A DNA stretch of 64,000 nucleotides. Source: Halovenus salina (lineage in GTDB: Archaea; Halobacteriota; Halobacteria; Halobacteriales; Haloarculaceae). Below, piece by piece: positions 1 to 64,000 of this stretch; positions within the stretch are counted from its first letter, which is position 1, and the number at the start of each line of letters is the position of its first letter. The notes beneath the pieces are model-generated. The model was not told the DNA's origin. It saw only the letters and a program-made list of their open reading frames with translations, and searched no databases. The stretch covers positions 558,001 to 622,000 of the forward strand of contig NZ_CP112972.1 in assembly GCF_026410925.1 (NCBI RefSeq), in the 5' to 3' direction. The position numbers and the translations under genes were made by a program.

Positions 1-447
1 CTCGGGCGTGGTGGGGTTGTAAATCCGTCTGATATCGAGCTGAAGGTCGGCCTCGTGACAGTGCTCCTGGAACATCGAGAGGGAGTCGTGGGTGGGAAAG
101 CGGAGCTGAAAGTTCCACTGGCTCGCGTCGCCTGTCGCTTCCAGTACGTGGCCGTCGAGGCGCTCAACGAGACTCAAAAACGCGTCGTCCGTGTGTTCCC
201 AATCGAGTGCGTACAGCGTTTCATCGCCGTGGGTGTTGATTGTCTGAATCCTGGAGACGGTCGGGTGTTCCCGCACGCTTGCCTCGAACGACTCACGTAC
301 CGAGCCATGGACGCGAAAAAACGGGACAGAGCGGTCGCCCAGCGGCACCATCGTGTCGAGCGTAATCGTCGTGCCACCCTCTGTCGCCAGTATCTGTCCG
401 TGTTGGAATGTCGAGGACGGAAGCGACAGTTCGACGATAACGCTCAT
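1..447 (-). CDS. Bat-type HTH transcriptional regulator, N-terminal part (runs off window)
   Basis: The frame starts with ATG at 447 and stays open to base 1, giving 149 residues that begin MSVIVELSLPSSTF. It matches the N-terminal sensory region of haloarchaeal bacterio-opsin-activator-type regulators: phrases such as FQHGQIL, TITLDTMVPLGDRSVPFF, FEASVREHPTVSRI and LYALDW are typical. The C-terminal HTH_10 domain would lie before base 1. A TATA-like box at 472-478 sits about 27 bases before the ATG, which fits leaderless transcription. Family assignment is from recalled sequence pattern; the DNA-binding half is not visible. Confidence 0.8.
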   Translation of the reverse strand, partial: MSVIVELSLPSSTFQHGQILATEGGTTITLDTMVPLGDRSVPFFRVHGSVRESFEASVREHPTVSRIQTINTHGDETLYALDWEHTDDAFLSLVERLDGHVLEATGDASQWNFQLRFPTHDSLSMFQEHCHEADLQLDIRRIYNPTTPE

Positions 448-471
448 TACTATCTGTACACCGACACAACA

Positions 472-478
472 GATAAAT
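472..478 (-). promoter_or_regulatory. TATA-like box of the bat-type regulator
   Basis: On the minus strand this reads ATTTATC, centred about 27 bases upstream of the ATG at 447, the spacing expected for a haloarchaeal leaderless transcript. The rest of 448-669 shows nothing coding. Confidence 0.5.
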
Positions 479-669
479 CCTAGTTCTGCCGCCACCGCGG
501 CGGGCCGAAAAGACATGGCAGACCATGCTCTCCGATAGTTGTATACCGGTGGCACGCCGATGACATGTATGGAGATATGTAGATTTGTCACGGGAAAGGC
601 TGTTGTGCAGGTCAGGGCCCGGTCAAGCGATGGGACCTCGCCCGGTCGGGGCGCGTCGGGAGGCGCTGT

Positions 670-843
670 ATGAGCACCGACCCAGGGGATGACGCCATCA
701 CGAGCGCCAGCGAGTTTGAGGCCGCGGTCGGGGACCTGCTCGCTGCTGCCGTTCGCAACGGCGTCGATGTCCGGGGCAGTTGGGTCTACAATACCGACGA
801 CGGAGAGGACAGCTGGGAAGTGATGGTCTACAAACTCGAATAA
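670..843 (+). CDS. Small acidic haloarchaeal protein (57 aa), unknown function
   Basis: An ATG frame of 57 codons starting MSTDPGDDAITSASEFEAA and ending EDSWEVMVYKLE with a TAA stop. The composition is acidic and protein-like, with a predicted amphipathic helix (EFEAAVGDLLAAAVRNGVDV) followed by a beta-like stretch (RGSWVYN, WEVMVYKLE). Small proteins of this shape are common conserved hypotheticals in Halobacteria, but I cannot name a family. It lies between a divergent regulator and a membrane protein gene. No transmembrane segment or metal motif is visible. Confidence 0.7.
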   Translation: MSTDPGDDAITSASEFEAAVGDLLAAAVRNGVDVRGSWVYNTDDGEDSWEVMVYKLE

Positions 844-938
844 CTCGGGTGGCGACCGAGGCAGACTAACCCACTCCGTTTGTACCCCATGGCGAACCAT
901 GAGGCGAGATTATCTCCCGTCCGTGGTTTCCGTGAGGT

Positions 939-1166
939 ATGGTTACTCTCGTCCGACTGGGTCTCCTCGGTGGACCCAACCTGATTTCGCTTGGCGTCCT
1001 CACGCTCGTCGTCGCCGGTGTGTTATTTTACTGGGTATACGACGACGCCGTCGGACGTGGGATGGACGATGCCGCACTGTGGGCACTCGGTGTCGGTGTT
1101 CTCACGCTGTTGACGCTGGTCGGCGGATTTCTCGCCCTCGGCGTCTCCGTCTACACCCGCGAGTAA
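939..1166 (+). CDS. Small two-helix membrane protein (75 aa)
   Basis: ATG at 939. There are two hydrophobic segments, roughly residues 8-32 (GPNLISLGVLTLVVAGVLF) and 46-70 (ALWALGVGVLTLLTLVGGF), joined by a short acidic loop (DDAVGRGMDD). No catalytic or binding motif is visible. It resembles the many small conserved membrane proteins of haloarchaea with no assigned role. The gene stands alone upstream of the histidine kinase, in the same direction with a 114-base gap. Confidence 0.7.
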   Translation: MVTLVRLGLLGGPNLISLGVLTLVVAGVLFYWVYDDAVGRGMDDAALWALGVGVLTLLTLVGGFLALGVSVYTRE

Positions 1167-1280
1167 GCCGTCAGGAACTGTGCGAATTACTCGCACGAAC
1201 GACAGCACAGGGGGCGTGTGATATATGCCATGATGTACCATAGAAACGGACTACGTCTCTCTATAGTCGAGTATTCAGCA

Positions 1281-2333
1281 ATGACAGAACTCTCGGATAC
1301 CGAGCAACGAGGCGTTCCAGAAGACGAAGAGACCTCCCGGCGGCTCATCGACGGACTCTCCAACCACGCCGTGTTCATGCTCGACGACGACGGCTGCATC
1401 ACGACGTGGCCCGAGCCGGCGCGGGGACTGTACGGCTACGACTCGACGGAGGTACTCGGCCACGAACTAACGATGCTGTTTGCCGACGCGTCGACGAACA
1501 CCTCGCTCACGGACGTACTCGACAACGCAACAGAGAGTTCACACGAGGCGGCCGGCACACATTGCCGTGCCGACGGGTCGGAGTTCTGGGCGACGATGAC
1601 ACTCACGCCGCTCCGTAACGACGTGCTTCACGGCTACGCGGTCGTCAGTCACGATACAACAGCCAAGCGCCGGGAACGAGAGCATCTCGAACGGCAAAAC
1701 GACCGACTCAAAGAGTTCACCGACATCCTCGCCCACGACTTGCGCTCCCCGCTGGCCGTCATCGAGGGTAACCTGGAGGTGTACCGAGAGACAAACGAGG
1801 AGTCCCGTCTCGAAACGATTTCCGAGACAACCGCTAGGATGGAAACACTCGTCGACGACCTCCTCAAAGTAGCCAACCACGGCAGCGCGGTTACCGACCC
1901 CGAACGGGTCGATACCGACACAATCGTCGAGACCGCCTGGGAGGGGACCGGCGGGCAGTCCCCGGAGGCGGTCCTGAAAGCCGAGCCAATTGGACCCATC
2001 CGTGGGGATGAGGCTCGGCTGTGTCAGCTCTTCGAGAACCTCTTTCGGAACACGGTCGACCACTGTGACAGCGATGTCACAGTCGGCGTGGGACCAATCG
2101 ATTCGGGGTTCTACGTCGAAGACGACGGTCCAGGTATCCCCGAGACGGTAAGCGACAGCGTGTTCGACCACGGCGTCACGACATCAGACGACGGCACTGG
2201 GTACGGCCTCTCGATTGTGCGGACGATTGTCAACGCGCACGGGTGGGACGTCTCCGTCTCCGAGGGTGCCACCGGCGGCGCTCGGTTCGAAATTACCGGT
2301 ATCGAGAATCTGAGTCGGCCCGGACCGCTGTGA
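1281..2333 (+). CDS. PAS-domain sensor histidine kinase
   Basis: A soluble two-component kinase of 350 residues. A PAS domain spans about residues 20-128 (HAVFMLDDDGCITTWPEPA and the PAC end LHGYAVVSHDTTAKRR). A short coiled linker leads to the HisKA H-box FTDILAHDLRSPLAVIEG, with H152 as phospho-acceptor. The ATPase domain follows: N-box LFENLFRNTVDHC, G1 EDDGPGIP and G2 DGTGYGLSIV. The open frame extends upstream to 1218, but the ATG at 1281 begins the typical acidic N-terminus and is preferred. There is no transmembrane segment and no adjacent receiver gene, so it is an orphan kinase sensing an internal signal not deducible here. Confidence 0.9.
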   Translation: MTELSDTEQRGVPEDEETSRRLIDGLSNHAVFMLDDDGCITTWPEPARGLYGYDSTEVLGHELTMLFADASTNTSLTDVLDNATESSHEAAGTHCRADGSEFWATMTLTPLRNDVLHGYAVVSHDTTAKRREREHLERQNDRLKEFTDILAHDLRSPLAVIEGNLEVYRETNEESRLETISETTARMETLVDDLLKVANHGSAVTDPERVDTDTIVETAWEGTGGQSPEAVLKAEPIGPIRGDEARLCQLFENLFRNTVDHCDSDVTVGVGPIDSGFYVEDDGPGIPETVSDSVFDHGVTTSDDGTGYGLSIVRTIVNAHGWDVSVSEGATGGARFEITGIENLSRPGPL

Positions 2334-2453
2334 TGGCGAATACCCCGTCGGTGCAAAGAGAGCACCCAGAAGTGCCGTCGGTTGACGGCCTGTCGTGGCC
2401 GTCACAGCCTCTCCATCGTCTGACTCTGTACTATCGGTTCCGCGGTCGACACA

Positions 2454-3191
2454 TCAGCTTCCGTCGCGGTGCTCGTGGAGAGCCTCTTCGATTGTCAGCT
2501 CTCCCGAGGCGACCCGCCGTGCGAGCGCTTTCCCGATTGCCCTGTTCTCGGTGCTGTGTTCGCGCGACCGCTCCTGTATCCGTTTGAGTTCTCCGGGAGT
2601 CGGCTCTACGTCGCGGCTCTCGATTGGCTCACCCTCCATCCGTGCGATGTTGACCGCCGCGAGAATGTCTGACATCCCGCGTTCGCCAGCGCCTGTCCCG
2701 AGGTAGGGGGTGGTCCCGGTTTCGTCGACCAGCTCGACCGGGACCGAGTCGAGTTCCTCGACAATGCGTGCGCCGACGAGTCTAGCACCGTCGCCGATAC
2801 GGACGACCGGGTCCGGCGCGTCTGCGGTCTCCTCACGGACGATATCCGGCACGTCGTCGGGAGGGACCTGATAGGTCGCGACCACCATCTCTCCGGAGAG
2901 AACGGCGATTCCGGGCGTTTCTCCGGGGTCGATACCGACCACTCGTCGGCCGCTTCCGTCGCGGACGACGGCGACGACCTCCTCGATTGCGCTCCGAGGG
3001 TCGTCCGGCGCTGCCTCGATAACGGGCAACTCGGTGTCTGGCTGTGGCTCTTCGATGCTGTGGAGGAGTGCTGTTGCCCCCGCCGGCGGCTCCTGTCCGG
3101 GCTCGATAGTGGTAAATGAGATGTCGCGGTCGCGCAGCTCGCCCACCACCTCGTGGTACAGTTCGAAGTCCTCGGTCGCGACGACAATCAC
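2454..3191 (-). CDS. Predicted RNase H-fold nuclease-like protein
   Basis: 245 residues with a GTG start at 3191. The central motif RRVVGIDPGETPGIAVLSG (about residue 82 onward) is the first beta-strand signature of RNase H-like/RuvC-like folds, with its conserved Asp. Further acidic residues occur in VVRIGDGARL and VELVDETGTTPY. The region GMSDILAAVNIARMEGEP and the basic helical C-terminus recall archaeal proteins annotated as predicted nuclease (RNase H fold). Substrate and activity are not established. It stands alone, divergent from the following Agl23-like gene. Confidence 0.72.
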   Translation of the reverse strand: MIVVATEDFELYHEVVGELRDRDISFTTIEPGQEPPAGATALLHSIEEPQPDTELPVIEAAPDDPRSAIEEVVAVVRDGSGRRVVGIDPGETPGIAVLSGEMVVATYQVPPDDVPDIVREETADAPDPVVRIGDGARLVGARIVEELDSVPVELVDETGTTPYLGTGAGERGMSDILAAVNIARMEGEPIESRDVEPTPGELKRIQERSREHSTENRAIGKALARRVASGELTIEEALHEHRDGS

Positions 3192-3286
3192 GCCTCGCTC
3201 TACAGGGTACGCCTACTTACCTGCCACGGTGGGAACAGCCTGACAAACCGTAACCGTTCTATCCGATGCCCACCGGGACAGTAGAT

Positions 3287-5161
3287 ATGAGCGGAGGTGC
3301 CGCCGACCCTGACGACGCTGTTCCCCCGGACAGCGACGAGCCAGCACGTACCGAGACGTCGTCCGAAGAGCCAGACGTGACCAGATCAGCCTTCGAGCGG
3401 TATCCGTGGCTGACGCCGGTGCGTGTCATCGCTGCCGTGACACTGCTCGCGGTGGTCGTTCGCCTCGTCACACTTGGCGAGCGGTCTGCGCACTGGGACG
3501 AGGCACGCGTCGCCTACTGGGCACAGTTCTACGACGAGACCGGCTCGCTGGCGTACTACTGGGAAGAACACGGCCCCTTCGCACAGCTTGCGGCGAGCAA
3601 TCTGTTCGATATCTTCGGCGCGAACGACTTCACGGCGCGGCTGCCGGTCGCAGTTGTCGGCGGCCTCCTCCCGTCGGCAGCACTGCTCTACCGCGAGCAT
3701 CTGGACCGAATCGAGACGGTGGCGCTGGCGCTGTTGCTCGCCAGCAATACGGTACTGCTCTATTACTCGCGGTTCATGCGAAGCGACGTGCTGGTTGCGG
3801 CGTTCATGTTCGTGGCACTGGGGTGTTTTGTCCGCTTCTGGGACACCCGGCGGGCTCGGTACATCCTCGCGACGGGTCTATTCCTCGGGCTCGGATTCGG
3901 CTCCAAGGAGAACGCCGTCATCTATCTGGTTACCTGGGCGGGCGCGGCGGCCCTGCTGGTCGACCAGTTCCTCCATAGCCCTGCAAGCGACGAGAGCGGA
4001 TTCGCGTACCTGCGGACAAACCTCGGGACCTACTGGAGTCGTCTCAAGCAGGCAGCGTATCGTGCTGATTACGCGGTCGGGATGGTGTTGACATTTGTCG
4101 TGACGATGGTCGTCCTGTTTGCGCCCCGCGGACAAGGACTGGACCGCCGGCTGGACCCTGCCACCGACGCGGACCCCTTAACCCTCGGTGACACACTGAC
4201 CGACCCGACGAACGTGATTGCGCTGGTCGACGAGTCACTGGGCGAGGCATACAGCGGCTACGTCGACTGGTTCGCACAGTCCGAGGAGACCACGCTCGAC
4301 ACCTACGTCTCCTTCCTCGGAGATTACGTCTCGGTGCTCGTCGAGTATACACCCATTCTGACGGTTTTTGCTATTCTCGGAATTGTCTTCGAGCGATACA
4401 CTCGCGGTCGCTCACGGCCGCTCGTTATGTTCATGGCGTACTGTGGCGTCGCCTCGCTGATTGGGTATCCCCTCGGCTCGCACATTGAGGGCGATTCGGC
4501 CTGGCTCGCGGTCCACGTCATCGTCCCACTTGTCGTTCCCGCCGCCGTCGGTCTGGCCTGGAGCTGGCGGCAGGCGAAAGAAACAGTCCGAGAGGCGTCA
4601 ATCAATCCGGCAGCAGTCGTGGTCGTGCTCGTCCTGGTCGTCGGCCTCTGGGCGTGGTTCATCCCGGCCCAGTCGGTGTACATAGACGATACGGACTCGG
4701 ACAACGACCTCGTCCAGTTCGCACAGCCGTACTCCGACTTGGACCCGCTGGTCGAGCAGATGGACGGTATCTCGGACGAGCACGACGGGACCGACGTTGT
4801 CATCTACTACGGTGAACGCGGCGAGGACTTCGACTCGTACGCGTCGCTGTTACCCTCGACGCTTCCGGATGACACGACCGGACGGTGGCAGATACACCCC
4901 GTCTGTTCGTCGTGGGGGAGCACCCAGCCCCTGAACTGGTATTTCGCGACGACAGACACGGAAGCGGACTGCGAGCGGTCGCCAGAGGGGCTCGTCGAAT
5001 CGGCCTCCTCCGCGGAGGTACCGATGATTGTCGCCATCCCGGACGACAAGACTGTTCCCGAAGCTACCCTGAATGAGTCCTACGAGAAAGAGAGCTACTA
5101 CCTCCGTTCCATCGGCAGAGAGACGACCGTCTACGTCCACCAGTCCTGGACCGAGGACTAG
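3287..5161 (+). CDS. Agl23-like polytopic membrane protein (TIGR03663 family), glycosyltransferase-39-like
   Basis: About 624 residues. An acidic cytosolic N-terminus is followed by many transmembrane helices and a C-terminal extracytoplasmic domain (from about VYIDDTDSDNDLVQFAQPY). The first loop carries GERSAHWDEARVAYW, the acidic loop motif of PMT/GT39-type dolichol-sugar-dependent transferases. Overall it matches the family called flippase activity-associated protein Agl23, linked by annotation to haloarchaeal N-glycosylation. The frame is open from an ATG at 3266; 3287 is chosen because a weak TATA-like TTCTATCC lies about 27 bases before it. The stop shares CTAG with the convergent DUF1611 gene. 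Confidence 0.82.
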   Translation: MSGGAADPDDAVPPDSDEPARTETSSEEPDVTRSAFERYPWLTPVRVIAAVTLLAVVVRLVTLGERSAHWDEARVAYWAQFYDETGSLAYYWEEHGPFAQLAASNLFDIFGANDFTARLPVAVVGGLLPSAALLYREHLDRIETVALALLLASNTVLLYYSRFMRSDVLVAAFMFVALGCFVRFWDTRRARYILATGLFLGLGFGSKENAVIYLVTWAGAAALLVDQFLHSPASDESGFAYLRTNLGTYWSRLKQAAYRADYAVGMVLTFVVTMVVLFAPRGQGLDRRLDPATDADPLTLGDTLTDPTNVIALVDESLGEAYSGYVDWFAQSEETTLDTYVSFLGDYVSVLVEYTPILTVFAILGIVFERYTRGRSRPLVMFMAYCGVASLIGYPLGSHIEGDSAWLAVHVIVPLVVPAAVGLAWSWRQAKETVREASINPAAVVVVLVLVVGLWAWFIPAQSVYIDDTDSDNDLVQFAQPYSDLDPLVEQMDGISDEHDGTDVVIYYGERGEDFDSYASLLPSTLPDDTTGRWQIHPVCSSWGSTQPLNWYFATTDTEADCERSPEGLVESASSAEVPMIVAIPDDKTVPEATLNESYEKESYYLRSIGRETTVYVHQSWTED

Positions 5162-6165
5162 AGAATCGCGTCCAGAATCTCGTCACAGCCGTGACGAACC
5201 GGGTCTGTCGCCGGCGCATCTATCGCCTCCCCGAACTCGGTGACAGCCACTGTGGCCTCCTGTTCGGTGAGATCTTTCGTGTTGATCGAACCGGCATCGA
5301 CCGTCGAACCTCCAAGCGACGAACTCATCCGCTCGTACAACTCGACGTACTCCGGGAGCGGCGGAATGTCGAACGATGGGTATCCCCCGAACTGTTCGTT
5401 CCCCGCGACGTGACAGAACACGAGTGAGTCGGGCTGTGAGCCGTGGAGAATCGCCGTCGTCACGCCCGAGTAGGCCGGGTGAGCGAGCGCGCCCTGCCCC
5501 TCGACGAAGAGAATATCGTGGTTGCCGGCCTGTCTGACCAGACGTTCGGTCGCGCCGGCGGCGAAATCCGAGATGACCCGGTCGATGGCAATCCCCCACC
5601 CCGAAATCATGATTCCGGTCTGTCCTGTCGGGACAACAGCGGCGTCGAGTCCACGCTCTCGGGCGGCTTCGCGCAGTTCGTAGCAGGTCGTCATCTTCCC
5701 CGACGAGCAGTCCGAACCGACTGTGAGCACCACCTGTGCATCGACCTCGCCTGCCGTCCCCTCGGCGACGGTTAGGTCGTCGGGCGGGTTTCTGACATCA
5801 CGGAGGTCGACCCCGCACTCCTCGGCCAGCCGGGCGAACTCATCGTCGTCGGAGAGGAAGTAGTGGAGTCCAGCGACCACATCACAGCCGTGCTCGATTG
5901 CGGTTCGTACGTCGTCGCGCCAGGAGTCGTCGAAGCCGCCGCCGATTGGCGCGATGCCGACGACGAGGGCGTCGCAGTCGGGAGCGTCGGCCATCGAGTC
6001 GACGATTGGCGCGTCCTGTACATCGGAGACAACGTCGTTGACCCGCTGGCCAGCCCGGTCTCGGTCGAGGAGGGCGACGACCTCGTGGTCGCCGTACCGG
6101 AGGATGCCCAGCGCGGTCTTCGCTCGGTCGGGAAACTTCCCGTGGGTGAGGATTGCCACGCGCAT
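5158..6165 (-). CDS. DUF1611 family P-loop protein (DgcN-like)
   Basis: 335 residues. An N-terminal Rossmann-like part (MRVAILTHGKFPDRAKTALG) is followed by a P-loop at about residues 150-160 (GSDCSSGKMTT) and a C-terminal domain with FVEGQGALAHPAYSG. This is the DUF1611 architecture. Bacterial members called DgcN act as N-acetyltransferases in D-glutamate metabolism and usually sit beside a dipeptide epimerase-like DgcA. No such partner is adjacent here; the divergent neighbour is an aldo/keto reductase. Function in this organism is therefore inferred only from family. Confidence 0.82.
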   Translation of the reverse strand: MRVAILTHGKFPDRAKTALGILRYGDHEVVALLDRDRAGQRVNDVVSDVQDAPIVDSMADAPDCDALVVGIAPIGGGFDDSWRDDVRTAIEHGCDVVAGLHYFLSDDDEFARLAEECGVDLRDVRNPPDDLTVAEGTAGEVDAQVVLTVGSDCSSGKMTTCYELREAARERGLDAAVVPTGQTGIMISGWGIAIDRVISDFAAGATERLVRQAGNHDILFVEGQGALAHPAYSGVTTAILHGSQPDSLVFCHVAGNEQFGGYPSFDIPPLPEYVELYERMSSSLGGSTVDAGSINTKDLTEQEATVAVTEFGEAIDAPATDPVRHGCDEILDAIL

Positions 6166-6283
6166 ACTGTCAAGGCCCGACCGGGGCGGGGAAAAGCGTA
6201 CCGTTCACAGGAACATGTCTCCGGAAGAACACGCTCTTGGCGCTTTCAGAACGCATTTTGGGCTGCTGTCCCGATAATGTCGT

Positions 6284-7114
6284 ATGGCACCAACACCAGC
6301 AGACGTTCCGACGGCAGACGGAGTGCCGATGCTCGGCCTCGGTACGTGGGAAAACGACGACTACGACGACTGCGTCCAGAGCGTGAAGACGGCTCTGGAA
6401 ATGGGGTATCGACACATCGACACCGCCCAGATATACGGCAACGAGGCGGCTGTTGGCGAGGGAATCGAGCAGGCAGATGTGCCACGCGAAGACATCTTCC
6501 TCGCGACGAAGGTCTGGATCGACCAGCTATCCTACGACGACGTACTGGCCTCGACCGAGGAGAGCCTCGAAAAACTCGGCACAGAGTACGTCGACCTGCT
6601 GTATGTCCACTGGCCGGCACGGGAGTACGAGCCAGCAGAGACGCTGCGTGCATTCGACGAACTGTACGACGACGACGTAATTCACCGAGTTGGCGTCTCG
6701 AACTTCGAGCCACACCACGTCGACGAGGCACGCGAACATCTCGACGCACCAGTGTTTGCGGACCAGGTCGAGTGTCATCCGTTCCTCCAGCAGGAGGAAC
6801 TCAGGGAGTACGCCGACTCGGAGTCACTCGAACTCGTCGCGTACTCGCCACTCGCCCGCAGCGACGTCATCGGCGCGGAGCCGCTCACTGAAATCGCAGC
6901 AGAACACGACGCAAGCGAGCCACAGGTCGCGCTGGCCTGGCTCCGCGAGAAAGGTGTCACGGCCATCCCCAAGGCGACGAGCGAGGAACACATCCGCGAC
7001 AACTGGGAGAGTCTCACCCTGGAGTTGAGTGACGACGAAATCGAGACCATCGACGCCATCACCCGCAAAGACCGGAAGGTCAATCCTGGTTTCGGACCCG
7101 ACGCCTGGGAGTAG
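6284..7114 (+). CDS. Aldo/keto reductase
   Basis: 276 residues, NADPH-dependent reduction of aldehydes or ketones, soluble (alpha/beta)8 barrel. The catalytic tetrad is visible: D46 and Y51 in HIDTAQIYGNE, K76 in LATKVW and H109 in LLYVHWPA. The NADP-binding end is present as AIPKATSEEHIRDN. Length is normal for the family (2,5-diketo-gluconate-reductase-like subgroup). The gene is divergent from the DUF1611 gene across a 118-base spacer that must hold both promoters. Substrate cannot be told. Confidence 0.92.
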   Translation: MAPTPADVPTADGVPMLGLGTWENDDYDDCVQSVKTALEMGYRHIDTAQIYGNEAAVGEGIEQADVPREDIFLATKVWIDQLSYDDVLASTEESLEKLGTEYVDLLYVHWPAREYEPAETLRAFDELYDDDVIHRVGVSNFEPHHVDEAREHLDAPVFADQVECHPFLQQEELREYADSESLELVAYSPLARSDVIGAEPLTEIAAEHDASEPQVALAWLREKGVTAIPKATSEEHIRDNWESLTLELSDDEIETIDAITRKDRKVNPGFGPDAWE

Positions 7115-7162
7115 CGCCGCGGTCAGGAAAGCATAAACAGGGTGGTAGCCAACTACGTCCAC

Positions 7163-7909
7163 ATGGCTGCCGGGAACGAACAGGGGCTGACTGACGCAAT
7201 TGGGTACGACATCCGGGTGATGCACGAGACCTGGATGGAGATGCTGTTCCCCAGACAGCGTGGGGTAGAGGGTACCGTGTTGGGCAAGTGGACGCCCGAT
7301 GAGACACGCGAGATAATCACGTACAGACTCTGGTACGCGCTCGGCGTGCCCGTGATAGCCGTCTTCTACCCGCTCGTCTTGCTCGGGTACATCGTCCGGT
7401 TCCAGGCACAGAAGCTCAACGTCACCGCCGTCCGACTCGGCTTCGTTGGGGTCGTTCTCGTCTTTGCACTTCTCTGGGGCGGGCTGACGGCGGCTGTCTA
7501 TCTGGAGTTACAGAGCGCGCTCGAAGAGGGGGCAGTCACCGGTATCGCGGCAGCGAGTGGTGTCGCCGTCCTCGCCGCGGCGCTCGCGTACGGGTTCTGG
7601 CGCGTTGGCGGTCGGCTCCTGACTATCCTAATTGCCTATCCCTTCGCGGTGACAGCGCTGTTTCTGCCGCCGGTCGTCGCTGCGCTGTTCTGGGAACCAC
7701 TCGGGGATATCATCATCGACCAAGGTGATGATCTGTTCAGTTGGGCGTTCGATGCTGGACCAGATTCGATAACGGAGCCGCTGGGCGACCGGTACGACCG
7801 TACCGAGGAAGACCACGCGATTATCTGGTTTGTCATCTCCTATCCGGTCGGCTGGCTACTCGGGATACTCGTCTCGTTGGCGAATCTCATCCGGCCGACG
7901 GGCGAGTGA
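7163..7909 (+). CDS. Haloarchaeal polytopic membrane protein, unknown function
   Basis: 248 residues. The first 70 are hydrophilic and probably cytosolic (TDAIGYDIRVMHETWMEMLF). Five or so hydrophobic segments follow, among them LWYALGVPVIAVFYPLVLLG, AVRLGFVGVVLVFALLWGGL, GIAAASGVAVLAAALAYGF and a final WFVISYPVGWLLGILVSLAN. Near the end is an acidic loop containing GDRYDRTEEDHAI. No known family is recognised. A GTG start at 7142 is possible, but the ATG at 7163 gives the more natural N-terminus. Confidence 0.75.
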   Translation: MAAGNEQGLTDAIGYDIRVMHETWMEMLFPRQRGVEGTVLGKWTPDETREIITYRLWYALGVPVIAVFYPLVLLGYIVRFQAQKLNVTAVRLGFVGVVLVFALLWGGLTAAVYLELQSALEEGAVTGIAAASGVAVLAAALAYGFWRVGGRLLTILIAYPFAVTALFLPPVVAALFWEPLGDIIIDQGDDLFSWAFDAGPDSITEPLGDRYDRTEEDHAIIWFVISYPVGWLLGILVSLANLIRPTGE

Positions 7910-7920
7910 CGAGGGTCGCT

Positions 7921-7927
7921 ATAAAAT
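7921..7927 (+). promoter_or_regulatory. TATA box for the 65-aa membrane protein gene
   Basis: ATAAAAT lies 30-36 bases before the ATG at 7957, in the short gap after the preceding stop. It is one of the clearest TATA-like elements of the window and indicates independent transcription. Confidence 0.55.
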
Positions 7928-7956
7928 CTTTTACATACTGAGTCCTCATCACCGGT

Positions 7957-8154
7957 ATGGTCGAATTCAGCCTGCCCGTGTCCATCGGCACAATCGTCGG
8001 AATCGTCGCTGTCGGCATCATCGGAATGTCGCAAGGCGATATGATGTCCAACAACACCCTACTTACGATGGTGTTGCCCTCGATGGTCGTGTTCGCACTC
8101 GTGATGTTCGCAATCGGCGTTATGCACGGTCAGTACCGCGCATCGACTGTGTGA
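7957..8154 (+). CDS. Small two-helix membrane protein (65 aa)
   Basis: ATG at 7957. Two hydrophobic stretches (SIGTIVGIVAVGIIG and LLTMVLPSMVVFALVMFAIG) are separated by a polar, Met-rich turn (MSQGDMMSNNT). It belongs to the pool of small conserved haloarchaeal membrane proteins; I do not assign a family with certainty. Its last 35 bases overlap the 3' end of the convergent gene at 8120-8941. Confidence 0.72.
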   Translation: MVEFSLPVSIGTIVGIVAVGIIGMSQGDMMSNNTLLTMVLPSMVVFALVMFAIGVMHGQYRASTV

Positions 8155-8941
8155 CGTTCTCGGTAAGAACCTCGTTTTCAGTTGTTGGCTCGTTCGTAAC
8201 GATGAGGTCTTCGTCTGTCAGTTCCGCCCACTCCTCGGCGGGTCCCTCAGGTACGACAATCGGTGCCCCAACGGCGAGGGGTGTCAACAGCCCTGCGACG
8301 AACCCGCCGGGCGTCGTCACGTCGGCATCGAGGACCACGCGTGTCGTTTCGTCGATACCATACTCGTCGACGAGGTCACCCACGACGGCGAGGACCTCCT
8401 CATGGGTCCAGGTGTCGCCGTCGAACCTGAGGGCACCGTCTCCCGGTGTGACCGATTCGGGTGGCTCAATCGGGTTTTCACTCCAGACCAAGCGCTCGAA
8501 GTGAGAGACTGACGGGTTGGTCGGCGGGCCGCCGTAGGCCAGCCGTGTACAGCCCGGGTCTGCCTCGATATCCCAGTGGGCAGGCGCGACCAGTGCGGGG
8601 GCATCAACCGGCTCTTCGGGCGTCAGGTCGGCAACCCCACCGATCATCGCGCCGCCGAGAACGGCAAGTAACGGCTCTGCCGAGTCGATGTCGCCACGCC
8701 CACCCACGTCGACAGCGTCATCGCTCTCTTCGTCGGTTCGTTTCGGTCCGACTTCGACAGCCAACTCACCGACCGAGTGGACACCGTAGTGACCGAGGAG
8801 ATTTCCGGCCTTCCAGACGTTTGTACAGAGCTTGTGATAGCTGTACGGCGCGGGCCGTCTGACCACATTCAGTGCGGTCGATTCCCGTTTCCGTCCCGCG
8901 GCAACAATATCTTTCAGCGTCTCGAACTCGGATACGTCCAT
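8120..8941 (-). CDS. Degenerate adenylate-forming (AMP-binding)-like protein coupled to dnaJ
   Basis: 273 residues, starting with ATG one base after the dnaJ stop, so it is translationally coupled. The C-terminal half resembles the mid region of acyl/acetyl-CoA synthetases (WTHEEVLAVVGDLVDEYGI, VTTPGGFVAGLLTPLAVGA, PIVVPEGPAEEW). However, the ATP-binding P-loop (SSGTTGxPK type), the adenylation core and the catalytic C-domain lysine are absent. The N-terminal half (TALNVVRRPAPYSYHKLCTN) is unique. It is probably a binding or scaffold protein rather than an enzyme. Function is unknown; the partnership with DnaJ is inference from gene order. Confidence 0.7.
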   Translation of the reverse strand: MDVSEFETLKDIVAAGRKRESTALNVVRRPAPYSYHKLCTNVWKAGNLLGHYGVHSVGELAVEVGPKRTDEESDDAVDVGGRGDIDSAEPLLAVLGGAMIGGVADLTPEEPVDAPALVAPAHWDIEADPGCTRLAYGGPPTNPSVSHFERLVWSENPIEPPESVTPGDGALRFDGDTWTHEEVLAVVGDLVDEYGIDETTRVVLDADVTTPGGFVAGLLTPLAVGAPIVVPEGPAEEWAELTDEDLIVTNEPTTENEVLTENVTQSMRGTDRA

Positions 8942-8942
8942 T

Positions 8943-10082
8943 TCAGAAGCTGTTTTTGAGCCGGTCGAAAAAGCCTCTGTCGACCTCCACGTCCTCGCCA
9001 CCGGCTTCGGCGTACGCTTCGAGGGCTTCGCGTTGCTCCTCGTTGAGGGTGTCGGGGGTGACTACCTGGACCTGGACGTAGAGGTCACCCTGTCCCCGAC
9101 GGCGGAGTCGCGGCATGCCTTTGCCTTTCAGCCGGAACGTCTCGCCGCTCTGTGTGCCGGCTTCGAGGTCGAACTCGACGGTGCCGTCGAAGGTCTCGAC
9201 CTCGATCGTGTCGCCGAAAACGGCCTGTGGAAACGAAATCGGCTGGCGGGTCTTGAGGTCGTCGCCGTTACGCTCGAAATCAGGATGGTCCGCAACTGAG
9301 ATCTCGACAAGCAGGTCACCGTTGCGTGCGCCTCGGTCACCCGGCGCGCCCTCGCCGTCCATCCGGAGTGTCTGTCCGTTTCGAATGCCGGGAGGAATCT
9401 CTGCCTGAAGGGTCGCTTCGTTGCGGACGACACCATCGCCACGACACGTCGAACAGGTCTCGTCGTACAGCGTCCCCTCGCCGCCACAGCGCCGGCAGGT
9501 CGAGCGCTGTTGCATCCGGCCGAAGGCGGTCTGTTGGACCTGTGTCACCTGGCCCTGGCCGTCACAGCGCGGGCAGGCACGCGAGTCCGTTCCGGGCGGG
9601 TGGCCCCGACCGTCACAGTCGTCACACGTTTCTGGCCGGTTGATTGTCACTTCCTTCTCCGCTCCGTGGTATGCGGTTTCGAGATCGATTTCGAAGGTCG
9701 TCTTCAGGTCTTGGCCGCTCTGTGGGCGGCTGCGGGACTGACTGCCACCGCCGCCAAAGAACTGGTCAAAGATGTCCTGTACGTCGTTGACCCCACCGCC
9801 TCCGCCGAAGGGGTCACCACCCTGGCGGCGACCGCCGCCGACACCGCCGCGCTTTTCGGCCTCGGAGAATCGCTCGTGACCCATCTGGTCGTACTGGCGG
9901 CGTTTCTCCTCGTCTGTCAGCACTTCTTTTGCCTTCTTTGCCTTCTTGAATTTCTCTTCTGCGTCGGGGTCGTCGCTCACGTCCGGGTGGTAGTTCCGGA
10001 CAGCCTCTCGGTACGCCTCCTCTATTTCGTCCTCGGAAGCGTCCTGCGACACACCCAGAATATCGTAGAAGTCTTCACTCAT
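8943..10082 (-). CDS. dnaJ: Chaperone protein DnaJ
   Basis: 379 residues, the full type I Hsp40 architecture. The J-domain carries the HPD motif (YHPDVSDD) at about residues 32-34. A Gly/Phe-rich linker (GGVGGGRRQGGDPFGGGGG) follows. Four zinc-binding CxxCxGxG repeats come next (CDDCDGRG, CPRCDGQG, CRRCGGEG, CSTCRGDG), then the substrate-binding C-terminal domains. It stimulates DnaK ATPase and delivers clients. dnaK and grpE are not in this window. A TATA-like TTTTGTATG (minus strand) lies about 30-38 bases before the ATG. The next gene starts one base after the stop. Confidence 0.97.
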   Translation of the reverse strand: MSEDFYDILGVSQDASEDEIEEAYREAVRNYHPDVSDDPDAEEKFKKAKKAKEVLTDEEKRRQYDQMGHERFSEAEKRGGVGGGRRQGGDPFGGGGGVNDVQDIFDQFFGGGGSQSRSRPQSGQDLKTTFEIDLETAYHGAEKEVTINRPETCDDCDGRGHPPGTDSRACPRCDGQGQVTQVQQTAFGRMQQRSTCRRCGGEGTLYDETCSTCRGDGVVRNEATLQAEIPPGIRNGQTLRMDGEGAPGDRGARNGDLLVEISVADHPDFERNGDDLKTRQPISFPQAVFGDTIEVETFDGTVEFDLEAGTQSGETFRLKGKGMPRLRRRGQGDLYVQVQVVTPDTLNEEQREALEAYAEAGGEDVEVDRGFFDRLKNSF

Positions 10083-10150
10083 TTGTTGTTCTCAATTACT
10101 TCGTTCTCATACAAAAGCCACTCCCTTCGATTTCGACCGATTGACGCCGT

Positions 10151-10166
10151 AACTCCTCTCGGAGTT
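10151..10166 (-). terminator. Perfect hairpin after the Rieske gene
   Basis: AACTCC-GAGA-GGAGTT (read on the minus strand) is a 6-bp perfect stem with a 4-base loop, starting 7 bases after the Rieske stop. It has no long T-run behind it, so it may be a 3' processing or terminator structure rather than a classical terminator. It is too far from the dnaJ start to be that gene's core promoter. Confidence 0.4.
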
Positions 10167-10172
10167 ATTCGC

Positions 10173-10598
10173 TTAGAAGGTGAGATGTGTGGTCGAACTC
10201 GGCCCCGAATCGTCGTCGTCGTCAGAGCTGTTGCCACCCTCCCAAAGGAAATCGACGGCGTCGTCGGTCAGATACACCGACCCGTCTTCGACTGTGATAC
10301 CGACACTGAGCAGTGTCGTCTCGGCAGCAGGGCCGTTGCCGCAGTCCCCGGAGCACGCGTCGAATATCGAGCCGTGTTTGGGGCAGACAATGCCGCCGTC
10401 TCGCATCACCACGCCGATATCGTCCCGGTAGAGGCGCTGGGGCTCGTGGGTGCAGTTGTTCACCCAGGCGGTCACGCCATCCTCGCAGGGCACGAGTATC
10501 ACCTCCTGGTTCATATCGTGCTGGTCACGAACGGTGAACAGCCACGCGCCGTCGTCTTCGACCGTCTCGACGCTCGTCAGGCGGTGTCGATTGGTCAT
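10173..10598 (-). CDS. Rieske [2Fe-2S] domain protein
   Basis: 141 residues, a single soluble Rieske domain. The cluster ligands are C49 and H51 (NNCTHEP) and C72 and H75 (VCPKHGS). A further Cys pair (ACSGDC) lies just after the second motif. The acidic Ser/Asp tail (NSSDDDDDSGPSS) is a halophile trait. There is no transmembrane helix and no oxygenase catalytic domain, so it is ferredoxin-like, probably an electron carrier or a subunit acting in trans. It is divergent from the rhodanese-metallo-beta-lactamase gene, with a palindrome-containing shared promoter. Confidence 0.9.
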   Translation of the reverse strand: MTNRHRLTSVETVEDDGAWLFTVRDQHDMNQEVILVPCEDGVTAWVNNCTHEPQRLYRDDIGVVMRDGGIVCPKHGSIFDACSGDCGNGPAAETTLLSVGITVEDGSVYLTDDAVDFLWEGGNSSDDDDDSGPSSTTHLTF

Positions 10599-10612
10599 GC
10601 CCGTTGTTTGAA

Positions 10613-10624
10613 ATACCGCGGTAT
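10613..10624. promoter_or_regulatory. 12-bp perfect palindrome overlapping the Rieske promoter
   Basis: ATACCGCGGTAT is its own reverse complement. Its right end overlaps a TATA-like GGTATAAC (10620-10627), which lies about 26 bases before the Rieske ATG at 10598. The position suits an operator for that gene. The divergent gene has its own TATA-like CTCATATTGG at about 10672-10681, 26 bases before its ATG. Confidence 0.45.
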
Positions 10625-10701
10625 AACGTTCTCGAATTTCCGTGTCGGGCTATCCCACGGGTGATACGAACACTCATATTGGGTACGACGCTACAGTACG
10701 T

Positions 10702-11862
10702 ATGGAACGACAGTTTCCAGCGCTCGACGAATCTGTCGGGTCGATTACCGCCGCTAGCTTCAAGCGGCGACTCGACGAGGGCGAGGAGTGGACACTGCTC
10801 GACACGCGGCCGACATCTGCCTTTGAACAGTGGCGAATCTCACATCCCAACGTGACTGCGGTCAACGTGCCGTTTACGGCGTTTCTCGACGAGAACGGCG
10901 AACCGGCAGATTCGGTGCCCGAGGGCGTGCCAGACGAGCAGCTCGTCACCTGCTGTGCGAAGGGCATCTCCAGTCGCTACGTCGCCGAGTTTCTCGCACG
11001 CGAAGGATGGGATGTGCGTGCCATCGACGACGGCATGGAAGGGTGGGCACGGCTCGACGAACTGCGACACATCGAGACAGGACCAGATCTCGACGCCGTC
11101 CAGTTCCATCGACCATCAAGTGGCTGCCTGGCGTATCTACTCGTCTCCGACGGGGAGGCGGCCGTAATCGACCCCCTGCGCGCCTTCGCCGGCGAGTACG
11201 TCGAGCAAGCACACAAGCGCGGTGCGACGCTCCGGTATGCCATCGACACGCACGTCCACGCCGACCACGTCAGCGGCGTCAGAGCCGTTGCCGCCGAGAG
11301 TGAGGCCGAGGTTGTGGTTCCCGAGCGAGCACAGGATCGAGGGGCGACGTTCGACGGTAGGTTCGTCGCTGACGGCGATACCCTCACACTCGGCGAGACG
11401 AGTATCGATGTTGTCGGGCTCCCAGGGCATACGACAGAGATGACCGGCTACCGTATCGGGGAACTGCTCCTGACAGGAGATTCGCTGTTTCTCGACAGTG
11501 TCGCCCGCCCGGACCTCGAAGACGAGGATGCGGCCCGAGAGGCGGCAACGCAGCTCTGGGAGACCCGCCAGCAGTTCGCCGCACTCCCCGACGAGACCAT
11601 CATCGGGCCGGGACACGTCGGACCCACGACCGCACCCAGCAGCGACGGGACGTACACCGCGCGGCTTGGCTCGTTACGACAGGCTCTCGATGCGTTCGAG
11701 GACGATAGAGAGGGCTTCATCGAGCGAGTGACGGCGAACCTGCCGCCCAGGCCGAACAACTACGAGGAGATTATCGCACTCAACCTCGGCCAGCAGTCAG
11801 CGACCGACGAGGAGACCTTCGAACTCGAACTCGGCCCGAACAACTGCGCTGTCGACGGATAA
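10702..11862 (+). CDS. Rhodanese-metallo-beta-lactamase fusion (persulfide dioxygenase-like)
   Basis: 386 residues. The N-terminal rhodanese domain (about 10-120) has DTRPTSAFEQWRI and the active loop LVTCCAKGISS with C84/C85. The metallo-beta-lactamase domain (about 125-370) has the metal motif THVHADH (H184, H186, D188, H189), GLPGHT and GDSLFLDSVARPDL. That set resembles ETHE1-type persulfide dioxygenases and Blh-like sulfurases. The likely role is persulfide/sulfane-sulfur handling. The domain order is rhodanese first, whereas many fusions have it C-terminal. The chosen ATG follows a TATA-like box by 26 bases. Its stop directly abuts the convergent ABC permease gene. Confidence 0.87.
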   Translation: MERQFPALDESVGSITAASFKRRLDEGEEWTLLDTRPTSAFEQWRISHPNVTAVNVPFTAFLDENGEPADSVPEGVPDEQLVTCCAKGISSRYVAEFLAREGWDVRAIDDGMEGWARLDELRHIETGPDLDAVQFHRPSSGCLAYLLVSDGEAAVIDPLRAFAGEYVEQAHKRGATLRYAIDTHVHADHVSGVRAVAAESEAEVVVPERAQDRGATFDGRFVADGDTLTLGETSIDVVGLPGHTTEMTGYRIGELLLTGDSLFLDSVARPDLEDEDAAREAATQLWETRQQFAALPDETIIGPGHVGPTTAPSSDGTYTARLGSLRQALDAFEDDREGFIERVTANLPPRPNNYEEIIALNLGQQSATDEETFELELGPNNCAVDG

Positions 11863-13104
11863 TCACTCGCGGCGAAGTGCCTGAATCGGGTCGACCCGTG
11901 CGGCACGCCAGGCCGGGTAGAGGCCAGAGAAGACGCCGACGAAGCCACCGACCGCCACGGCGATGAGTATCCAGTTTATCGGGTAGACCATCGGCCAGCC
12001 GGTAATCGAGACACCGACGTAGCCGACGCCGAGGCCGGCCATCACACCCAGGACTGCGCCGATAGAGCCCAGGATGACTGCCTCGACAAGGAACAACTGG
12101 ATTATGTCGCGTTTGCGCGCCCCGACGGCTTTCATGATACCGATTTCACGGGTCCGCTCGGTGACGCTCACAATCATGATATTCGCAATCCCGATGGAGC
12201 CGACAATCAGTGAGATGCCCGCGATACCACCCAGCAACACCGCAATCTGGTTGACGATGCTCTGGAACTGTTCGACTGCGTCTTCGACGGTCTGGACATC
12301 AATACCTTGGTCGTCGCCTTTTAGCTGTGCGGCATCAGATTCGGCGTCGAAATACTCCTGTACTCGCTGTTGGGTCTGGTCGACGGTGTCCAAGCTCTCA
12401 GCGTTGACCAGCAGGAACGAGTACGCCCGCTCGCGGTTCCCGTCAGGGTCGTCGATTTTCGTCTGGTAGTACCCGGTGTCGACGTGGACACGCGGCGGGA
12501 TGCCGTTCCCCGTGTCGTCGTTGACTATACCGGTCACCGTCACGGTCTCTGTCATCCCATCCTTGAATACGAGGTCGATTTCGTCGCCGACTTCGACGTC
12601 ACCGTCGTAGAGGTCGACCAGTTCCTCGTTGACGACTGCCTGTCCGCGCTGTCCCTCCTCGAATGGTTCGCCGTCGACCATCTCGAAGAGGCCGTGGTCG
12701 AACCGTTCTGGCGCCGTCGCGGTTACGCTGAACGAGCCGAGTCCGCCGCCGCCTGTCACCGTCTCGCCGCCGTGACGGAGTTGAACAACCGACAGGTCAC
12801 CGTCCGGTGCGACCCAGTCCACCCCCTCGATATTCTCCACGGCCTCGATATCGGATTGGGTGTAGATGTTGCTCTGGAAACCGCCCTGGCCGAAGTTGCT
12901 GTCTGTGGTCGTCAGGACCTGCATCGACGTGCTTTCTTCTTGTTCGAACTCACCGACGATGTCCTGTTCGAAAGCACCACCAAGCACCATGAACACGATG
13001 ACGGCACCGATACCAAGGACGATACCGAGAGTCGTCAGCGTGGAGCGGAGCTTGTGGCCGGTGATGGCACGCCAGGAGATGCGCAGGCTCTCGGTGAGTT
13101 TCAT
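11863..13104 (-). CDS. ABC transporter permease, MacB/FtsX type
   Basis: 413 residues. An N-terminal transmembrane helix ([20 protein letters not shown]) is followed by a large extracytoplasmic MacB periplasmic-core-like domain (about 45-280). Three C-terminal helices follow, with the FtsX signature ([38 protein letters not shown]). This is the pattern of MacB/LolCDE-type exporters and mechanotransmission proteins. Its ATG overlaps the stop of the ATPase gene by 4 bases, so the two form one transcript. The substrate is unknown. Confidence 0.92.
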
Positions 13105-13835
13105 GCCGTATCACCCCCCAGTTCTTCGATTTCCTCGATCTGGCCGTCGACCAAGTGGACGATGCGGTCGGCGTGTTCGGCGATGTGGCGCTCGTGGGTG
13201 ACCATCAGAATCGTCCGGCCCTCTTGATTCAGTTCCTCAAAGAGGCCCATGATGGTACTGCCCGTCTCCGTATCGAGGTTGCCGGTCGGCTCGTCGGCAA
13301 GCAACAGCGAGGGTTCGTTGACCAGGGCGCGGGCGATGGCGACGCGCTGGCGCTGGCCGCCTGACAGTTCCGGCGGTGTGTGGTCCAGGCGGTCACCAAG
13401 TCCCACCCGAGAGAGCAGGTCTTCCGCGCGCTCGCGCCGGCCCTCGTCGACGACATTCTGGAACACCATCGGGAGTGTCACGTTCTCAGCAGCCCTCAAC
13501 CGCGGCAGTAGATTGAACTGCTGGAAAATGAATCCCAACTCTGCCCCGCGAAGGCGTGCTCGCTTCCCGTCCGAAAGCGAGCCCACATCCTGATCGTTGA
13601 CCGTCACCGTCCCCTCGTCGGGCGTATCCAGACAGCCAATCATGTTCATCAGCGTCGACTTCCCCGACCCGCTGGGTCCCATCACCGCCGTGAACGACCC
13701 CTCCGGCAGTGAGAGTGAGACGCCATCCAGTGCGTCGACTGGCTCGCCCAGATAATACGTCCGCCGGACCGACGACAACTCTACGACCGACTCCGACGAC
13801 CCCGTAGTTCGTTCCTTGGACTGTGTTTCTGTCAT
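13101..13835 (-). CDS. ABC transporter ATP-binding protein, MacB/LolD type
   Basis: 244 residues. Walker A is GPSGSGKST, the Q-loop [14 protein letters not shown], the signature [15 protein letters not shown], Walker [13 protein letters not shown] and the H-loop MVTHE. This is the LolD/MacB subgroup that pairs with single-FtsX-domain permeases. It is the first gene of a two-gene operon with the permease. Family membership is certain; the exported or remodelled substrate is not. Confidence 0.94.
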
Positions 13836-14152
13836 TGGTATCTGCCACCTGTTCCGGTAGTGGGTATCTGATCGACGATACGGTCTGGGAATACACCCTC
13901 GCCTCGGTGTCTACTAGCCAACGGTAGGCATCTTGCCCCGCCCAGGCCTGTTCCCGGATGTTTTCGGCACTGTGTGTCGGTCTGTTTCCGTTGCATGCGT
14001 TGTTTCTACCGACAATCCGCGTTCCCCTTGCTATATTGGCTAGCTATGAATAGACAGAGTCGACCTGTATTCTAGGAATAAAGAGGCCCAGGAGCAATCG
14101 CTGACGATGGGAACCGTTAGTGGCTTACCCGTACTGACGATACACCGACGTA
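13836..14152. other. Non-coding 317-base spacer between divergent genes
   Basis: No convincing coding frame on either strand. It holds the promoter of the ABC operon (minus) and of the GTG-started membrane protein (plus). For the latter a TATA-like GTGGCTTACC at 14119-14128 sits about 28 bases before the start. An AT-richer patch (14029-14056, GCTATATTGG and GCTATGAATAG) and a TATA-like GAATAAAG near 14075 could be further promoter elements. No clear RNA structure seen. Confidence 0.5.
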
Positions 14153-14392
14153 GTGACGCCCGAAGTTACGCGGACGGAGTCTGAGGGTATCGATTACGGG
14201 TGGGTGATGCAGGTGACGTTCATCACGAGCATCGTGGCCGGCGCACCCATCGTGGCCCTCCTCTCGACGTTCGTGACCCTCGAAACCTGGCCGGAGCGTG
14301 CCCAGTTTGCCGCGGGTACCGGCGCTGTCCTCTGGTTTGTCATCGCTGTCAGCGTCTTCTTCTACGCTCGCCGCAAACAGCGTGAGGACTAA
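14153..14392 (+). CDS. Small two-helix membrane protein (79 aa, DUF5822-like)
   Basis: A GTG start at 14153 fits a TATA-like element 28 bases upstream. A hydrophilic N-terminus (TPEVTRTESEGIDYG) precedes two membrane segments (VMQVTFITSIVAGAPIVALL and AGTGAVLWFVIAVSVFFYA) and a basic end (RRKQRED). It resembles a small haloarchaeal family I recall as DUF5822, an assignment that needs a profile search. The stop TAA shares four bases with the stop of the convergent HAD gene. Confidence 0.7.
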   Translation: MTPEVTRTESEGIDYGWVMQVTFITSIVAGAPIVALLSTFVTLETWPERAQFAAGTGAVLWFVIAVSVFFYARRKQRED

Positions 14393-14931
14393 CCCGAGAG
14401 AGAATCGAGGTAGTCCTCGACGTACCTGAACGCTACGCCGGCACGGTCGGCTGTAATCTCGTCGCGTTCGCTGTCCCCGATAAAGAGCGTCTCTGCGGGC
14501 GAGCCACCGAGTAGGTCGACTGTCCGGAGCAGGGGTTCTGGGTCAGGTTTCTTCGACGAGACGGAATCACGGCCGACGACAGCCTCGATGTGGTCTGTCA
14601 GCCCGTGCTGGTCGAGCGCGAGCCGGCACGCCTCCTCACAGTTGAGCGAGCAGACGCCGGTCGGAACGTCGTGTGGAAGCCCGTCCGCAGCATCGAGGCG
14701 GAGCGAGGTTCGCGCACCCTCCCGTTCGTGGGCGGCTAGCTCCCGTTCGACAAGCTCGACGAACCCCTCGTCGGCCCCACGTTCGAACAGTTCCCAGAGC
14801 GTCTGCCCGTTGTCGTCGAGGCCGTGCTCGCGAAGCGCCAGCGCCGTGTCTGCTCTGGCCTGATCCCAGTCGACGCTCAGGCGAACGAGTGTTCCGTCGA
14901 GGTCGTAGACGACCGTTTCGTACCCATCCAT
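14389..14931 (-). CDS. HAD-superfamily hydrolase (phosphoglycolate phosphatase-like)
   Basis: 180 residues. Motif I is VVYDLDGTLV with nucleophile D10 and D12. A helical cap follows (about 20-85), then motif II near GVCSLN, motif III lysine in SVSSKKPDPEPL, and motif IV FIGDSERDEITA. It probably dephosphorylates a small phospho-metabolite; the substrate cannot be read from sequence. An in-frame ATG five codons upstream of a second one gives a minor start uncertainty. It lies 9 bases downstream of the MBF1 gene on the same strand and is probably co-transcribed. Confidence 0.87.
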   Translation of the reverse strand: MDGYETVVYDLDGTLVRLSVDWDQARADTALALREHGLDDNGQTLWELFERGADEGFVELVERELAAHEREGARTSLRLDAADGLPHDVPTGVCSLNCEEACRLALDQHGLTDHIEAVVGRDSVSSKKPDPEPLLRTVDLLGGSPAETLFIGDSERDEITADRAGVAFRYVEDYLDSLSG

Positions 14932-14940
14932 CGCTCTCGG

Positions 14941-15429
14941 TTACTCTTCGATGAGCGTGATATCGAGGAACTCTTCGAGGGCTGCGACCGTACTGCCGCC
15001 GACACCGGCCTGCGTGGCTCGGGCCTGTTCGAGCGCGAGGAGGTCGCTATCGTCGATACCCAGCTCGGTGGCGAGTTCTTCGAGCTGGTAGCCGGCGTCC
15101 TGTCGGGCAGACGTGACAAGTTCGTCGTAGCCGGAGACGAGGTACGGGAGTTGGTCCTCGTCATAGTCGGCACCGCCCTCCCAGTGGGAGGAGTCCTGTT
15201 TGGCGGCGTCGTGCATCTTCGCCATGTTCTTTGCGGCGCGTTTGTCACGGCTCTCGCGACTATCGTCATCGGAGGAGGTGGTGTTGTCGTCGTGTTGGGC
15301 ACAGCTGCCACAGACTTCCAACTGTGCACCGGCGACGTTTGCTGTCTGCAACTCTACGTCCGACGCGCCACAGAGTTCGCAGCTCCCGGAGGAGTTTCCT
15401 CCGCTGCTACCGGTCGAATATTTGGCCAT
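14941..15429 (-). CDS. Multiprotein bridging factor 1 homologue (archaeal aMBF1)
   Basis: 162 residues. The N-terminal zinc ribbon CELCGASD...CGSC is followed by a low-complexity acidic linker (DDNTTSSDDDSRES) and a C-terminal Cro-type helix-turn-helix (LVTSARQDAGYQLEELATEL, then LDITLIEE at the end). This is the archaeal TIGR00270/aMBF1 layout. The eukaryotic protein bridges TBP and activators; the archaeal role is less clear, with reported links to transcription or translation. A TATA box at 15452-15458 gives a leaderless start. Confidence 0.93.
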   Translation of the reverse strand: MAKYSTGSSGGNSSGSCELCGASDVELQTANVAGAQLEVCGSCAQHDDNTTSSDDDSRESRDKRAAKNMAKMHDAAKQDSSHWEGGADYDEDQLPYLVSGYDELVTSARQDAGYQLEELATELGIDDSDLLALEQARATQAGVGGSTVAALEEFLDITLIEE

Positions 15430-15451
15430 GCGGACGCTAGATGACTGTCCC

Positions 15452-15458
15452 TATTTAA
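15452..15458 (-). promoter_or_regulatory. TATA box of the MBF1 gene
   Basis: TTAAATA on the minus strand, centred 26 bases before the MBF1 ATG at 15429, a strong leaderless promoter. Confidence 0.6.
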
Positions 15459-15588
15459 GCCTTCCATGAACAGTTTTCCTGCTGAGACTCTCTCGGTGGT
15501 GATATCTGGTCGAAAACCCCACCTCTTTGACACCCTGGCTCCGTCGTGGCGTGTAACCGAGTCACATCACGAGTCGCAAACGAAAGTG

Positions 15589-15595
15589 CTTTTAT
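15589..15595 (+). promoter_or_regulatory. TATA-like box of tRNA-Leu
   Basis: CTTTTAT lies 28-34 bases before the first base of the mature tRNA, the position expected for transcription beginning at or just before it. Confidence 0.5.
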
Positions 15596-15622
15596 CCACC
15601 CACAGAGAGAATATGATGCAGA

Positions 15623-15707
15623 GCGTGGGTAGCCAAGCCAGGCCAACGGCGCAGCGTTGAGGGCGCTGTCCTGTAGAGGTCCGCCGGTTCGAATCCGGTC
15701 CCACGCA
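15623..15707 (+). tRNA. tRNA-Leu (GAG anticodon)
   Basis: 85 bases. The acceptor stem GCGTGGG pairs with CCCACGC, with discriminator A73. The D-arm is GCC...GGC. The anticodon stem CAGCG/CGCTG encloses the 7-base loop TTGAGGG, so the anticodon is GAG at 15659-15661. A long variable arm (TCCTGTAGAGGTCC) marks a class II tRNA, and the T-arm loop is TTCGAAT. CCA is not encoded and no intron is present. A T-run (TTTTTT) follows directly. Confidence 0.95.
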
Positions 15708-15796
15708 TTTTTTGTTCAAACAGCATTCAAGACTGACATCTGGTAGTGTGGGTTCGAACCCTGGAAGACGCGCACAACTGGTGAGCACGTCTCCAT

Positions 15797-15821
15797 CCGG
15801 TTCGAATCCGGCCCCACGCAT
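15797..15821 (+). repeat. Duplicated 3' end of tRNA-Leu (att-like remnant)
   Basis: These 25 bases repeat the T-arm and acceptor 3' end of the tRNA (15684-15708) with one mismatch (T to C), 113 bases downstream. No 5' half of a tRNA accompanies it. A second T-arm-like palindrome GGGTTCGAACCC lies between, at about 15751-15762. Repeated tRNA 3' ends are the classic footprint of integrase attachment sites. No integrase or element genes remain here. Confidence 0.75.
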
Positions 15822-15964
15822 CTTCTGTGCCCACTGATTCCAAACAGTGCCGACCATCGCGAGTGACCCACCACATCGCTTGACTACTATCAAAATCTGT
15901 AATGGGGCCAAGGATTTAATATACACTCACACAAACTGATAAATAGGTGCCAATCTGGTGCCTA

Positions 15965-15989
15965 CCCCCCTACCCCCCACCCCCTACCC
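15965..15989 (-). other. Potential G-quadruplex tract
   Basis: On the minus strand four G-runs of 3, 5, 6 and 6 bases are separated by TA, T and TA. This meets the simple rule for an intramolecular G-quadruplex. It lies 17 bases after the stop of the deaminase gene on its RNA strand and borders the hairpin at 15986-16001. Confidence 0.5.
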
Positions 15990-16006
15990 AGTCTTCTGGG
16001 TTTTTT
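15986..16006 (+). terminator. Intrinsic-type terminator facing the tRNA transcript
   Basis: ACCCAG-TCTT-CTGGGT forms a 6-bp perfect stem followed by a run of six T on the plus strand. It would stop plus-strand transcripts (tRNA-Leu and the spacer) exactly at the stop codon of the convergent deaminase gene. Confidence 0.6.
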
Positions 16007-17295
16007 CAGTACTGTGCTGCAAGTTCTCGAGCGCGCTCTCTGACAGCGGTTGCGTCGACAGTCATGTGTCCCTGGTCGTAGACGACAGCTCCATCGACCA
16101 TCGTGAGCTCGACATCGTCGCCGTGAGCCGCGAAGACAAGATGGGAAAGCGGGTCGTGAACCGGTGTGGCCCGTGAGGAATCCGTCGAAATCCCAATCAC
16201 ATCGGCTTTCCAGCCGGCTTCGAGCTTCCCGACCCTGTCGAATCCAGCAGCTTGCGCGCCGTTCGTGGTGGCCATCTCGAAGACGCTGTCTGCGGGGAGG
16301 GCGGTCGGCTCCAGGCTGTCGGCTTTCGCCAAGAGACTCGCCTGTCGCATTTCCGAGAACGCGTCGAGTGTGTTGTTACAGGGCGGCCCGTCGTTTCCCA
16401 GCGCAACGGTGATGTCGCAGTCTCTGTAGTCCTCGATGGGTGCGACGCCGCTGGCGAGTTTCATGTTCGCCGACGGGCAGTGGACGACGTTCGTGTTGGT
16501 CTCAGCGAGTATCTCACGCTCGTGGTCGTTCGTCCAGACACAGTGAGCGAGCACTACGTCCGGCCCCGTCAGCCCGACCTCGTGGAGCCACTCGATGTTG
16601 TCCCGACCAGTCTCCTCGCGGACTCGCTCGCACTCGCGTTTGTTCTCGCTCGCGTGCGTGTGTAGGCGGACGCCCCCGTGCTGGTCAGCGAGGTCACGTG
16701 CTCCGCGGAGGCAGTCCTCGGTGCAGGTGACGGCGAATCTAGGCGTGACGGCGTACCTGATACGATCGTCGAAGGCACCGTGGTACTCCTCGATAAGACG
16801 CTTTGACTCCTGTAAGCCCGCCTCGGTCGCTTCGAGCAACCCCTCGGGTGAGTCCTTGTCCATGAGCACCTTCCCGAGGACGCCGCGGATTCCGACCGCG
16901 CCGGCCGCTTCGAAGGCCTGCTCCGCGTGGTTGACCGTGAGGTGGTCGATGACGGTCGTGGTGCCGCTCTCGACACACTCCAGATAGCCAAGCGTCGCGG
17001 CGACCTCCATCGCCTCGGCGTCCATCTCGGCCTCCATGGGGAGAACATGGTCGAACAGCCAGTCGAGCAGCTCCTCGTCGTCAGCGATACCTCGGCCGAG
17101 GCTCTGGACGCTGTGGATGTGTGCGCCCACCAGCCCAGGGGCGACGATATCAAACGAGCGACGCTCGTGGTCCGGATACCGCTCGACAGTCTCCTGGCGC
17201 GTTCCGACGAAGACAATCTCGTCGTCGACAGTAACGACAGCACCATCCTCGATAACCGTCGTAGAGTCCGCAACAACTGTTCCAGAGAGTAACAT
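16006..17295 (-). CDS. Amidohydrolase, 5'-deoxyadenosine/MTA/SAH deaminase-like
   Basis: 429 residues, soluble TIM-barrel metal-dependent deaminase. The metal motif is GAHIHSVQSLGRG near residue 60. Further metal and substrate residues lie in LHTHASENKREC, LAHCVW and VALGNDGPPCNNT. This set is typical of the MTA/SAH/5'-deoxyadenosine deaminase branch (COG0402). The longer open frame upstream overlaps the spacer; the ATG at 17295 begins the expected MLLSGTVV start. It lies 37 bases after the Nudix/eIF2B-like gene and is the last gene of an idsA-led operon. It likely recycles adenosine-type by-products of SAM enzymes. Confidence 0.85.
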   Translation of the reverse strand: MLLSGTVVADSTTVIEDGAVVTVDDEIVFVGTRQETVERYPDHERRSFDIVAPGLVGAHIHSVQSLGRGIADDEELLDWLFDHVLPMEAEMDAEAMEVAATLGYLECVESGTTTVIDHLTVNHAEQAFEAAGAVGIRGVLGKVLMDKDSPEGLLEATEAGLQESKRLIEEYHGAFDDRIRYAVTPRFAVTCTEDCLRGARDLADQHGGVRLHTHASENKRECERVREETGRDNIEWLHEVGLTGPDVVLAHCVWTNDHEREILAETNTNVVHCPSANMKLASGVAPIEDYRDCDITVALGNDGPPCNNTLDAFSEMRQASLLAKADSLEPTALPADSVFEMATTNGAQAAGFDRVGKLEAGWKADVIGISTDSSRATPVHDPLSHLVFAAHGDDVELTMVDGAVVYDQGHMTVDATAVRERARELAAQY

Positions 17296-17332
17296 CGGTC
17301 GAACTACGACGGGAAAAAGGTAGTAGTTGGGG

Positions 17333-18541
17333 TTACTCCTCCAGCAGGGACCGGACCCGCATGGCCTCCTCGGCGAATTCGCGAATCTGCTCGCGGTCGA
17401 GCACGCCACGCTCTGTCAGGAGAACGTCGTAACAGTCCGCCCCCACGACCTCGAAGGTCGGGTCGTGACAAGTCACTGCCGCCGAGATTCCCGAGAACCG
17501 ACCGTTTCGTCGTTCTGGGTCGAAGGAGTCATCGGGGGCGATTTTATCACTCGCCGTGACGACAACGACCTCGACGCTGTGATGGGCTGCTCCCAGTGTC
17601 GCCCCAAGTGTGCCGACCTTGTTGACGACCCGCCCGTCGGGGAGGACGGCGTCAGCACCGACGAGCAGGATGTCGGTGTCCCACTCACCAAGCTGGTTCG
17701 GGAACGCTGCGTCACTCGTCAGCGTGGTCTCGACGCTATCGGCGAGGTCGTCGGCGACGGCAAGGCCCTCACCGCCCGGACGAGATTCGGCCACGAGGAC
17801 GGCACCCGGTTTGCCGTCGGTCAGCGCCGAGAGGACCGTCCCAGAGCGAGAGAGTGTTGCGACCCGTGTTCCAGCGACGCGCTCGGCCGCAGTTGCTGCC
17901 GCCTGCTCGTCTGCAGACAGCGCCCGGTCGATAGCGGTGTTGGAAGCGTCAGCAACCGTCTCGGCGCGTCTGTTCTTGGAATTATCAATAGTGCGACAGA
18001 CACGGTTTGCAAGCGCAGTCATCGTGGGGCGTGCAGCCACGAGCGCCGCAGCGATCTCCTCGGGCGTGTCGAAGTCGCTTTCGCCGCGAGCCAGCGCACT
18101 GGCTTCGTCTCGGAGCACTTCGAGCGCACGGACCGAGAGCGTGGCCGACCCGTGTGTCGTGTCTGCAGTCACCGTCTCCACGGTCGGCCGAACTCGGTCG
18201 TAGCCACGCCATAACACCGGGGTGTCGGATAGCTCTGCCGGCGAACTCGGTTGTCCGTCGCTCGGGAGAGCCGGACACTCAAACAGGAACGGATAGATCG
18301 TGAGCGGCCGTCGAGACTGGCTGTCCGGTGTCGCCGCACCGAGAGACGAGGGGTCGGCTACGTCAAATGGGTCGCCCCGCCTGACTCGTTCGAGCGAGTC
18401 CGGGTCCAGTCCGCGCTCTCGGATTGCACGGCTCGCCATCTCCGCCGGCGTCTCGCCCCGGGTGCCGACGGGGACGGGCGGTCGCTCCTCCCAGTAGAGC
18501 AGTTTCCCGTCGTGACGGAGATAGACAACTGCGGCCTCCAT
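17333..18541 (-). CDS. Nudix-like domain fused to eIF2B-alpha/beta/delta-like (IF-2B family) domain
   Basis: 402 residues. The N-terminal about 130 residues have a Nudix-like fold start (AAVVYLRHDGKLLYWEERP). The Nudix box is degraded: where REUxEExG should stand, it reads ASRAIRERGL, so metal binding is probably lost. The C-terminal part (about 150-400) is an IF-2B/MtnA-type domain with VATLSRSGTVLSAL, LLVGADAVLPDGRVVNKVGT and HHSVEVVVVTASDKIAP. Relatives include methylthioribose-1-phosphate and ribose-1,5-bisphosphate isomerases. A TTG start at 18568 is possible; the ATG at 18541 is preferred. Function in nucleoside or sugar-phosphate salvage is inferred from its deaminase neighbour. Confidence 0.83.
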   Translation of the reverse strand: MEAAVVYLRHDGKLLYWEERPPVPVGTRGETPAEMASRAIRERGLDPDSLERVRRGDPFDVADPSSLGAATPDSQSRRPLTIYPFLFECPALPSDGQPSSPAELSDTPVLWRGYDRVRPTVETVTADTTHGSATLSVRALEVLRDEASALARGESDFDTPEEIAAALVAARPTMTALANRVCRTIDNSKNRRAETVADASNTAIDRALSADEQAAATAAERVAGTRVATLSRSGTVLSALTDGKPGAVLVAESRPGGEGLAVADDLADSVETTLTSDAAFPNQLGEWDTDILLVGADAVLPDGRVVNKVGTLGATLGAAHHSVEVVVVTASDKIAPDDSFDPERRNGRFSGISAAVTCHDPTFEVVGADCYDVLLTERGVLDREQIREFAEEAMRVRSLLEE

Positions 18542-18573
18542 ACCAGACAGCAGGTCCCGGAGTCTCAAGAAGC

Positions 18574-19416
18574 CTATCGCTGGCGTTCGACGACGAAGAA
18601 GGCGAGGCTCTGAAGATACTCGACGGTCTCCTGGTCGTCGACACGTGCGGCTTCCAGGGCATTGAGTGCCTGCTCGGCCTCCTTGCGCGCTCGTTCGTTC
18701 GCCTCCTCGGGTGAGAGGCCAGTCACTTCGACAATCGAGGGACGCTCCTTGAGAGAGTCGTGCTGGGTTGGCTTACCGAGCGTCTCCGCGTCGGCGGTCG
18801 CATCGAGAACGTCGTCCCGAATCTGGAATGCGACGCCGACGCGCTCGGCGTACTGGCCGAAGGCTTCGACGGTGTAGGGGTCAGCGTTGGCTGCAATCGC
18901 GCCGAGCTCCGCCGACGCCCGAAACAGGGCACCAGTCTTCCGGCGGGCCAGTTGCATGTACGCGGCCTCGGCGTCTGGCTTGTCCGCGAGTTCAGTCGCC
19001 TCACCTTCGCCGAGTTCGGCCATCGCCTCCGTGACCGCCTGCATGGCCTCGGGCTCTCTGGTGAACAGTGCGAGCGCTTCGCCGATGAGTCCGTTCGATG
19101 CGATGATAGCACCCGGGTGACCGTAGGCTGCCCACGCCGAATCGGTTCCTCTGCGGAGCTCTGATTCGTCGATGATATCGTCGATAACGAGGGAAGCGCC
19201 GTGGACGAGTTCGATGCCGGCCGCAAAATCCATCGCCAGCTCGACGTCGCCATCAAGTACCTCACAGACGAGAAGCGTCACGTTCGGCCTGACGCGCTTC
19301 CCACCCGAGAAGACGACGTGTTCGACCTGGTCTCGGAGTTCGGGTGGCTCCACCGCCGAGAGGACCGACTCAAGACGCGCTTCGATGCGGTCCTGGTGGC
19401 GGGTCAGATTCTCCAT
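18574..19416 (-). CDS. Polyprenyl (geranylgeranyl-type) diphosphate synthase
   Basis: 280 residues. It condenses IPP with allylic diphosphates to make the isoprenoid precursor of archaeal lipids or carotenoids. The first Asp-rich motif is DDIIDESELRRG (D79, D80, D83) and the second is FQIRDDVLD. FSGGKRVRPN supplies the diphosphate-binding GGKRxRP. It is the first gene of the operon idsA, Nudix/eIF2B-like, deaminase. Chain length cannot be fixed without modelling the residues before the first motif. Its partner downstream is not an isoprenoid enzyme, which makes the operon unusual. Confidence 0.9.
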   Translation of the reverse strand: MENLTRHQDRIEARLESVLSAVEPPELRDQVEHVVFSGGKRVRPNVTLLVCEVLDGDVELAMDFAAGIELVHGASLVIDDIIDESELRRGTDSAWAAYGHPGAIIASNGLIGEALALFTREPEAMQAVTEAMAELGEGEATELADKPDAEAAYMQLARRKTGALFRASAELGAIAANADPYTVEAFGQYAERVGVAFQIRDDVLDATADAETLGKPTQHDSLKERPSIVEVTGLSPEEANERARKEAEQALNALEAARVDDQETVEYLQSLAFFVVERQR

Positions 19417-19514
19417 TACAGCCCCGTTAGGAGTACGTCCACAAGTACGTGACGAAGCGGCTGGTCCAGTCGGCGGTTTTTTACGGCTGTAGCGTGTATA
19501 TATCGAAGACCTCT

Positions 19515-19862
19515 ATGTATGGAAACTCCCCGATTGGCGACGAGTCGACGCCACCAGAGCTGACGCCGGAGCAGCGCCGGAATCTGCGTGAGGGGCTCTC
19601 GCGTGTCGCCTCGCGAACGCGCGAGCTGTTGCCCGGCGAGTTCGTCGTCGGTTCCGAGATTGTCTCCAGTACGAGTGGGCCGCGGGCGACCGTCGCCGTC
19701 CAGCCCCCCGTCGGTCACGTCGTAAGTGCGGACTACTCTCCGGAAGGAGATGTCGACATCTCTCCCGAGGAGCGCGACGACATCGCGACCGGGCTCGCAG
19801 CCAGTGCGGCACTCCAGGTCAAAGACGCGATGAGTGACGACGACGAGCCAACCGCGAAGTAG
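19515..19862 (+). CDS. Conserved haloarchaeal protein (115 aa; possibly DUF5811)
   Basis: The frame extends upstream to 19449, but the ATG at 19515 opens the acidic, soluble sequence MYGNSPIGDES. It continues with a helix (TPEQRRNLREGLSRVASRTR), then beta-like segments (FVVGSEIVSST, RATVAVQPPVGHVVSADYS) and a helical end (DDIATGLAASAALQVKDAM). It looks like a small conserved haloarchaeal family that I recall as DUF5811, with limited certainty. It is divergent from idsA and 46 bases upstream of the ABC operon. Confidence 0.72.
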   Translation: MYGNSPIGDESTPPELTPEQRRNLREGLSRVASRTRELLPGEFVVGSEIVSSTSGPRATVAVQPPVGHVVSADYSPEGDVDISPEERDDIATGLAASAALQVKDAMSDDDEPTAK

Positions 19863-19907
19863 CGTGAGGGGGAAGGTATACGGTTTTTCGTTCGTTACCT
19901 CCGAGCG

Positions 19908-20789
19908 ATGATAGCAGCACAGGACCTGCGCAAAGAGTACGGTGACTTTGTCGCCGTCGAGGGAAGCACATTCTCCGTCGACGAGGGTGAGGTCTTCGGC
20001 ATCGTCGGGCCGAACGGTGCCGGCAAGACCACGACGCTGAAAATGCTTGCGGGACTGCTCGACCCGACGGCCGGGACGGCGCAGGTCGCTGGCTACGACA
20101 CGAGCGAGACCGAGATGCGCAACCATCTGGGCTTTCTCCCCGAAGAGTCGCCGCTGTACGAGGAGATGACCGCAACATCGTATCTGCGGTTTTTTGCTGA
20201 CCTCTACGATGTGCCGACAGACGTTGCAGACAAGCGGATAACGGAGACACTCGATAAACTCGACCTGGAACACCGCAACCGCCAACTCGGGGATATGTCG
20301 AAAGGGATGAAGCGGAAGGTCGCAATCACGCGCTCGCTGGTCAACGACCCGGACGTGTTGATATACGACGAGCCCGCAAGTGGCCTTGACCCGCTGACGA
20401 CGAACTACATCATCCAGTTCACCGAAGAGCTGGCAGCAGAGGGCAAGACAATCGTCTTCAGCGCGCACAACCTCTTTCACGTCGAATCTATCTGTGACCG
20501 GGTGGCGATTATGAACGACGGCGAAATCGTCGCCAGGGGCGACCTCGACGAACTGCAGGAGGCCCACGGCGAGACCACCTATCACGTCTACACGACCGTC
20601 GAGGTCTCCGACAGCGTCCGAGAGAACGGCAGACACCGACGGACTGTCGAGTCGATGTCCGCAGTCGAAGAGACGCGGACGCTCGCCCAGCAGGCAGACG
20701 GCGAGGTCGTCGACATCCGGACGGAGGAGTCGAGTCTCGAAGAGGTGTTCCTGAACGTCGCACAGCCGGGCTCGCGGTCGGAGGGCTGA
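19908..20789 (+). CDS. ABC transporter ATP-binding protein (ABC-2 exporter type)
   Basis: 293 residues. Walker A is GPNGAGKTT, the Q-loop FLPEESPLYEEMTA, the signature a degenerate LGDMSKGMKRKVAI, Walker B VLIYDEPASGLDP and the H-loop FSAHNLFHVE. The C-terminal about 80 residues are an accessory domain. It resembles NatA/CcmA-like exporters. It is the first gene of a three-gene operon with two ABC-2 permeases; the next gene starts two bases after its stop. Confidence 0.93.
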   Translation: MIAAQDLRKEYGDFVAVEGSTFSVDEGEVFGIVGPNGAGKTTTLKMLAGLLDPTAGTAQVAGYDTSETEMRNHLGFLPEESPLYEEMTATSYLRFFADLYDVPTDVADKRITETLDKLDLEHRNRQLGDMSKGMKRKVAITRSLVNDPDVLIYDEPASGLDPLTTNYIIQFTEELAAEGKTIVFSAHNLFHVESICDRVAIMNDGEIVARGDLDELQEAHGETTYHVYTTVEVSDSVRENGRHRRTVESMSAVEETRTLAQQADGEVVDIRTEESSLEEVFLNVAQPGSRSEG

Positions 20790-20791
20790 GC

Positions 20792-22744
20792 GTGCGGCCG
20801 CGAAAACTCCTCCGTATCGCCCGGTGGGAAGTGACGAAAAACGCCGGCGGCATCGACCGCCGGACAATCGTCATCGCACTGGTCGCGCTGGCGCTGTTCG
20901 GACTCGCCGTCCCGTTCATCATAAGCGGCGATACCGGCCTTGATGACGGACTCTATCGCGTCTCTGTCGACAGCGAGAGTCCCTACTACGATGTGGTCGA
21001 ATTCGACGACGCGTTCGTCATTAAAGAGGGAGGTGAGGCCGCTGTCAACCAAAGCGAGGCGGAGCTGTATATCGGTGACGGCGAGATTGTCTACGCTGAA
21101 TCACGGAAGGGAGTGGCCGCCTACGGCCAACTCCAGAGCGCGGTCAACCGTTACAACAACAGACAGCTACGACAGGAACTGAACCAGACCGCCGCGTTCC
21201 CGGTCTCGGTCGTTCTTGAGTACCGCCAACAGAGCGCGCTCGGTGACGCGCTCCGAATCGGTGGTGACTCTCGGGAGCCAGACGACACCACAGATAGCGA
21301 GGGAGGAACAAGCGACGGTAGCGACGACAGTGACGGCGGCGATGGCGGAGCAAACGACGGCAGCGACGGCTCGCCCGACCAGTCCGGCAGTGACGGAGGA
21401 GCAGACGGAACCACCACAGAGCGCGGTCCGACAACAGGCTCCGGCGGGTCTGGCGGGCCAATCGGCGGCTTCGGTGCCTCCTTTACCGAAGACACAGTTT
21501 CCGGCTCGCCGTCGGACATCGACCCGCCGTTCCCGTTCCAGTCGCTCGTGTTGGCCTTTCTGGTCATCGTTCCCCTGAACTTCCTCATCCAGGCCTACGG
21601 GAGCACGATTCTCTCAGAGCGGACCAACCGCCGCGGCGAGTTACTGCTGGTGTCGCCGGTCAGCCGATTCGACATCATCGGGGGGAAGACGCTGCCGTAT
21701 CTCGTGGGCGGGATGGCCGTCGAAGTCGCCATCATCGCCGCTCTCTTCGTCCTCGTCAACGGCCAGGTCGGCGGGCCGATATCGGTGCTCGCGGTGACGC
21801 CGCTCGTCTTGCTGTTTCTGGGCGCGACCTTCCTGGGAGCGATGTTCGCCCGGTCGTTCAAGGAGCTGACGTTCGTGACCGTCACCATCACGGTCACGCT
21901 GACGAGCTACGCGTTCGTGCCGGCTATCTTCACAGATGTGGGTTCGGTTGCACTTATCTCGCCGCTGACGCTCGTTGTCCGTGAACTCCAGGGTGAGGCA
22001 ATTACGGTTGCGGAGTTCGTCTTTTCGACGACGCCACCGCTTCTGTGTTCGGGAGTGTTCTTCGGGCTCGGTGCCGGGCTCTACCGCGAAGAGGACATGT
22101 TCGACCAGCGCTCACTGCGTGGACGCGTCCTCGACGCGCTTGTCGGACCGATTCCCCTCCGGGGGAAATCGGGTGGCGTTACGGCCCGTCTGGATAGGGT
22201 GTTACCCGTCGATGTGACACCGCTTCGGCAGTACCTGGCGGTCGGCGGGCTCACGGCCGCACTCATCCCGTTCGTCTTCGTCGTCCAGTTGCTCGCTATT
22301 GCCCTGCTCTTTGCGCTCGGCGAGATTTCAATCGTCCTCATCCTCGTCGTGGTCGCGGTCGTCGAGGAACTGGCAAAGAGCCTCCACATCTATGCCGGCT
22401 ACACCCACCAGCGGTTTGCGGGCGGTCGCCGGCGAGCTGTGCTCCTGGGTGTCGCAAGCGGCGTCGGATTCTTCCTCGCAGAGAAGATTGCGCTGTTGGC
22501 ACAGCTGGTCGGGCTGCCGGAACTCGCTGTCGGTGAGGCGGGACTGCAAGGTGGTATCATCCCCGGACCGCCAGTGCTGACGGTGCTTCTATTCTTGCTT
22601 GCACCGCTTGCCCTGCACGTGGTGACTGCCAGTATCTCGGCGATCGGTGCTAGCCGGGGCAAACGGGCATACGTGGCGGGAGTCGGACTCGCGATGGTGG
22701 TCCACCTGGCCTACAACCTGACGGTGGTGGTCAGCGTTGTTTGA
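20792..22744 (+). CDS. ABC-2 type permease fused to a PrsW-like intramembrane protease domain
   Basis: 650 residues, GTG start two bases after the ATPase stop. Residues 1-430 form an ABC-2 permease: helix 1 near 25-50, a large extracytoplasmic loop with a Gly/Ser/Asp-rich linker (about 157-234), then several helices including LVLAFLVIVPLNFLI and ELLLVSPVSRFDIIGGK. Residues about 480-650 carry the PrsW/CPBP-like motif set: EELAK (E525, E526, K529), FFLAE (E564), PLALH (H609) and HLAYN (H638, N642). The protease motifs look intact. The fusion suggests that substrate cleavage and export are physically linked; that is inference. Confidence 0.85.
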   Translation: MRPRKLLRIARWEVTKNAGGIDRRTIVIALVALALFGLAVPFIISGDTGLDDGLYRVSVDSESPYYDVVEFDDAFVIKEGGEAAVNQSEAELYIGDGEIVYAESRKGVAAYGQLQSAVNRYNNRQLRQELNQTAAFPVSVVLEYRQQSALGDALRIGGDSREPDDTTDSEGGTSDGSDDSDGGDGGANDGSDGSPDQSGSDGGADGTTTERGPTTGSGGSGGPIGGFGASFTEDTVSGSPSDIDPPFPFQSLVLAFLVIVPLNFLIQAYGSTILSERTNRRGELLLVSPVSRFDIIGGKTLPYLVGGMAVEVAIIAALFVLVNGQVGGPISVLAVTPLVLLFLGATFLGAMFARSFKELTFVTVTITVTLTSYAFVPAIFTDVGSVALISPLTLVVRELQGEAITVAEFVFSTTPPLLCSGVFFGLGAGLYREEDMFDQRSLRGRVLDALVGPIPLRGKSGGVTARLDRVLPVDVTPLRQYLAVGGLTAALIPFVFVVQLLAIALLFALGEISIVLILVVVAVVEELAKSLHIYAGYTHQRFAGGRRRAVLLGVASGVGFFLAEKIALLAQLVGLPELAVGEAGLQGGIIPGPPVLTVLLFLLAPLALHVVTASISAIGASRGKRAYVAGVGLAMVVHLAYNLTVVVSVV

Positions 22745-23807
22745 CCACCCACGCTGGACGATTACGAAACGCGAACTTGGCTCACTCAGCCGCGAGAAGA
22801 CGATTGTTCTGGCCATCTGTATCCAGCTGTTTATCGCCGCCTTCTCGTCGTTTCTGGTCGTCGGGCTCACCTCGCTGTACGACCCTGGCTCCGTCGACGG
22901 TGCCGCGGACATCGAGGTCGGTATCTCGGGCGATGTCGAGGAGAACCTGCTCCGAGCCGGCCAACAAGTCGACGGCCTCAGCGTCCGTCGGGTGGCGTCG
23001 AATGACGATGCGCTCCAGTTGTTCGAGCGAGGACAGGTCGATGCCGTCATCTCGACTGCGAGCGCGCCGGCAGGCGGTGGCGGCACACAGGTACAAGTCG
23101 AGGCTGTTGTCCCGGCCGAGGACCTCCGAACGACAGTCATCGTCGTCACTGTCCGCGAACTACTCACGGAGCTAGAGCGCCTGGAACGGGTCGAGCGCGT
23201 CGACTACCTCGACCAGACTCCGGTGGAGGTTCCCGAGGATGTGGGGTCGAGTTCGTACTTCGGGTTCACCTACACCATCCTGTTGCCGCTGTTGTTGTTC
23301 CTCCCAGCCTTCATCAGCGGCTCGGTCGTTGTCGACTCGATTACCGAGGAGATAGAGCAGGGAACGCTCGAACTGCTCCGCGTGTCACCGGTGTCGCTGG
23401 TCGACATCGTCGACGGCAAGGCCGCCGGCATGGTCGCAATCGCTCCGATTCAGGCCGGGCTCTGGATGGCGCTGTTGCGGCTCAACGGGACCGGTATCGA
23501 GAACGTCGGTCTGCTGTTGGCCTTCGTGACTGCCATGACACTGATAACGGTCGTCGTCGGCACGATGCTGGGGCTGTTAACCGGACAGCGACGGCAGGCA
23601 CAGTTGTTGTACTCACTGCTTGCGGTACTGCTCTTTGGTGGGACAATCGCCCTGCCGGAACATCCCGCGAGTACGGTTGCGCTGCTCGCCGCCGACAGCG
23701 CGACGGGGACAAGTATCGCTCACGTCGCCGGATTCGCCGCGCTCGGCCTCGTTCTGTACGCCGGCGTCCGGTGGTACGCGGGCCGAGTCGACGTAGAATC
23801 CCTCTAA
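22737..23807 (+). CDS. ABC-2 type permease, second subunit
   Basis: 356 residues with a TTG start overlapping the previous gene by 8 bases, so the two are translationally coupled. An N-terminal helix (TIVLAICIQLFIAAFSSFLV) is followed by an extracytoplasmic domain of about 130 residues. Five C-terminal helices follow, with FTYTILLPLLLFLPAFISG and the ABC-2 signature EEIEQGTLELLRVSPVSLVDIVDGK. Together with the first permease it would make a heterodimeric exporter. The stop shares four bases with the convergent DUF371 gene. Substrate unknown. Confidence 0.88.
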   Translation: MFDHPRWTITKRELGSLSREKTIVLAICIQLFIAAFSSFLVVGLTSLYDPGSVDGAADIEVGISGDVEENLLRAGQQVDGLSVRRVASNDDALQLFERGQVDAVISTASAPAGGGGTQVQVEAVVPAEDLRTTVIVVTVRELLTELERLERVERVDYLDQTPVEVPEDVGSSSYFGFTYTILLPLLLFLPAFISGSVVVDSITEEIEQGTLELLRVSPVSLVDIVDGKAAGMVAIAPIQAGLWMALLRLNGTGIENVGLLLAFVTAMTLITVVVGTMLGLLTGQRRQAQLLYSLLAVLLFGGTIALPEHPASTVALLAADSATGTSIAHVAGFAALGLVLYAGVRWYAGRVDVESL

Positions 23808-24229
23808 TCGACCCGCAGTGTCGTCGTCAGCGAGGCTCCGTCGGCCAGCGCCGCGACGAGGTCACGGTCGATGTCCGCGGCCGCTTTGTCTGCCTCGACT
23901 GCGACCGTTCGGTCGTCGACGTAGTCGCTCGTGCGGACGACGATGCTTCGGTCGTTCTCGAATGTCAACGCTGGGTGACCGCTTGCCTCGATACTGTCCG
24001 AATGCTGGCCCGTTTCGAGCGTTATCGTAATCGATGCATCTTCGCGCTGGCAGGCGTCGACGAACCCCTCGTCGAACGACGACGGGACGACATCTGCTTC
24101 GATACCGAGGATACAGTCTCCTGCGGGGGTGAGATAGTCGTCACTCGTCACCTCGAACGTGCTCTCGTGGGCCGCCGACACGTTGTCGTGGCCGGTCGCT
24201 TCGACGACCACTGTCCGGTCTTCTATCAT
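23804..24229 (-). CDS. DUF371 family protein
   Basis: 141 residues. The sequence HESTFEVTSDDYLTPAGDCI and GIEADVVPSSFDEGFVDACQ match the archaeal DUF371 (COG2090) family, whose biochemical role is not known. The fold appears mixed alpha/beta without membrane segments. The ATG at 24229 is preferred over one nine codons upstream because a TATA-like ATTATTG lies about 27 bases before it. It is convergent with the ABC operon. Confidence 0.85.
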   Translation of the reverse strand: MIEDRTVVVEATGHDNVSAAHESTFEVTSDDYLTPAGDCILGIEADVVPSSFDEGFVDACQREDASITITLETGQHSDSIEASGHPALTFENDRSIVVRTSDYVDDRTVAVEADKAAADIDRDLVAALADGASLTTTLRVD

Positions 24230-24281
24230 GACGGAGGCTGTGGCCGAGAGCGTCAATAATGGGTCGATTCGAGACCGTCCC

Positions 24282-24368
24282 TCAGATGAGGGATCCGACG
24301 CCGATAGCGATGGTCGAGCCGACCATCAAGACGACGAAGAAGATGGCAATCCACTGTTCGGTGTCCAT
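24282..24368 (-). CDS. 28-aa single-helix membrane micro-protein
   Basis: An ATG frame encodes MDTEQW followed by one hydrophobic helix (IAIFFVVLMVGSTIAIGVG) and a short end. Similar tiny membrane proteins beginning MDTEQW are familiar conserved hypotheticals in Halobacteria. A TATA-like GTCTAACTTT (minus strand) lies about 27 bases before the start. The role is unknown; it may be a subunit or regulator of a membrane complex. Confidence 0.65.
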   Translation of the reverse strand: MDTEQWIAIFFVVLMVGSTIAIGVGSLI

Positions 24369-24450
24369 ACACGGAGGGAGTCTGTGCCGAAAGTTAGACC
24401 TTTCGCTAGCGGGCGACACACTCAACAGCCGGCAGACCAAACCACCAATT

Positions 24451-25059
24451 ATGAGTTCCCGCTCGGCCATGCCGACCTTCGAGCTGGTAGGGCTGTTTGC
24501 CGTCGTCTATCTCCTCCAGATGCTGTCGGCGGTCACAGGCCTCGTCAGCGAGCTGTTCGTGTTACAGCCACCAATTCAGGACGACCCCTGGACAGTAGTC
24601 ACGAGCGTCTTTGCACACGCCGACATCGGCCACCTCGTCTCGAACTCGGTCGCGCTGTTGCTTATCGGTATCCCGGTAGCGATGTTCACCACCCGTGTCC
24701 GGTTTCACAGCTTTTTCGTCGGCGCGGGGGCACTCGCTGGCGTCGCCCAAATTGTGTTGAGCGGGGTGTTCTCGGTGGTCCCAGTCGTCGGCTTCACCGC
24801 CTCGCCGGGCGTCGTCGGTGCGAGCGGGGGCGTCTTCGCGTTGCTTGGCTACCTGCTCGCGAGCAACCGAGTCGCGACGACCCTCGGATCGGCTCTCAGA
24901 CTCCCCAACTGGCTGACCTACGCTGTGTTTTTCCTCCTCGCTGGGATGTTGACTCTCGTGACAGCATCGCCAGGGGCAGCACTCATCGCCCATTTCACCG
25001 GATTGATTGTCGGACTTGCCGCAGGGCGAGCCCACCTGCTCGACCCGATGCGCTGGTAG
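24451..25059 (+). CDS. Rhomboid-family intramembrane serine protease
   Basis: 202 residues, six predicted transmembrane helices. The catalytic serine motif is GASGGVFALLGY and the catalytic histidine lies in AHFTGLIVGL in the last helix. HADIGHLVSNSVALLLIG matches the conserved H-x-x-x-H-x-x-x-N element of helix 2. It cleaves membrane protein helices inside the bilayer; substrates cannot be predicted. The frame is open upstream to 24259, but the ATG at 24451 begins the membrane protein and avoids overlap with the micro-protein. Confidence 0.9.
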   Translation: MSSRSAMPTFELVGLFAVVYLLQMLSAVTGLVSELFVLQPPIQDDPWTVVTSVFAHADIGHLVSNSVALLLIGIPVAMFTTRVRFHSFFVGAGALAGVAQIVLSGVFSVVPVVGFTASPGVVGASGGVFALLGYLLASNRVATTLGSALRLPNWLTYAVFFLLAGMLTLVTASPGAALIAHFTGLIVGLAAGRAHLLDPMRW

Positions 25060-25110
25060 GAGTCTGCGCCACCAGTTTCAAAACCCCCGGGGACGAATCG
25101 ACCGCAAGTG

Positions 25111-25746
25111 ATGTCTGACGGGATTCGAGCGACGGTCTCCTTTGCCGACCCCGGCACCTGCCCGATAGCGAAGGCATCGCACTCGACTGACGGACCAATC
25201 GAGCAGGTGTCGACGAGCGTGGCGCTTCCGGACAACGACGGGAGCGTCTCGGAGTTCATGGCCGACAGCGGACTAGAGGCACCCTGGGTCGAACCGGTGT
25301 TCTCCTACGGGGAGACGACGCTGTACCGTATCACTCACGAGGAGCCTGCCGACTGTCCCTGCGAGACGCTAGGTGAGTACGACTGTCCGATCCACCGGTA
25401 CGTCGCCGAGGACGGGACACTGACGCTCGTGTTCCACGCTCCGGAGTTCGAGACGCTGCAGGCCATCATGGACAGTTTCCGCGAGGAGTATCCGCCCGTC
25501 GACGTACAGCGGCTGCTCCAGCCGCCGCTTGAGGGGTCGCCCGAGGACCGCGTGTTCGTCAACCGCGGCAAGCTGACAGACAGACAGCGGGAGGTACTCA
25601 AGGTCGCATTTGAGATGGGATATTTCAGGCGGCCGAAGGGTGCGAACGCCACAGAGATCGCCGACGCGCTGGGTATCGCACAGTCGACGTTCACCGAGCA
25701 TCTGGTCGCAGCCCAGCGGAAACTCCTGACTGATATCCTCGAGTAA
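25111..25746 (+). CDS. Bat-type HTH_10 transcriptional regulator
   Basis: 211 residues. The N-terminal part has a Cys-rich patch (DCPCETLGEYDCPIH). The C-terminal HTH_10 domain begins LTDRQREVLKVAFEMGYFR, continues RRPKGANATEIADALGIAQ and ends STFTEHLVAAQRKLL. This is the bacterio-opsin-activator DNA-binding domain. The Cys/His cluster could bind a metal or sense redox state. A GTG one codon upstream (25108) is an alternative start. The target genes are not visible. Confidence 0.92.
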   Translation: MSDGIRATVSFADPGTCPIAKASHSTDGPIEQVSTSVALPDNDGSVSEFMADSGLEAPWVEPVFSYGETTLYRITHEEPADCPCETLGEYDCPIHRYVAEDGTLTLVFHAPEFETLQAIMDSFREEYPPVDVQRLLQPPLEGSPEDRVFVNRGKLTDRQREVLKVAFEMGYFRRPKGANATEIADALGIAQSTFTEHLVAAQRKLLTDILE

Positions 25747-25804
25747 GCGAGAAACGGACCAACGGAAATTAAGGGACTGGGTCTCTATGCAGGAGTACGA
25801 GACA

Positions 25805-26266
25805 ATGTCACTCGCGAAGGAAACAGAGATGGGGAGAGAAGAGATCGACGAGTTCGTTGCCGGCCGCGAGACTGGCGTTCTCACGCTGGCACGGGAGAAT
25901 GAACCGTACTCGATTCCGATCTCGTACGGCTACGACGCCGACACCGCCACGTTTTATATGCGTCTGGTCTCGACAGCAGACAGTGAAAAGCGAGAATTCC
26001 TCGACTCCTCTCCGGCGATTCGTCTCGTTATCTACGACGAGGAAGGTGACGGCGAGACCTACAGAAGCATCGTCGCGAAAGGAACGCTCGATGAACTGGA
26101 CCCCGCAGATCTCTCGGTCGAACAGATAGAACAGTACGGCGACGCGAAACGGCCGCTGTTCGAGATCTGGGGACACGGACGCGACGAACTCGATATCAAG
26201 CTATACGAACTCCAGCCGACTGAGATAGCGGGCCGCCGGACGGAAATCGACCGCGAAGCGTTTTGA
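25805..26266 (+). CDS. Pyridoxamine 5'-phosphate oxidase-like flavoprotein
   Basis: 153 residues of the PNPOx-like split beta-barrel fold that binds FMN or related cofactors. Conserved features are FVAGRETGVLTLARENEPYS, IPISYGYDADTATFYMRL, SEKREFLDSSP and VAKGTLDEL. An in-frame ATG at 25787 exists. A TATA-like AAATTAAG at 25766-25773 predicts transcription from about 25796, which supports the ATG at 25805. The physiological substrate is unknown. Confidence 0.87.
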   Translation: MSLAKETEMGREEIDEFVAGRETGVLTLARENEPYSIPISYGYDADTATFYMRLVSTADSEKREFLDSSPAIRLVIYDEEGDGETYRSIVAKGTLDELDPADLSVEQIEQYGDAKRPLFEIWGHGRDELDIKLYELQPTEIAGRRTEIDREAF

Positions 26267-26271
26267 CACAG

Positions 26272-26448
26272 CTACTTCACGAAACTTTCCTCGGTAACCG
26301 ACGTTGCACAGACCGGGCAGCCATTCGAGAGAATCGCCTGTTTCATCTCCGAGTTGACTGAAATTTCCTGGGCGCAGGCCGGACAGGTGAACACACACTC
26401 GTCTATCGAACCATCCGACTCGTCTCGGTCCGGACTCCCCTCGGACAT
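26272..26448 (-). CDS. Small zinc-ribbon protein (58 aa)
   Basis: An acidic N-terminus is followed by two Cys pairs, FTCPACAQE and NGCPVCATS, spaced as in a zinc ribbon. Haloarchaea encode many such small CPxC-type zinc-finger proteins, some shown to affect growth or biofilm. The ATG at 26448 is preferred over one ten codons upstream. It is convergent with the flavoprotein gene, 5 bases between stops. Confidence 0.78.
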   Translation of the reverse strand: MSEGSPDRDESDGSIDECVFTCPACAQEISVNSEMKQAILSNGCPVCATSVTEESFVK

Positions 26449-26598
26449 ATTTGGCTCGTTGTTGACACCTGCCGCCAAAGACGGGTATGTACTAGACCCG
26501 GATATAGAGGGATATTAAAATAGGAGTGTGATGTTAGCCGACGGCACCAGTATCAACTGTCCGTAAGGAACATGCAACAGGCGGTTGTCAGATCATAT

Positions 26599-26967
26599 AT
26601 GAGCAACGACGAACTGTCACTACACGAGACATCTCTCACCGAGCGAGTCGTGTTACTCGCAATCACAGAGGCCGAGATGCACGACGAGACCCCCGTCGCG
26701 TCGGTCGATATCAGATCTCGCTGTCTCGAACTGGTCGAGCAGACAGAGACAGAGCAAGTGAGCACGCCCGGCGAATCAGACATCATGCGGGCCCTGAGTG
26801 TTCTCGGGACCGAGCCCTACACCGACGAGCAACAGCACGGACAGTCACCCACCGGGAAAGGACGACCACAGTACGCGCTTTCGGTTGCTCCCGAGACCGT
26901 ACTCGATACGCTCGCCGACGACTCGCGTCTGGTCGACACAATCGACATCGTCCGTGGCTCGGCGTAG
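26599..26967 (+). CDS. Haloarchaeal protein with a possible Orc1/Cdc6-like winged-helix domain
   Basis: 122 residues. The pattern LTERVVLLAITEAEMHDE followed by SVDIRSRCLELVEQT and SDIMRALSVLGTEPY resembles the winged-helix C-terminal domain of archaeal Orc1/Cdc6 proteins without the ATPase part. The second half (QPYALS-like beta strand, PETVLDTLADDSRLVDTI) would finish the wing. This is a fold-level guess. An in-frame ATG at 26572 would add nine residues. It precedes purS in the same direction with a 62-base gap. Confidence 0.68.
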   Translation: MSNDELSLHETSLTERVVLLAITEAEMHDETPVASVDIRSRCLELVEQTETEQVSTPGESDIMRALSVLGTEPYTDEQQHGQSPTGKGRPQYALSVAPETVLDTLADDSRLVDTIDIVRGSA

Positions 26968-27029
26968 GCTGGAGGTATCAAAAATGCGAACCGCAAGCGT
27001 TTTCGATAGGGCACACCCGGGTTCAACCG

Positions 27030-27281
27030 ATGACCGCCTACAGTGCAACGGTGACCGTCCGTCTCAAAGAGGGGGTCCTCGACCCGGAAGCTGAGACGAC
27101 CGAGCGCGCGCTCGAACGGCTCGGATTCGAGCTTGAGTCGCTCAGTTCGGCCGACCAGTTCGACATCGAACTCGACGCAGCGGACGAGGAAACTGCCCAC
27201 GAGCGTGTGAGAGAGATGACTGAACGCCTGCTCGCGAACCCCACGCTTCACGACTACGAGGTGTCGGTCGAACAACGATGA
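27030..27281 (+). CDS. purS: Phosphoribosylformylglycinamidine synthase subunit PurS
   Basis: 83 residues. PurS holds together the PurL-PurQ complex in step 4 of purine synthesis. The typical start is YSATVTVRLKEGVLDPEAET, followed by ERLGFE and a C-terminal strand. Length matches the family. Its stop overlaps the purQ ATG by four bases, so the two are translationally coupled. purL is not in the window. Confidence 0.95.
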   Translation: MTAYSATVTVRLKEGVLDPEAETTERALERLGFELESLSSADQFDIELDAADEETAHERVREMTERLLANPTLHDYEVSVEQR

Positions 27282-27958
27282 CGGTCGCTGTCATCCAGTT
27301 TGGCGGGAGCAACTGTGACCGCGACACGCTTCGAGCACTTGACGCGCTCGGGGTTGACGCCGAACTCGTCTGGCACGAGGACGGCCTCCCAGCGCCGGTG
27401 GAGGGCATCGTCCTGCCGGGCGGATTCTCCTACGGAGATTACCTCCGGGCCGGAGCAATGGCGGCACGCTCCCCGATTCTGGACGAGGTACGGGAAGAAG
27501 CCGAGAACGGAGCGCCGGTGTTGGGAATCTGCAACGGTGCCCAGATTGGCTGTGAAGCGACACTCACACCCGGGGCGTTCACAATCAACGAGAGCGCTCG
27601 GTTCCAGTGTGAGCGGGTCCACCTGCGTGTCGAGAACGCAACGACTCCCTGGACCGAGGGGTACGACGAAGGAGAAGTCGTCGAACTCCCTATTGCTCAC
27701 GGCGAGGGTCGGTTCGAAATCGACGACGACCAACTCGACGTGCTCGAAGACGAGGACAGGGTGTTGTTCCGCTACTGTGACCAAGACGGTACCGTCACCG
27801 ACGAGGCAAATCCCAACGGGTCGAAACACAACGTCGCGGGCATCGTCGGCGACCGCGATACGATTGCCGTGATGATGCCACATCCAGAGCGGGTGTCTCT
27901 GCCCGATATCGGCCATACTGACGGACAGGGTGTCCTGAAGGCGTTTGCCGAGTCCTAA
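27278..27958 (+). CDS. purQ: Phosphoribosylformylglycinamidine synthase glutaminase subunit PurQ
   Basis: 226 residues of class I glutamine amidotransferase that supplies ammonia to PurL. The nucleophile is C85 in VLGICNGAQIG. The catalytic His/Glu are in MMPHPERVS near the end. FPGGFSYGDYLRAG-type binding loops are present (LPGGFSYGDYLRAGAMAA). Coupled to purS by an ATGA overlap. Confidence 0.97.
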   Translation: MTVAVIQFGGSNCDRDTLRALDALGVDAELVWHEDGLPAPVEGIVLPGGFSYGDYLRAGAMAARSPILDEVREEAENGAPVLGICNGAQIGCEATLTPGAFTINESARFQCERVHLRVENATTPWTEGYDEGEVVELPIAHGEGRFEIDDDQLDVLEDEDRVLFRYCDQDGTVTDEANPNGSKHNVAGIVGDRDTIAVMMPHPERVSLPDIGHTDGQGVLKAFAES

Positions 27959-27971
27959 ACCCGTTCCAGAC

Positions 27972-28847
27972 TCAGCTCACGCGTTCGTACGAGTCGACTG
28001 TCAGCTGTTCGTCGAGTGCCACGTCCATCCGGGCGTTTCCGAGGTCGACAGTAATCTCGACACGGAGCGGCTCTTCGTTCGTCACCGTCGCGTGGTCCTC
28101 TGTCAGCCATTCGAACTCCCACAGCGGCGTCGTTCTGATGTCGAGACCGTTCTCGAAGAGAAAGCCGATAACTGCGGGATGGTCCAGTACCAGCGCGCCG
28201 ACGGGCTGAGAAGTGTGGTAGTCACAGGCTTGGCAGATAAGTTGGAGCCACGGTAACGGTGCGGTGAAGTCCCCTGGTTTTTCAATGTCACGGAGCAGTG
28301 ACCGTTCGGTGTGGCCGCCACAGAGCGGGCAGAAGCCACGCGCCATTTGCTGGAGCTTCGTCAACACTAACCGGCTGAACAGCTGTGGGAGATGTTTGTG
28401 TTCGGCGTTGCTGGCGAGCACCGGCGGCGCATTCATGCCTTTCGTGAGCGCGTCTCCACAGCCGAGACAGGCGACGGTAACGGTCCCGGCCTCGTAGGTG
28501 GTTTCGAGCGTTGCGCCACAGTCGGGACATGTTCCCTGTTCGACGGAGTCGACAGAGATGTCGTTAGCGGTGTACTGGCCCGACACCGCCGCACCGATTA
28601 CTCGTCTTCCGGCCGAGGTGAGCCGATATCCGTCATCCTCCTTGCGGACGAACTCTGGTTTGAGTTTGTCGAGATGGTAGTTGAACTTGCCCGAGTCGTC
28701 GATACCTGTCGCCGCTCGAATCTCCGAGAAGGATGCAGTTGCCCCGTCGAGTTCCCAGAGTGCCTGGAGAATCGAGAGACGGGATTGGTCGGCGATGGCC
28801 GACAGTGCTGCTTCGAGCTCACCGCCGGAAATCCGCTCGTCAGACAT
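27972..28847 (-). CDS. Winged-helix regulator with zinc-ribbon (ArsR-like)
   Basis: 291 residues. An ArsR-like winged helix lies at the N-terminus (ALSAIADQSRLSILQALWEL, FNYHLDKLKPEFV, YRLTSAGRRVIGA). Three Cys pairs follow: CPDCGATLE with CLGCGDAL, CPLCGGHT, and CQACDYH, indicating one or two zinc ribbons. A C-terminal ligand-binding-like region ends the protein. Such haloarchaeal proteins are annotated as DUF7351 or helix-turn-helix domain proteins. The ATG at 28847 is chosen; the longer frame to 29084 runs into the sdh promoter region. It is divergent from sdhC. Confidence 0.85.
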   Translation of the reverse strand: MSDERISGGELEAALSAIADQSRLSILQALWELDGATASFSEIRAATGIDDSGKFNYHLDKLKPEFVRKEDDGYRLTSAGRRVIGAAVSGQYTANDISVDSVEQGTCPDCGATLETTYEAGTVTVACLGCGDALTKGMNAPPVLASNAEHKHLPQLFSRLVLTKLQQMARGFCPLCGGHTERSLLRDIEKPGDFTAPLPWLQLICQACDYHTSQPVGALVLDHPAVIGFLFENGLDIRTTPLWEFEWLTEDHATVTNEEPLRVEITVDLGNARMDVALDEQLTVDSYERVS

Positions 28848-28997
28848 GTCTGAAAAAAGCAAGAGGATTGTTACCAGTGTTTCGCTGTCGTAGCTCCATC
28901 TGTGGTCCCGAACTGTTCCTTTCCGGACAGTATAACCGCCGATAGGCCTCGAATGTGTAGAAACATCTTTGTTGGTTCGCTCCTGAGTCCCGGACGT

Positions 28998-29390
28998 ATG
29001 AGTTCGAGTTACGACCGCGGGACCGTAGAGAGCTTCGGTCGGTGGAGGGAGTTCTCTGCGGGTATGTGGGCCTGGGTACTCCACAAGTTCACGGGATGGA
29101 TACTAATCGGGTATCTGTTCACGCACATTGCCGTATTGAGTACCGCAACACAGTCACCCGATATGTACACGAGCACGCTACAGGGACTAGAAGAGCTTGT
29201 TGTCGTCAGATTCTTGGAGATTGGTCTAATGGCGGTTGCCACCTTCCACATCCTCAACGGCGTCCGACTGTTGATGGTCGACCTCGGTATCGGGCTCGGC
29301 AGTCAGGACAAGAGCTTCTATGCCTCGCTCGTCCTCACCGCGGTGATCGCGCTGGCGAGTATTCCGACCTTCCTGGGAGGTGTCTTCTAA
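28998..29390 (+). CDS. sdhC: Succinate dehydrogenase cytochrome b556 subunit
   Basis: 130 residues with three transmembrane helices ([57 protein letters not shown]). The heme ligand is likely the His in LFTHIA or TFHILNG. It anchors complex II and forms the quinone site with SdhD. The frame is open upstream, but the ATG at 28998 gives the family N-terminus. Its stop TAA overlaps the sdhD ATG by one base. Confidence 0.9.
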
Positions 29391-29755
29391 TGGCAGAACA
29401 CTACTCGTCGTTCCAGCGCGGGACCTGGCGGTGGCTCTTCCAGCGCCTGACGGCGGTGTTCCTGATTGGGGCACTCGGATTTCATTTCGTCTTACTGCAT
29501 TTTGTCAACCACGCCGCCGAGATCAGCTTCATGGGAACGCAGGCACGGATGGGCCAGATTGGATACCTGTCGCTGATGATCACCTTCCTCGTTACCGGCG
29601 CGTTCCACGGCATCAACGGCGTCTACAACGCGCTCATCAATCAGGGTCTGAAAGGCACTCAGCGGCGAGTCGTTGCTGGCGTGCTCACGATTGCCGGCGT
29701 GTTGCTGGTCGCACAGGGAACCTACGTCGCCCTGCACATGAACGGATTTCTCTAA
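29390..29755 (+). CDS. sdhD: Succinate dehydrogenase membrane anchor subunit
   Basis: 121 residues, three helices. The first (LTAVFLIGALGFHFVLLHFV) and second (YLSLMITFLVTGAFHGING) contain His residues that can ligate heme b. The third is VVAGVLTIAGVLLVAQGTYV. It starts on the last base of the sdhC stop. The order sdhC-D-B-A is the common haloarchaeal arrangement. Confidence 0.9.
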   Translation: MAEHYSSFQRGTWRWLFQRLTAVFLIGALGFHFVLLHFVNHAAEISFMGTQARMGQIGYLSLMITFLVTGAFHGINGVYNALINQGLKGTQRRVVAGVLTIAGVLLVAQGTYVALHMNGFL

Positions 29756-29761
29756 CCAGTC

Positions 29762-30634
29762 ATGAGTACACAAGTTACCGAACAAACCGAGACCGAAGGC
29801 GACGAACAGACCGAGGAACAGTCACCGGGCGAGCGGCGGCGCGAAAAAAAGGAGCAACTCCAGCGCGAGCGCGAGCAGGAGAAAACGGATCTGCTTGACG
29901 AGGCAGAGGAGACTGTCGAGCTCAAAATCTTCCGGTACGACCCGGAAGTCCCTGAAAAAGAAGAACCCCGTTTCGACTCCTTCGAAGTACCCTTCTTCGA
30001 GGGGATGACGGCGCTCGATGCGCTCATCTACGCCCGAGACACTTACGACTCCTCGCTCACCTTCCGTCACTCCTGCCGACAGGCCGTCTGTGGGTCAGAT
30101 GCCCTCTTTATCAACGGCAAGCAGCGCCTCGGCTGCAAGACCCAGATGGTCGATCTGGAGTGGCCGATTCGCATCGAGCCCCTGCCACACCAAGAGGTCG
30201 TCAAGGACCTTGTGGTGGACATGGAGCACTTCTACGAGCAGATGCACGCCGTCGAGCCGTACTTCGACCCCGACGAACTCCCAGAGGGCGAACGCGAGGA
30301 ACAGCGCCAGACCCCCGAAAACCGGGAGAAGGTCAAGCTCTCGACCCGGTGTATCTGGTGTGGTGCCTGCATGTCCTCGTGTAACGTGGCGGCAGGCGAC
30401 AACGAGTATCTCGGACCAGCGGCAATCAACAAGGCCTACCGGTTCGCGATGGACGAGCGCGAGGGAACCGACAGGAAAGAAGAGCGCCTCCGGATCATCG
30501 AACAGGAACACGGCGTCTGGCGCTGTCAGACCCAGTTCTCCTGTACGGAGGTCTGTCCGAAGGACATCCCGCTGACCGAGCACATACAGGAGCTGAAACG
30601 CGAAGCAGTCAAAAGTAACCTCAAATTCTGGTAA
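29762..30634 (+). CDS. sdhB: Succinate dehydrogenase iron-sulfur subunit
   Basis: 290 residues. The [2Fe-2S] motif is CRQAVCGSDALFINGKQRLGC (Cys at about 105-125, given here as the segments CRQAVCGSD and RLGC). The [4Fe-4S]/[3Fe-4S] motifs are CIWCGACMSSC and FSCTEVCPKDIP. An N-terminal extension of about 50 residues is charged and coiled-coil-like (GERRREKKEQLQREREQEKT), not found in bacterial SdhB. It carries electrons from SdhA to quinone. Confidence 0.96.
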   Translation: MSTQVTEQTETEGDEQTEEQSPGERRREKKEQLQREREQEKTDLLDEAEETVELKIFRYDPEVPEKEEPRFDSFEVPFFEGMTALDALIYARDTYDSSLTFRHSCRQAVCGSDALFINGKQRLGCKTQMVDLEWPIRIEPLPHQEVVKDLVVDMEHFYEQMHAVEPYFDPDELPEGEREEQRQTPENREKVKLSTRCIWCGACMSSCNVAAGDNEYLGPAAINKAYRFAMDEREGTDRKEERLRIIEQEHGVWRCQTQFSCTEVCPKDIPLTEHIQELKREAVKSNLKFW

Positions 30635-30636
30635 CT

Positions 30637-32463
30637 ATGCACGAACACGACGTCATCGTGGTCGGCGCTGGCGGCGCCGGCCTCCGGGCAGCAATCGAAG
30701 CGCACGAAGAGGGTGCCGATGTGGCCCTCGTCAGCAAACTCCACCCTGTCCGTAGCCACACCGGCGCGGCAGAGGGCGGTATCAACGCAGCACTCCACCC
30801 CGAGGACTCCTGGGACCTGCACGCCTACGACACGATGAAGGGGTCGGACTACCTCGGAGATGCTCCTGCAATCGACGCCTTCGCTCAGGAGGCTCCCGAC
30901 GAGGTCATCCAACTCGAACACTGGGGGATGCCCTTCTCTCGTGAAGAGGATGGCACCGTCTCCCAGCGACCGTTCGGCGGCCTCTCGCACCCGCGGACGA
31001 CGTACGCGGGCGCAGAGACGGGACACCACCTGCTCCATACGATGTACGAGCAGGTCGTCAAACGGGGTATCGAGGTCTACGACGAGTGGTACGTCAGCCA
31101 GCTGGCTGTCACCGAGGAAGACGACCCCAGCGAGCGGAGCTGTTACGGCGCAGTGGCATACGAAATTGCGACGGGTGAGGTTCACGGCTTCTACGCCCGG
31201 GATGGGGTCATCCTCGCCACGGGCGGCCTGGGCGAGGTCTTCGACCACACGACCAACGCAATCGCCTGTACCGGCGACGGACAAGCAATGGCCTACCGCG
31301 CCGGCGCACCCATGGAGGATATGGAGTTCGTCCAGTTCCACCCGACGACGCTCCCCTCGACGGGTGTTCTCATCTCCGAGGGTGTGCGTGGTGAGGGTGG
31401 TATCCTCTACAACGACGCCGAAGAGCGGTTCATGTTCGAGCACGGCTACGCGAACAACGAGGGCGAACTCGCCTCCCGGGACGTGGTCTCGCGTGCCGAG
31501 CTGACCCAGATTAACGAAGGAAGGGGTATCGAAGACGAGTACGTCCACCTCGACATGCGCCATCTCGGCGAGGAACGTATCCTCGACCGGCTGGAGAACA
31601 TCCTCCACCTGGCAGAGGACTTCGAGGGCGTCGACGGCCTCGACGAGCCGATGCCGGTCAAGCCCGGCCAGCACTACCAGATGGGCGGTATCGAGGTCGA
31701 CGAGTACGGCCAGACCACGATCGACGGCCTGTACGCTGTCGGCGAGTGTGCCTGTTACAGCCTGCACGGCTCGAACCGTCTGGGCGGCAACGCACTTCCC
31801 GAGCTGATGGTCTTTGGCTCGCGGGCCGGCAGCCACGTGGCTGGCGGTGTCAGCGAGGAGCCGGAGATTCCGACTGGAGCGGGCGCGAAATCCGAGGAGG
31901 GTTCTGTCGACGCTCCTGTCTCGCTGGGCGGCGTCTCCGATCCCGACCCGGTCGCGACCGACGGCGGCGAACTGGCGACCCCACAGGACGTGCTGGAGGC
32001 GGCCGTTGAAACCGAGCGCGAGCGCGTCGAGACGCTCATCGAGCGCGACGGGATCAACCACGCCGACGTGCGTGAGAAAGTCCAGAAGACGATGACCGAG
32101 AATGTGAACGTCTTCCGCGAGGAGAGCAACCTCAAACAGGCGCTCGAAGACATCCGCGAGGCCCGCGAGCTGTACCAGGAGGTTGCGGTCCGTGACCCCT
32201 CCCGGACCTACAACACGGACGTCATCCACACCATCGAGACGCGCAACGTCATCGACTGTGCCGAGGCTATCACCGTTGGCGCGCTCGCACGCGAAGAGTT
32301 CCGCGGTGCTCACTGGCGGATGAAACACCAGGAGCGCAAAGACGACGAGTGGCTCAAACACACCATGTACGCCTGGAACGACGGGGAGACCGACCTCTAC
32401 TATAAGCCGGTCATCCTCGAAGGCCAAGAGCAGACCTACGAGCCCAAGGAGCGCTCGTACTGA
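30637..32463 (+). CDS. sdhA: Succinate dehydrogenase flavoprotein subunit
   Basis: 608 residues. The FAD-binding start is VVGAGGAGLRAAIEA. The covalent FAD histidine lies in RSHTGAAEGG. Substrate-site residues occur in QFHPTTLPSTG and SEGVRGEGG, and the Arg-rich C-terminal part in YNTDVIHTIETRN. An acidic insert (about 405-455) is a halophilic trait. It oxidises succinate to fumarate and starts two bases after sdhB. Confidence 0.97.
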   Translation: MHEHDVIVVGAGGAGLRAAIEAHEEGADVALVSKLHPVRSHTGAAEGGINAALHPEDSWDLHAYDTMKGSDYLGDAPAIDAFAQEAPDEVIQLEHWGMPFSREEDGTVSQRPFGGLSHPRTTYAGAETGHHLLHTMYEQVVKRGIEVYDEWYVSQLAVTEEDDPSERSCYGAVAYEIATGEVHGFYARDGVILATGGLGEVFDHTTNAIACTGDGQAMAYRAGAPMEDMEFVQFHPTTLPSTGVLISEGVRGEGGILYNDAEERFMFEHGYANNEGELASRDVVSRAELTQINEGRGIEDEYVHLDMRHLGEERILDRLENILHLAEDFEGVDGLDEPMPVKPGQHYQMGGIEVDEYGQTTIDGLYAVGECACYSLHGSNRLGGNALPELMVFGSRAGSHVAGGVSEEPEIPTGAGAKSEEGSVDAPVSLGGVSDPDPVATDGGELATPQDVLEAAVETERERVETLIERDGINHADVREKVQKTMTENVNVFREESNLKQALEDIREARELYQEVAVRDPSRTYNTDVIHTIETRNVIDCAEAITVGALAREEFRGAHWRMKHQERKDDEWLKHTMYAWNDGETDLYYKPVILEGQEQTYEPKERSY

Positions 32464-32499
32464 CCGACATCGGCGGTCTGATACCTCGAACGCAGGCGG

Positions 32500-32507
32500 T
32501 TTAAGTA
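32500..32507 (+). promoter_or_regulatory. TATA box of the GT87-like gene
   Basis: TTTAAGTA is centred 27 bases before the ATG at 32530, which separates this gene from the sdh operon and indicates a leaderless transcript. Confidence 0.6.
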
Positions 32508-32529
32508 TGAACGGGACACACCCAGCCGT

Positions 32530-33813
32530 ATGGCCCTCCCCACAGTCCGGGGTCGTCCGCTGGTCGCTCGTCGGTTTCTCGGCGCGTGGCTCGTCTTAGT
32601 CGCGACACTCCCCGGCGGACTGCGGTCGTATTTCATCCGCGACCGCGTCGGTCTCACTGCATGGAATCCCGGCGAGAAGATGGGTATCAACTTTCGGACC
32701 TACCATCACGCGGCCGAGTTGGCCCTCGACGGCGCGCGGTTCTACGACACGATACCGCCCGGTGCTCCAGAGTTCGCCGAGTATCTCTACCCGCCGGGAA
32801 CGGTGCCGCTGTTTTACCCGTTCACGCTAGCAGAGTGGCCGACCGGATACGCGATACTGACGGGCCTCTCTGTCGTCGCGGCCGTCGTGACGACGGGACT
32901 GATTGTCGATTACGTCGAGTCCCGGGGTCCACAGCTGGGATGGCTGGACGTGGCCCTCATCTTGGTGTCGCTGGTACTCTCCACACACGTCTTCGGGACC
33001 ATCTTCTTCGGTAATATCAATCTGCTGCTAGCGCTGGGAATCGTGGTCGGGCTCTGGGCGCTAGATCGCAACAGAGAGGTGGCGTCCGGGGTCGCATTCG
33101 GTGCTGTTGCCCTGTTCAAACTCTTTCCTGCGCTGGTCGGACTCTGGCTGTTGCGCCGCCGTCGCCTCCGGGCAGTCGGGGGTGCAATCGCGACGGGAGT
33201 CGGTGGACTGGTCGGCGGCGTCCTGGCGTTTGGCCCGGACACCACGGAGTACTACCTGACAGAAGTGGTGAGCGGTCGGACCGACACAGCCGCATTCGTG
33301 GGCGGCTATCCGGTCGACGAGACGTACTACCTCACGATACAACAGCCAGTCTCCTGGCTCGTCTCCGCGGTGTGGCCGGCGGCCCCCTACGCCGTCATCT
33401 TCGCGGGCTCGGTAGCCATCGTCACGGGCGTCCTGGCGTACTTCTATCGGCACATTGAAACACCAATCGAGCGCCAGATGGCTATTTTCGTCACCCTCGC
33501 TGCCATGATGACAGTGATTCCCTCGCTACGATGGTATATTGTCTTCCTCTATCTGCCGGTGATAACCTTGCTCTATACCTGGTCAGGGGGACGCGGCCGC
33601 CGACTCTTTCTCGCTGGCGGCGTGCTGTTGTCGGTCACAGTCAGTGCCGAAGCAGTCGTCGAGGCGCTCGCTGGATTACCGGGGCCGCTATCCGATCTCG
33701 GATACGTCCTGGGTGGGTCGGCAGTCATCCCGCTGTACGGAATCGGGCTGATGGTGCTCGGCTGTGTCTGGCACAAACGCTCACTTCCGAGCACGAACCA
33801 CGAGAGTCCGTGA
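32530..33813 (+). CDS. DUF2029/GT87-like polytopic glycosyltransferase
   Basis: 427 residues with about ten transmembrane helices. The loop after helix 1 holds GINFRTYHHAAELALDGARF followed by EYLYPPG, the signature of polyprenyl-phosphate-mannose-dependent transferases of the DUF2029/GT87 group. VASGVAFGAVALFKLFPALV is the conserved K-x-x-P helix. It likely adds a sugar to a lipid or glycan outside the membrane. It stands alone, convergent with the TrkA-C protein gene. Confidence 0.85.
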   Translation: MALPTVRGRPLVARRFLGAWLVLVATLPGGLRSYFIRDRVGLTAWNPGEKMGINFRTYHHAAELALDGARFYDTIPPGAPEFAEYLYPPGTVPLFYPFTLAEWPTGYAILTGLSVVAAVVTTGLIVDYVESRGPQLGWLDVALILVSLVLSTHVFGTIFFGNINLLLALGIVVGLWALDRNREVASGVAFGAVALFKLFPALVGLWLLRRRRLRAVGGAIATGVGGLVGGVLAFGPDTTEYYLTEVVSGRTDTAAFVGGYPVDETYYLTIQQPVSWLVSAVWPAAPYAVIFAGSVAIVTGVLAYFYRHIETPIERQMAIFVTLAAMMTVIPSLRWYIVFLYLPVITLLYTWSGGRGRRLFLAGGVLLSVTVSAEAVVEALAGLPGPLSDLGYVLGGSAVIPLYGIGLMVLGCVWHKRSLPSTNHESP

Positions 33814-33822
33814 GGGCACGCC

Positions 33823-35874
33823 TCACTCGTCGAGACGCATGTCACCGCCGGGGCTGTCGGAGACGTCGTCTTCCCAGTCTGCCTCACCCGATTCAAACTC
33901 CTCTTTGAGCTGTGCGAACGTCGACCCGCCGCCACCGCCACTGTCGTCTTCGTCGTCTTCGTCGTCTTCTTCCGTCTCGTCCTCGCCTTCTTCGTCGTTC
34001 TCATCCTCTGTGGCCGCCTCGTCCTCGTCTTCGAACAGTCCGCCGTCCTCTTCGTCTTCGAATAGTCCGCCATCGTCCTCCTCGAACAGGCTATCATCAT
34101 CCAGCGAGTCGTCGTCAAACAGTCCGTCGTCGTCATCTTCTTCGACGGTGAGCGACGTGATATCATCCTCCGCCGAGTCATCGCTGTCTCCGAACTCGTC
34201 CAGTTCTTCGGAGTCGTCTTCCTCGAAGCTGATCTCCGCCTCGTCGAGACTCACCACGTCCTCGGAGCCACCAGGCTCTGAGTCGGCCTCGCTCGCCTCG
34301 TCGGGTTCGTCCTGGTCAGCCGTACGTGTCTCGTCGTCGGGTTCGTCCCAGTCAGCCTCGCCCGAGTCGAACTCCGCTTTGAGGTCCTCGAATGAACTCT
34401 CGCCGGAATCTGTCGACTCCGTGGCTGAGTCATCGGATTCGACAATCTGCTCGATGGGTTCGTGGTCGTCGTCGTCCTGTTCGTCCCAGCCGTCGCCTTC
34501 CTCGTACTCGGATTTGAGGTCCTCGAACGACGGCGAGTCTGCCCCCGCAGTGACACCCGAGTCCGTGTCTGCCGTGGCTGTCTGGTCGGGAGATGGCTCG
34601 TCTACCTCGGCTACCGTATCGCCGACATCCGTATCGGCTTCCACACCCGCAGGAGGAGAGTCAGACGTGGGCTCGGGGCTCGGGGCGGGTCCGTCGGGCT
34701 CGCGATTGACGGCCGACGGCGTCGCCGGCTCGCTGTCGGGAATCAGCGACGGGTCGAGCGGCATCGCCGCGGCTTCGAGCTTGCGAAGCACTGCGGGCAG
34801 CGCGATGGCCGACAGTGTCTCACCCGGTTCGAGTACGTACTCTCTGGGTGGAAGCGTCGTCGGCCTGGCGTCCTCGGGACTGACGGCGACGACCGTCAAG
34901 TCGAGGGCACCGACGGGCATCCCGTGGAGTGGACTCCCGGCCTCAACGGTAACCGACGTGTAGCTCTCGTCTGCGGCCCGGAGCAGGGATGCGAACTCGC
35001 GCGCTGGGCGGTCCTCGACAGGCAGCGTCACAAGGCGATACGTCCGCGTCGGGTCGACCTTCGGTGTGTCGGAAGAGTTGATTGCGACGGTTACCACGTC
35101 GTCGGCGACACCTCTGAGTTCGCCGGTGAGAACTCGACGCATCGAGTCGGTCTCCCAGACCTGGACCACATCGCCGGTACTCGCATCGAATGCAGGGTCT
35201 GCCCGGAGCGCGACGGCGTTGGTCGCAGACGGCAGCGTCGGCCCGATACCGGCAGGACGGCTCCCGACCGCCAGGTGGTTGACCGTCCCGTCGGCGGCGA
35301 GGTCGAGGTCGACAGTGCCGACACCGAAGTCGGTTTTGAGCCGGGAGCGGATACGGCGGTCGAGTTCGGCGACAGTCAGATTCCGGGGGAAAACGAACTG
35401 CCGGTCCGCAATCTCGTCGCGTGTCCGCTCGGAAACCGGGTCGTATCCCACCACGTCGTCGATTTCCTGGGGCATCGTCACTGTCGTGACTCTGCCGACA
35501 GTCTTGACCAGCCGGGACACCTCCTCGTCGACGGCCTGACGCTCGCCGCCCTGAAGTACGTCTCTGCCGAACGCGTTACCCCATCGCCGGCCTGCAACTG
35601 CCCCTCCCCCACCTGAGAGGAACGCGCCAACGTTGAAAAGCGCTGTCTGGACAGTTCCCAGGTTGCCCTCGATGACCTGTCCGAGCACCGATGTTGTGTT
35701 CAGGTACGCTGCTACGCCTGCGAGGCCAACGAGTAACGCGAGCCCGAGCGGGACCTCCTCGCGTGTCGCCCACCGGTAGCCAAGCGCCACCACCGCAGCA
35801 AGCCCACCGGCAAGAAGCGCCAGCCCTAACAGCTCTGTTGCGCCTGTCATCACCTGGTCGGGTGTGGGCGTCAT
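33823..35874 (-). CDS. Membrane protein with TrkA-C-like domain and long acidic repeat tail
   Basis: 683 residues. Two or three helices (about 12-90) are followed by a soluble region (100-270) and a TrkA-C/RCK-C-like domain (about 285-370; REYVLEPGETLSAIALPAVL). Residues about 380-683 are extremely acidic and disordered. The tail has three copies of an F-x-x-LK-x-E-[FY] motif ending in a Trp: at about 450 (FEDLKSEYEEGDGWDE), 495 (FEDLKAEFDSGEADWDE) and 653 (FAQLKEEFESGEADWED). It also has LF-acidic repeats (GLFDDD, SLFEED, GLFEDE twice). It is a paralogue of the upstream gene, with which it overlaps four bases. It is probably a regulator of the adjacent potassium channel. Confidence 0.8.
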   Translation of the reverse strand: MTPTPDQVMTGATELLGLALLAGGLAAVVALGYRWATREEVPLGLALLVGLAGVAAYLNTTSVLGQVIEGNLGTVQTALFNVGAFLSGGGGAVAGRRWGNAFGRDVLQGGERQAVDEEVSRLVKTVGRVTTVTMPQEIDDVVGYDPVSERTRDEIADRQFVFPRNLTVAELDRRIRSRLKTDFGVGTVDLDLAADGTVNHLAVGSRPAGIGPTLPSATNAVALRADPAFDASTGDVVQVWETDSMRRVLTGELRGVADDVVTVAINSSDTPKVDPTRTYRLVTLPVEDRPAREFASLLRAADESYTSVTVEAGSPLHGMPVGALDLTVVAVSPEDARPTTLPPREYVLEPGETLSAIALPAVLRKLEAAAMPLDPSLIPDSEPATPSAVNREPDGPAPSPEPTSDSPPAGVEADTDVGDTVAEVDEPSPDQTATADTDSGVTAGADSPSFEDLKSEYEEGDGWDEQDDDDHEPIEQIVESDDSATESTDSGESSFEDLKAEFDSGEADWDEPDDETRTADQDEPDEASEADSEPGGSEDVVSLDEAEISFEEDDSEELDEFGDSDDSAEDDITSLTVEEDDDDGLFDDDSLDDDSLFEEDDGGLFEDEEDGGLFEDEDEAATEDENDEEGEDETEEDDEDDEDDSGGGGGSTFAQLKEEFESGEADWEDDVSDSPGGDMRLDE

Positions 35875-37118
35875 ATTGCCCGCTCACCCGCCTGTGAGTC
35901 TGTCACGTCAAATCCGTCGAGAGCCTCCTGTGGACCGACCGCAAACAGCTCGTCGCCGGCCTCCAGTGTGGTGTCGGCGTCCGGTGCGACGAGCCAGCCG
36001 TCTGCTTTCCGGACTGCGAGCACGGAGACGCCGTAGGCCTCCTGGAAGTCGACGTTTCCGAGGCGACGGTTGGTGAGTTCGCCGTGCTGGCCAACGACGA
36101 AGCGTCGAAACCGGTTCTCTGCGCGCCGTAACCGCGAGATTACCTCGTACTCCCGGCGGGTTCCCCTGGGTTCGACGACCACCTTCACCTCGCTGGCCCG
36201 AAGCAGCGGCTGGACATCGGTCCGACTGACGGCAACGGTAAGGCGTCCCTCGCCGCCGTCGGTAGTTGGCTCCCTGACCGACGGTGCGGGCTCGTCGCGG
36301 CCTGTCACCTGTTCGTTCGAAGACGGAGCAACATCTGGTGGGTCCGTCTCTGTGCTCTGTGTCGAACTGATAACGATTCCCCGGACCTGTGCGTCGGGAG
36401 TGATGACTGTCACCTCGTCACCGTGGACCAGCCCGGTCGGAATTAGTCCGGTGACCGAAACCGCGTGGCGGTCATGATCGACGCGCTTCGAGAGTCCCGA
36501 GAACGGGGGTGCAGCGACGACGGTCGCCTGCCCCCGCTCGTCGACAGTGACCGCAACGTCGCCGAGGTCGTACTCGGTCTGGAGGCGGTCCTCGACTCGG
36601 CGTTCGAGCTCACTCAGCCGCAGGTCAGCGGGCAGTTTTACCTCAGCGTTCCGGAGTCTGGCCCGAAGTTCCTCGGGTAGTGGTGGATACCCCTCCATAT
36701 CTGTTACCTCCCCCGTGACGCGAACGCGTACCTCTTCGCCGCCGTTAACGAAATCTGCAAGCTCGCGCGAGAGCGTCCGTTCTCGAAGCTGGGATAATGA
36801 GAGTCGCCGCGGAAAGTCTGCCGCCATCTGGTCACCCTTGCTGTGGGCATACAGCGAGAGCATTCCGATGACGAGAATCGCCGTAACGATGCGAGGCGCG
36901 TTCGGCGCTGCGAGGACAGACTGGTCTGTGAGCGCGAGTAACCCGCCGTTGACTCCCGCAATCGCGATAGCCAGTATGGTCACACCGAACCCCGGTAACG
37001 TCACCCCAGTAACGTATTGAAACGAGAATCCAAGCGCCCACGAGACGAGCGCAGGGATGATTCCGACGAGCAACCCCAGATAGATGCCAAGCAGTATCTC
37101 CGCCGGAAACGATGCCAT
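35871..37118 (-). CDS. Membrane protein with TrkA-C-like domain
   Basis: 415 residues. Three or four N-terminal helices (SFPAEILLGIYLGLLVGIIP onward) are followed by a region with RLSLSQLRERTLSRELADFV and LPADLRLSELERRVEDRLQ. The C-terminal TrkA-C-like domain has VSVLAVRKADGWLVAPDADT and LEAGDELFAVGP, the classic ligand-binding-lobe pattern. The ATG at 37118 is chosen over 37166. It is divergent from the potassium-channel gene by 112 bases and operonic with its acidic-tailed paralogue. Confidence 0.82.
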   Translation of the reverse strand: MASFPAEILLGIYLGLLVGIIPALVSWALGFSFQYVTGVTLPGFGVTILAIAIAGVNGGLLALTDQSVLAAPNAPRIVTAILVIGMLSLYAHSKGDQMAADFPRRLSLSQLRERTLSRELADFVNGGEEVRVRVTGEVTDMEGYPPLPEELRARLRNAEVKLPADLRLSELERRVEDRLQTEYDLGDVAVTVDERGQATVVAAPPFSGLSKRVDHDRHAVSVTGLIPTGLVHGDEVTVITPDAQVRGIVISSTQSTETDPPDVAPSSNEQVTGRDEPAPSVREPTTDGGEGRLTVAVSRTDVQPLLRASEVKVVVEPRGTRREYEVISRLRRAENRFRRFVVGQHGELTNRRLGNVDFQEAYGVSVLAVRKADGWLVAPDADTTLEAGDELFAVGPQEALDGFDVTDSQAGERAI

Positions 37119-37230
37119 ACCTGATATCAGAGTACCGACCCTAAAAGGGATTTCTTCCGTTATCAAATATGTGTCTGTAGGTTTCAGGGTAGGGCAATAC
37201 GTTCAAGACGCTGCCCTGTGAGGCACAGAT

Positions 37231-38382
37231 ATGGCAGACAGGCGGATACACCGGGTGGTCGGAGTCCGGGCAGCCGTTGCCCTCGCGGCTCTGTCCGCGC
37301 TGCTCTCGCTTGGGGCCGGTCTCGCAAACATCACGACGGGCGCAGCAGCCGGTCCACTTTCGCCGTACGTTCCAGAGATAGTCCAGCAAAGCGCCGGCTT
37401 CACGGGGACACTCACTGGGTTTGTGCTGTTGCTGTTCGCCAGAGAGCTGTCCCGGCGGCTCCGGGTCGGCTGGTACGGAACTGTCGTCTTGCTCCCGGTC
37501 GCGGCGCTCCAGGGTGTTGCACAGGCCAGCGTCTACTCGGTGCCGCTGGTCGTTTGCTCGCTACTTGCCTTCCCTGTCGTCGCTGCTAACTACCGGCGGT
37601 TCGACCGACCGATTTCCTTCTCGAACGCGCAGGTGGCGGCGGTGCTCGCCCTCATCGGAACCCTGGCGTACGGGACGATTGGCTCGTTTACCCTGCGCGA
37701 GGAGTTTGTCGAAGTCGATACTCTCACTGATGCGTTCTATTACACCATCGTGACTGCAAGTACCGTCGGGTACGGCGACATCACCCCGATCTCGGAACAG
37801 GCGACGCTGTTTTCGGTGTCGCTTGTCATCCTTGGGACCGTCAGCTTCGCGGTCGCGCTCGGCTCGGTGTTGGGACCTGCTCTCGAAGCCAGATTCTCAC
37901 GCGCCCTCGGAACTATGACAGACACAGAATACGACCTGCTCGAGGACCACATCGTGGTGCTCGGCTACGGCGAGTTGACCGAACCGCTTCTTGAAGAACT
38001 CGACGACGCTCAATTCGTCGTCGTCACCGACGATACCGACTGCGCACGTCGGCTCCGCGAGCATGGCGTGAACGTCCAGATTGGCAACCCAAGCGACCAG
38101 GAACCACTCCAGGCGGTCGCTATCGAACAAGCACGGGCGATTATCGTCGCTACGAACGACGACGCCGAGGACGCACTAGCGATACTCACCGCGCGAGAAC
38201 TCAATCCCGAAGCTCGTATCGTCGCCGGAGCAACCTCCCGGGACAACATCGAGAAGCTCCGCAGAGCCGGGGCAGACACGGTGTTGAGCCCGGCCGTCAT
38301 CGGTGGCCAGCTGCTCGTCCGGTCCGCACTCAGCGGGGAAGACGTCGAGGGGCTGACCGAGAAACTCCTCGACGACTCCTGA
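37231..38382 (+). CDS. Potassium channel with RCK-N (TrkA-N) domain
   Basis: 383 residues. Three to four N-terminal helices (about 10-150) precede a pore region with the selectivity filter TVGYGD at 178-183. After the last helix (SVSLVILGTVSFAVALGSVL) comes one RCK-N Rossmann domain (about 240-365): IVVLGYGELTEPLLEEL, VVTDDTD, AIIVATNDDAEDALAI. The protein ends with no RCK-C lobe. Such channels pass K+ and are gated by nucleotides or ions at RCK rings. The missing C-lobe may be replaced by the two TrkA-C-like proteins encoded divergently. Confidence 0.92.
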   Translation: MADRRIHRVVGVRAAVALAALSALLSLGAGLANITTGAAAGPLSPYVPEIVQQSAGFTGTLTGFVLLLFARELSRRLRVGWYGTVVLLPVAALQGVAQASVYSVPLVVCSLLAFPVVAANYRRFDRPISFSNAQVAAVLALIGTLAYGTIGSFTLREEFVEVDTLTDAFYYTIVTASTVGYGDITPISEQATLFSVSLVILGTVSFAVALGSVLGPALEARFSRALGTMTDTEYDLLEDHIVVLGYGELTEPLLEELDDAQFVVVTDDTDCARRLREHGVNVQIGNPSDQEPLQAVAIEQARAIIVATNDDAEDALAILTARELNPEARIVAGATSRDNIEKLRRAGADTVLSPAVIGGQLLVRSALSGEDVEGLTEKLLDDS

Positions 38383-38526
38383 CTACGACCGAGTGCGTTC
38401 GAGCGTTGTAGCCACCAACTCGGCGGCTTCCTCTGCCGCACGCTGGCGGGCTTCAGGCCCAGGGCCTGACTCCTGGCAGGTGTCGTCGGGAGGGTGTACG
38501 ACTCGGTGGGGACGTGAGTGACTCAT
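38383..38526 (-). CDS. Small soluble protein (47 aa)
   Basis: A frame with two successive ATG codons (38529 and 38526). It encodes a polar start (MSHSRPHRVVHPPDDTC) and an amphipathic helix rich in Ala/Glu (ARQRAAEEAAELVATTLERT). A strong TATA (38547-38555) is centred about 25 bases before the second ATG. Its stop directly abuts the stop of the potassium-channel gene. No family recognised. Expression is credible because of the promoter. Confidence 0.6.
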   Translation of the reverse strand: MSHSRPHRVVHPPDDTCQESGPGPEARQRAAEEAAELVATTLERTRS

Positions 38527-38546
38527 CATCAACTGCTAGACGCTGG

Positions 38547-38555
38547 TATATAATA
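38547..38555 (-). promoter_or_regulatory. TATA box of the 47-aa protein gene
   Basis: TATTATATA on the minus strand, 21-29 bases before the ATG at 38526. This is the strongest evidence that the small frame is a gene. Confidence 0.55.
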
Positions 38556-38713
38556 GACCCCCGCGACTGTTGGCTCCAGTTCGGTCAGTTTTGCCCTGAG
38601 CCTGCTATTTTTGCCGATTTTAATCCGCTGGTGGTGCGCGTGGACAGTGTCTACTATCGTCTGCCTTCCCGGTAGAGGTTTTATAACAGTTTTTCAGGCC
38701 GTGATCGGCTGTG

Positions 38714-39712
38714 TTAGAGTTGTTCGGCGACCGACTCGGCGAAGTACGTGAGGATGAGGTCGGCCCCTGCTCGTTTTATCGAGAGCAGTGACTCGCGCGC
38801 AACGGCGTCGAGGTCGAGCCACCCCTTTTCGGCAGCGGCGTGTAACATCGCATACTCACCGGAGACGTTGTACGCCGCGACGGGATGGTCGAACTCGCGA
38901 CGAACGTCGGCGATGACATCCAGATACGGGAGCGCCGGCTTGACCATCAGCACGTCGGCCCCTTGCTCGACATCCAGGCTCACCTCCCGGGAGGCTTCGC
39001 GGGCGTTGGCGGGGTCCATCTGGTAGTGGCGACGGTCGCCAAACGCCGGTGCGCCGTCTGCTGCGTCCCGGAATGGGCCGTAGAACGCCGACTCGTATTT
39101 TGCGGCGTAGCTCATGACCGGCACGTGCTCGAACCCCTCGCCGTCGAGCGACCGGCGAATCGCGTCGACCATCCCATCCATCATTCCGGAGGGCGCGACC
39201 ATGTCGGCCCCGGCCGACGCGTGGCTCCGGGCAATCTTGCCGAGGAGGTCGAGCGTCCGGTCGTTGTCGACGGTCACGTGTGCATCCTCGGGCGCACTCG
39301 CTTCGAGAACGCCACAGTGGCCATGGCTGGTGTACTCACACAGACAGACATCGGTAATGACGTACGCGTCGGTCTCGTCGGTAATCTGTCGGGTTGCACG
39401 CTGGACGACGCCGTCGTCCGCCCAGGCTCGCGAACCGGTCTCGTCTTTCGACTCGGGAATACCAAAGAGGATAATCGCCTCGACACCCGTCTCGCGGACC
39501 TCCTCGACGCGGTCGACGGCCTCCGCGACCGGGACCCGCTCGTGGCCCGGCATCGACTCGATTGGCTGGCGGTCGTCAGTCGTCGCGTCGACGAACACCG
39601 GGGCGATGAGGTCCTGGGGCGACAGTGTTGTCTCGCTGACGAGCGGTCTGATACCGTCGGTCCGCAGCCGTCGCGGCCGTCGTCTCATGCTTTGCTGGCG
39701 CTCGCTGTCCAT
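38714..39712 (-). CDS. hemB: Delta-aminolevulinic acid dehydratase (porphobilinogen synthase)
   Basis: 332 residues. It joins two 5-aminolevulinate molecules to porphobilinogen for heme and cobamide synthesis. Zinc ligands are the three Cys in [14 protein letters not shown] (C123, C125, C133). The Schiff-base lysines are K205 in [15 protein letters not shown] and K258 in [12 protein letters not shown]. The ATG at 39712 is preferred over a GTG two codons upstream. A later ATG at 39688 is also possible. No other hem gene is adjacent in the window. Confidence 0.96.
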
Positions 39713-39756
39713 ACGCACGCTTGTACTGGCCGGTCAAAAGCCGTGTCGCTCTTCGG

Positions 39757-42267
39757 TCAGTCCTCGGGTCGTGCCTCGGCCGGTCTGGAATCGGCTTCGA
39801 CCTCGAACTCGTCGAGCGATTCCACGAGCGCAGTCGCGCGCTCCTGGAGTGACTCGGTCTGGTCGACAATGGCAGAGACAGATGCAGTCTGTTCTTCGGC
39901 CGACGCCGCGGCATGTTCGGCCTCGGCGTCGGCGTCTTCGCTCAACTGGGTTACGTCGTCGACGCGGGCGACAACGCGCTGGGTGGCATCTGCCTGGTCC
40001 TCGGTCGCCTCGCTTATCTCCTGGACGCCTCGGTTCGTGTCCTCGACCTTCTCGGCAATCTCTTCGAGCGCGTTCAGCGCCTCCTCGACAGTCTCAGCGC
40101 CACGGTCGACCGCCTGACTGGTCTCCTCGACCTCGGAGACGGTCTCGTCGGTCTGTTCCTGTGCCTCGTCGATGATAGACTCGATTTCGCCTGCGGCCTC
40201 CTGGGTCTCTTCGGCGAGCTGTTTAACCTCGTCTGCCACGACAGCGAATCCTTCGCCGGCCTCACCGGCGCGCGCAGCCTCGATGTTCGCGTTCAGCGCG
40301 AGCATGTTCGTCTGGTCCGCAATCTCTGTGATGACGGAGACGATTTCCCCGATGGTGTCCATCTGGTCGTCGAGCGTGTCGATTTTTGTGACGGTCTGTT
40401 CTGTCTGGTCCTCGATTCGTCCCATCTCCTCGATTGCGCTTGCAGCCGCCTCCTGGCCTTCTTCGCCCCGCTCGACGGCCTCCTCCGCTGTCTCGGCGAC
40501 CTGTGCCGCCGAGGATGCCGCCTCCTCAATGCTCGCCGAGAGGTTACTCATCTCCGAGGAGACCTCACCAAGACTATCCGTCTGTTCGTTCGTCGCAGCA
40601 GAAATCTCCTGTGTGCTGTTGCTGACAGTCTGGCTGGCGTCCTCTATCTCGTGAGCACCGACGACGACGTCCTGACTTGAGTCGGCAACGTCCTCACCGA
40701 AGGCCATTACGTCGACCAGCGTCTGTTCTATTTCGTCGACCATCTTGTTGAACTCCGCTGCGACGTGTGCCATCGCTTCGCTCTCGCTGTCAGTCTCCAT
40801 GCGCCGGGTGAAGTCGCCGTCTGCGACCGCCTGCATGACCTCGTTGTACCCCTGTGCGGTCTGTTCGAGGTGTTCGTTCATCCGCTCGGCCTGCTTGCGG
40901 GCCTTCTGTGCTTCTTCCTGGGCTTTTTGTGCGTCTTCCCGGGAGGTCTCTGCCCGGTCGAGTGCCGACTGTGCCTCAGAGATGCGGTCTTTGAGCTGGA
41001 CCCGCATCGTGTCGAACTCCTCGTAGAGGTCCCCAATCTCGTCGCGACGCGTCGTCTGGAGGTCGACATCGAGGTCACCGTTGCCCATTGCCCTGGCGCG
41101 GTCGACCAGCCGGTCGAGTTCGTTGGTCGTCAGTCGCCCGCCAACGACTGTGACACCAATGAGGATTGCGAACGTGAGGACCATCGTCACCAGAAAGCTC
41201 TGGAGCACCTGGTCTCGCAGCGAGAACGCCGTGTCCTGAGGCGTCTGATTTACCACGGTGAGGTCCTCGTTCGTACTCAGCGGTCGATACGCAAAGATTG
41301 TCCCGTCCCCTGACTCGATTGTTGTTCCGTTTTCCACATTCGGCATCGTCCCCTCGTACTCACCGCCGATTATCCGGTCGCCGTCGGGGCCGATCACGGT
41401 CGTCGTCGCTCCTTCGATGGCCTGTTCGATACGCGGACCCACTGCCGAGGAGTTGATTTCGGCCAGTATCACGTCATTAGAGACGGGAATCCGCCAGCCA
41501 AACGCTATCACGTCGGTCCCGTCGGGAGCCGTATACGTCTCCGGTAGCACAAACGTCGACTGCTCGAAGAGCGTCTGGTCGTAGCCCATATCGTAGAGGT
41601 TCTCGCTCGTAAATTCGTCGGTGGTGCTTGCTTCCACAACCCCCGAGTCCGTCGAGATGTAATGCATTGCACGGAAGTTGTCACTCGACTCGACAGGCGT
41701 ACGCAGTCGCGTCATCACCAGGTCAGGGTTTTGTGTCTGGAACTCGCTGCTGCTCCCCACTTCAGTCCGGAGACTGGCGAACTCGTCGTGGCGGTTCTCG
41801 AACCAGTTGCTGTAGGAGTTGTCGTGGTTGATTGTCGTCGCCTCTATCTGACGGTCGACTTCGTCGTCGAGGTCGGCGCTGATACCGAGGTAGAAATATC
41901 CGCTAATAAGTCCGCCGAGAAGAATGACAAGCAACATCCCAGCCAGCACCTTCACCAAGAGATTCTCTTGGACGACCGAGGGGACCACCCGCCTCATAGC
42001 CCGCACGACGGCGTTGTCCGGCGTCTCCTGGTCTGTGCCATTCACAGAGGGGCCGTCACTGTCTGGCTCTCCGGATTGTCCGCTGCCCCCGTCGGGTTCG
42101 GTACTGTCGGCGTCTGAGTGCTCGGTGTGATCGTCGCCTGAGACTGGTGTCCCACCGTCACAGACCAGCGGTCTTTCGGAGTCAGCAGTTTGTTCGGTAC
42201 TGGCACCACCTGAAGAATCCGATGCGGTTCGCAGTTTCTTGAGGATTGTACGCAACGTTTTAGACAT
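39757..42267 (-). CDS. Methyl-accepting chemotaxis/signal transducer (Htr)
   Basis: 836 residues. An acidic, disordered N-terminus (1-90) precedes helix 1 ([20 protein letters not shown]). An extracytoplasmic sensor of about 260 residues follows (dCache-like: [40 protein letters not shown]), then helix 2 ([20 protein letters not shown]). Next come HAMP ([20 protein letters not shown]), a long coiled coil, and the MCP signalling hairpin around [20 protein letters not shown]. It senses an external ligand and talks to CheW/CheA, which are not in the window. The start ATG overlaps the end of a 33-codon upstream frame. Confidence 0.93.
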
Positions 42268-42361
42268 GGTATTTCTCCATGGTGAACAGGCCAACGTGGA
42301 GGGCTGTTGCCGTCAGATAGACCTGTCCTGCCTGAATATCCGCTAAGACATTGCCCTGCAT
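42260..42361 (-). CDS. Upstream micro-ORF (33 aa) coupled to the transducer gene
   Basis: An ATG frame beginning [15 protein letters not shown] and ending MEKYHV, whose TAA stop lies inside the first codons of the transducer (ATG of the transducer at 42267, stop of the micro-ORF at 42262-42260). TATA-like GTTATAAC (plus 42394-42401) is placed about 27 bases before an expected start near 42371, ten bases before this ATG. The transducer therefore has a leader that carries this frame. Whether it makes a peptide or only couples translation is unknown. Confidence 0.5.
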
Positions 42362-42445
42362 GATAAGTCATTATATTACGGCCTAATATCCACGGTTATA
42401 ACTATTGAAAATGCTGTACTTCTTCATCGATGACGTGTGTGAGTA

Positions 42446-42718
42446 TCAAGCGCGGATAACCCAGTGGTCGTCGGCCTGTCGTTCGAGAGTCGCTTGCTCG
42501 CGGAGTTTGACGATGTAGCCGTTGGGCTGGACGAGACGTTCGTGATCAGCGTCGACCCGGACTAGGTTCCCGATAAGCTGTGCCGACGGGGGTTTCTGTG
42601 CCGCACCACAGTCGTAAATCGTCAGCAGTTCTCGTCCTGCTTCCTGTTCGTGGACGATGACGTGAGCGTGTCTCGGCAGTTGCCACTCGTCGTTCCCGGC
42701 AGTTGAGAGATGGTTCAT
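42446..42718 (-). CDS. Small soluble protein (90 aa), unknown function
   Basis: ATG at 42718, preceded by a TATA-like GCATACAAGC about 27 bases upstream. The sequence is beta-rich (HAHVIVHEQEAGRELLTIYD, QLIGNLVRVDADHERLVQPN, YIVKLREQATLERQADDHWV), perhaps a small barrel or LRR-like fold. No Cys or His metal motif is obvious. I do not recognise the family. It sits between the transducer and a probable small membrane protein. Confidence 0.65.
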   Translation of the reverse strand: MNHLSTAGNDEWQLPRHAHVIVHEQEAGRELLTIYDCGAAQKPPSAQLIGNLVRVDADHERLVQPNGYIVKLREQATLERQADDHWVIRA

Positions 42719-42788
42719 ATCGGAAGAACGGTACGGAGTTGCTTGTATGCACTGGAACGTGGCTTACCGACAGACTGCCTCCTCTGAG

Positions 42789-42953
42789 CTATTCGACGGT
42801 GGACAGGCCACCGCCAGCGACGATCGCTGCGGCGGCCAGCAGTGACGCCCCGAGTACGACGAAATCGTCACTCGGTTCAAGACCACCGATACCCGCGGCT
42901 GCATCGACGATGAATACCGTGACAAACAGGCTTAGGATAGCGAACGCGAGCAT
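42789..42953 (-). CDS. Possible small membrane protein (54 aa from first ATG), start codon unclear
   Basis: The first ATG (42953) falls inside a hydrophobic helix, giving MLAFAILSLFVTVFIVDAAA, GLEPSDDFVVLGASLLAAAA and a short end. The same frame is open upstream to about 43040 with protein-like sequence (TDTIGPLDSFGALASSIIAA) but no ATG, GTG or TTG. A TATA-like GTTTATAAAAC near 43050-43060 could drive it. Either translation begins at a rare codon such as ATA, or the original start has mutated. It is likely two helices in the membrane. Confidence 0.45.
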   Translation of the reverse strand: MLAFAILSLFVTVFIVDAAAGIGGLEPSDDFVVLGASLLAAAAIVAGGGLSTVE

Positions 42954-43219
42954 GACAATTGCTGCGATGATACTACTTGCGAGCGCGCCAAAAGAGTCGA
43001 GTGGTCCTATTGTATCTGTCTGGTGTTTGGGATTGCGTATATGTCTCTTGTTGTTTTATAAACATAACAAGTTCCGACAATAATTGGGCCAGGTCGACAG
43101 ACCAGCAGTCGCTGAGGTCCGAGTGGGTGGCTCGTACCGTTGTCGTAACGCTAAAGAGTCGAACGAACAACTTACGTATAAGATGAATCAGAATCGTTTC
43201 GTCCGAAGGGGGTGGTTCT

Positions 43220-43894
43220 GTGGGTATTGAGATACGCGAGTCACCCGTCTCGGACACGGAGTTTGCGGAGATGGAGCAGTTTGTTCGCGATTATTTGGAG
43301 GCGAGTGTGGCCAGCGAAGACGAAGGCGGTCGGATGCGATGGTACCCGTGGCACTCTGCGGAATATCGATTCAATCATATTCGAAATGTGGTCGATCTAT
43401 CAGGGGAGATAGCCGGAGCAGAAGGTGCCAACAAGGATATCACGCAGGTGGCTGCGCTCTTTCACGACATCGCCAAACTCGAAGTCGACCAAGACATCCA
43501 CGCCGAGGAGGGTGCTCGTATCGCACGGGAGTATCTGAAGACACACACCGACTACCCCCAGTCCTTCGTCGACCAGGTCTGTCGGTCCGTCCGTGACCAC
43601 TCCTACCAGGGAGATCTTGAGGATCTATCCCTTGAGACCCAGTGTCTCATCGAAGCAGATATCCTCGACAAAATCGGTGCAAACGGAGCGGCATTACTCC
43701 TGTTGCGCATGGGGTATGAGTCCCGAACCCATATGGATAGCGCCGAGATGGTGACTCGCGTGCTCGAACGCGGCCAGGAGGCACGCAACCGCGTGCGGAG
43801 TCAGTCCGCAGAGGACATCGCGGATCGACGGCTCAAGCGCGTGCGCTGGTTCCAGGAGTGGCTCGAAGACGAGGTCGTCGGAATGGAGCGGTGA
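43220..43894 (+). CDS. HD-domain phosphohydrolase
   Basis: 224 residues with a GTG start. The HD motif is visible: H at RFNHIRNV, the HD pair in AALFHDIAKLEVD, a His in DHSYQGD and the distal Asp in IEADILDKIGANGA. This is a metal-dependent phosphohydrolase fold. The substrate could be a nucleotide. A TATA-like GTATAAG near 43176-43182 would give a short leader. It is convergent with the LysE-like gene. Confidence 0.88.
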   Translation: MGIEIRESPVSDTEFAEMEQFVRDYLEASVASEDEGGRMRWYPWHSAEYRFNHIRNVVDLSGEIAGAEGANKDITQVAALFHDIAKLEVDQDIHAEEGARIAREYLKTHTDYPQSFVDQVCRSVRDHSYQGDLEDLSLETQCLIEADILDKIGANGAALLLLRMGYESRTHMDSAEMVTRVLERGQEARNRVRSQSAEDIADRRLKRVRWFQEWLEDEVVGMER

Positions 43895-43903
43895 GCGTCT
43901 CGG

Positions 43904-44584
43904 TCACAGCAGCGTACTGATTCCGTCCCACAGAAAGAGGACTCCGAAGACGGCGAGAATGAGCGCGCTCGCACCCGCGACGACCGGGGCCAACGTGTCG
44001 ATGCGATTGTCGGTCGCGACGAGTACCGCCGGAAAGCCGGTAACCCAGACGACGATTCCCCCAAAAAAGCCGGCCAGGAGCGCGATACTCCCAGTCTCGA
44101 CGACCACGAGACCAGCGGCTGCGTCGCCGACGTATGGCATATGCGACAGGACGTCTATCGTACCAGGGTCGAGCATCGCGACGCCGACTGTCAGCCAGAA
44201 CAGAATCTGAAACGGGTTTGTGAGCGCGAGAACGAGCGCCTTCTCGAATCCTCTGGACTCGCCAGTCACGTCCGCACCGGTCAACGTCTCCTGTGTGCTC
44301 TGTATCGCATCCACCGCAAAGTACAGCATGAGTACGCCCCCAAAAGTTATCATCGCTCCCCGGAGCAGCGGCCACTGTTCGACAACCGTGGCGACGCCGG
44401 CAAGCGCCAGCACAAAAAAGATGATATCCGCGGTCATCGCACCTGTGCCGGCGATGACACCGGCTACCCATCCCCGAACAACACTCTCCTCGGCAATTAT
44501 TGCGTTCATCGGACCCGGTGGCGCTGCAAGAGCCAACCCGAAGAGTCCGCCAGCGAGAATCGAGAGGACGAAAGATGTGGCCAT
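43904..44584 (-). CDS. LysE/RhtB-family exporter
   Basis: 226 residues, six transmembrane helices. The family signature is in the first helix and loop: GGLFGLALAAPPGPMNAIIA. The second (GVIAGTGAMTADIIFFVLAL) and later helices (NPFQILFWLTVGVAM) are conserved. It exports amino acids or related small compounds driven by the ion gradient. A strong leaderless TATA (44607-44620) precedes it. Confidence 0.88.
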   Translation of the reverse strand: MATSFVLSILAGGLFGLALAAPPGPMNAIIAEESVVRGWVAGVIAGTGAMTADIIFFVLALAGVATVVEQWPLLRGAMITFGGVLMLYFAVDAIQSTQETLTGADVTGESRGFEKALVLALTNPFQILFWLTVGVAMLDPGTIDVLSHMPYVGDAAAGLVVVETGSIALLAGFFGGIVVWVTGFPAVLVATDNRIDTLAPVVAGASALILAVFGVLFLWDGISTLL

Positions 44585-44606
44585 CGCTACCGAGTTGCAC
44601 GTCAGA

Positions 44607-44620
44607 TATGATAAAAATAT
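44607..44620 (-). promoter_or_regulatory. TATA region of the LysE-like gene
   Basis: ATATTTTTATCAT on the minus strand, centred about 29 bases before the ATG at 44584. Confidence 0.5.
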
Positions 44621-44657
44621 CGTGACTGATAATAACTATCAACACAACCCTCTCGGC

Positions 44658-44678
44658 GCAGAGATGCGCTATCTGCGG
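44658..44678 (-). terminator. Hairpin after the DUF7116-like gene
   Basis: CGCAGA-GATGCGCTA-TCTGCG (plus strand) is a 6-bp stem with a 9-base loop, located 35 bases after the stop at 44713 and before the LysE promoter. It has no T-run on the minus strand, so the terminator role is only probable. Confidence 0.35.
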
Positions 44679-44712
44679 ACCTATTACTTAAACGAAATGA
44701 CTGGCCAATTCG

Positions 44713-45039
44713 TTACGTTGCCAGACCGGTAGTTGTGGGGTGGCTGACCTCGTAGTCCTCCTCGTTGATACCGATAAGGGCCCACTCGTAATCAAGGTCG
44801 GCCGCTGTGAGACGGTCGGCTACCCTGTCTACGGAATCCGACCACGTGACAAAACAGCGAAACTGCCCGGAAGCAGGCGGTTCTTCGGGCTCGGCCATCG
44901 GCACCACGTCGACGACACGCCACTTTCGTTTGGCGCGCAGGCTGGGGCCGTCGGTCGCTACCTCGTAGCCGAGGTCGGTGAAGATGGATTCAGCTTCTTT
45001 GCGAAGGGTTGTGGTAATTGCCCCCATACGTGACTTCAT
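44713..45039 (-). CDS. Conserved haloarchaeal protein (108 aa; DUF7116-like)
   Basis: Starts MKSRMGAITTTLRKEAESIF; a second ATG at 45027 (MGAITTTL) is also possible. Small alpha/beta protein with TDLGYEVATDGPSLRAKRKW, VVDVVPMAEPEEPPASGQFR and CFVTWSDSVDRVADRLTAA. It resembles a haloarchaeal family annotated as DUF7116, function unknown. The sequence looks like a permuted signalling or nucleotide-binding fold but no catalytic residues stand out. Confidence 0.72.
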   Translation of the reverse strand: MKSRMGAITTTLRKEAESIFTDLGYEVATDGPSLRAKRKWRVVDVVPMAEPEEPPASGQFRCFVTWSDSVDRVADRLTAADLDYEWALIGINEEDYEVSHPTTTGLAT

Positions 45040-45095
45040 ACCACAGGAGAGGTAATAAACGTATTCAAAAGGCAGTAAAATGACAAGAACTCGGG

Positions 45096-45335
45096 CTACT
45101 CGTGGGCGGCGTCCCACTCTTCAGCTTTGGTCCGGTTGCTACAGACGTTGCACTGGACTCGGCCCATGGCATCAACAGCGTTGTCGAGCGTCTCGCAGTT
45201 GGTACAGTAAAATCCCCAGCGTGTCGTCCGCTGTTGGTCTGTGTAGACGATATAGAACGGCCCTTTCTGACCGCGTCTGCCTGTGTCGGTGTCGACAAAT
45301 CGGCTTACGTCATCCGAGTCGGTTACGGTCTTCAT
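45096..45335 (-). CDS. Zinc-ribbon protein (79 aa; DUF5816-like)
   Basis: ATG at 45335. After a short N-terminus (MKTVTDSDDVSRFVD) comes GQKGPFYIVYTDQQRTTRWG, then the two Cys pairs FYCTNCETLDNAVDAMGRV and QCNVCSNRTKAEEWDAAHE. This layout (FYCxNC...CNVC...EWDAAHE) matches the haloarchaeal DUF5816 family. It probably binds one zinc. The role is unknown. Confidence 0.8.
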   Translation of the reverse strand: MKTVTDSDDVSRFVDTDTGRRGQKGPFYIVYTDQQRTTRWGFYCTNCETLDNAVDAMGRVQCNVCSNRTKAEEWDAAHE

Positions 45336-45376
45336 GATGACCGATACGGGTTCCAGACCCAAAATCGCTTCTCATC

Positions 45377-46135
45377 CTACAGGTTCGTCGTAATGTATTC
45401 AAGCAGGTCAGCGACAAACGCCGGCTCATACGACCAGAGTCCGTCCCAGACCTCGTCTTCGCGTTCGATCGCGAGCAACGCCGCAGGCGCCAGGTCGGAC
45501 CCTTCGGGTGGGTCGTGGATGACAAACCACGAGGTCTGGAAATCGACACCGTGGCCGGCGTGCGCGACGACCGAAAAGCTGGGCGACGGATACCACCCGG
45601 GTTGGCCGTAGACGTGCACGTCCGCCGCCGTCTCCGCGACCCGCTGGTAGACCTTCTTCGTTCCCTGTTCGTCCTCGATACGGGAGAGTCGCTGGAACGA
45701 CGAGCGGAGCGTGCCGTCGCCCTCGATGTAGGCTCGTTTCTCGATGTACCGCGAGATGAGCACGAGGAGGAGTTTCTCGGTGTCCGATTCGGGGTATCCC
45801 CTGAGCGTGAACAGCGTTCCGGTGAGCGAGTCGAGCACGTCCGGGACGGTCGTCTCTTCGAGCGACCGCGTCCCGGTGGTGAACAGGTCCGTGTTCACCA
45901 TCAAGATCGTATCCTGCAGCGCCCGCAACGGCGAGCTCGCTACCACTTCGTCACCTTCGAGCAACACGACGGTGTCGTCCTCGAACTCCTCGCTGACACC
46001 TTCAGAAACAGAGACGTCTTGCTCGACAAACAGCTTCTCGATCATTAACTGAAACGGCGCTGGCTCTGTCCGGTTGAGGACAGCGATGGAGCGTTCTGGA
46101 GCCTCGGCTCTCTCCAGAAACTGTTCGAGTGGCAT
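45377..46135 (-). CDS. DICT-domain sensory protein
   Basis: 252 residues. The N-terminal part PLEQFLERAEAPERSIAVLN and the later YIEKRAYIEGDGTLRSSFQR with VYGQPGWYPSPSFSVVAHAG match the DICT (diguanylate cyclase and two-component) sensory domain that haloarchaea encode as stand-alone proteins. No output domain is present. The ATG at 46135 is preferred over 46156. It may act on a partner kinase in trans. Confidence 0.83.
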   Translation of the reverse strand: MPLEQFLERAEAPERSIAVLNRTEPAPFQLMIEKLFVEQDVSVSEGVSEEFEDDTVVLLEGDEVVASSPLRALQDTILMVNTDLFTTGTRSLEETTVPDVLDSLTGTLFTLRGYPESDTEKLLLVLISRYIEKRAYIEGDGTLRSSFQRLSRIEDEQGTKKVYQRVAETAADVHVYGQPGWYPSPSFSVVAHAGHGVDFQTSWFVIHDPPEGSDLAPAALLAIEREDEVWDGLWSYEPAFVADLLEYITTNL

Positions 46136-46218
46136 CTGCTCACGGCTCTGTACCACCTGGAGTGGTTTGAATCTACTGGCATACGCAAGGAAAGTTGGGT
46201 CCCGGCGAGGCGTGTAGT

Positions 46219-46926
46219 CTACTTCCAGTTAGTTGTGTCCGTCTCAGATTGGAGTTCGCCCTTCGCCCGGCGGCGGCTGGGGTAGAAGGTAAGAACCGCG
46301 ACCGCGAGATAGAACGTACCGACACCCCCTAGAACAACCACACCCGGAATACCACCGACCGCCGCGGTCTGGACGATTCCGTTCGACGAGCTCGCGAATA
46401 CGGTCAGACGGATACCCCACGCGAGGATGAGAACCGAGATAAGCGGAAAGTAGATGCGCCGCAGCCGCCGGGAAACAGCTTCGATAATCGGCGTCTTTAT
46501 CTTTGGCTCCCGGAAATCCTCGCTGAGAAGCTCCCGCCAGTTTGTCTGCTCGACCCCCTCAGAGTCGAGTGCGTTCGCGAAAACATTCTCTTCCAGCACG
46601 CGCACTCGAGAGCGCCAGATGTCGTAGACGCGGTATCGACGGGTTTCGATGCCCAGAAACACCGTGACCATCACGACACCCACCAGTACGACATAATGCG
46701 GACGGGAATCACTCGAGAACGCCCACGTGAGCAGTGACGCCGTCATCACGACAGCCCAGTTGGTCGTGCGGTCGATACGCGTCCGCCAAGAGGTTGTTCG
46801 GCCAAGTTCGCCGCGGTAGGCATGCCCCATCAGCGAGAGGAAATCGGAGCGGTCGTCGGCCGCCTCGCCGGCGACTTCGCGCTCCTCGCGTGACTCTGGG
46901 TCGAAATCCTGAGAGGAGTCTGTCAT
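46219..46926 (-). CDS. DUF2270 membrane protein
   Basis: 235 residues. An acidic N-terminus is followed by LMGHAYRGELGRTTSWRTRI and TTNWAVVMTASLLTWAFSSD, then the block FLGIETRRYRVYDIWRSRVR. These are the hallmarks of DUF2270. Four transmembrane helices form two pairs around a cytosolic loop (about 105-160). Function not known. It sits upstream of the DICT gene in the same direction with an 83-base gap. Confidence 0.85.
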   Translation of the reverse strand: MTDSSQDFDPESREEREVAGEAADDRSDFLSLMGHAYRGELGRTTSWRTRIDRTTNWAVVMTASLLTWAFSSDSRPHYVVLVGVVMVTVFLGIETRRYRVYDIWRSRVRVLEENVFANALDSEGVEQTNWRELLSEDFREPKIKTPIIEAVSRRLRRIYFPLISVLILAWGIRLTVFASSSNGIVQTAAVGGIPGVVVLGGVGTFYLAVAVLTFYPSRRRAKGELQSETDTTNWK

Positions 46927-46966
46927 AGCCGGGAGTACAACGGGCGGACAGGTAAACCCAGGCGGC

Positions 46967-48781
46967 CTAATCGTTCTGGACGATGTCCGTCTCCGGACTC
47001 TCTTCGACGGCGGTGGTCAACGAGACGTTGAGCAACGCCATCGAGAGAAAGCCACCGAGAATAGTCACGACGTTTTTCACCGCGTGGTCGACGATTGCGG
47101 CCGACAGCGCAACGACCGCGCCGATAGGAGTCAGTGCCACGATGAGTAGTGTGAACGCCCCCTCGTAGAGCCCGATGCCGCCAGGGGACAGTGGAAGCAC
47201 CTTGGCGAGGTTGCCGACGCTGACGGCGAAAAAGCCCGCGCCGACCAGCAGTGCCAGCGAGACATCAACCCCAAAAGCCAACAGGACGATGATGCCGACG
47301 ACGACATCCAGTATCCAGATGACCAGGCTGGTTACGCCGACACGAGTGAACGCGGTGCGGTCCTGAGCGACCGTCTGGATGTCGCCGACGAACTGCTCGA
47401 TAACGCCAGCGACGTACTCGGCGTAGCTGTCAGAGCTTAGCCGCCGAACCGCCGGGCGGACATAGTTCCTGTCGCGTTGGGCGGTGTAGACGATGAGAAC
47501 GACCGCAGCCACCGCGGCTAGTCCGACACCGGCGGCGACGACAAGCGCTGTCTGCCCGCTTTCACCCTCGCTGCCCTGGACCGGGTCCCCGACGAGGGCG
47601 GCCTCTAGTTCGCCGAGCGAGCCTGTCAGCGCCAGCCAGAGTAACACCACCCCTGCCATGAATGTGATTGTAAGCAGGTCATAGACTCGCTCGACGGCAA
47701 GCGACGCAAACCCGGAGGGGTAGGGGATGTCGCGTCGTGCCTTGACGATGTACGCTCGCACCGCGTCACCGGCTCGTGCGGGAAAGACCAGGTTGCCTGT
47801 CTGGCTGATAAACACCGCGCCGGTCAGGAAGTCCCAGCGCTCGTGATACCCAATCGTCGCGAGAATGTCGCGGTATCGCAGCCCACGCAGCGGCCAGGAG
47901 AGCAGATAGACGACCGCCGCAGCCAGAATATACAGCCGATTCGCATCGGCCATGCTGTCGAGTACTTCCGACGGGTCGAGATAGAGCGTCATCAGGGCAA
48001 GCGAAAGGAACACGAGGATACTGCCCGCAGTGAGCGTCACGGTTCGCGTGATGCGTGGACTGACAGAGAGCTGCCACCAGGTCCGCAGTATCTGGCTCCC
48101 CATCCCGAACACGTCACGGACGATATCCACTTTCGAGTCGCCTTTGGGTGTCCATCTGACGGGGAACTCCTTGACGCGATACCCTGCGCGCTGGGCGCGT
48201 ACCAGCAGCTCCGTGTCCCAGAACCAGTGTTCGTCCTCGACATCGTCGAGCAGCGAGAACAGAGCCACACGGTCGAAGGCCTTGAATCCACACTGGTGGT
48301 CTCTGAGGTTCGAGCGAAGGAACAGCCGGACCAGCGAGTTGTAGCCAAGGCTAGGAAGCCCGCGTTTGGCTGGTCTGTCGGCCTCGCTGTTGGAGAGCCA
48401 GCGAGAGCCGGTCGCTACGTCGTACTCTCCCGAGCGGACGGACTCAACTAGTTCCTCCAGGTGACCCATGTCGGTCGCCAGGTCAGTATCGAAGTAGACG
48501 AGTGTCTCTCCGTTGGACTCCTCGAAGGCGTATTCGAGAGCGCCACCCCGACCTAGTCGCTTGTCAGAATGGATGTGTCTGACAGCCGCGTGTGTGGCGG
48601 CGAGTTCTGTCGCAATCTCCGGCGTACGGTCTGCACAGCCGTCTTCGGCGATGATGACCTCGAAGGCTCCCGCCGGGAGGAACGATTCGAGCGTCGACAG
48701 CGTCGTCCCGACGGTCTCGGTGATCGTGTCGGCCTCGTTGTACGCCGGGAGGACAACACTGACCTCGACGGCCCGACTCAT
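46967..48781 (-). CDS. AglD-like GT2 glycosyltransferase fused to a flippase-like (UPF0104) membrane domain
   Basis: 604 residues. The GT2 domain (1-240) has VSVVLPAYNEADTITETVG, YFDTDLATDMGHLEELV (DxD), HQCGFKAFDRV and WFWDTELLVRAQRAGY (the ED-type motif). The rest is a lysylphosphatidylglycerol-synthetase/UPF0104-type membrane domain of about 8 helices (VFISQTGNLVFPARAGDAVR, LSPGGIGLYEGAFTLLIVAL). This is the domain layout of Haloferax AglD, a dolichol-phosphate-mannose synthase in N-glycosylation. Ortholog identity is not proven. The ATG at 48781 is chosen over the longer frame. Confidence 0.87.
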   Translation of the reverse strand: MSRAVEVSVVLPAYNEADTITETVGTTLSTLESFLPAGAFEVIIAEDGCADRTPEIATELAATHAAVRHIHSDKRLGRGGALEYAFEESNGETLVYFDTDLATDMGHLEELVESVRSGEYDVATGSRWLSNSEADRPAKRGLPSLGYNSLVRLFLRSNLRDHQCGFKAFDRVALFSLLDDVEDEHWFWDTELLVRAQRAGYRVKEFPVRWTPKGDSKVDIVRDVFGMGSQILRTWWQLSVSPRITRTVTLTAGSILVFLSLALMTLYLDPSEVLDSMADANRLYILAAAVVYLLSWPLRGLRYRDILATIGYHERWDFLTGAVFISQTGNLVFPARAGDAVRAYIVKARRDIPYPSGFASLAVERVYDLLTITFMAGVVLLWLALTGSLGELEAALVGDPVQGSEGESGQTALVVAAGVGLAAVAAVVLIVYTAQRDRNYVRPAVRRLSSDSYAEYVAGVIEQFVGDIQTVAQDRTAFTRVGVTSLVIWILDVVVGIIVLLAFGVDVSLALLVGAGFFAVSVGNLAKVLPLSPGGIGLYEGAFTLLIVALTPIGAVVALSAAIVDHAVKNVVTILGGFLSMALLNVSLTTAVEESPETDIVQND

Positions 48782-48886
48782 TGTTTGCTCTCGTCTGGCG
48801 GCGAGTAAGAACTTTCTGGACTTACTTTTACTGTGATGTGGTAACAAACACGAAAGCTACATACTCTAACCGCCACAGACTGGGGT

Positions 48887-51301
48887 ATGGACCGAGAACT
48901 TGGTCGGCGGGCCCTCTTTAGCGGGCTCGTCGGTGCAGGGACAGCAGGTGTCTATTTCTCGGCGGCGAATGGCCCTCTCGACCAGTTTGCGCCGCTTTCT
49001 GGATCTGTCTGGAAGTCAGCACGCGCAGACAGAGGCGATACCGTCGACAGCCCCTACGGCTCCGCCACAGTCCGCTACGACGAAGCAGGCGTCCCACACG
49101 TGAGCGCCGACGACGAGCAGGCGCTGTATTTCGCGGTCGGATACACCCAGGGGACAGACAGGCTCTTTCAGATGGACCTCCAGCGACGGCTCTACCGTGG
49201 ACAGCTGTCGGCCATCGTCGGAGCCGGCGCGCTCGATACCGACCGGTTTCACCGACAGATGGGGTTTTCAGACGCCGCCGAAGTCACCGCCGAGAACCTC
49301 GACGAAACCGCGGTCGCTCCGATTCTCGACGCCTACGCTGACGGAGTCAACGCTGCCATGGAGAACGAGACGCTCTCGCTCGGGTTCAAGCTGCTCGATT
49401 ACGAGCCCGAGGAGTGGACCCGGACGGACACAGCCCTCATCGAGAAGATTATCGCCTGGCAGTTGACCGGGAGTTTCAAGACGCTTGAGACTGCGCTCGT
49501 GCGCGAACGCCTCGGAGAGCTGTTTACCGAAGAACGGGGCGCAACACTGACCGCGGAGCTGTTCCCGTCGCGGTTCGACGATGTCGACCCGATACTTCGG
49601 GACCACCACGACGCCGGCACGTTCACTGTTGGCGACGGCGACCTCAGCTCGCCGTCGGCCGAGAACCGCTCGGTCCCCGGCAAAACGCTCGTCGACTGGG
49701 CCAAACGGTTCGAGCCGGCAGAGGCGGTCGGCTCGAACAGCTGGGTCGTCGGTCCCGAACTAACGGAGGGCGACGCGCCGATTCTCTCGAACGACCCCCA
49801 CCTCGGGCTCCAGGCCCCGCCAACCTGGTACGAGATGCATATCGACGGCCCCGAGCACCGCGCCCGTGGTGTCACGTTCCCGGGTGCGCCGGTGGTCGTC
49901 ATCGGGGAGAACGACGACGGCGCGTGGGGATTTACCAACGCCAACGCCGACGTCATCGACTTCTACCAGTACGACCACGACGGCGAGACGTATCAGTACG
50001 GCGACGAGCGCCGAGAGTTCGACGTTCGGACCGAGGAAATCGAGGTCGACGGCGGGCCGAACGAGACCGTTGAGGTGCGAAAGACGGTCCACGGCCCGGT
50101 AATCGAGGAAGACGAACAGGAGGTCGGCGTCGCCTGGACCGGCCATACGGCGACCGAGACGATGCTCTCGTTGTACGAACTCAGCCACAGCGGCGGCGTC
50201 GACGACGCCGTGGCGGCCGCCAAGCAATTCGACTCGCCAACACAGAACATGGCGTACGCCGACCGCGACGGCAACACGCTCTACTACATGACCGGGCGCA
50301 TTCCCATTCGACGAACCAACAGCGAGATGGTCCGAGGCGACCAGATTTTCGACGGCTCCGCCCGCGAAGGAGAGTGGGAGGGGTTCGAACCGTTCGGCGA
50401 GTCGAGCTGGGAGGGGTTCGTCCCGCGGTCGGCCAACCCGAAGGTCCGAAATCCGGAGTATTTCGCGACGGCAAACCAGCAGATCGTCCCGGACGACCAA
50501 CTCGATTACTACCTCTCAGACGGATACGCCAGCCCGTACCGTGGGCGACGCATCTACGACCTGCTCGACCGCCGAGTCGCAAGCGGCGAACCGATAGACG
50601 CCGCGTTCCTCCAGGAGGTCGCTCGCGACACGTTCGACGGCCGCGCTGCGGTGCTGGTCGACTCGCTTGTCGAGGCGGCTCGGGAGAGCGATGACGATGA
50701 GCTCGACGACGTTGCCGACACGCTCGATGCCTGGGACTACCACCTCGACGCCGATTCCAGAGCCGCGCTCGTCTGGGTGGAGTTTTTCGACACCTACCGC
50801 GACGAGATTTTCGAGGAAGCCTTCGAGGATGCCGACCTCGACTCCTCGTACTATCCACAGGACGCAGCGCTCGTCCAGCTCGACGAAAACAGCCCCTGGT
50901 TCGGCTCGCGCAGCCGTAAGACGGTGATGCGAGCGGCCCTGAAGGAGACCGTCGCGGACCTAGAGGCGATGGACGCCGAGGTGTACGGAGACGTCAACCA
51001 CACGGGTCACATCAGCCACTTGACCGAACTCGACTTTCTGGACTACCCCCGCTACTCACGGGGGGGTTCCGACCAGACGGTCTGGAACTACGACAGGACC
51101 GGGCCGTGGGGCGGGAGCTGGGAGATGCACGCCGACCTCGACGGCAACCTGTTCGGTATCCTGCCGGGCGGCAACTCGGGGCGATACTTCTCTGATCACT
51201 ACGACGACCAGCTCGAGCGGTGGGCAAACGGCGAGTACCGAACCCTCTCGCGGGAGTCCGAGGGAGACGTGGCCGTCGAATTCGAGGGGGGAGACGAATG
51301 A
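48887..51301 (+). CDS. Penicillin acylase family (S45) N-terminal-nucleophile hydrolase
   Basis: 804 residues. A Tat-like N-terminus (MDRELGRRALFSGLVGAGTAGVYF) suggests export. The alpha region holds VRYDEAGVPHVSADDEQALY and FAVGYTQGTDRLFQMDLQRR. The beta chain begins at the nucleophile S283 (GSNSWVVGPELTEGDAPILS), followed by NDPHLGLQAPPTWYEMHIDG. The processing site directly before S283 and a Ca-binding acidic loop are typical. Members deacylate amides such as beta-lactams or acyl-homoserine lactones; the substrate here is unknown. The stop overlaps the following ATG. Confidence 0.93.
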   Translation: MDRELGRRALFSGLVGAGTAGVYFSAANGPLDQFAPLSGSVWKSARADRGDTVDSPYGSATVRYDEAGVPHVSADDEQALYFAVGYTQGTDRLFQMDLQRRLYRGQLSAIVGAGALDTDRFHRQMGFSDAAEVTAENLDETAVAPILDAYADGVNAAMENETLSLGFKLLDYEPEEWTRTDTALIEKIIAWQLTGSFKTLETALVRERLGELFTEERGATLTAELFPSRFDDVDPILRDHHDAGTFTVGDGDLSSPSAENRSVPGKTLVDWAKRFEPAEAVGSNSWVVGPELTEGDAPILSNDPHLGLQAPPTWYEMHIDGPEHRARGVTFPGAPVVVIGENDDGAWGFTNANADVIDFYQYDHDGETYQYGDERREFDVRTEEIEVDGGPNETVEVRKTVHGPVIEEDEQEVGVAWTGHTATETMLSLYELSHSGGVDDAVAAAKQFDSPTQNMAYADRDGNTLYYMTGRIPIRRTNSEMVRGDQIFDGSAREGEWEGFEPFGESSWEGFVPRSANPKVRNPEYFATANQQIVPDDQLDYYLSDGYASPYRGRRIYDLLDRRVASGEPIDAAFLQEVARDTFDGRAAVLVDSLVEAARESDDDELDDVADTLDAWDYHLDADSRAALVWVEFFDTYRDEIFEEAFEDADLDSSYYPQDAALVQLDENSPWFGSRSRKTVMRAALKETVADLEAMDAEVYGDVNHTGHISHLTELDFLDYPRYSRGGSDQTVWNYDRTGPWGGSWEMHADLDGNLFGILPGGNSGRYFSDHYDDQLERWANGEYRTLSRESEGDVAVEFEGGDE

Positions 51302-51645
51302 GCGACAGGTCGCGGTCCTGGCTCGTGCTCCTCCGCGAGGACGACCAGTACCACTGGCTCGCGCTGACTGTGGCCTGTCTCCTCGGAGTCGCCTTGGCAA
51401 CAGTCCACTGGACCGGCCTCGTCCTCGGAGGTGCGTTCGTCGGGATTCTGTCGACGACGCTGAAGCGGGCGCTTCTCGCCGGTGCAGGGTTCGGGATACT
51501 GGTTGTCGTCGTCTGGGCCGGGCTGTTGCGATTTGCCGGCAGCTTCGGAGACGTGACAGCGATGAACGAGATAGCAATTTTGCCCGTCGGTATCGCGCTC
51601 GGGCTGGCAATACTCGGAAGTACGCTCCGCGGAGCGTTCGCGTGA
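51298..51645 (+). CDS. Small membrane protein coupled to the acylase gene (115 aa)
   Basis: ATG at 51298 overlaps the acylase stop by four bases (ATGA). Three or four helices: YHWLALTVACLLGVALATVH, GLVLGGAFVGILSTTL, ALLAGAGFGILVVVVWAGLL, IAILPVGIALGLAILGSTLR. No motif. The coupling implies a partner of the exported acylase (anchor, or membrane export helper), but that is inference. Confidence 0.75.
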   Translation: MSDRSRSWLVLLREDDQYHWLALTVACLLGVALATVHWTGLVLGGAFVGILSTTLKRALLAGAGFGILVVVVWAGLLRFAGSFGDVTAMNEIAILPVGIALGLAILGSTLRGAFA

Positions 51646-51646
51646 A

Positions 51647-52996
51647 TCAGACCGTGCGCCGGACCAGGTCGCTCACCGTATCAACGAGGTCGTCGACCGA
51701 TTCGCTCTCGGCGTAAACACGGATGTACGGCTCTGTGCCGCTCGGCCGGACGAGCGTCCAGCCGTCGTCGGGAATATCCAGGCGGATGCCGTACTCCGTC
51801 TCGACGGCGGCCTCGGGGAACTGCTCGGGGAGGGCCGTTTCGAGTTCGGCCATGACGTCGGCCTTGTGCTCGTCGGGGCAGTCGACGCTCACCTTCCTGT
51901 AGGGCCGTTCTCGGACCGGTTCGCGGAGGGCGTCGAGACTCGACTCCGCGACGAGTCGCGTCAAAAGCGCTGCCGACGCGACCGAGTCAATCCAGCCCCC
52001 GAATCTCGGATGGATGTGTTTCCAGGGCTCGGCCGCAAAGGCCACCTCGGTGTCGTCGGTGCCGGCCGCCCGCGCCGAGGCGATTCCCTCGTGGAGCGCA
52101 CCGAGGCGGACGCGCTCGACCCGCCCGCCTGCAGCCTCGACACGGTTGTCGATTCGTCCCGACGCGTTCGGCGTCGTGACGACCACGGGGTCGGCGGCCT
52201 CGCTAGCGCGGACCGCGTGTTCGGCGAGAATCGCCAAGACGGTATCTTCGTGGACGACCTCTCCCTCGCCGTCGATAACGACGATTCGGTCGGCGTCTCC
52301 GTCGTGGCCGAGGCCGAAGCTCGAAGGGCCGTCGGCGACGAACCGGCGCAGGTCGGTGAGGCTCTCTGCGGTCGGTTTGCTCTCCCTGGCGGTGAATCTG
52401 CCGTCGACGTTCGCGTTGAGTGAGTGAACGTGTGCCCCCAGCGTCGTCAGAACCTGTGGGACAGCAAGACTCGCCATCCCGTTGCCGCAGTCGACCGCAA
52501 CAGTCATCTCTGGCGTCTCGCCGTACTGGGTCGCGTAGTCGACGACAGCGTCCCGATACTCGTCGATTACATCGATCGATTCGGCGGACCCCCAACTGTC
52601 CCAGTTGGAAACTGGCTGTTCCGACTCGACGCGGTTCTCAATTCGCTGTTCCCCTGCTCTATCGTACTCCTGGCCGTCCTCAAACAGCTTGATGCCGTTG
52701 TCAGAGGGTGGGTTGTGACTGGCCGTGAGCATGACACCGTGTCGCCCCCGTGAGGCGAACGCCAGCGCCGGCGTCGGAAGCTGACCGGCCCGGCACACGG
52801 TCGCCCCAGCGCTGGTCGCGCCGGCCTCGACGGCGGCCGCGAGTGAAACGCCCGTCTCCCGACCGTCCCGACCGACCACGACGGTCCCATCTCCCTCGAC
52901 GGCGTCGGTTCCGACCGCGCGCCCGACTGCGAGCGCGAGTTCGGGTGTCACCTCTGTCACTGGGCCTCGAATACCTGCTGTCCCGAACAGTTCCAT
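51647..52996 (-). CDS. Phosphoglucosamine mutase/phosphomannomutase-type alpha-D-phosphohexomutase
   Basis: 449 residues. The phosphoserine loop is TASHNPPSDNG with S93 as phosphate carrier. The metal loop is GLGHDGDADR, the sugar-binding loop and the phosphate-binding loop WTLVRPSGTEPYIRVYAE complete the four domains. It interconverts sugar 1- and 6-phosphates (archaeal GlmM-like) for sugar-nucleotide synthesis and surface glycans. Specificity for glucosamine, mannose or glucose cannot be told. The ATG at 52996 is the family start; the upstream open frame overlaps the divergent DUF5814-like gene's promoter. Confidence 0.9.
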   Translation of the reverse strand: MELFGTAGIRGPVTEVTPELALAVGRAVGTDAVEGDGTVVVGRDGRETGVSLAAAVEAGATSAGATVCRAGQLPTPALAFASRGRHGVMLTASHNPPSDNGIKLFEDGQEYDRAGEQRIENRVESEQPVSNWDSWGSAESIDVIDEYRDAVVDYATQYGETPEMTVAVDCGNGMASLAVPQVLTTLGAHVHSLNANVDGRFTARESKPTAESLTDLRRFVADGPSSFGLGHDGDADRIVVIDGEGEVVHEDTVLAILAEHAVRASEAADPVVVTTPNASGRIDNRVEAAGGRVERVRLGALHEGIASARAAGTDDTEVAFAAEPWKHIHPRFGGWIDSVASAALLTRLVAESSLDALREPVRERPYRKVSVDCPDEHKADVMAELETALPEQFPEAAVETEYGIRLDIPDDGWTLVRPSGTEPYIRVYAESESVDDLVDTVSDLVRRTV

Positions 52997-53054
52997 GCGA
53001 GAGCGTAGAGAGTCGGCGCATATATGGGTGGCTCTTGGGGGCGAACCGCCGCGC

Positions 53055-53060
53055 TTTAAT
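53055..53060 (+). promoter_or_regulatory. TATA-like box of the DUF5814-like gene
   Basis: TTTAAT is centred about 30 bases before the GTG at 53088, supporting that start and a leaderless transcript. Confidence 0.45.
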
Positions 53061-53087
53061 CGCTGAACAGCTTCTGTAGAGATACGC

Positions 53088-53543
53088 GTGGCTATCACCG
53101 ACAAAATCTATATTAAAAACCACCAGCAGCTAGCCTCACAGCTCGAAACGTCGTTTCCAAAGAGTGCCTTCAGCGGCGCGACACTCGATATTCTCTTCCA
53201 GGGCGAGGGGCTGGCGAAACTCGACGAGGCGACCCAGGACCGCGTCCTCGATTTCGCGGAGGACTTCCTCGACTGCGACTGCCAGGCAAATCCCCACTGT
53301 GGCTGTGCCGAACGCAAGTTCATCGGCTACCTGCTCGAACTCCGCGAGCAGGGGATGGGACCAGACGCCATTGTCGACGTGATGGGCGACGACTACATGC
53401 TGTATGCCTACCCCGGCGACGTGCTCTCCTTCCTGGATAACTCGATTCGAACCCTCGAAGCCGCGGAGATGCTGGCGGATGTCGACGGCCATCCCGAGAA
53501 GGCCGACGAACTCCGGGGTGTCCGCGAGAACCTGGCTCGGTGA
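53088..53543 (+). CDS. DUF5814-like protein with a Cys cluster
   Basis: 151 residues, GTG start. The centre holds a tight cluster CDCQANPHCGCAE (C-x-C-x5-C-x-C), fit for a zinc or iron-sulfur site. Surrounding helices are VLDFAEDFLDCDC, KFIGYLLELREQGMGPDAIV and VLSFLDNSIRTLEAAEMLAD. The same domain is, as I recall, found at the C-terminus of some haloarchaeal DEAD-like helicases (DUF5814). Here it stands alone. Role unknown, possibly nucleic-acid related. Confidence 0.75.
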   Translation: MAITDKIYIKNHQQLASQLETSFPKSAFSGATLDILFQGEGLAKLDEATQDRVLDFAEDFLDCDCQANPHCGCAERKFIGYLLELREQGMGPDAIVDVMGDDYMLYAYPGDVLSFLDNSIRTLEAAEMLADVDGHPEKADELRGVRENLAR

Positions 53544-53704
53544 ATACGACGCCAGCCAGGGCTAATAGATAGCCTCCAGAGACTGCACGACAGATGACTC
53601 ACAACACAGTTAGCGTGTCGTAGAATCGTTCGCAACTGCTCAGTAGGGATGTGCATTGGTCAGATTCCGTTTCGATACGTTCGGGGTATGCCAGGTTCAC
53701 CAGT

Positions 53705-53711
53705 ACTTATT
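53705..53711 (+). promoter_or_regulatory. TATA-like box of the RidA-like gene
   Basis: ACTTATT is centred 29 bases before the GTG at 53737, which decides that start over earlier codons. Confidence 0.4.
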
Positions 53712-53736
53712 CAAGCGTACTACTGCGAGAGGACGT

Positions 53737-54198
53737 GTGGAAAAGACAGTTTTTAGACGGGAAGACAGAGGTGAAGACGCAGTCGCAGCGACAGCAGTCA
53801 GAACACGCCACGAGGGGTACGACCACGTTCAGCTAGACGGATTCGTCGCACCTGGAGACACACCGAAAGACCAAGCTGATCGCGCCCTCTCGTTCGCCGA
53901 GACGTTTCTTAGCCGGTACTGTGACGGGCAGCTCTCAGACGTCACCATGATTCGCCACTACGTTCGTGAAGACCTCTTACCGGAGGCAGAGGCGGAAATC
54001 GGGGAGGCCTGTCGGGACTACTTCGAGCCACCAGAGCTACCAGGTACCGTGATGGTCGGTGTGAGTGACATAGTCGGCGGAGACCACGCAGTAAAAATGG
54101 AGATAGAAGCGACGATACCACACGACGAATCCGACGTTGAAGTGGTCGAGTTGCCGCCACCGCCGGGGTATGTCACAAGTGACGATAGAACAGAGTGA
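53737..54198 (+). CDS. RidA (YjgF/Rid)-like protein lacking the usual Arg
   Basis: 153 residues from the GTG at 53737 (a TTG at 53656 would add 27 poorly conserved residues). The fold signature is DQADRALSFAETFLSRYCDG, SDVTMIRHYVREDLLPEAEA, IGEACRDYFEPPELPGTVMV and AVKMEIEATIP. In typical RidA the loop before the strand carries the catalytic Arg in PARxxV; here it is PGTVMV, so imine deaminase activity is unlikely. Function is then structural or unknown. Confidence 0.7.
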   Translation: MEKTVFRREDRGEDAVAATAVRTRHEGYDHVQLDGFVAPGDTPKDQADRALSFAETFLSRYCDGQLSDVTMIRHYVREDLLPEAEAEIGEACRDYFEPPELPGTVMVGVSDIVGGDHAVKMEIEATIPHDESDVEVVELPPPPGYVTSDDRTE

Positions 54199-54347
54199 GG
54201 GTGGCGAACAGAGTATTCAACCACGGCTAGCAGTTCGCGTCAATAGATTACGCCGCTGGAGTGTGCGTTGGCAACTCCGTGAGGCCCTTTTGACGACAGG
54301 CACACAGTGGTAACACTGCGCCAACACCTCTCTGGGACACCCGACAG

Positions 54348-55139
54348 CTACCGGACCACACCGTCGACGAGGAGATACTCCACTCGGACAGTGTTGTCGG
54401 CGAACCACTCCTGGAGACAGTCGAGCGCGTCGCGCCGGAGTCGCTCTCTCGATTCCTTCTGGTCGAGTCGCTGGAGCGCGGGCGAGAGCGGGCCGGCCTC
54501 CTCGGCGAACTCCTGCCAGAAGTGCTGTGGCGAGACGTACCGGAACCGCAGAACACGTCGCTGGAAGCTCAGCTCACACCGGTCGCCGAGTGTCTCTCGC
54601 ACGAACTCCGGGGTCCCCCACCGCAGGTGTCCGCGGGGGTCGTGGTCCGGGTAGGTGGTGTGGTTGGTGAGAATGTCCGTCAGCGCGCCGACGAGGCCGT
54701 CTGGCGACCATGCAGTAAAGGCAACCCGACCGCCCTGCCGGGTTACGCGACACATCTCGGTTGCGGCCTGGTCGGCAGCAGGCGCGAACACGTGCCCGAA
54801 GTTCGACATCGCGGCGTCGAACCGGTCGTCGCCGAAGGGAAGTGACTCCGCGTCGCCCTCGGTCCAGCCGATGTCGTCGTATGCGGCCAGGCCAGCGTTG
54901 CCGCCGGCGAGTTCGAGCATCGGCTGACTCGCGTCGAGGCCGACCACGTCGGCCCCCTGTCTGCGTGCGGTGAGCGCGACGTTGCCGGTGCCACAGCCAA
55001 CGTCAAGCACGCGGTCGTCTGGGCCGATACCGGCCGTACTGACCAGCCGCGCCGTCGCCGGGAGCAGGTTCGATGCGAGTGACGGATACTGTCGAGTCGA
55101 CCAGATATGTGTTTCTCTCGACGCGTCGGTATCGCTCAT
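54348..55139 (-). CDS. Class I SAM-dependent methyltransferase
   Basis: 263 residues. SAM-binding motif I is VLDVGCGTGNVAL, motif II DVVGLDASQPMLEL and motif III FDAAMSNFGHVF. It resembles the UbiE/ubiquinone-menaquinone-type small-molecule methyltransferases. The ATG at 55139 is used rather than the GTG at 55142. It lies 42 bases after the 6-phosphogluconate dehydrogenase gene on the same strand. Substrate unknown. Confidence 0.88.
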   Translation of the reverse strand: MSDTDASRETHIWSTRQYPSLASNLLPATARLVSTAGIGPDDRVLDVGCGTGNVALTARRQGADVVGLDASQPMLELAGGNAGLAAYDDIGWTEGDAESLPFGDDRFDAAMSNFGHVFAPAADQAATEMCRVTRQGGRVAFTAWSPDGLVGALTDILTNHTTYPDHDPRGHLRWGTPEFVRETLGDRCELSFQRRVLRFRYVSPQHFWQEFAEEAGPLSPALQRLDQKESRERLRRDALDCLQEWFADNTVRVEYLLVDGVVR

Positions 55140-55181
55140 CACTGTCGAACAAGAGCGGGAGGCAGTTCAACTCTCGGAATG

Positions 55182-56072
55182 TTACGTCCGGTGGACCTCG
55201 TGACGGCCGAAGCCGTACCGGAGTCTGTTCGCGAGACGGCGCGAGAAGCGATCGTTCCTGCTCGCGAACCGCTCGGCGAGCGCCTGGTAGATAAGCGGGA
55301 GCGGAACCTCCTGTTCGAGACTCTCCTGAACCGTCCAGGTACCGGTCGACCCGCCGGCCACGTGGTCGGCCACGTCGCCGAGGTCGCCTCCTTCCTCGCG
55401 GAACGCCTCCTCGCAGAGTTCGAGCAGCCATGAGCGGATGACTGCGCCGTTGTTCCAGGTCTTTGCGACGGCCTCCAGGTCGAGGTCGTACTGACCCTCG
55501 TGAAGGAGCTCGAACCCCTCGCCGTAGGCCTGCATGAGGGCGTACTCGACGCCGTTGTGGACCATCTTGACGTAGTGGCCCGCTCCGCTTTGGCCCATCC
55601 GGTCGTGGCCGTCGGGTCCGGTGGCGACTGCGTCGAACACTGGTTCAAGCTCCTCGTAGGCCCACGCGGGTCCACCGACCATGAGCGAAAATCCCAGATC
55701 AGCACCTGCAGGCCCACCGCTTGTCCCGCAGTCGAGATACGCTGCCTCGGTCGCCTCTGCGCGACGGACAGAGTCCTCGAAATGAGAGTTCCCGCCGTCG
55801 ACGACGATATCCTGGTCGGTTAGTGACGGTTCGAGTTCGTCGAGTGCGGCGTCGATTGGGTCACCGGCCGGCACCATCAGCCAGATGCACTTTTCGGCTC
55901 CGAGCTGGTCTGTCAGTTCCTCCAGAGAGCTCGCACTCGAGGCCCCACTCTCTTCGGCCCGTTCGATAGCCTCCTCGTCTACGTCGAAGGCCACGACATC
56001 GTGGCCCGCCGAGCGTACCCGGTCGACCACAATCTGTCCCATTCGTCCGAGTCCGATAACTCCGAGTTCCAT
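55182..56072 (-). CDS. gnd: 6-phosphogluconate dehydrogenase, decarboxylating (short type)
   Basis: 296 residues. The NAD(P)-binding start is GVIGLGRMGQIVVDRV. Substrate residues are in VVDGGNSHFEDS, DCGTSGGPAGAD and HYVKMVHNGVEYALMQAYGE, with the catalytic Lys/Asn-Glu set. The length is that of the short GndA-like class. It makes ribulose-5-phosphate. The ATG at 56072 is chosen. Haloarchaea use this enzyme in the oxidative branch of pentose metabolism. Confidence 0.95.
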   Translation of the reverse strand: MELGVIGLGRMGQIVVDRVRSAGHDVVAFDVDEEAIERAEESGASSASSLEELTDQLGAEKCIWLMVPAGDPIDAALDELEPSLTDQDIVVDGGNSHFEDSVRRAEATEAAYLDCGTSGGPAGADLGFSLMVGGPAWAYEELEPVFDAVATGPDGHDRMGQSGAGHYVKMVHNGVEYALMQAYGEGFELLHEGQYDLDLEAVAKTWNNGAVIRSWLLELCEEAFREEGGDLGDVADHVAGGSTGTWTVQESLEQEVPLPLIYQALAERFASRNDRFSRRLANRLRYGFGRHEVHRT

Positions 56073-56178
56073 ACCAGCCACTCAGGGGGGAGGTAAGTAG
56101 TGGTTGTGATTCGAACTAGAGCCGGCAGCTTTCTTGGGTCGGTCAAAAACGGGAAGCAGAGGGGGGAAGGGGGGAGTG

Positions 56179-56195
56179 GCACCCAAAACGGGTGC
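56179..56195 (-). terminator. GC-rich hairpin after the PH-domain operon
   Basis: GCACCC-GTTTT-GGGTGC (minus strand) lies 47 bases after the stop at 56242, followed by C-rich sequence (CTCCCCCCTTCCCCCC). It probably ends the PH-domain transcript; the lack of a T-run weakens the call. The rest of 56073-56241 contains only the gnd promoter area. Confidence 0.45.
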
Positions 56196-56241
56196 ACCCT
56201 GGAATAAATCGGTATTTTATAAGAACTTTCTGGTCTGACGG

Positions 56242-57729
56242 TCAGTCGCCAGGCTGTGGTGAGCGCAGATTGCCGGCCCGGCGCTCTCTGACAGACAGCT
56301 GGAATCTGTTGTGGATGGTTTCGTGTAACCGGCTTGCCTCTTCGATGTCGATGTCGAGTGCGATACCGTTACCGCCCCAGAATCCACCGGAACTCGCCGT
56401 GTCGACGACCAGCGTTCCGAGCCGGCGACGCCGCTGGAAGACGGTCTGCGAGACAGAGACAGTCTGCACTCGATAGTACGGGACGACTGTTGTCTGTCGG
56501 GTCCAGAACCCAGACCGCGTGATGACATAGTTTTCGTCGCAGTAGTACCCAAGATTGACCCACTTGAGATGTGCTGCGGGCGGGACCAGCAGCCAGAGCA
56601 CGACGCCGAGATACCAGTCCGAGAGAACACCTGTCTGAAGATGTATTCCCCCGAGGGCTGCGACCAGGACAGCGACGAAAATCGTATACCGCCCGACGTA
56701 TCGGATTCGCGCACGTTTTGGCGGACGGTTGAACGAGATCTCACCGAAATCCTCGATTGTTCTGGCGAGGTCAAACAGGCGGGCCTGCTTTGCGATAGGA
56801 ATCGCGGACTCGATATCGTCGTTGCCCTGTCCCGGGCCGTATCCCGCTGTCTCGATAGCGAGATTTCCGTAGCCCACAGCCCGGGCGATGACGTTCTCGC
56901 GAATCATCAGCGTCTGAATCTTCGAGAGAGGAATTGTCCCGTTGTACTGCTGGAAGAGACCCCGCTGGTACCGGAGCTCGTCCTCGTGGCGGACCAGTCG
57001 GAATGCGTAATACCGCAAGACCGCCTGGATGCCGCTGAGCACCCACAGGACGACGAGTGCAACCGCGGCGAGTGCCGGCCCCAGGAACAGCAATACGGCC
57101 AGCCGTGGCGACACCTGCTCTGCGGCAACAGGTGTTCCGAGGACGACAAAGAGGAGCACTACCAGCCCAAAGAGGTTGAAGTTGGCCGAGGTAAGGCCAA
57201 GAACAGCGAGCTCGCCGCTGTCGAGCTCGAACAGCGCGTCGTCGGGCTCCTCCGGGTCACGTTCAGCTTCGCCTCGTTTTCGCTCGCTGACAATTTCTTG
57301 GATTCGTGTCGCCTCGGGTCGACTGACATAACGGAGTCGCGCCTCGGTTTCGCCGCCCCCGGCGGTTTCGAGTCGGACTTCAGCGATACCCAACGCGCGC
57401 TGGAACACGTTTTGTGCGATGTCGACGTTCTGGATGCGGTCGAACGGAATCTCTCGCTCGCGGCGCGAGAACACACCTGAGTAGATATCGAGCGTGTCTG
57501 GGGAGATACGATACTCGTACCGTTTGACGTAGGCAAACTCCCAGACAGCGACCGCCGTGAGACCAAGCAAGACGAACGAGCCGAACACAAGAATCGATGT
57601 CCCCGAACCCCCGGCACCTCCCTGGCCGCCGTCACCGCTGGAAAACAGCGCCGAAATGACAACGAGACCGACGATTCGGTAGGCGTTTTCCAGAATACGG
57701 TACGGGACAGAACGGTAGTCGAGATTCAT
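56242..57729 (-). CDS. Membrane protein with PH (bPH2) domains, YdbT-like
   Basis: 495 residues. Two bPH2 domains are interleaved with helices: YEYRISPDTLDIYSGVFSRR with EREIPFDRIQNVDIAQNVF, a middle pair of long helices (FNLFGLVVLLFVVLGTPVAA and AVLLFLGPALAAVALVVLWV), RGLFQQYNGTIPLSKIQTLM, and YVITRSGFWTRQTTVVPYYR. The motif F-x-R-I-Q-x-V-x-x-Q is typical of bPH2. The protein starts two bases after its partner gene. Bacterial YdbS/YdbT relatives influence antimicrobial resistance; the role here is unknown. Confidence 0.88.
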   Translation of the reverse strand: MNLDYRSVPYRILENAYRIVGLVVISALFSSGDGGQGGAGGSGTSILVFGSFVLLGLTAVAVWEFAYVKRYEYRISPDTLDIYSGVFSRREREIPFDRIQNVDIAQNVFQRALGIAEVRLETAGGGETEARLRYVSRPEATRIQEIVSERKRGEAERDPEEPDDALFELDSGELAVLGLTSANFNLFGLVVLLFVVLGTPVAAEQVSPRLAVLLFLGPALAAVALVVLWVLSGIQAVLRYYAFRLVRHEDELRYQRGLFQQYNGTIPLSKIQTLMIRENVIARAVGYGNLAIETAGYGPGQGNDDIESAIPIAKQARLFDLARTIEDFGEISFNRPPKRARIRYVGRYTIFVAVLVAALGGIHLQTGVLSDWYLGVVLWLLVPPAAHLKWVNLGYYCDENYVITRSGFWTRQTTVVPYYRVQTVSVSQTVFQRRRRLGTLVVDTASSGGFWGGNGIALDIDIEEASRLHETIHNRFQLSVRERRAGNLRSPQPGD

Positions 57730-57731
57730 CG

Positions 57732-58499
57732 TCAGACAGCGTCGTCTCCCTCGGCCTCGATTGCGAGTTCTTTTACCCGACGTTGCAGGTCTCGTGCTTC
57801 TTCCGGCTTGAGCCCCGGAATCGACACGTCAGCGCCTCGCGAGCCGGCGGTGTAGACGACGAGCGTCGACAGCCCCAACACCCGTTCGACGGGACTCTGG
57901 CTCGTATCGACGTGCTGGACGCGGACGTAGGGGACGAGCGACTGGACGTGCGTGACGACGCCGCGTTCGAGATAGATTGCATCGGCTCGTATCTGGTAGA
58001 CCCACAGACGGTAGTGGAGGACGACCCAGACGAACCCAGCGAGCATGAGCCCGCCGGTCACTGCACCGGACCATAGCGGTGCAATATTGAGGGCACCGAA
58101 CGCCCACACTGACAACAGGCCTGCGATAACCGCAGTGATAATAACTCTGATTGCCCAGCGAATCTGGACCAGTGGATTGAGTGACCGGCGGTCGGTCGTG
58201 TACTCGTGCAGTTTCTCGGGGGGTACCTCTCCCGACACCAGCGTCTCACCGGCCGGGAGATACGTGCCGAGGTCGACCCAGTCGTCTATCGTCTCATCAG
58301 CCACCGCGTCCGTCGACCCATCGGTGGTCGGACTGGCAAGAAAGTTGTCACGGGATTCAGAACCAGCAGCCACGTCTGGCGACGTTCGACTACGTTTCCA
58401 GGGACGTTGTCGGTCGGCTCCGGACCCATCGTGGGCGTGGCCCTCGTCGCGACCACCGGCCGTCGACCGGTCGTCAATCCCGTCGTGTCCCTCCGTCAT
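57732..58499 (-). CDS. Membrane protein with one PH (bPH2) domain, YdbS-like
   Basis: 255 residues. A long hydrophilic acidic N-terminus (1-85) precedes YLPAGETLVSGEVPPEKLHE, two helices (IRVIITAVIAGLLSVWAFGA, LWSGAVTGGLMLAGFVWVVL) and the bPH2 block AIYLERGVVTHVQSLVPYVR with VQHVDTSQSPVERVLGLSTL. This is the smaller half of a YdbS/YdbT-type pair. The next gene starts two bases after its stop. A TATA at 58523-58530 is 27 bases before the ATG. Confidence 0.88.
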   Translation of the reverse strand: MTEGHDGIDDRSTAGGRDEGHAHDGSGADRQRPWKRSRTSPDVAAGSESRDNFLASPTTDGSTDAVADETIDDWVDLGTYLPAGETLVSGEVPPEKLHEYTTDRRSLNPLVQIRWAIRVIITAVIAGLLSVWAFGALNIAPLWSGAVTGGLMLAGFVWVVLHYRLWVYQIRADAIYLERGVVTHVQSLVPYVRVQHVDTSQSPVERVLGLSTLVVYTAGSRGADVSIPGLKPEEARDLQRRVKELAIEAEGDDAV

Positions 58500-58522
58500 T
58501 GGAGGTACTCAGGCTGGTAGAC

Positions 58523-58530
58523 TGTTAAGT
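58523..58530 (-). promoter_or_regulatory. TATA box of the PH-domain operon
   Basis: ACTTAACA on the minus strand, centred 27 bases before the ATG at 58499, giving a leaderless operon. Confidence 0.5.
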
Positions 58531-58720
58531 TCCAGGGTCAAAGGAAACGCGGCTACCGACTACGGGAGCTAACGCCACAACCCATAATGTATCTTTCCTG
58601 TCACCCACCCATACATAGTAATATTCATGTAATGATTTGTCTATAATTATAACTTAAATAGAGTCGAGCGTAAGAAACAGACAGTCGGCGTACCGCCGGG
58701 CTCACAACTCGATGGACAAC

Positions 58721-58740
58721 TTTAATATATGTCGGTATTA
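58721..58740 (+). promoter_or_regulatory. PadR promoter with inverted repeat
   Basis: TTTAATATAT (58721-58730) is a TATA box 31-40 bases before the ATG at 58761. It overlaps the inverted repeat TAATA (58723-58727) / TATTA (58736-58740) with an 8-base spacer. A repressor sitting here would block the promoter, as expected for autoregulation by PadR. Another strong AT-rich box lies near 58647-58660 (TATAATTATAACTTAAAT). Confidence 0.45.
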
Positions 58741-58760
58741 TCTGTAAAGTGGATTAATAC

Positions 58761-59036
58761 ATGTACGACCTGACGGGATTTCAGCGAGACCTGCTCTATG
58801 TGGTCGCAGGGAAAGAAGAGCCACATGGGCTCGCTATAAAAGAAGAACTGGAGAATTACTACGAGAGCGAGATTCACCACGGTCGTCTCTATCCGAATCT
58901 CGACACACTCGTCGAGAAAGGTCTCGTCGAGAAGGGCCAGCGCGACAGACGGACGAACACGTACGTCCTCACGCGCCGTGGGAGTCGGGAGATCGAGGCC
59001 CGTGACGAGTGGGAACGACAGTATGTCGAGAAATAG
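58761..59036 (+). CDS. PadR-family transcriptional regulator
   Basis: 91 residues. The winged helix starts DLTGFQRDLLYVVAGKEEPH, continues GLAIKEELENYYESEIHHGR and LYPNLDTLVEKGLVEKGQRD, and ends with the wing TNTYVLTRRGSREIE. This is the minimal PadR domain without a C-terminal helix bundle. The likely target is its own promoter and perhaps the divergent PH-domain operon. No ligand pocket is apparent. Confidence 0.9.
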   Translation: MYDLTGFQRDLLYVVAGKEEPHGLAIKEELENYYESEIHHGRLYPNLDTLVEKGLVEKGQRDRRTNTYVLTRRGSREIEARDEWERQYVEK

Positions 59037-59142
59037 CTCTTGTGGGCCATAGACCACGTTACTGAGTGCAGTTGTGTAACTTCTATTCGAGCCGTCCAGT
59101 CCCTCCACAAGCTTCATACTTGACTCAGTGATATCTTCTCGT

Positions 59143-59361
59143 ATGGAGGTTACTCGCGGACTCTTTCCGAAGCTACTGATTGGGACGTTCGTTGTCGCAG
59201 TTCTGTCCTTTGTCGTTCGGGGCTTCAGCCAGCTCGCCGTCGGGCAGGAGACGGCACAGCTCGTGTCCGCGCCGCTGTTTCTCCTCGCGTTCGCGCTCGC
59301 TATTCTGGCTTTTTTCTTCTCTTTGCTTGCCAAACTCGGCGTTATCGGCACCGACTTCTGA
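59143..59361 (+). CDS. Small two-helix membrane protein (72 aa)
   Basis: Starts MEVTRGLFPKLLIG; an ATG at 59128 would add five residues. Two helices: PKLLIGTFVVAVLSFVVRGF and APLFLLAFALAILAFFFSLL. No motif or recognised family. It is downstream of PadR with a 106-base gap. Confidence 0.68.
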   Translation: MEVTRGLFPKLLIGTFVVAVLSFVVRGFSQLAVGQETAQLVSAPLFLLAFALAILAFFFSLLAKLGVIGTDF

Positions 59362-59433
59362 GGGTTGTTGGCGACAGCGTCTCACGGGAGCATCGTCCCG
59401 CGATCCAGCCCGTCTGTGCCCGTCGCTTCGACT

Positions 59434-60261
59434 TCACTCGGGGCCGAACTCGACACCGTCTTGCTGTTCGGCCTGCATCCGACGGATGACCGCACGGCCG
59501 CTGCCGGCCTGGTACCCGAACAGGACGCTCTTGGCGTACGCCTCGGCAACCTCGGTCGCGTGGACGAGGTTGTCCAGGTCGATGTTGATCGCGTAGAGCT
59601 CGATGCTGAACGGCACCTCGAGTCGGTCCTCGAACCCAGAGGCGATGACCTCGACCCAGTATGTCGTCTCGTAGGCCATATCGTAGATGGGGACGACGAA
59701 CTCGTCGACGTACTCCGAGAGCGCATCGAGGTCGATGCCGCTTCGTTCTAGGAGGTGGCCGGGGTACGGGTCCGGATAGAGGGTGAGGTAGAGGTCGCCG
59801 GGGACGCGCTCGCGGGCTTGTGCGACGAAGTCGGTGATGACCTGGGCCCGCCACTGCGTTCGATCATCGAACTCGCTCGCCTCGAAGCGCCGGGTACACC
59901 GGTCACAGTGACAGTACTCTTCGCGTGGATAGCCAACGTCGTCGAGTCGGACATCCTCGTTTGCCTCGACGGCATCGTCGATCATCTCCAGGATACCCTC
60001 GCGGTAGGTGTCATCGGTTGGGCAGATGTAGTCCCAGTCGAAGTACTCCCGCTCACGGGTCGCGCGCTCGCCGTCTTCAGAGACGGGTGCCAGCGAGGTG
60101 TCTCCTTCGACGGCCGCGTTGTCGCCGAAACACGAAATCATGTTGACCGCACCGCCGACCGGAGTGGTCGCGCGCCCGGTCACGTCTTTCATCTCGAAGA
60201 ACACGCGCTCGAACTCCTCCCACGACACTTCCTCTTCGTTTCTGGTGACGGCGCCGTACAT
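59434..60261 (-). CDS. Putative TIM-barrel, glycoside-hydrolase-like protein
   Basis: 275 residues with no signal peptide. A core of alternating strands and helices: GAVNMISCFGDNAAVEG, DWDYICPTDDTYREGILEMI, VRLDDVGYPREEYCHCDRCT (with C-x-C-x2-C), then DLYLTLYPDPYPGHLLE and FVVPIYDMAYETTYWVEVIA. The strand with DD-x-GYP and the Cys cluster resembles TIM-barrel glycosidase-like hypothetical proteins. The first Met may not be the true barrel start, so the N-terminus looks short. Function unknown. Confidence 0.6.
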   Translation of the reverse strand: MYGAVTRNEEEVSWEEFERVFFEMKDVTGRATTPVGGAVNMISCFGDNAAVEGDTSLAPVSEDGERATREREYFDWDYICPTDDTYREGILEMIDDAVEANEDVRLDDVGYPREEYCHCDRCTRRFEASEFDDRTQWRAQVITDFVAQARERVPGDLYLTLYPDPYPGHLLERSGIDLDALSEYVDEFVVPIYDMAYETTYWVEVIASGFEDRLEVPFSIELYAINIDLDNLVHATEVAEAYAKSVLFGYQAGSGRAVIRRMQAEQQDGVEFGPE

Positions 60262-60333
60262 GCAGTCAAAAACGTGCTCCAGGAATGTAACTGTTCGAGA
60301 AATCAGTTGGTTGTCGGTGCGTCAACGGCCCCC

Positions 60334-60408
60334 TCAGTCCTCGATGACGAGCTTGTATACAAGGACGATTGCGACCAGCGCGAGGGCGAGTTTAATTTTC
60401 TTCGACAT
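60334..60408 (-). CDS. 24-aa basic membrane micro-protein
   Basis: ATG at 60408. MSKKIK is followed by a hydrophobic helix (LALALVAIVLVYKLV) and ends IED with a TGA stop. Positive start and single helix suggest an inner-membrane peptide. TATA-like CTATTATCGG (minus strand, about 60432-60441) lies 27 bases before it. Conserved peptides of this type occur next to haloarchaeal genes, but no role is known. Confidence 0.55.
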   Translation of the reverse strand: MSKKIKLALALVAIVLVYKLVIED

Positions 60409-60522
60409 GCGTCCACATATAGATAACATCCGATAATAGTTTTTCCGGAACCTATCTCTTCCCAGTCACTCCTCTATCCGTCGCTCCGTGAGCACTTTGG
60501 TCCCCCGGGTCAAACGCCGCCT

Positions 60523-61260
60523 ATGGGTCGGGACGAGTCGTTTGGCTGGCGTATCGAACAGGTAGTTGCACGGCACATCGGCGGAACACTTCCCCCTGAA
60601 CGGGACCGACCGCTCGCGTTATCACCCATCCCGTCCTGGCTCGAGAACGTCGCCTTTCACCTCGTCTGGGTGCTCGTCGCCGTCAACCTCGCCGGGACCG
60701 CCTTTGGCTTCTACTACTACATTCCACAGCTCGATGAGACACCACTTCTCATGTGGCCAATTGTCCCGGTCAGTCCACTGGCAACAATGTATATTGGACT
60801 CTCGCTTGCGGCCTGGCGGCTCGGGTACAAGGGCCGTCTCGCACAGGTGTTGCACGTACTCGCCTTTGTTGGGTGTCTCAAGTACGGGCTGTGGACGGGC
60901 GTCGTCCAGTCGTTCATCGAGGAATCGGCGACCATTGAGCTCTGGCTCTGGCAGTTTCTCATCTGGAGTCACCTGGGAATGGCAATCGAGGCGTTTCTCG
61001 TCACCCGATACGCGCGGTTCTCGCTGTCGGCGGTCTTGGTGGGAGTCGGCTGGTACGTCTTCAACGACTTGCTCGATTACTTCGTCCCGGTCTTCGACGG
61101 ACCACACCACACCTGGCTGAACGTTCTCCTCGTCGACGGTGAACAGGCGACCCCAAGCCCAGCCTTCGAGCTGGTGGCTGGCTGTGCCGTGGGGCTGACC
61201 CTCCTCGCGGCGGTGCTCTCGCTGTGGGCCTGGCGCGCGGTGGAAACGTCCCCGGAGTAG
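60523..61260 (+). CDS. DUF1405 membrane protein
   Basis: 245 residues with six or so helices: VAFHLVWVLVAVNLAGTAFG, YYIPQLDETPLLMWPIVPVS, TMYIGLSLAAWRLGY, VLHVLAFVGCLKYGLWTGVV and the loop WSHLGMAIEAFLVTRYARFS. DUF1405 (YpjA-like) signature residues FYYYIPQL and the D-rich loop after PVFDGPHHTW are present. Function unknown. The stop abuts the stop of proS. Confidence 0.86.
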   Translation: MGRDESFGWRIEQVVARHIGGTLPPERDRPLALSPIPSWLENVAFHLVWVLVAVNLAGTAFGFYYYIPQLDETPLLMWPIVPVSPLATMYIGLSLAAWRLGYKGRLAQVLHVLAFVGCLKYGLWTGVVQSFIEESATIELWLWQFLIWSHLGMAIEAFLVTRYARFSLSAVLVGVGWYVFNDLLDYFVPVFDGPHHTWLNVLLVDGEQATPSPAFELVAGCAVGLTLLAAVLSLWAWRAVETSPE

Positions 61261-62718
61261 TCAGTACGTCTTTGCGAAGTAGGCCGTCTCCTCGGCGGCA
61301 TCGCCACAGATGGCACACTCGTCGTGGATTGGCTCCTCGTCACGGTCGAGGGGAACCATCACGATTTCGGCCGCAATCGCGTCCTTGATCGGCTCTTCGC
61401 AGTCTTCGTCGCCACACCAGCCACACTTGACGTAGCCGCCATGTTGCCCAATGGTGCCGAGGATCTCCTCGCGACTCTCTGCCTCGCGAATCTCGCCTTC
61501 GAGTGTCTCCTCGGCGCTGGCGTACAGCTTCGCGAAGACGGTGTCGAGATGGTCCTCGGTAGTCTCTGCGATATCTGTCGCGTCGACAGTCGCGCTCTCC
61601 CCGTCGGGGCGATGGACGAATGTTGCGGTCTCCTCGTCCATCTCGTTTGGCCCGAGTTCGACCCGTAGGGGAACGCCTTTGAGCTCCCACTCGTTGTATT
61701 TGAACCCAGGGTTGCGGTGGTCTCGGTCGTCGAGGTGGACACGGATTCCGGCCGCTTCGAGGCGCGATTCGATCTCCTCGGCGTAGCCGAGAATCTCATC
61801 GACGTTGTCGTCCTGCCAGATTGGGACGATGACGACCTGTGGGTCCGCGAGCGTCGGTGGGAGAACGAGCCCCTGGTCGTCGCTGTGGGTCATGATGAGC
61901 GCACCCATCGCCCGCCAGGACAGCCCCCACGACGTGGTGTGTGCGGTCTGTTCGTCCTCGTTCTCGTCGATATAGGTGATGTCGAAGGCCTCGCCGAAGG
62001 AGGTGCCGAGGTAGTGGCTCGTCCCGCCCTGGACGCTCTTGCCGTCGGGCATCAGGGCCTCGACGGTCGTCGTCGTGTGCGCGCCAGGGAACTTGTCGTG
62101 GTCTGGCTTACGACCCTTCAGGATCGGCATCGCCAGCACGTCCTCGTAGACGCGTTCGTACTGGTCCAGGCGAAGCATCGTCTCCTCCCAGGCCCCAGCC
62201 TCGTCCTCGTGGGCGGTGTGGCCCTCCTGCCAGAGGAACTCCTTTGTCCGGAAGAAGGGTTTGGTCTCGGTCGCCTCCCAGCGGACCACCGAACACCACT
62301 GATTGAGCCGCAGCGGGAGATCACGGTGTGAACGGGTCCACTGTGACATGTACGGCGCGATAATCGATTCACTCGTCGGACGAACGGCGAGGCGTTCCTC
62401 CAGTTCGTCGTACCCGCCCTGTGTGACCCAGGCGACCTCGGGGTCGAACCCTTCGACGATGTCCTTCTCGCGTTCGAGGTGGCCTTCGGGGATGAAAAGC
62501 GGAAAGTAGGCGTTCTGGACGCCCGTCTCCTTGAACCAGCCGTCGAGGTTGTTCTGGATGCGTTCCCAGATTTGGTAGCCCCGAGGGCGTGTGACGATGA
62601 ACCCGCCCATCGGCGCGTAATCCGCGAGTTCGGCCTTCTGGACGACTTCGGCGTACCAGTCGCCAGTGCTGTATTCCTTGGACTCGGTGATGCCGAGTTC
62701 CTGCTCGCTGTCGCTCAT
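61261..62718 (-). CDS. proS: Prolyl-tRNA synthetase, archaeal type
   Basis: 485 residues, class II. Motif 1 is in GFIVTRPRGYQIWERIQNNL, motif 2 LRLNQWCSVVRWEATETKPF, motif 3 RVELGPNEMDEE region and the anticodon domain VVIVPIWQDDNVDEILGYAE. The zinc domain has CGWCGDEDCEE and HDECAICGDAAEE. The C-terminal YFAKTY ends in the Tyr typical of archaeal/eukaryotic ProS. It charges tRNA-Pro. Confidence 0.97.
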   Translation of the reverse strand: MSDSEQELGITESKEYSTGDWYAEVVQKAELADYAPMGGFIVTRPRGYQIWERIQNNLDGWFKETGVQNAYFPLFIPEGHLEREKDIVEGFDPEVAWVTQGGYDELEERLAVRPTSESIIAPYMSQWTRSHRDLPLRLNQWCSVVRWEATETKPFFRTKEFLWQEGHTAHEDEAGAWEETMLRLDQYERVYEDVLAMPILKGRKPDHDKFPGAHTTTTVEALMPDGKSVQGGTSHYLGTSFGEAFDITYIDENEDEQTAHTTSWGLSWRAMGALIMTHSDDQGLVLPPTLADPQVVIVPIWQDDNVDEILGYAEEIESRLEAAGIRVHLDDRDHRNPGFKYNEWELKGVPLRVELGPNEMDEETATFVHRPDGESATVDATDIAETTEDHLDTVFAKLYASAEETLEGEIREAESREEILGTIGQHGGYVKCGWCGDEDCEEPIKDAIAAEIVMVPLDRDEEPIHDECAICGDAAEETAYFAKTY

Positions 62719-62751
62719 TGCCAGAGCATGCGTGAGGCACGTATAAACAGG

Positions 62752-63285
62752 CTACGCTTGGTCGTCGCCGCGCCACTCCGATTCCAGCAGGCCGTACCGG
62801 AGCAGGTCGACGTACTCGCCGTCGAGATAAGCGTGCTCGCGGAGTCGCCCCTCCTGGCGGAATCCGAGTTTCTCGAGCAGGCCACGGGAGGGGGCGTTGG
62901 TGGCGAAGACGCCGGCAACGACCTTGTGACGACGACGCTCGTCGAAGGCGTAGTCGACTGCGAGCGAGACGGCCTCGGTCGCGTAGCCGTTGCCCTGTTG
63001 TTCGGGTACAATCCAGTAGGCGAGTTCGGCGTGGCCGGCCTCCTTCCAGTTGAACAGGGCGACGAAACCGACCGGCTCACCCTCGTGACAGACGACTAAG
63101 CTCACGCCCTCCTGCAGGCGTCCCTCGAACTCGTCTTCCAGCTCAGCCGAACTCTGTGGCTCGGCGTGACCGAGCGGTCGTCGGCTGTCAGGATGGTTGC
63201 GGTAGGTCTGGAAAAACGAGAGGTCTTCGCGTTCGAGGGGGTGTAACGAGACCGTCTTACCGTGGATAAAAACTGGACCTGGCAT
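62752..63285 (-). CDS. GNAT N-acetyltransferase (RimJ/RimL-like)
   Basis: 177 residues. The acetyl-CoA site is IVPEQQGNGYATEAVSLAVD (Q/R-x-x-G-x-A). VSLHPLEREDLSFFQTYRNH and NAPSRGLLEKLGFRQEGRLR are the flanking parts. The subgroup acetylates ribosomal N-termini or small amines; the target is unknown. It is 33 bases upstream of proS on the same strand. Confidence 0.9.
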   Translation of the reverse strand: MPGPVFIHGKTVSLHPLEREDLSFFQTYRNHPDSRRPLGHAEPQSSAELEDEFEGRLQEGVSLVVCHEGEPVGFVALFNWKEAGHAELAYWIVPEQQGNGYATEAVSLAVDYAFDERRRHKVVAGVFATNAPSRGLLEKLGFRQEGRLREHAYLDGEYVDLLRYGLLESEWRGDDQA

Positions 63286-63324
63286 ACTCTGGTGTGTGGA
63301 GGTGTCGGATATAGTTCTTTGCCG

Positions 63325-64000
63325 TCAGTTCTGATAGTGGAACTCGACGGCCAGCGGTTCGGCGCTGACGATGCCGTGGTAGACGAAGCGATACCGCCCG
63401 GCCGGGAGGTCGGGACAGACCCGAAGTCTGTCCCCGTGGACGTGTTCCGAGAGAACGCACTTCTCGGTCATCTCAAACGACCATTCGAACGCCTTCCCAG
63501 GACGGTGTTCGATTGCTTCGTCGGTGTACCCGAAATGTGCGTCACCGTCGGCCCCGAAGACGGTCTGCCACCCGTCGGTCGTGAAGCTCTGGAGCGTCCA
63601 CTTGTCTCTGTTTCCCGTATGGTGTGTGTCTGTCGAGACGTTCCACAGCGTGACCGTGACCTCGTCGCCACGGCCGACACGCGGTTTCTCTGTACCTGTT
63701 CGAACGCGCATCGCGTAGCTCAGCTCTTCGTCGTCGTGAACCTCACCCATCGCGACGTTTTCGGGGCCGTCGAGACGCTGGAAGTCGTTGCCCTCACACG
63801 AGAACTCCGCCATCTGTGGCGGGTCACCGTCCGGACGAACGTGGCCAGGCAGGCGTTCAGGGTCGACATACCGACCGTCGGCGCTGATTTTGGCCGACTC
63901 TCCCCAGCCGTCGGTGACGGTGAAGTTGACGTCTTCCGGCGATTCGTCGGCGGAAACACGAACGAGAGCAGACGGATAGGTCAGCGCGGCGCCACACATC
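63325..64000 (-). CDS. Probable secreted protein, C-terminal part (runs off window)
   Basis: 224 residues are visible down from an in-frame ATG at 63999, but the frame is open at the window edge, so the true start lies outside. It is beta-rich (MRVRTGTEKPRVGRGDEVTV, TLWNVSTDTHHTGNRDKWTL, AFEWSFEMTEKCVLSEHVHG, AGRYRFVYHGIVSAEPLAVE), an immunoglobulin-like secreted domain. Cys 2 and others could be lipid or disulfide sites. It likely belongs to haloarchaeal lipoproteins, inferred only. Confidence 0.65.
   Translation of the reverse strand, partial: MCGAALTYPSALVRVSADESPEDVNFTVTDGWGESAKISADGRYVDPERLPGHVRPDGDPPQMAEFSCEGNDFQRLDGPENVAMGEVHDDEELSYAMRVRTGTEKPRVGRGDEVTVTLWNVSTDTHHTGNRDKWTLQSFTTDGWQTVFGADGDAHFGYTDEAIEHRPGKAFEWSFEMTEKCVLSEHVHGDRLRVCPDLPAGRYRFVYHGIVSAEPLAVEFHYQN

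Follow-up and report, generated by a model that had tools for sequence, protein, structure and literature searches.

An exporter-protease fusion of Halovenus salina, retained with its active-site residues in relatives, suggests cutting and export of membrane-protein pieces

Can a single membrane protein cleave a segment within the bilayer and also take part in its export? The question was raised by an open reading frame of Halovenus salina in the window analysed here, a stretch of 64,000 nt from NZ_CP112972.1 (positions 558,001-622,000; all coordinates below are window positions). Links between bacterial ABC exporters and intramembrane proteases are known, as for Ecs with RasP or Eep. In the present gene both parts lie in one chain, which is mostly single-copy in the family and has its active site intact in 121/121 distinct C-termini, so that a possible coupling of cleavage to transport could be addressed by point mutations of a single gene. 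Little is said to be known of what archaeal membrane proteases cleave, and the function of the PrsW-like protein HVO_0408 of H. volcanii is given as not known (PMC9263693). PrsW itself is reported to be present in a limited number of archaea (PMC4343526).

Architecture of the fused protein

The open reading frame (20792..22744, +) has a GTG start and encodes 650 residues. Its permease half (residues 1-430; 20792..22081, +) gave a Pfam match to PF12679 at 30.1 bits, above the cut-off of 27.2, and a match to PF12698 at 26.7 bits, below that family's own cut-off of 31.6. In the AlphaFold2 model, this half was made of six long helices with a large loop after helix one. A linker rich in Gly, Asp and Ser (residues 157-234; 21260..21493, +) sits between the first two long helices, with 24 Gly, 15 Asp and 12 Ser among its 78 residues. 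It falls inside a stretch of low confidence (139-243, pLDDT <50), and the stretch aligned with it ranged from 24 to 136 residues in length across 76 rows. The C-terminal peptidase domain spans residues 476-650 (22217..22741, +). The nearest named relative in the alignment, Halovenus aranensis, shared 88 percent identity over the protein.

Two further transporter genes enclose the fused gene. The preceding one (19908..20789, +) encodes an ABC transporter ATPase of 293 aa with a PF00005 match at 1.5e-30, a Walker A motif (GPNGAGKT) and a Walker B motif (LIYDE); it ends at 20789, and the fused ORF starts at 20792. The following one (22737..23807, +) encodes a second ABC-2 permease (PF12698, 1.5e-19) of 356 aa from its first TTG, and with this start at 22737 it overlaps the fused ORF by 8 bases. 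We identified an ABC-2 exporter from the PF12679 match above cut-off together with the adjacent preceding ATPase. A preliminary description had proposed the 650-residue frame, the fusion of permease and peptidase within it, its placement between an ATPase and a second permease, and the linker at 157-234. These were all borne out, by the ORF positions, by Pfam for the permease (about 1-430), by the PrsW assignment of the region from about 476 to 650 and by the composition of the linker. One plasmid record found annotates the fused protein as 'ABC transporter permease subunit'.

PrsW family membership and the motif residues

At the fused gene, a profile search of the genome matched the PrsW family PF13367 at 31.2 bits (cut-off 23.5). 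Under default filters, PF13367 was absent from the hmmscan results for the window protein and for its own C-terminal part. Among 76 aligned homologues, the family was listed for 46 when the C-termini were searched (E <= 0.01, best E 5.5e-11) and for just 3 when the full-length proteins were, indicating that the default filters easily lose the domain. When profiles were compared with hhalign, 21 fused haloarchaeal C-termini matched 30 haloarchaeal PrsW domains at a probability of 94 and an E of 1.1e-7, with all four motifs in register, and 20 C-termini from outside the order aligned with the haloarchaeal PrsW domains at probability 93 and E 4.1e-7. At E <1e-3, the haloarchaeal PrsW-domain profile matched 5/21 haloarchaeal and 1/20 other C-termini, and 0/82 control sequences made by reversal or shuffling. 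Most of the real C-termini fell below this threshold, and the comparison with controls, though not strong on its own, would support a match beyond chance. As judged from sequence, the resemblance of the domain to PrsW is more than chance, because the seven motif residues are intact in 121/121 C-termini and PF13367 stands above its curated cut-off at the gene.

The domain had been described as PrsW/CPBP-like, and the profiles upheld the first of these names (PF13367, hhalign) and not the second (PF02517). The CPBP family PF02517 had eight matches elsewhere in the genome at E <= 1 and none at the fused gene, and hmmscan found CPBP in 0/76 homologous C-termini. The second CPBP motif is FxxxH. The fused protein has neither this motif nor EExxxR, and carries EExxK and E564 instead. 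EExxxR is given as the CPBP motif (PMC4602095, PMC6588880). CPBP membership was rejected on the absence of PF02517 at the gene and in the 76 C-termini. Since the PrsW profile matched and the CPBP profile did not, the assignment was narrowed to PrsW. Taken as one claim, the fusion and the PrsW membership of its C-terminal domain are almost certain from the profile and motif evidence.

The motif residues were found at the positions proposed for them, with EELAK starting at residue 525, FFLAE at 560, PLALH at 605 and HLAYN at 638. The first motif, EExxK (E525, E526, K529), lies at 22364..22378 (+). It is followed by E564 of GFFxxE(K) (22481..22483, +), which aligned with the glutamate of GFxxxE(N) in the haloarchaeal PrsW domains, by H609 (22616..22618, +), which aligned with a histidine of these domains, and by HxxYN (H638, N642; 22703..22717, +), which aligned with their HxxYN. 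All seven residues were kept in 121/121 distinct homologous C-termini, a figure to be read with the origin of the named loci, which came from a peptide-pattern scan whose patterns contained motif residues and of which one sufficed; the other loci were found by BLAST or profile searches. Of the 121 sequences, which were drawn from 146 rows, 101 came from haloarchaeal loci and 20 from genomes elsewhere in the phylum. Taken over all its columns the domain varies, with a mean column identity of 50 percent, while these residues are invariant. PrsW is characterized by EExxK, by HxxxD as its last motif and by a conserved histidine in the helix preceding that motif (PMC4602095). EExxK and the histidine were present in all 121 C-termini, and the last motif reads HxxYN rather than HxxxD, as it does in the aligned haloarchaeal PrsW domains. 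The complete conservation of the seven residues argues for a working active site, and the PrsW-type domain is very probably an active peptidase.

The AlphaFold2 model of the whole protein had a mean pLDDT of 79.6 and a pTM of 0.73. It had no PDB match at E <= 0.001 in Foldseek, and the domain was therefore modelled alone (pLDDT 88.5, pTM 0.84); this model also had no PDB match at E <= 0.001. In the whole-protein model the domain comprised five helices, at about 476-509 (broken at 491), 512-538, 546-572, 594-621 and 624-649. Eight membrane helices are reported for most PrsW members (PMC3482391); as the source says 'most', this number was not treated as defining. Two loops lie at about 539-545 and 622-623, and the distances to them along the chain are 12 residues for E526, 18 for E564, 12 for H609, 14 for H638 and 18 for N642. 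Around these loops, the stretches 537-547 and 619-627 hold three Arg/Lys each and zero acidic residues. We infer from this charge pattern that both loops are cytoplasmic, which would place the motif residues at similar depth on the predicted helices.

Chains C of gamma-secretase ranked 1, 2 and 4 among the PDB matches of the domain (5a63, 8oqy and 8oqz), with probabilities of 0.90-0.92, TM-scores by query of 0.52-0.58 and weak E values, only 0.40-0.78. We take the chains C of 8oqy and 8oqz to be APH-1, a non-catalytic protein. Chain C of 5A63 is APH-1, which has QExxR where the fused protein has EExxK (PMC6588880). PrsW, the CAAX proteases and APH-1 are grouped in one superfamily (PMC4602095, PMC6588880). 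There was no Rce1-type protease among the best 50 Foldseek PDB matches of the domain, and the domain profile had no match at E <= 10 when run against the sequences of solved structures.

Compared with PF13367 proteins of B. subtilis and haloarchaea, the fused protein has in common EExxK, the glutamate of the next helix and a further histidine, and it shares HxxxN with the haloarchaeal members. It differs from PrsW in carrying an ABC-2 permease, in the five helices predicted for the domain against eight in most PrsW, and in having EK at motif 2 where haloarchaeal PrsW domains have EN. The NCBIfam family NF041647 (ABC permease subunit/CPBP intramembrane protease) likewise joins an ABC permease to a C-terminal peptidase of the wider superfamily, but the peptidase is CPBP there and PrsW here. 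The fused protein gave no match to NF041647 at E <= 1, and there was none at its place in the genome at E <= 0.001. The cut-off of this bacterial family (ABC_perm_CPBP) was passed by 0/99 sampled genomes around G528. The second permease weakly matched the permease part of NF041647 (E 5.7e-6). Fusions of an ABC permease with an intramembrane peptidase are thus already known in the CPBP type, and the present protein carries PrsW in its place. Among the literature matches listed there was no report of an ABC-PrsW fusion, which does not establish its absence from print.

When 59 genomes of the class were sampled, 57 had a strong PF13367 match (E 4.1e-38 or better). The fused gene was the sole PF13367 match in the present genome and in G164, and a stand-alone PrsW seems to be missing from the present genome. 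One of the CPBP matches in the same genome (G000:C1:292842-293528) lies inside an open frame of 860 codons, which may encode a further large protein that includes an intramembrane peptidase.

Distribution and gene order

Matches to the C-terminal part were found in 111/146 genomes of the family and 20/22 genera (E <= 0.001), mostly one per genome. Across the phylum, profile matches occurred in 202/392 genomes and 85/137 genera, counts that include weak matches (e.g. 3.5e-5 and 8.9e-4) which may be ordinary PrsW; among the matches listed, the open frame around the match was mostly some 550 to 1000 codons long. Loci inspected more closely were 30 from the family, 80 named ones, 20 further ones of the order and 20 chosen among the hits outside the order. 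The alignment began within the first 8 residues of the window protein in 78 of the 80 named loci, L103 and L117 holding the later part of the fused protein only, and the 20 further loci of the order had frames of 603 to 998 codons. Outside the order, in genomes that we take to be probably methanogens, the permease part was visible in 19 of the 20 chosen loci and was confirmed by Pfam in one, L193; L210 had a 444-codon frame without the N-terminal part. Trees of the permease half and of the domain (45 rows) each placed a single change between haloarchaeal and other sequences in 100 percent of bootstrap trees, with several weak inner branches, some haloarchaeal rows placed differently and a long branch for L204. 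The agreement of the two trees on the deepest split, which is short of a full congruence test, is consistent with a single ancient fusion whose two parts have since been passed on together.

The neighbouring genes were also well preserved. BLAST found a homologue of the ATPase in 76 and of the second permease in 79 of the 80 named loci, and by strict rules the order ATPase-fusion-second permease on one strand held in 68. Eight of the remaining 12 have all three genes and fail on ORF extent or spacing. Three others (L091, L117 and L118) lie at or near a contig start, without the ATPase. L149 has neither the ATPase nor the second permease despite long flanks, which we counted against the preferred reading of the trio as an exporter with a built-in peptidase. 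Outside the order, the second permease followed the fusion in 19 of the 20 chosen loci, and an ATPase gene was upstream on the opposite strand, within about 1.1 kb, in 16; of the other four, one had such a gene on the same strand and three had none nearby. The fusion is also present in Haloferax elongans and H. larsenii (L140 and L152), and in Halorussus salinisoli the fused gene occurs twice, at L149 and L156. L117, although haloarchaeal-like, belongs to an assembly that bears the title uncultured Bacteroidetes, and its contig is probably misbinned.

ORFs of at least 110 codons from the 80 named loci were clustered, and the 18 largest clusters contained no candidate substrate gene that recurred next to the trio. 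Within these clusters, the sole same-strand neighbour outside the trio that occurred in more than 30 loci was one gene (33/80), presumably aldo/keto-reductase-like. The larger opposite-strand clusters look like shadow ORFs of the trio. In L192-L195, outside the order and from genomes that we take to be Methanosarcina-like, the second permease is followed by a secreted-looking protein of 597-613 aa, which ends in a C-terminal helix, and by a small membrane protein. In L193, the sole one tested, the secreted-looking protein had TRAP-beta/BatD/DUF11-like domains. These two proteins are a possible substrate or partner. L193 also has an MscS channel gene between the ATPase and the fusion.

A proposed role for the trio and its alternatives

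The fusion, the family membership, the intact motifs, the ATPase motifs and the conserved trio are observed at the sequence level. We propose that the trio would form one ABC exporter, composed of the ATPase, the permease with its C-terminal PrsW-type glutamic intramembrane peptidase, and the second permease. The PrsW half would cleave segments embedded in the membrane, for example residual signal peptides or transmembrane stubs. Driven by ATP, the two permeases would pull the resulting fragments from the bilayer, and cleavage would form a single process with clearance or export. That the peptidase is functionally coupled to the ABC cycle appears about evenly balanced. By analogy with bacterial systems, a cut-and-eject machine, in which the ABC unit would take away what the peptidase has cut within the membrane, may be slightly less probable than that. 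The assignment of signal peptides, transmembrane stubs and similar membrane-embedded segments as the substrate class is tentative and rather doubtful. In its fullest form the proposal is unlikely to hold in every part: a single polypeptide would cleave signal peptides or stubs in the bilayer and hand them to its own ABC channel, cleaning the membrane or releasing peptides that might carry signals between archaeal cells, as an archaeal counterpart of Eep/EcsAB inherited as a unit within the phylum.

The closest functional parallels are EcsAB-RasP and PptAB-Eep of Firmicutes, in which an ABC exporter likewise acts with an intramembrane protease, although as separate proteins. The trio would act like RasP or Eep followed by EcsAB or PptAB, with the peptidase built in and taken from another family. 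To our knowledge, neither Ecs nor RasP belongs to the families identified in the trio, which we counted against the proposal. The protease of the Firmicutes systems is a metalloprotease, unlike the PrsW-family domain, and several linear peptides derived from lipoprotein signals were reported to be little or not released in S. aureus eep and ecsAB mutants (PMC7157817). RasP processing was inhibited in B. subtilis ecs mutants, and a membrane-cleaning role of Ecs was proposed (PMC2996298). Peptide export by PptAB has been described in streptococci (PMC7564271, PMC5167397). For toxins, a double role of PrsW as both conduit and peptidase has been proposed, and the PrsW fusions listed in that context include no ABC permease (PMC3482391).

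The same data allow other readings, which differ mainly in what the peptidase would do. An active PrsW-type peptidase may regulate or mature the transporter or one envelope protein by a site-1-like cut, the ABC part having a separate function such as lipid or drug export. This is possible but on balance improbable. B. subtilis PrsW makes the site-1 cut in RsiW (PMC4602095), PrsW domains fused to signalling domains have been described (PMC3482391), and the large loop between the first two helices could sense a signal. However, the same fusion and neighbours recur across the phylum, more than a loose regulatory link would need, and no regulated partner gene recurred in the 18 largest ORF clusters of the named loci.

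It is less probable that the domain is not, or not only, a protease and instead modifies lipid-linked cargo or scaffolds the exporter. Some superfamily members are thought not to be proteases, which we also counted against the proposed cut-and-eject role, and one component of a two-component lipoprotein acyltransferase system of S. aureus is CPBP-related, which we counted in favour of a non-protease function. That system has been reported in PMC7387801. The invariance of the seven motif residues in a domain that otherwise varies speaks against such a function. Peptidase-plus-ABC exporters for bacteriocins exist, and the trio might by the same token export one dedicated peptide, for example a halocin or pheromone, and cleave off its leader, in line with the secreted-looking protein after the second permease in four loci outside the order. 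We regard this as quite unlikely, in view of the 111 of 146 family genomes with mostly a single match, a housekeeping-like spread, and of the lack of a short recurring gene beside the trio among ORFs called from at least 90 codons and clustered from at least 110, limits below which the gene of a small precursor might have escaped notice.

Just downstream, the trio is followed by a gene for a rhomboid intramembrane serine protease (24259-25059, +; PF01694, 6.7e-21). A link between this gene and the trio was rejected because a homologue of it was present in only 5/80 named loci. An Rfam gathering search of the window gave zero matches, and ARAGORN placed a tRNA-Leu (gag) at 15623-15707 (+).
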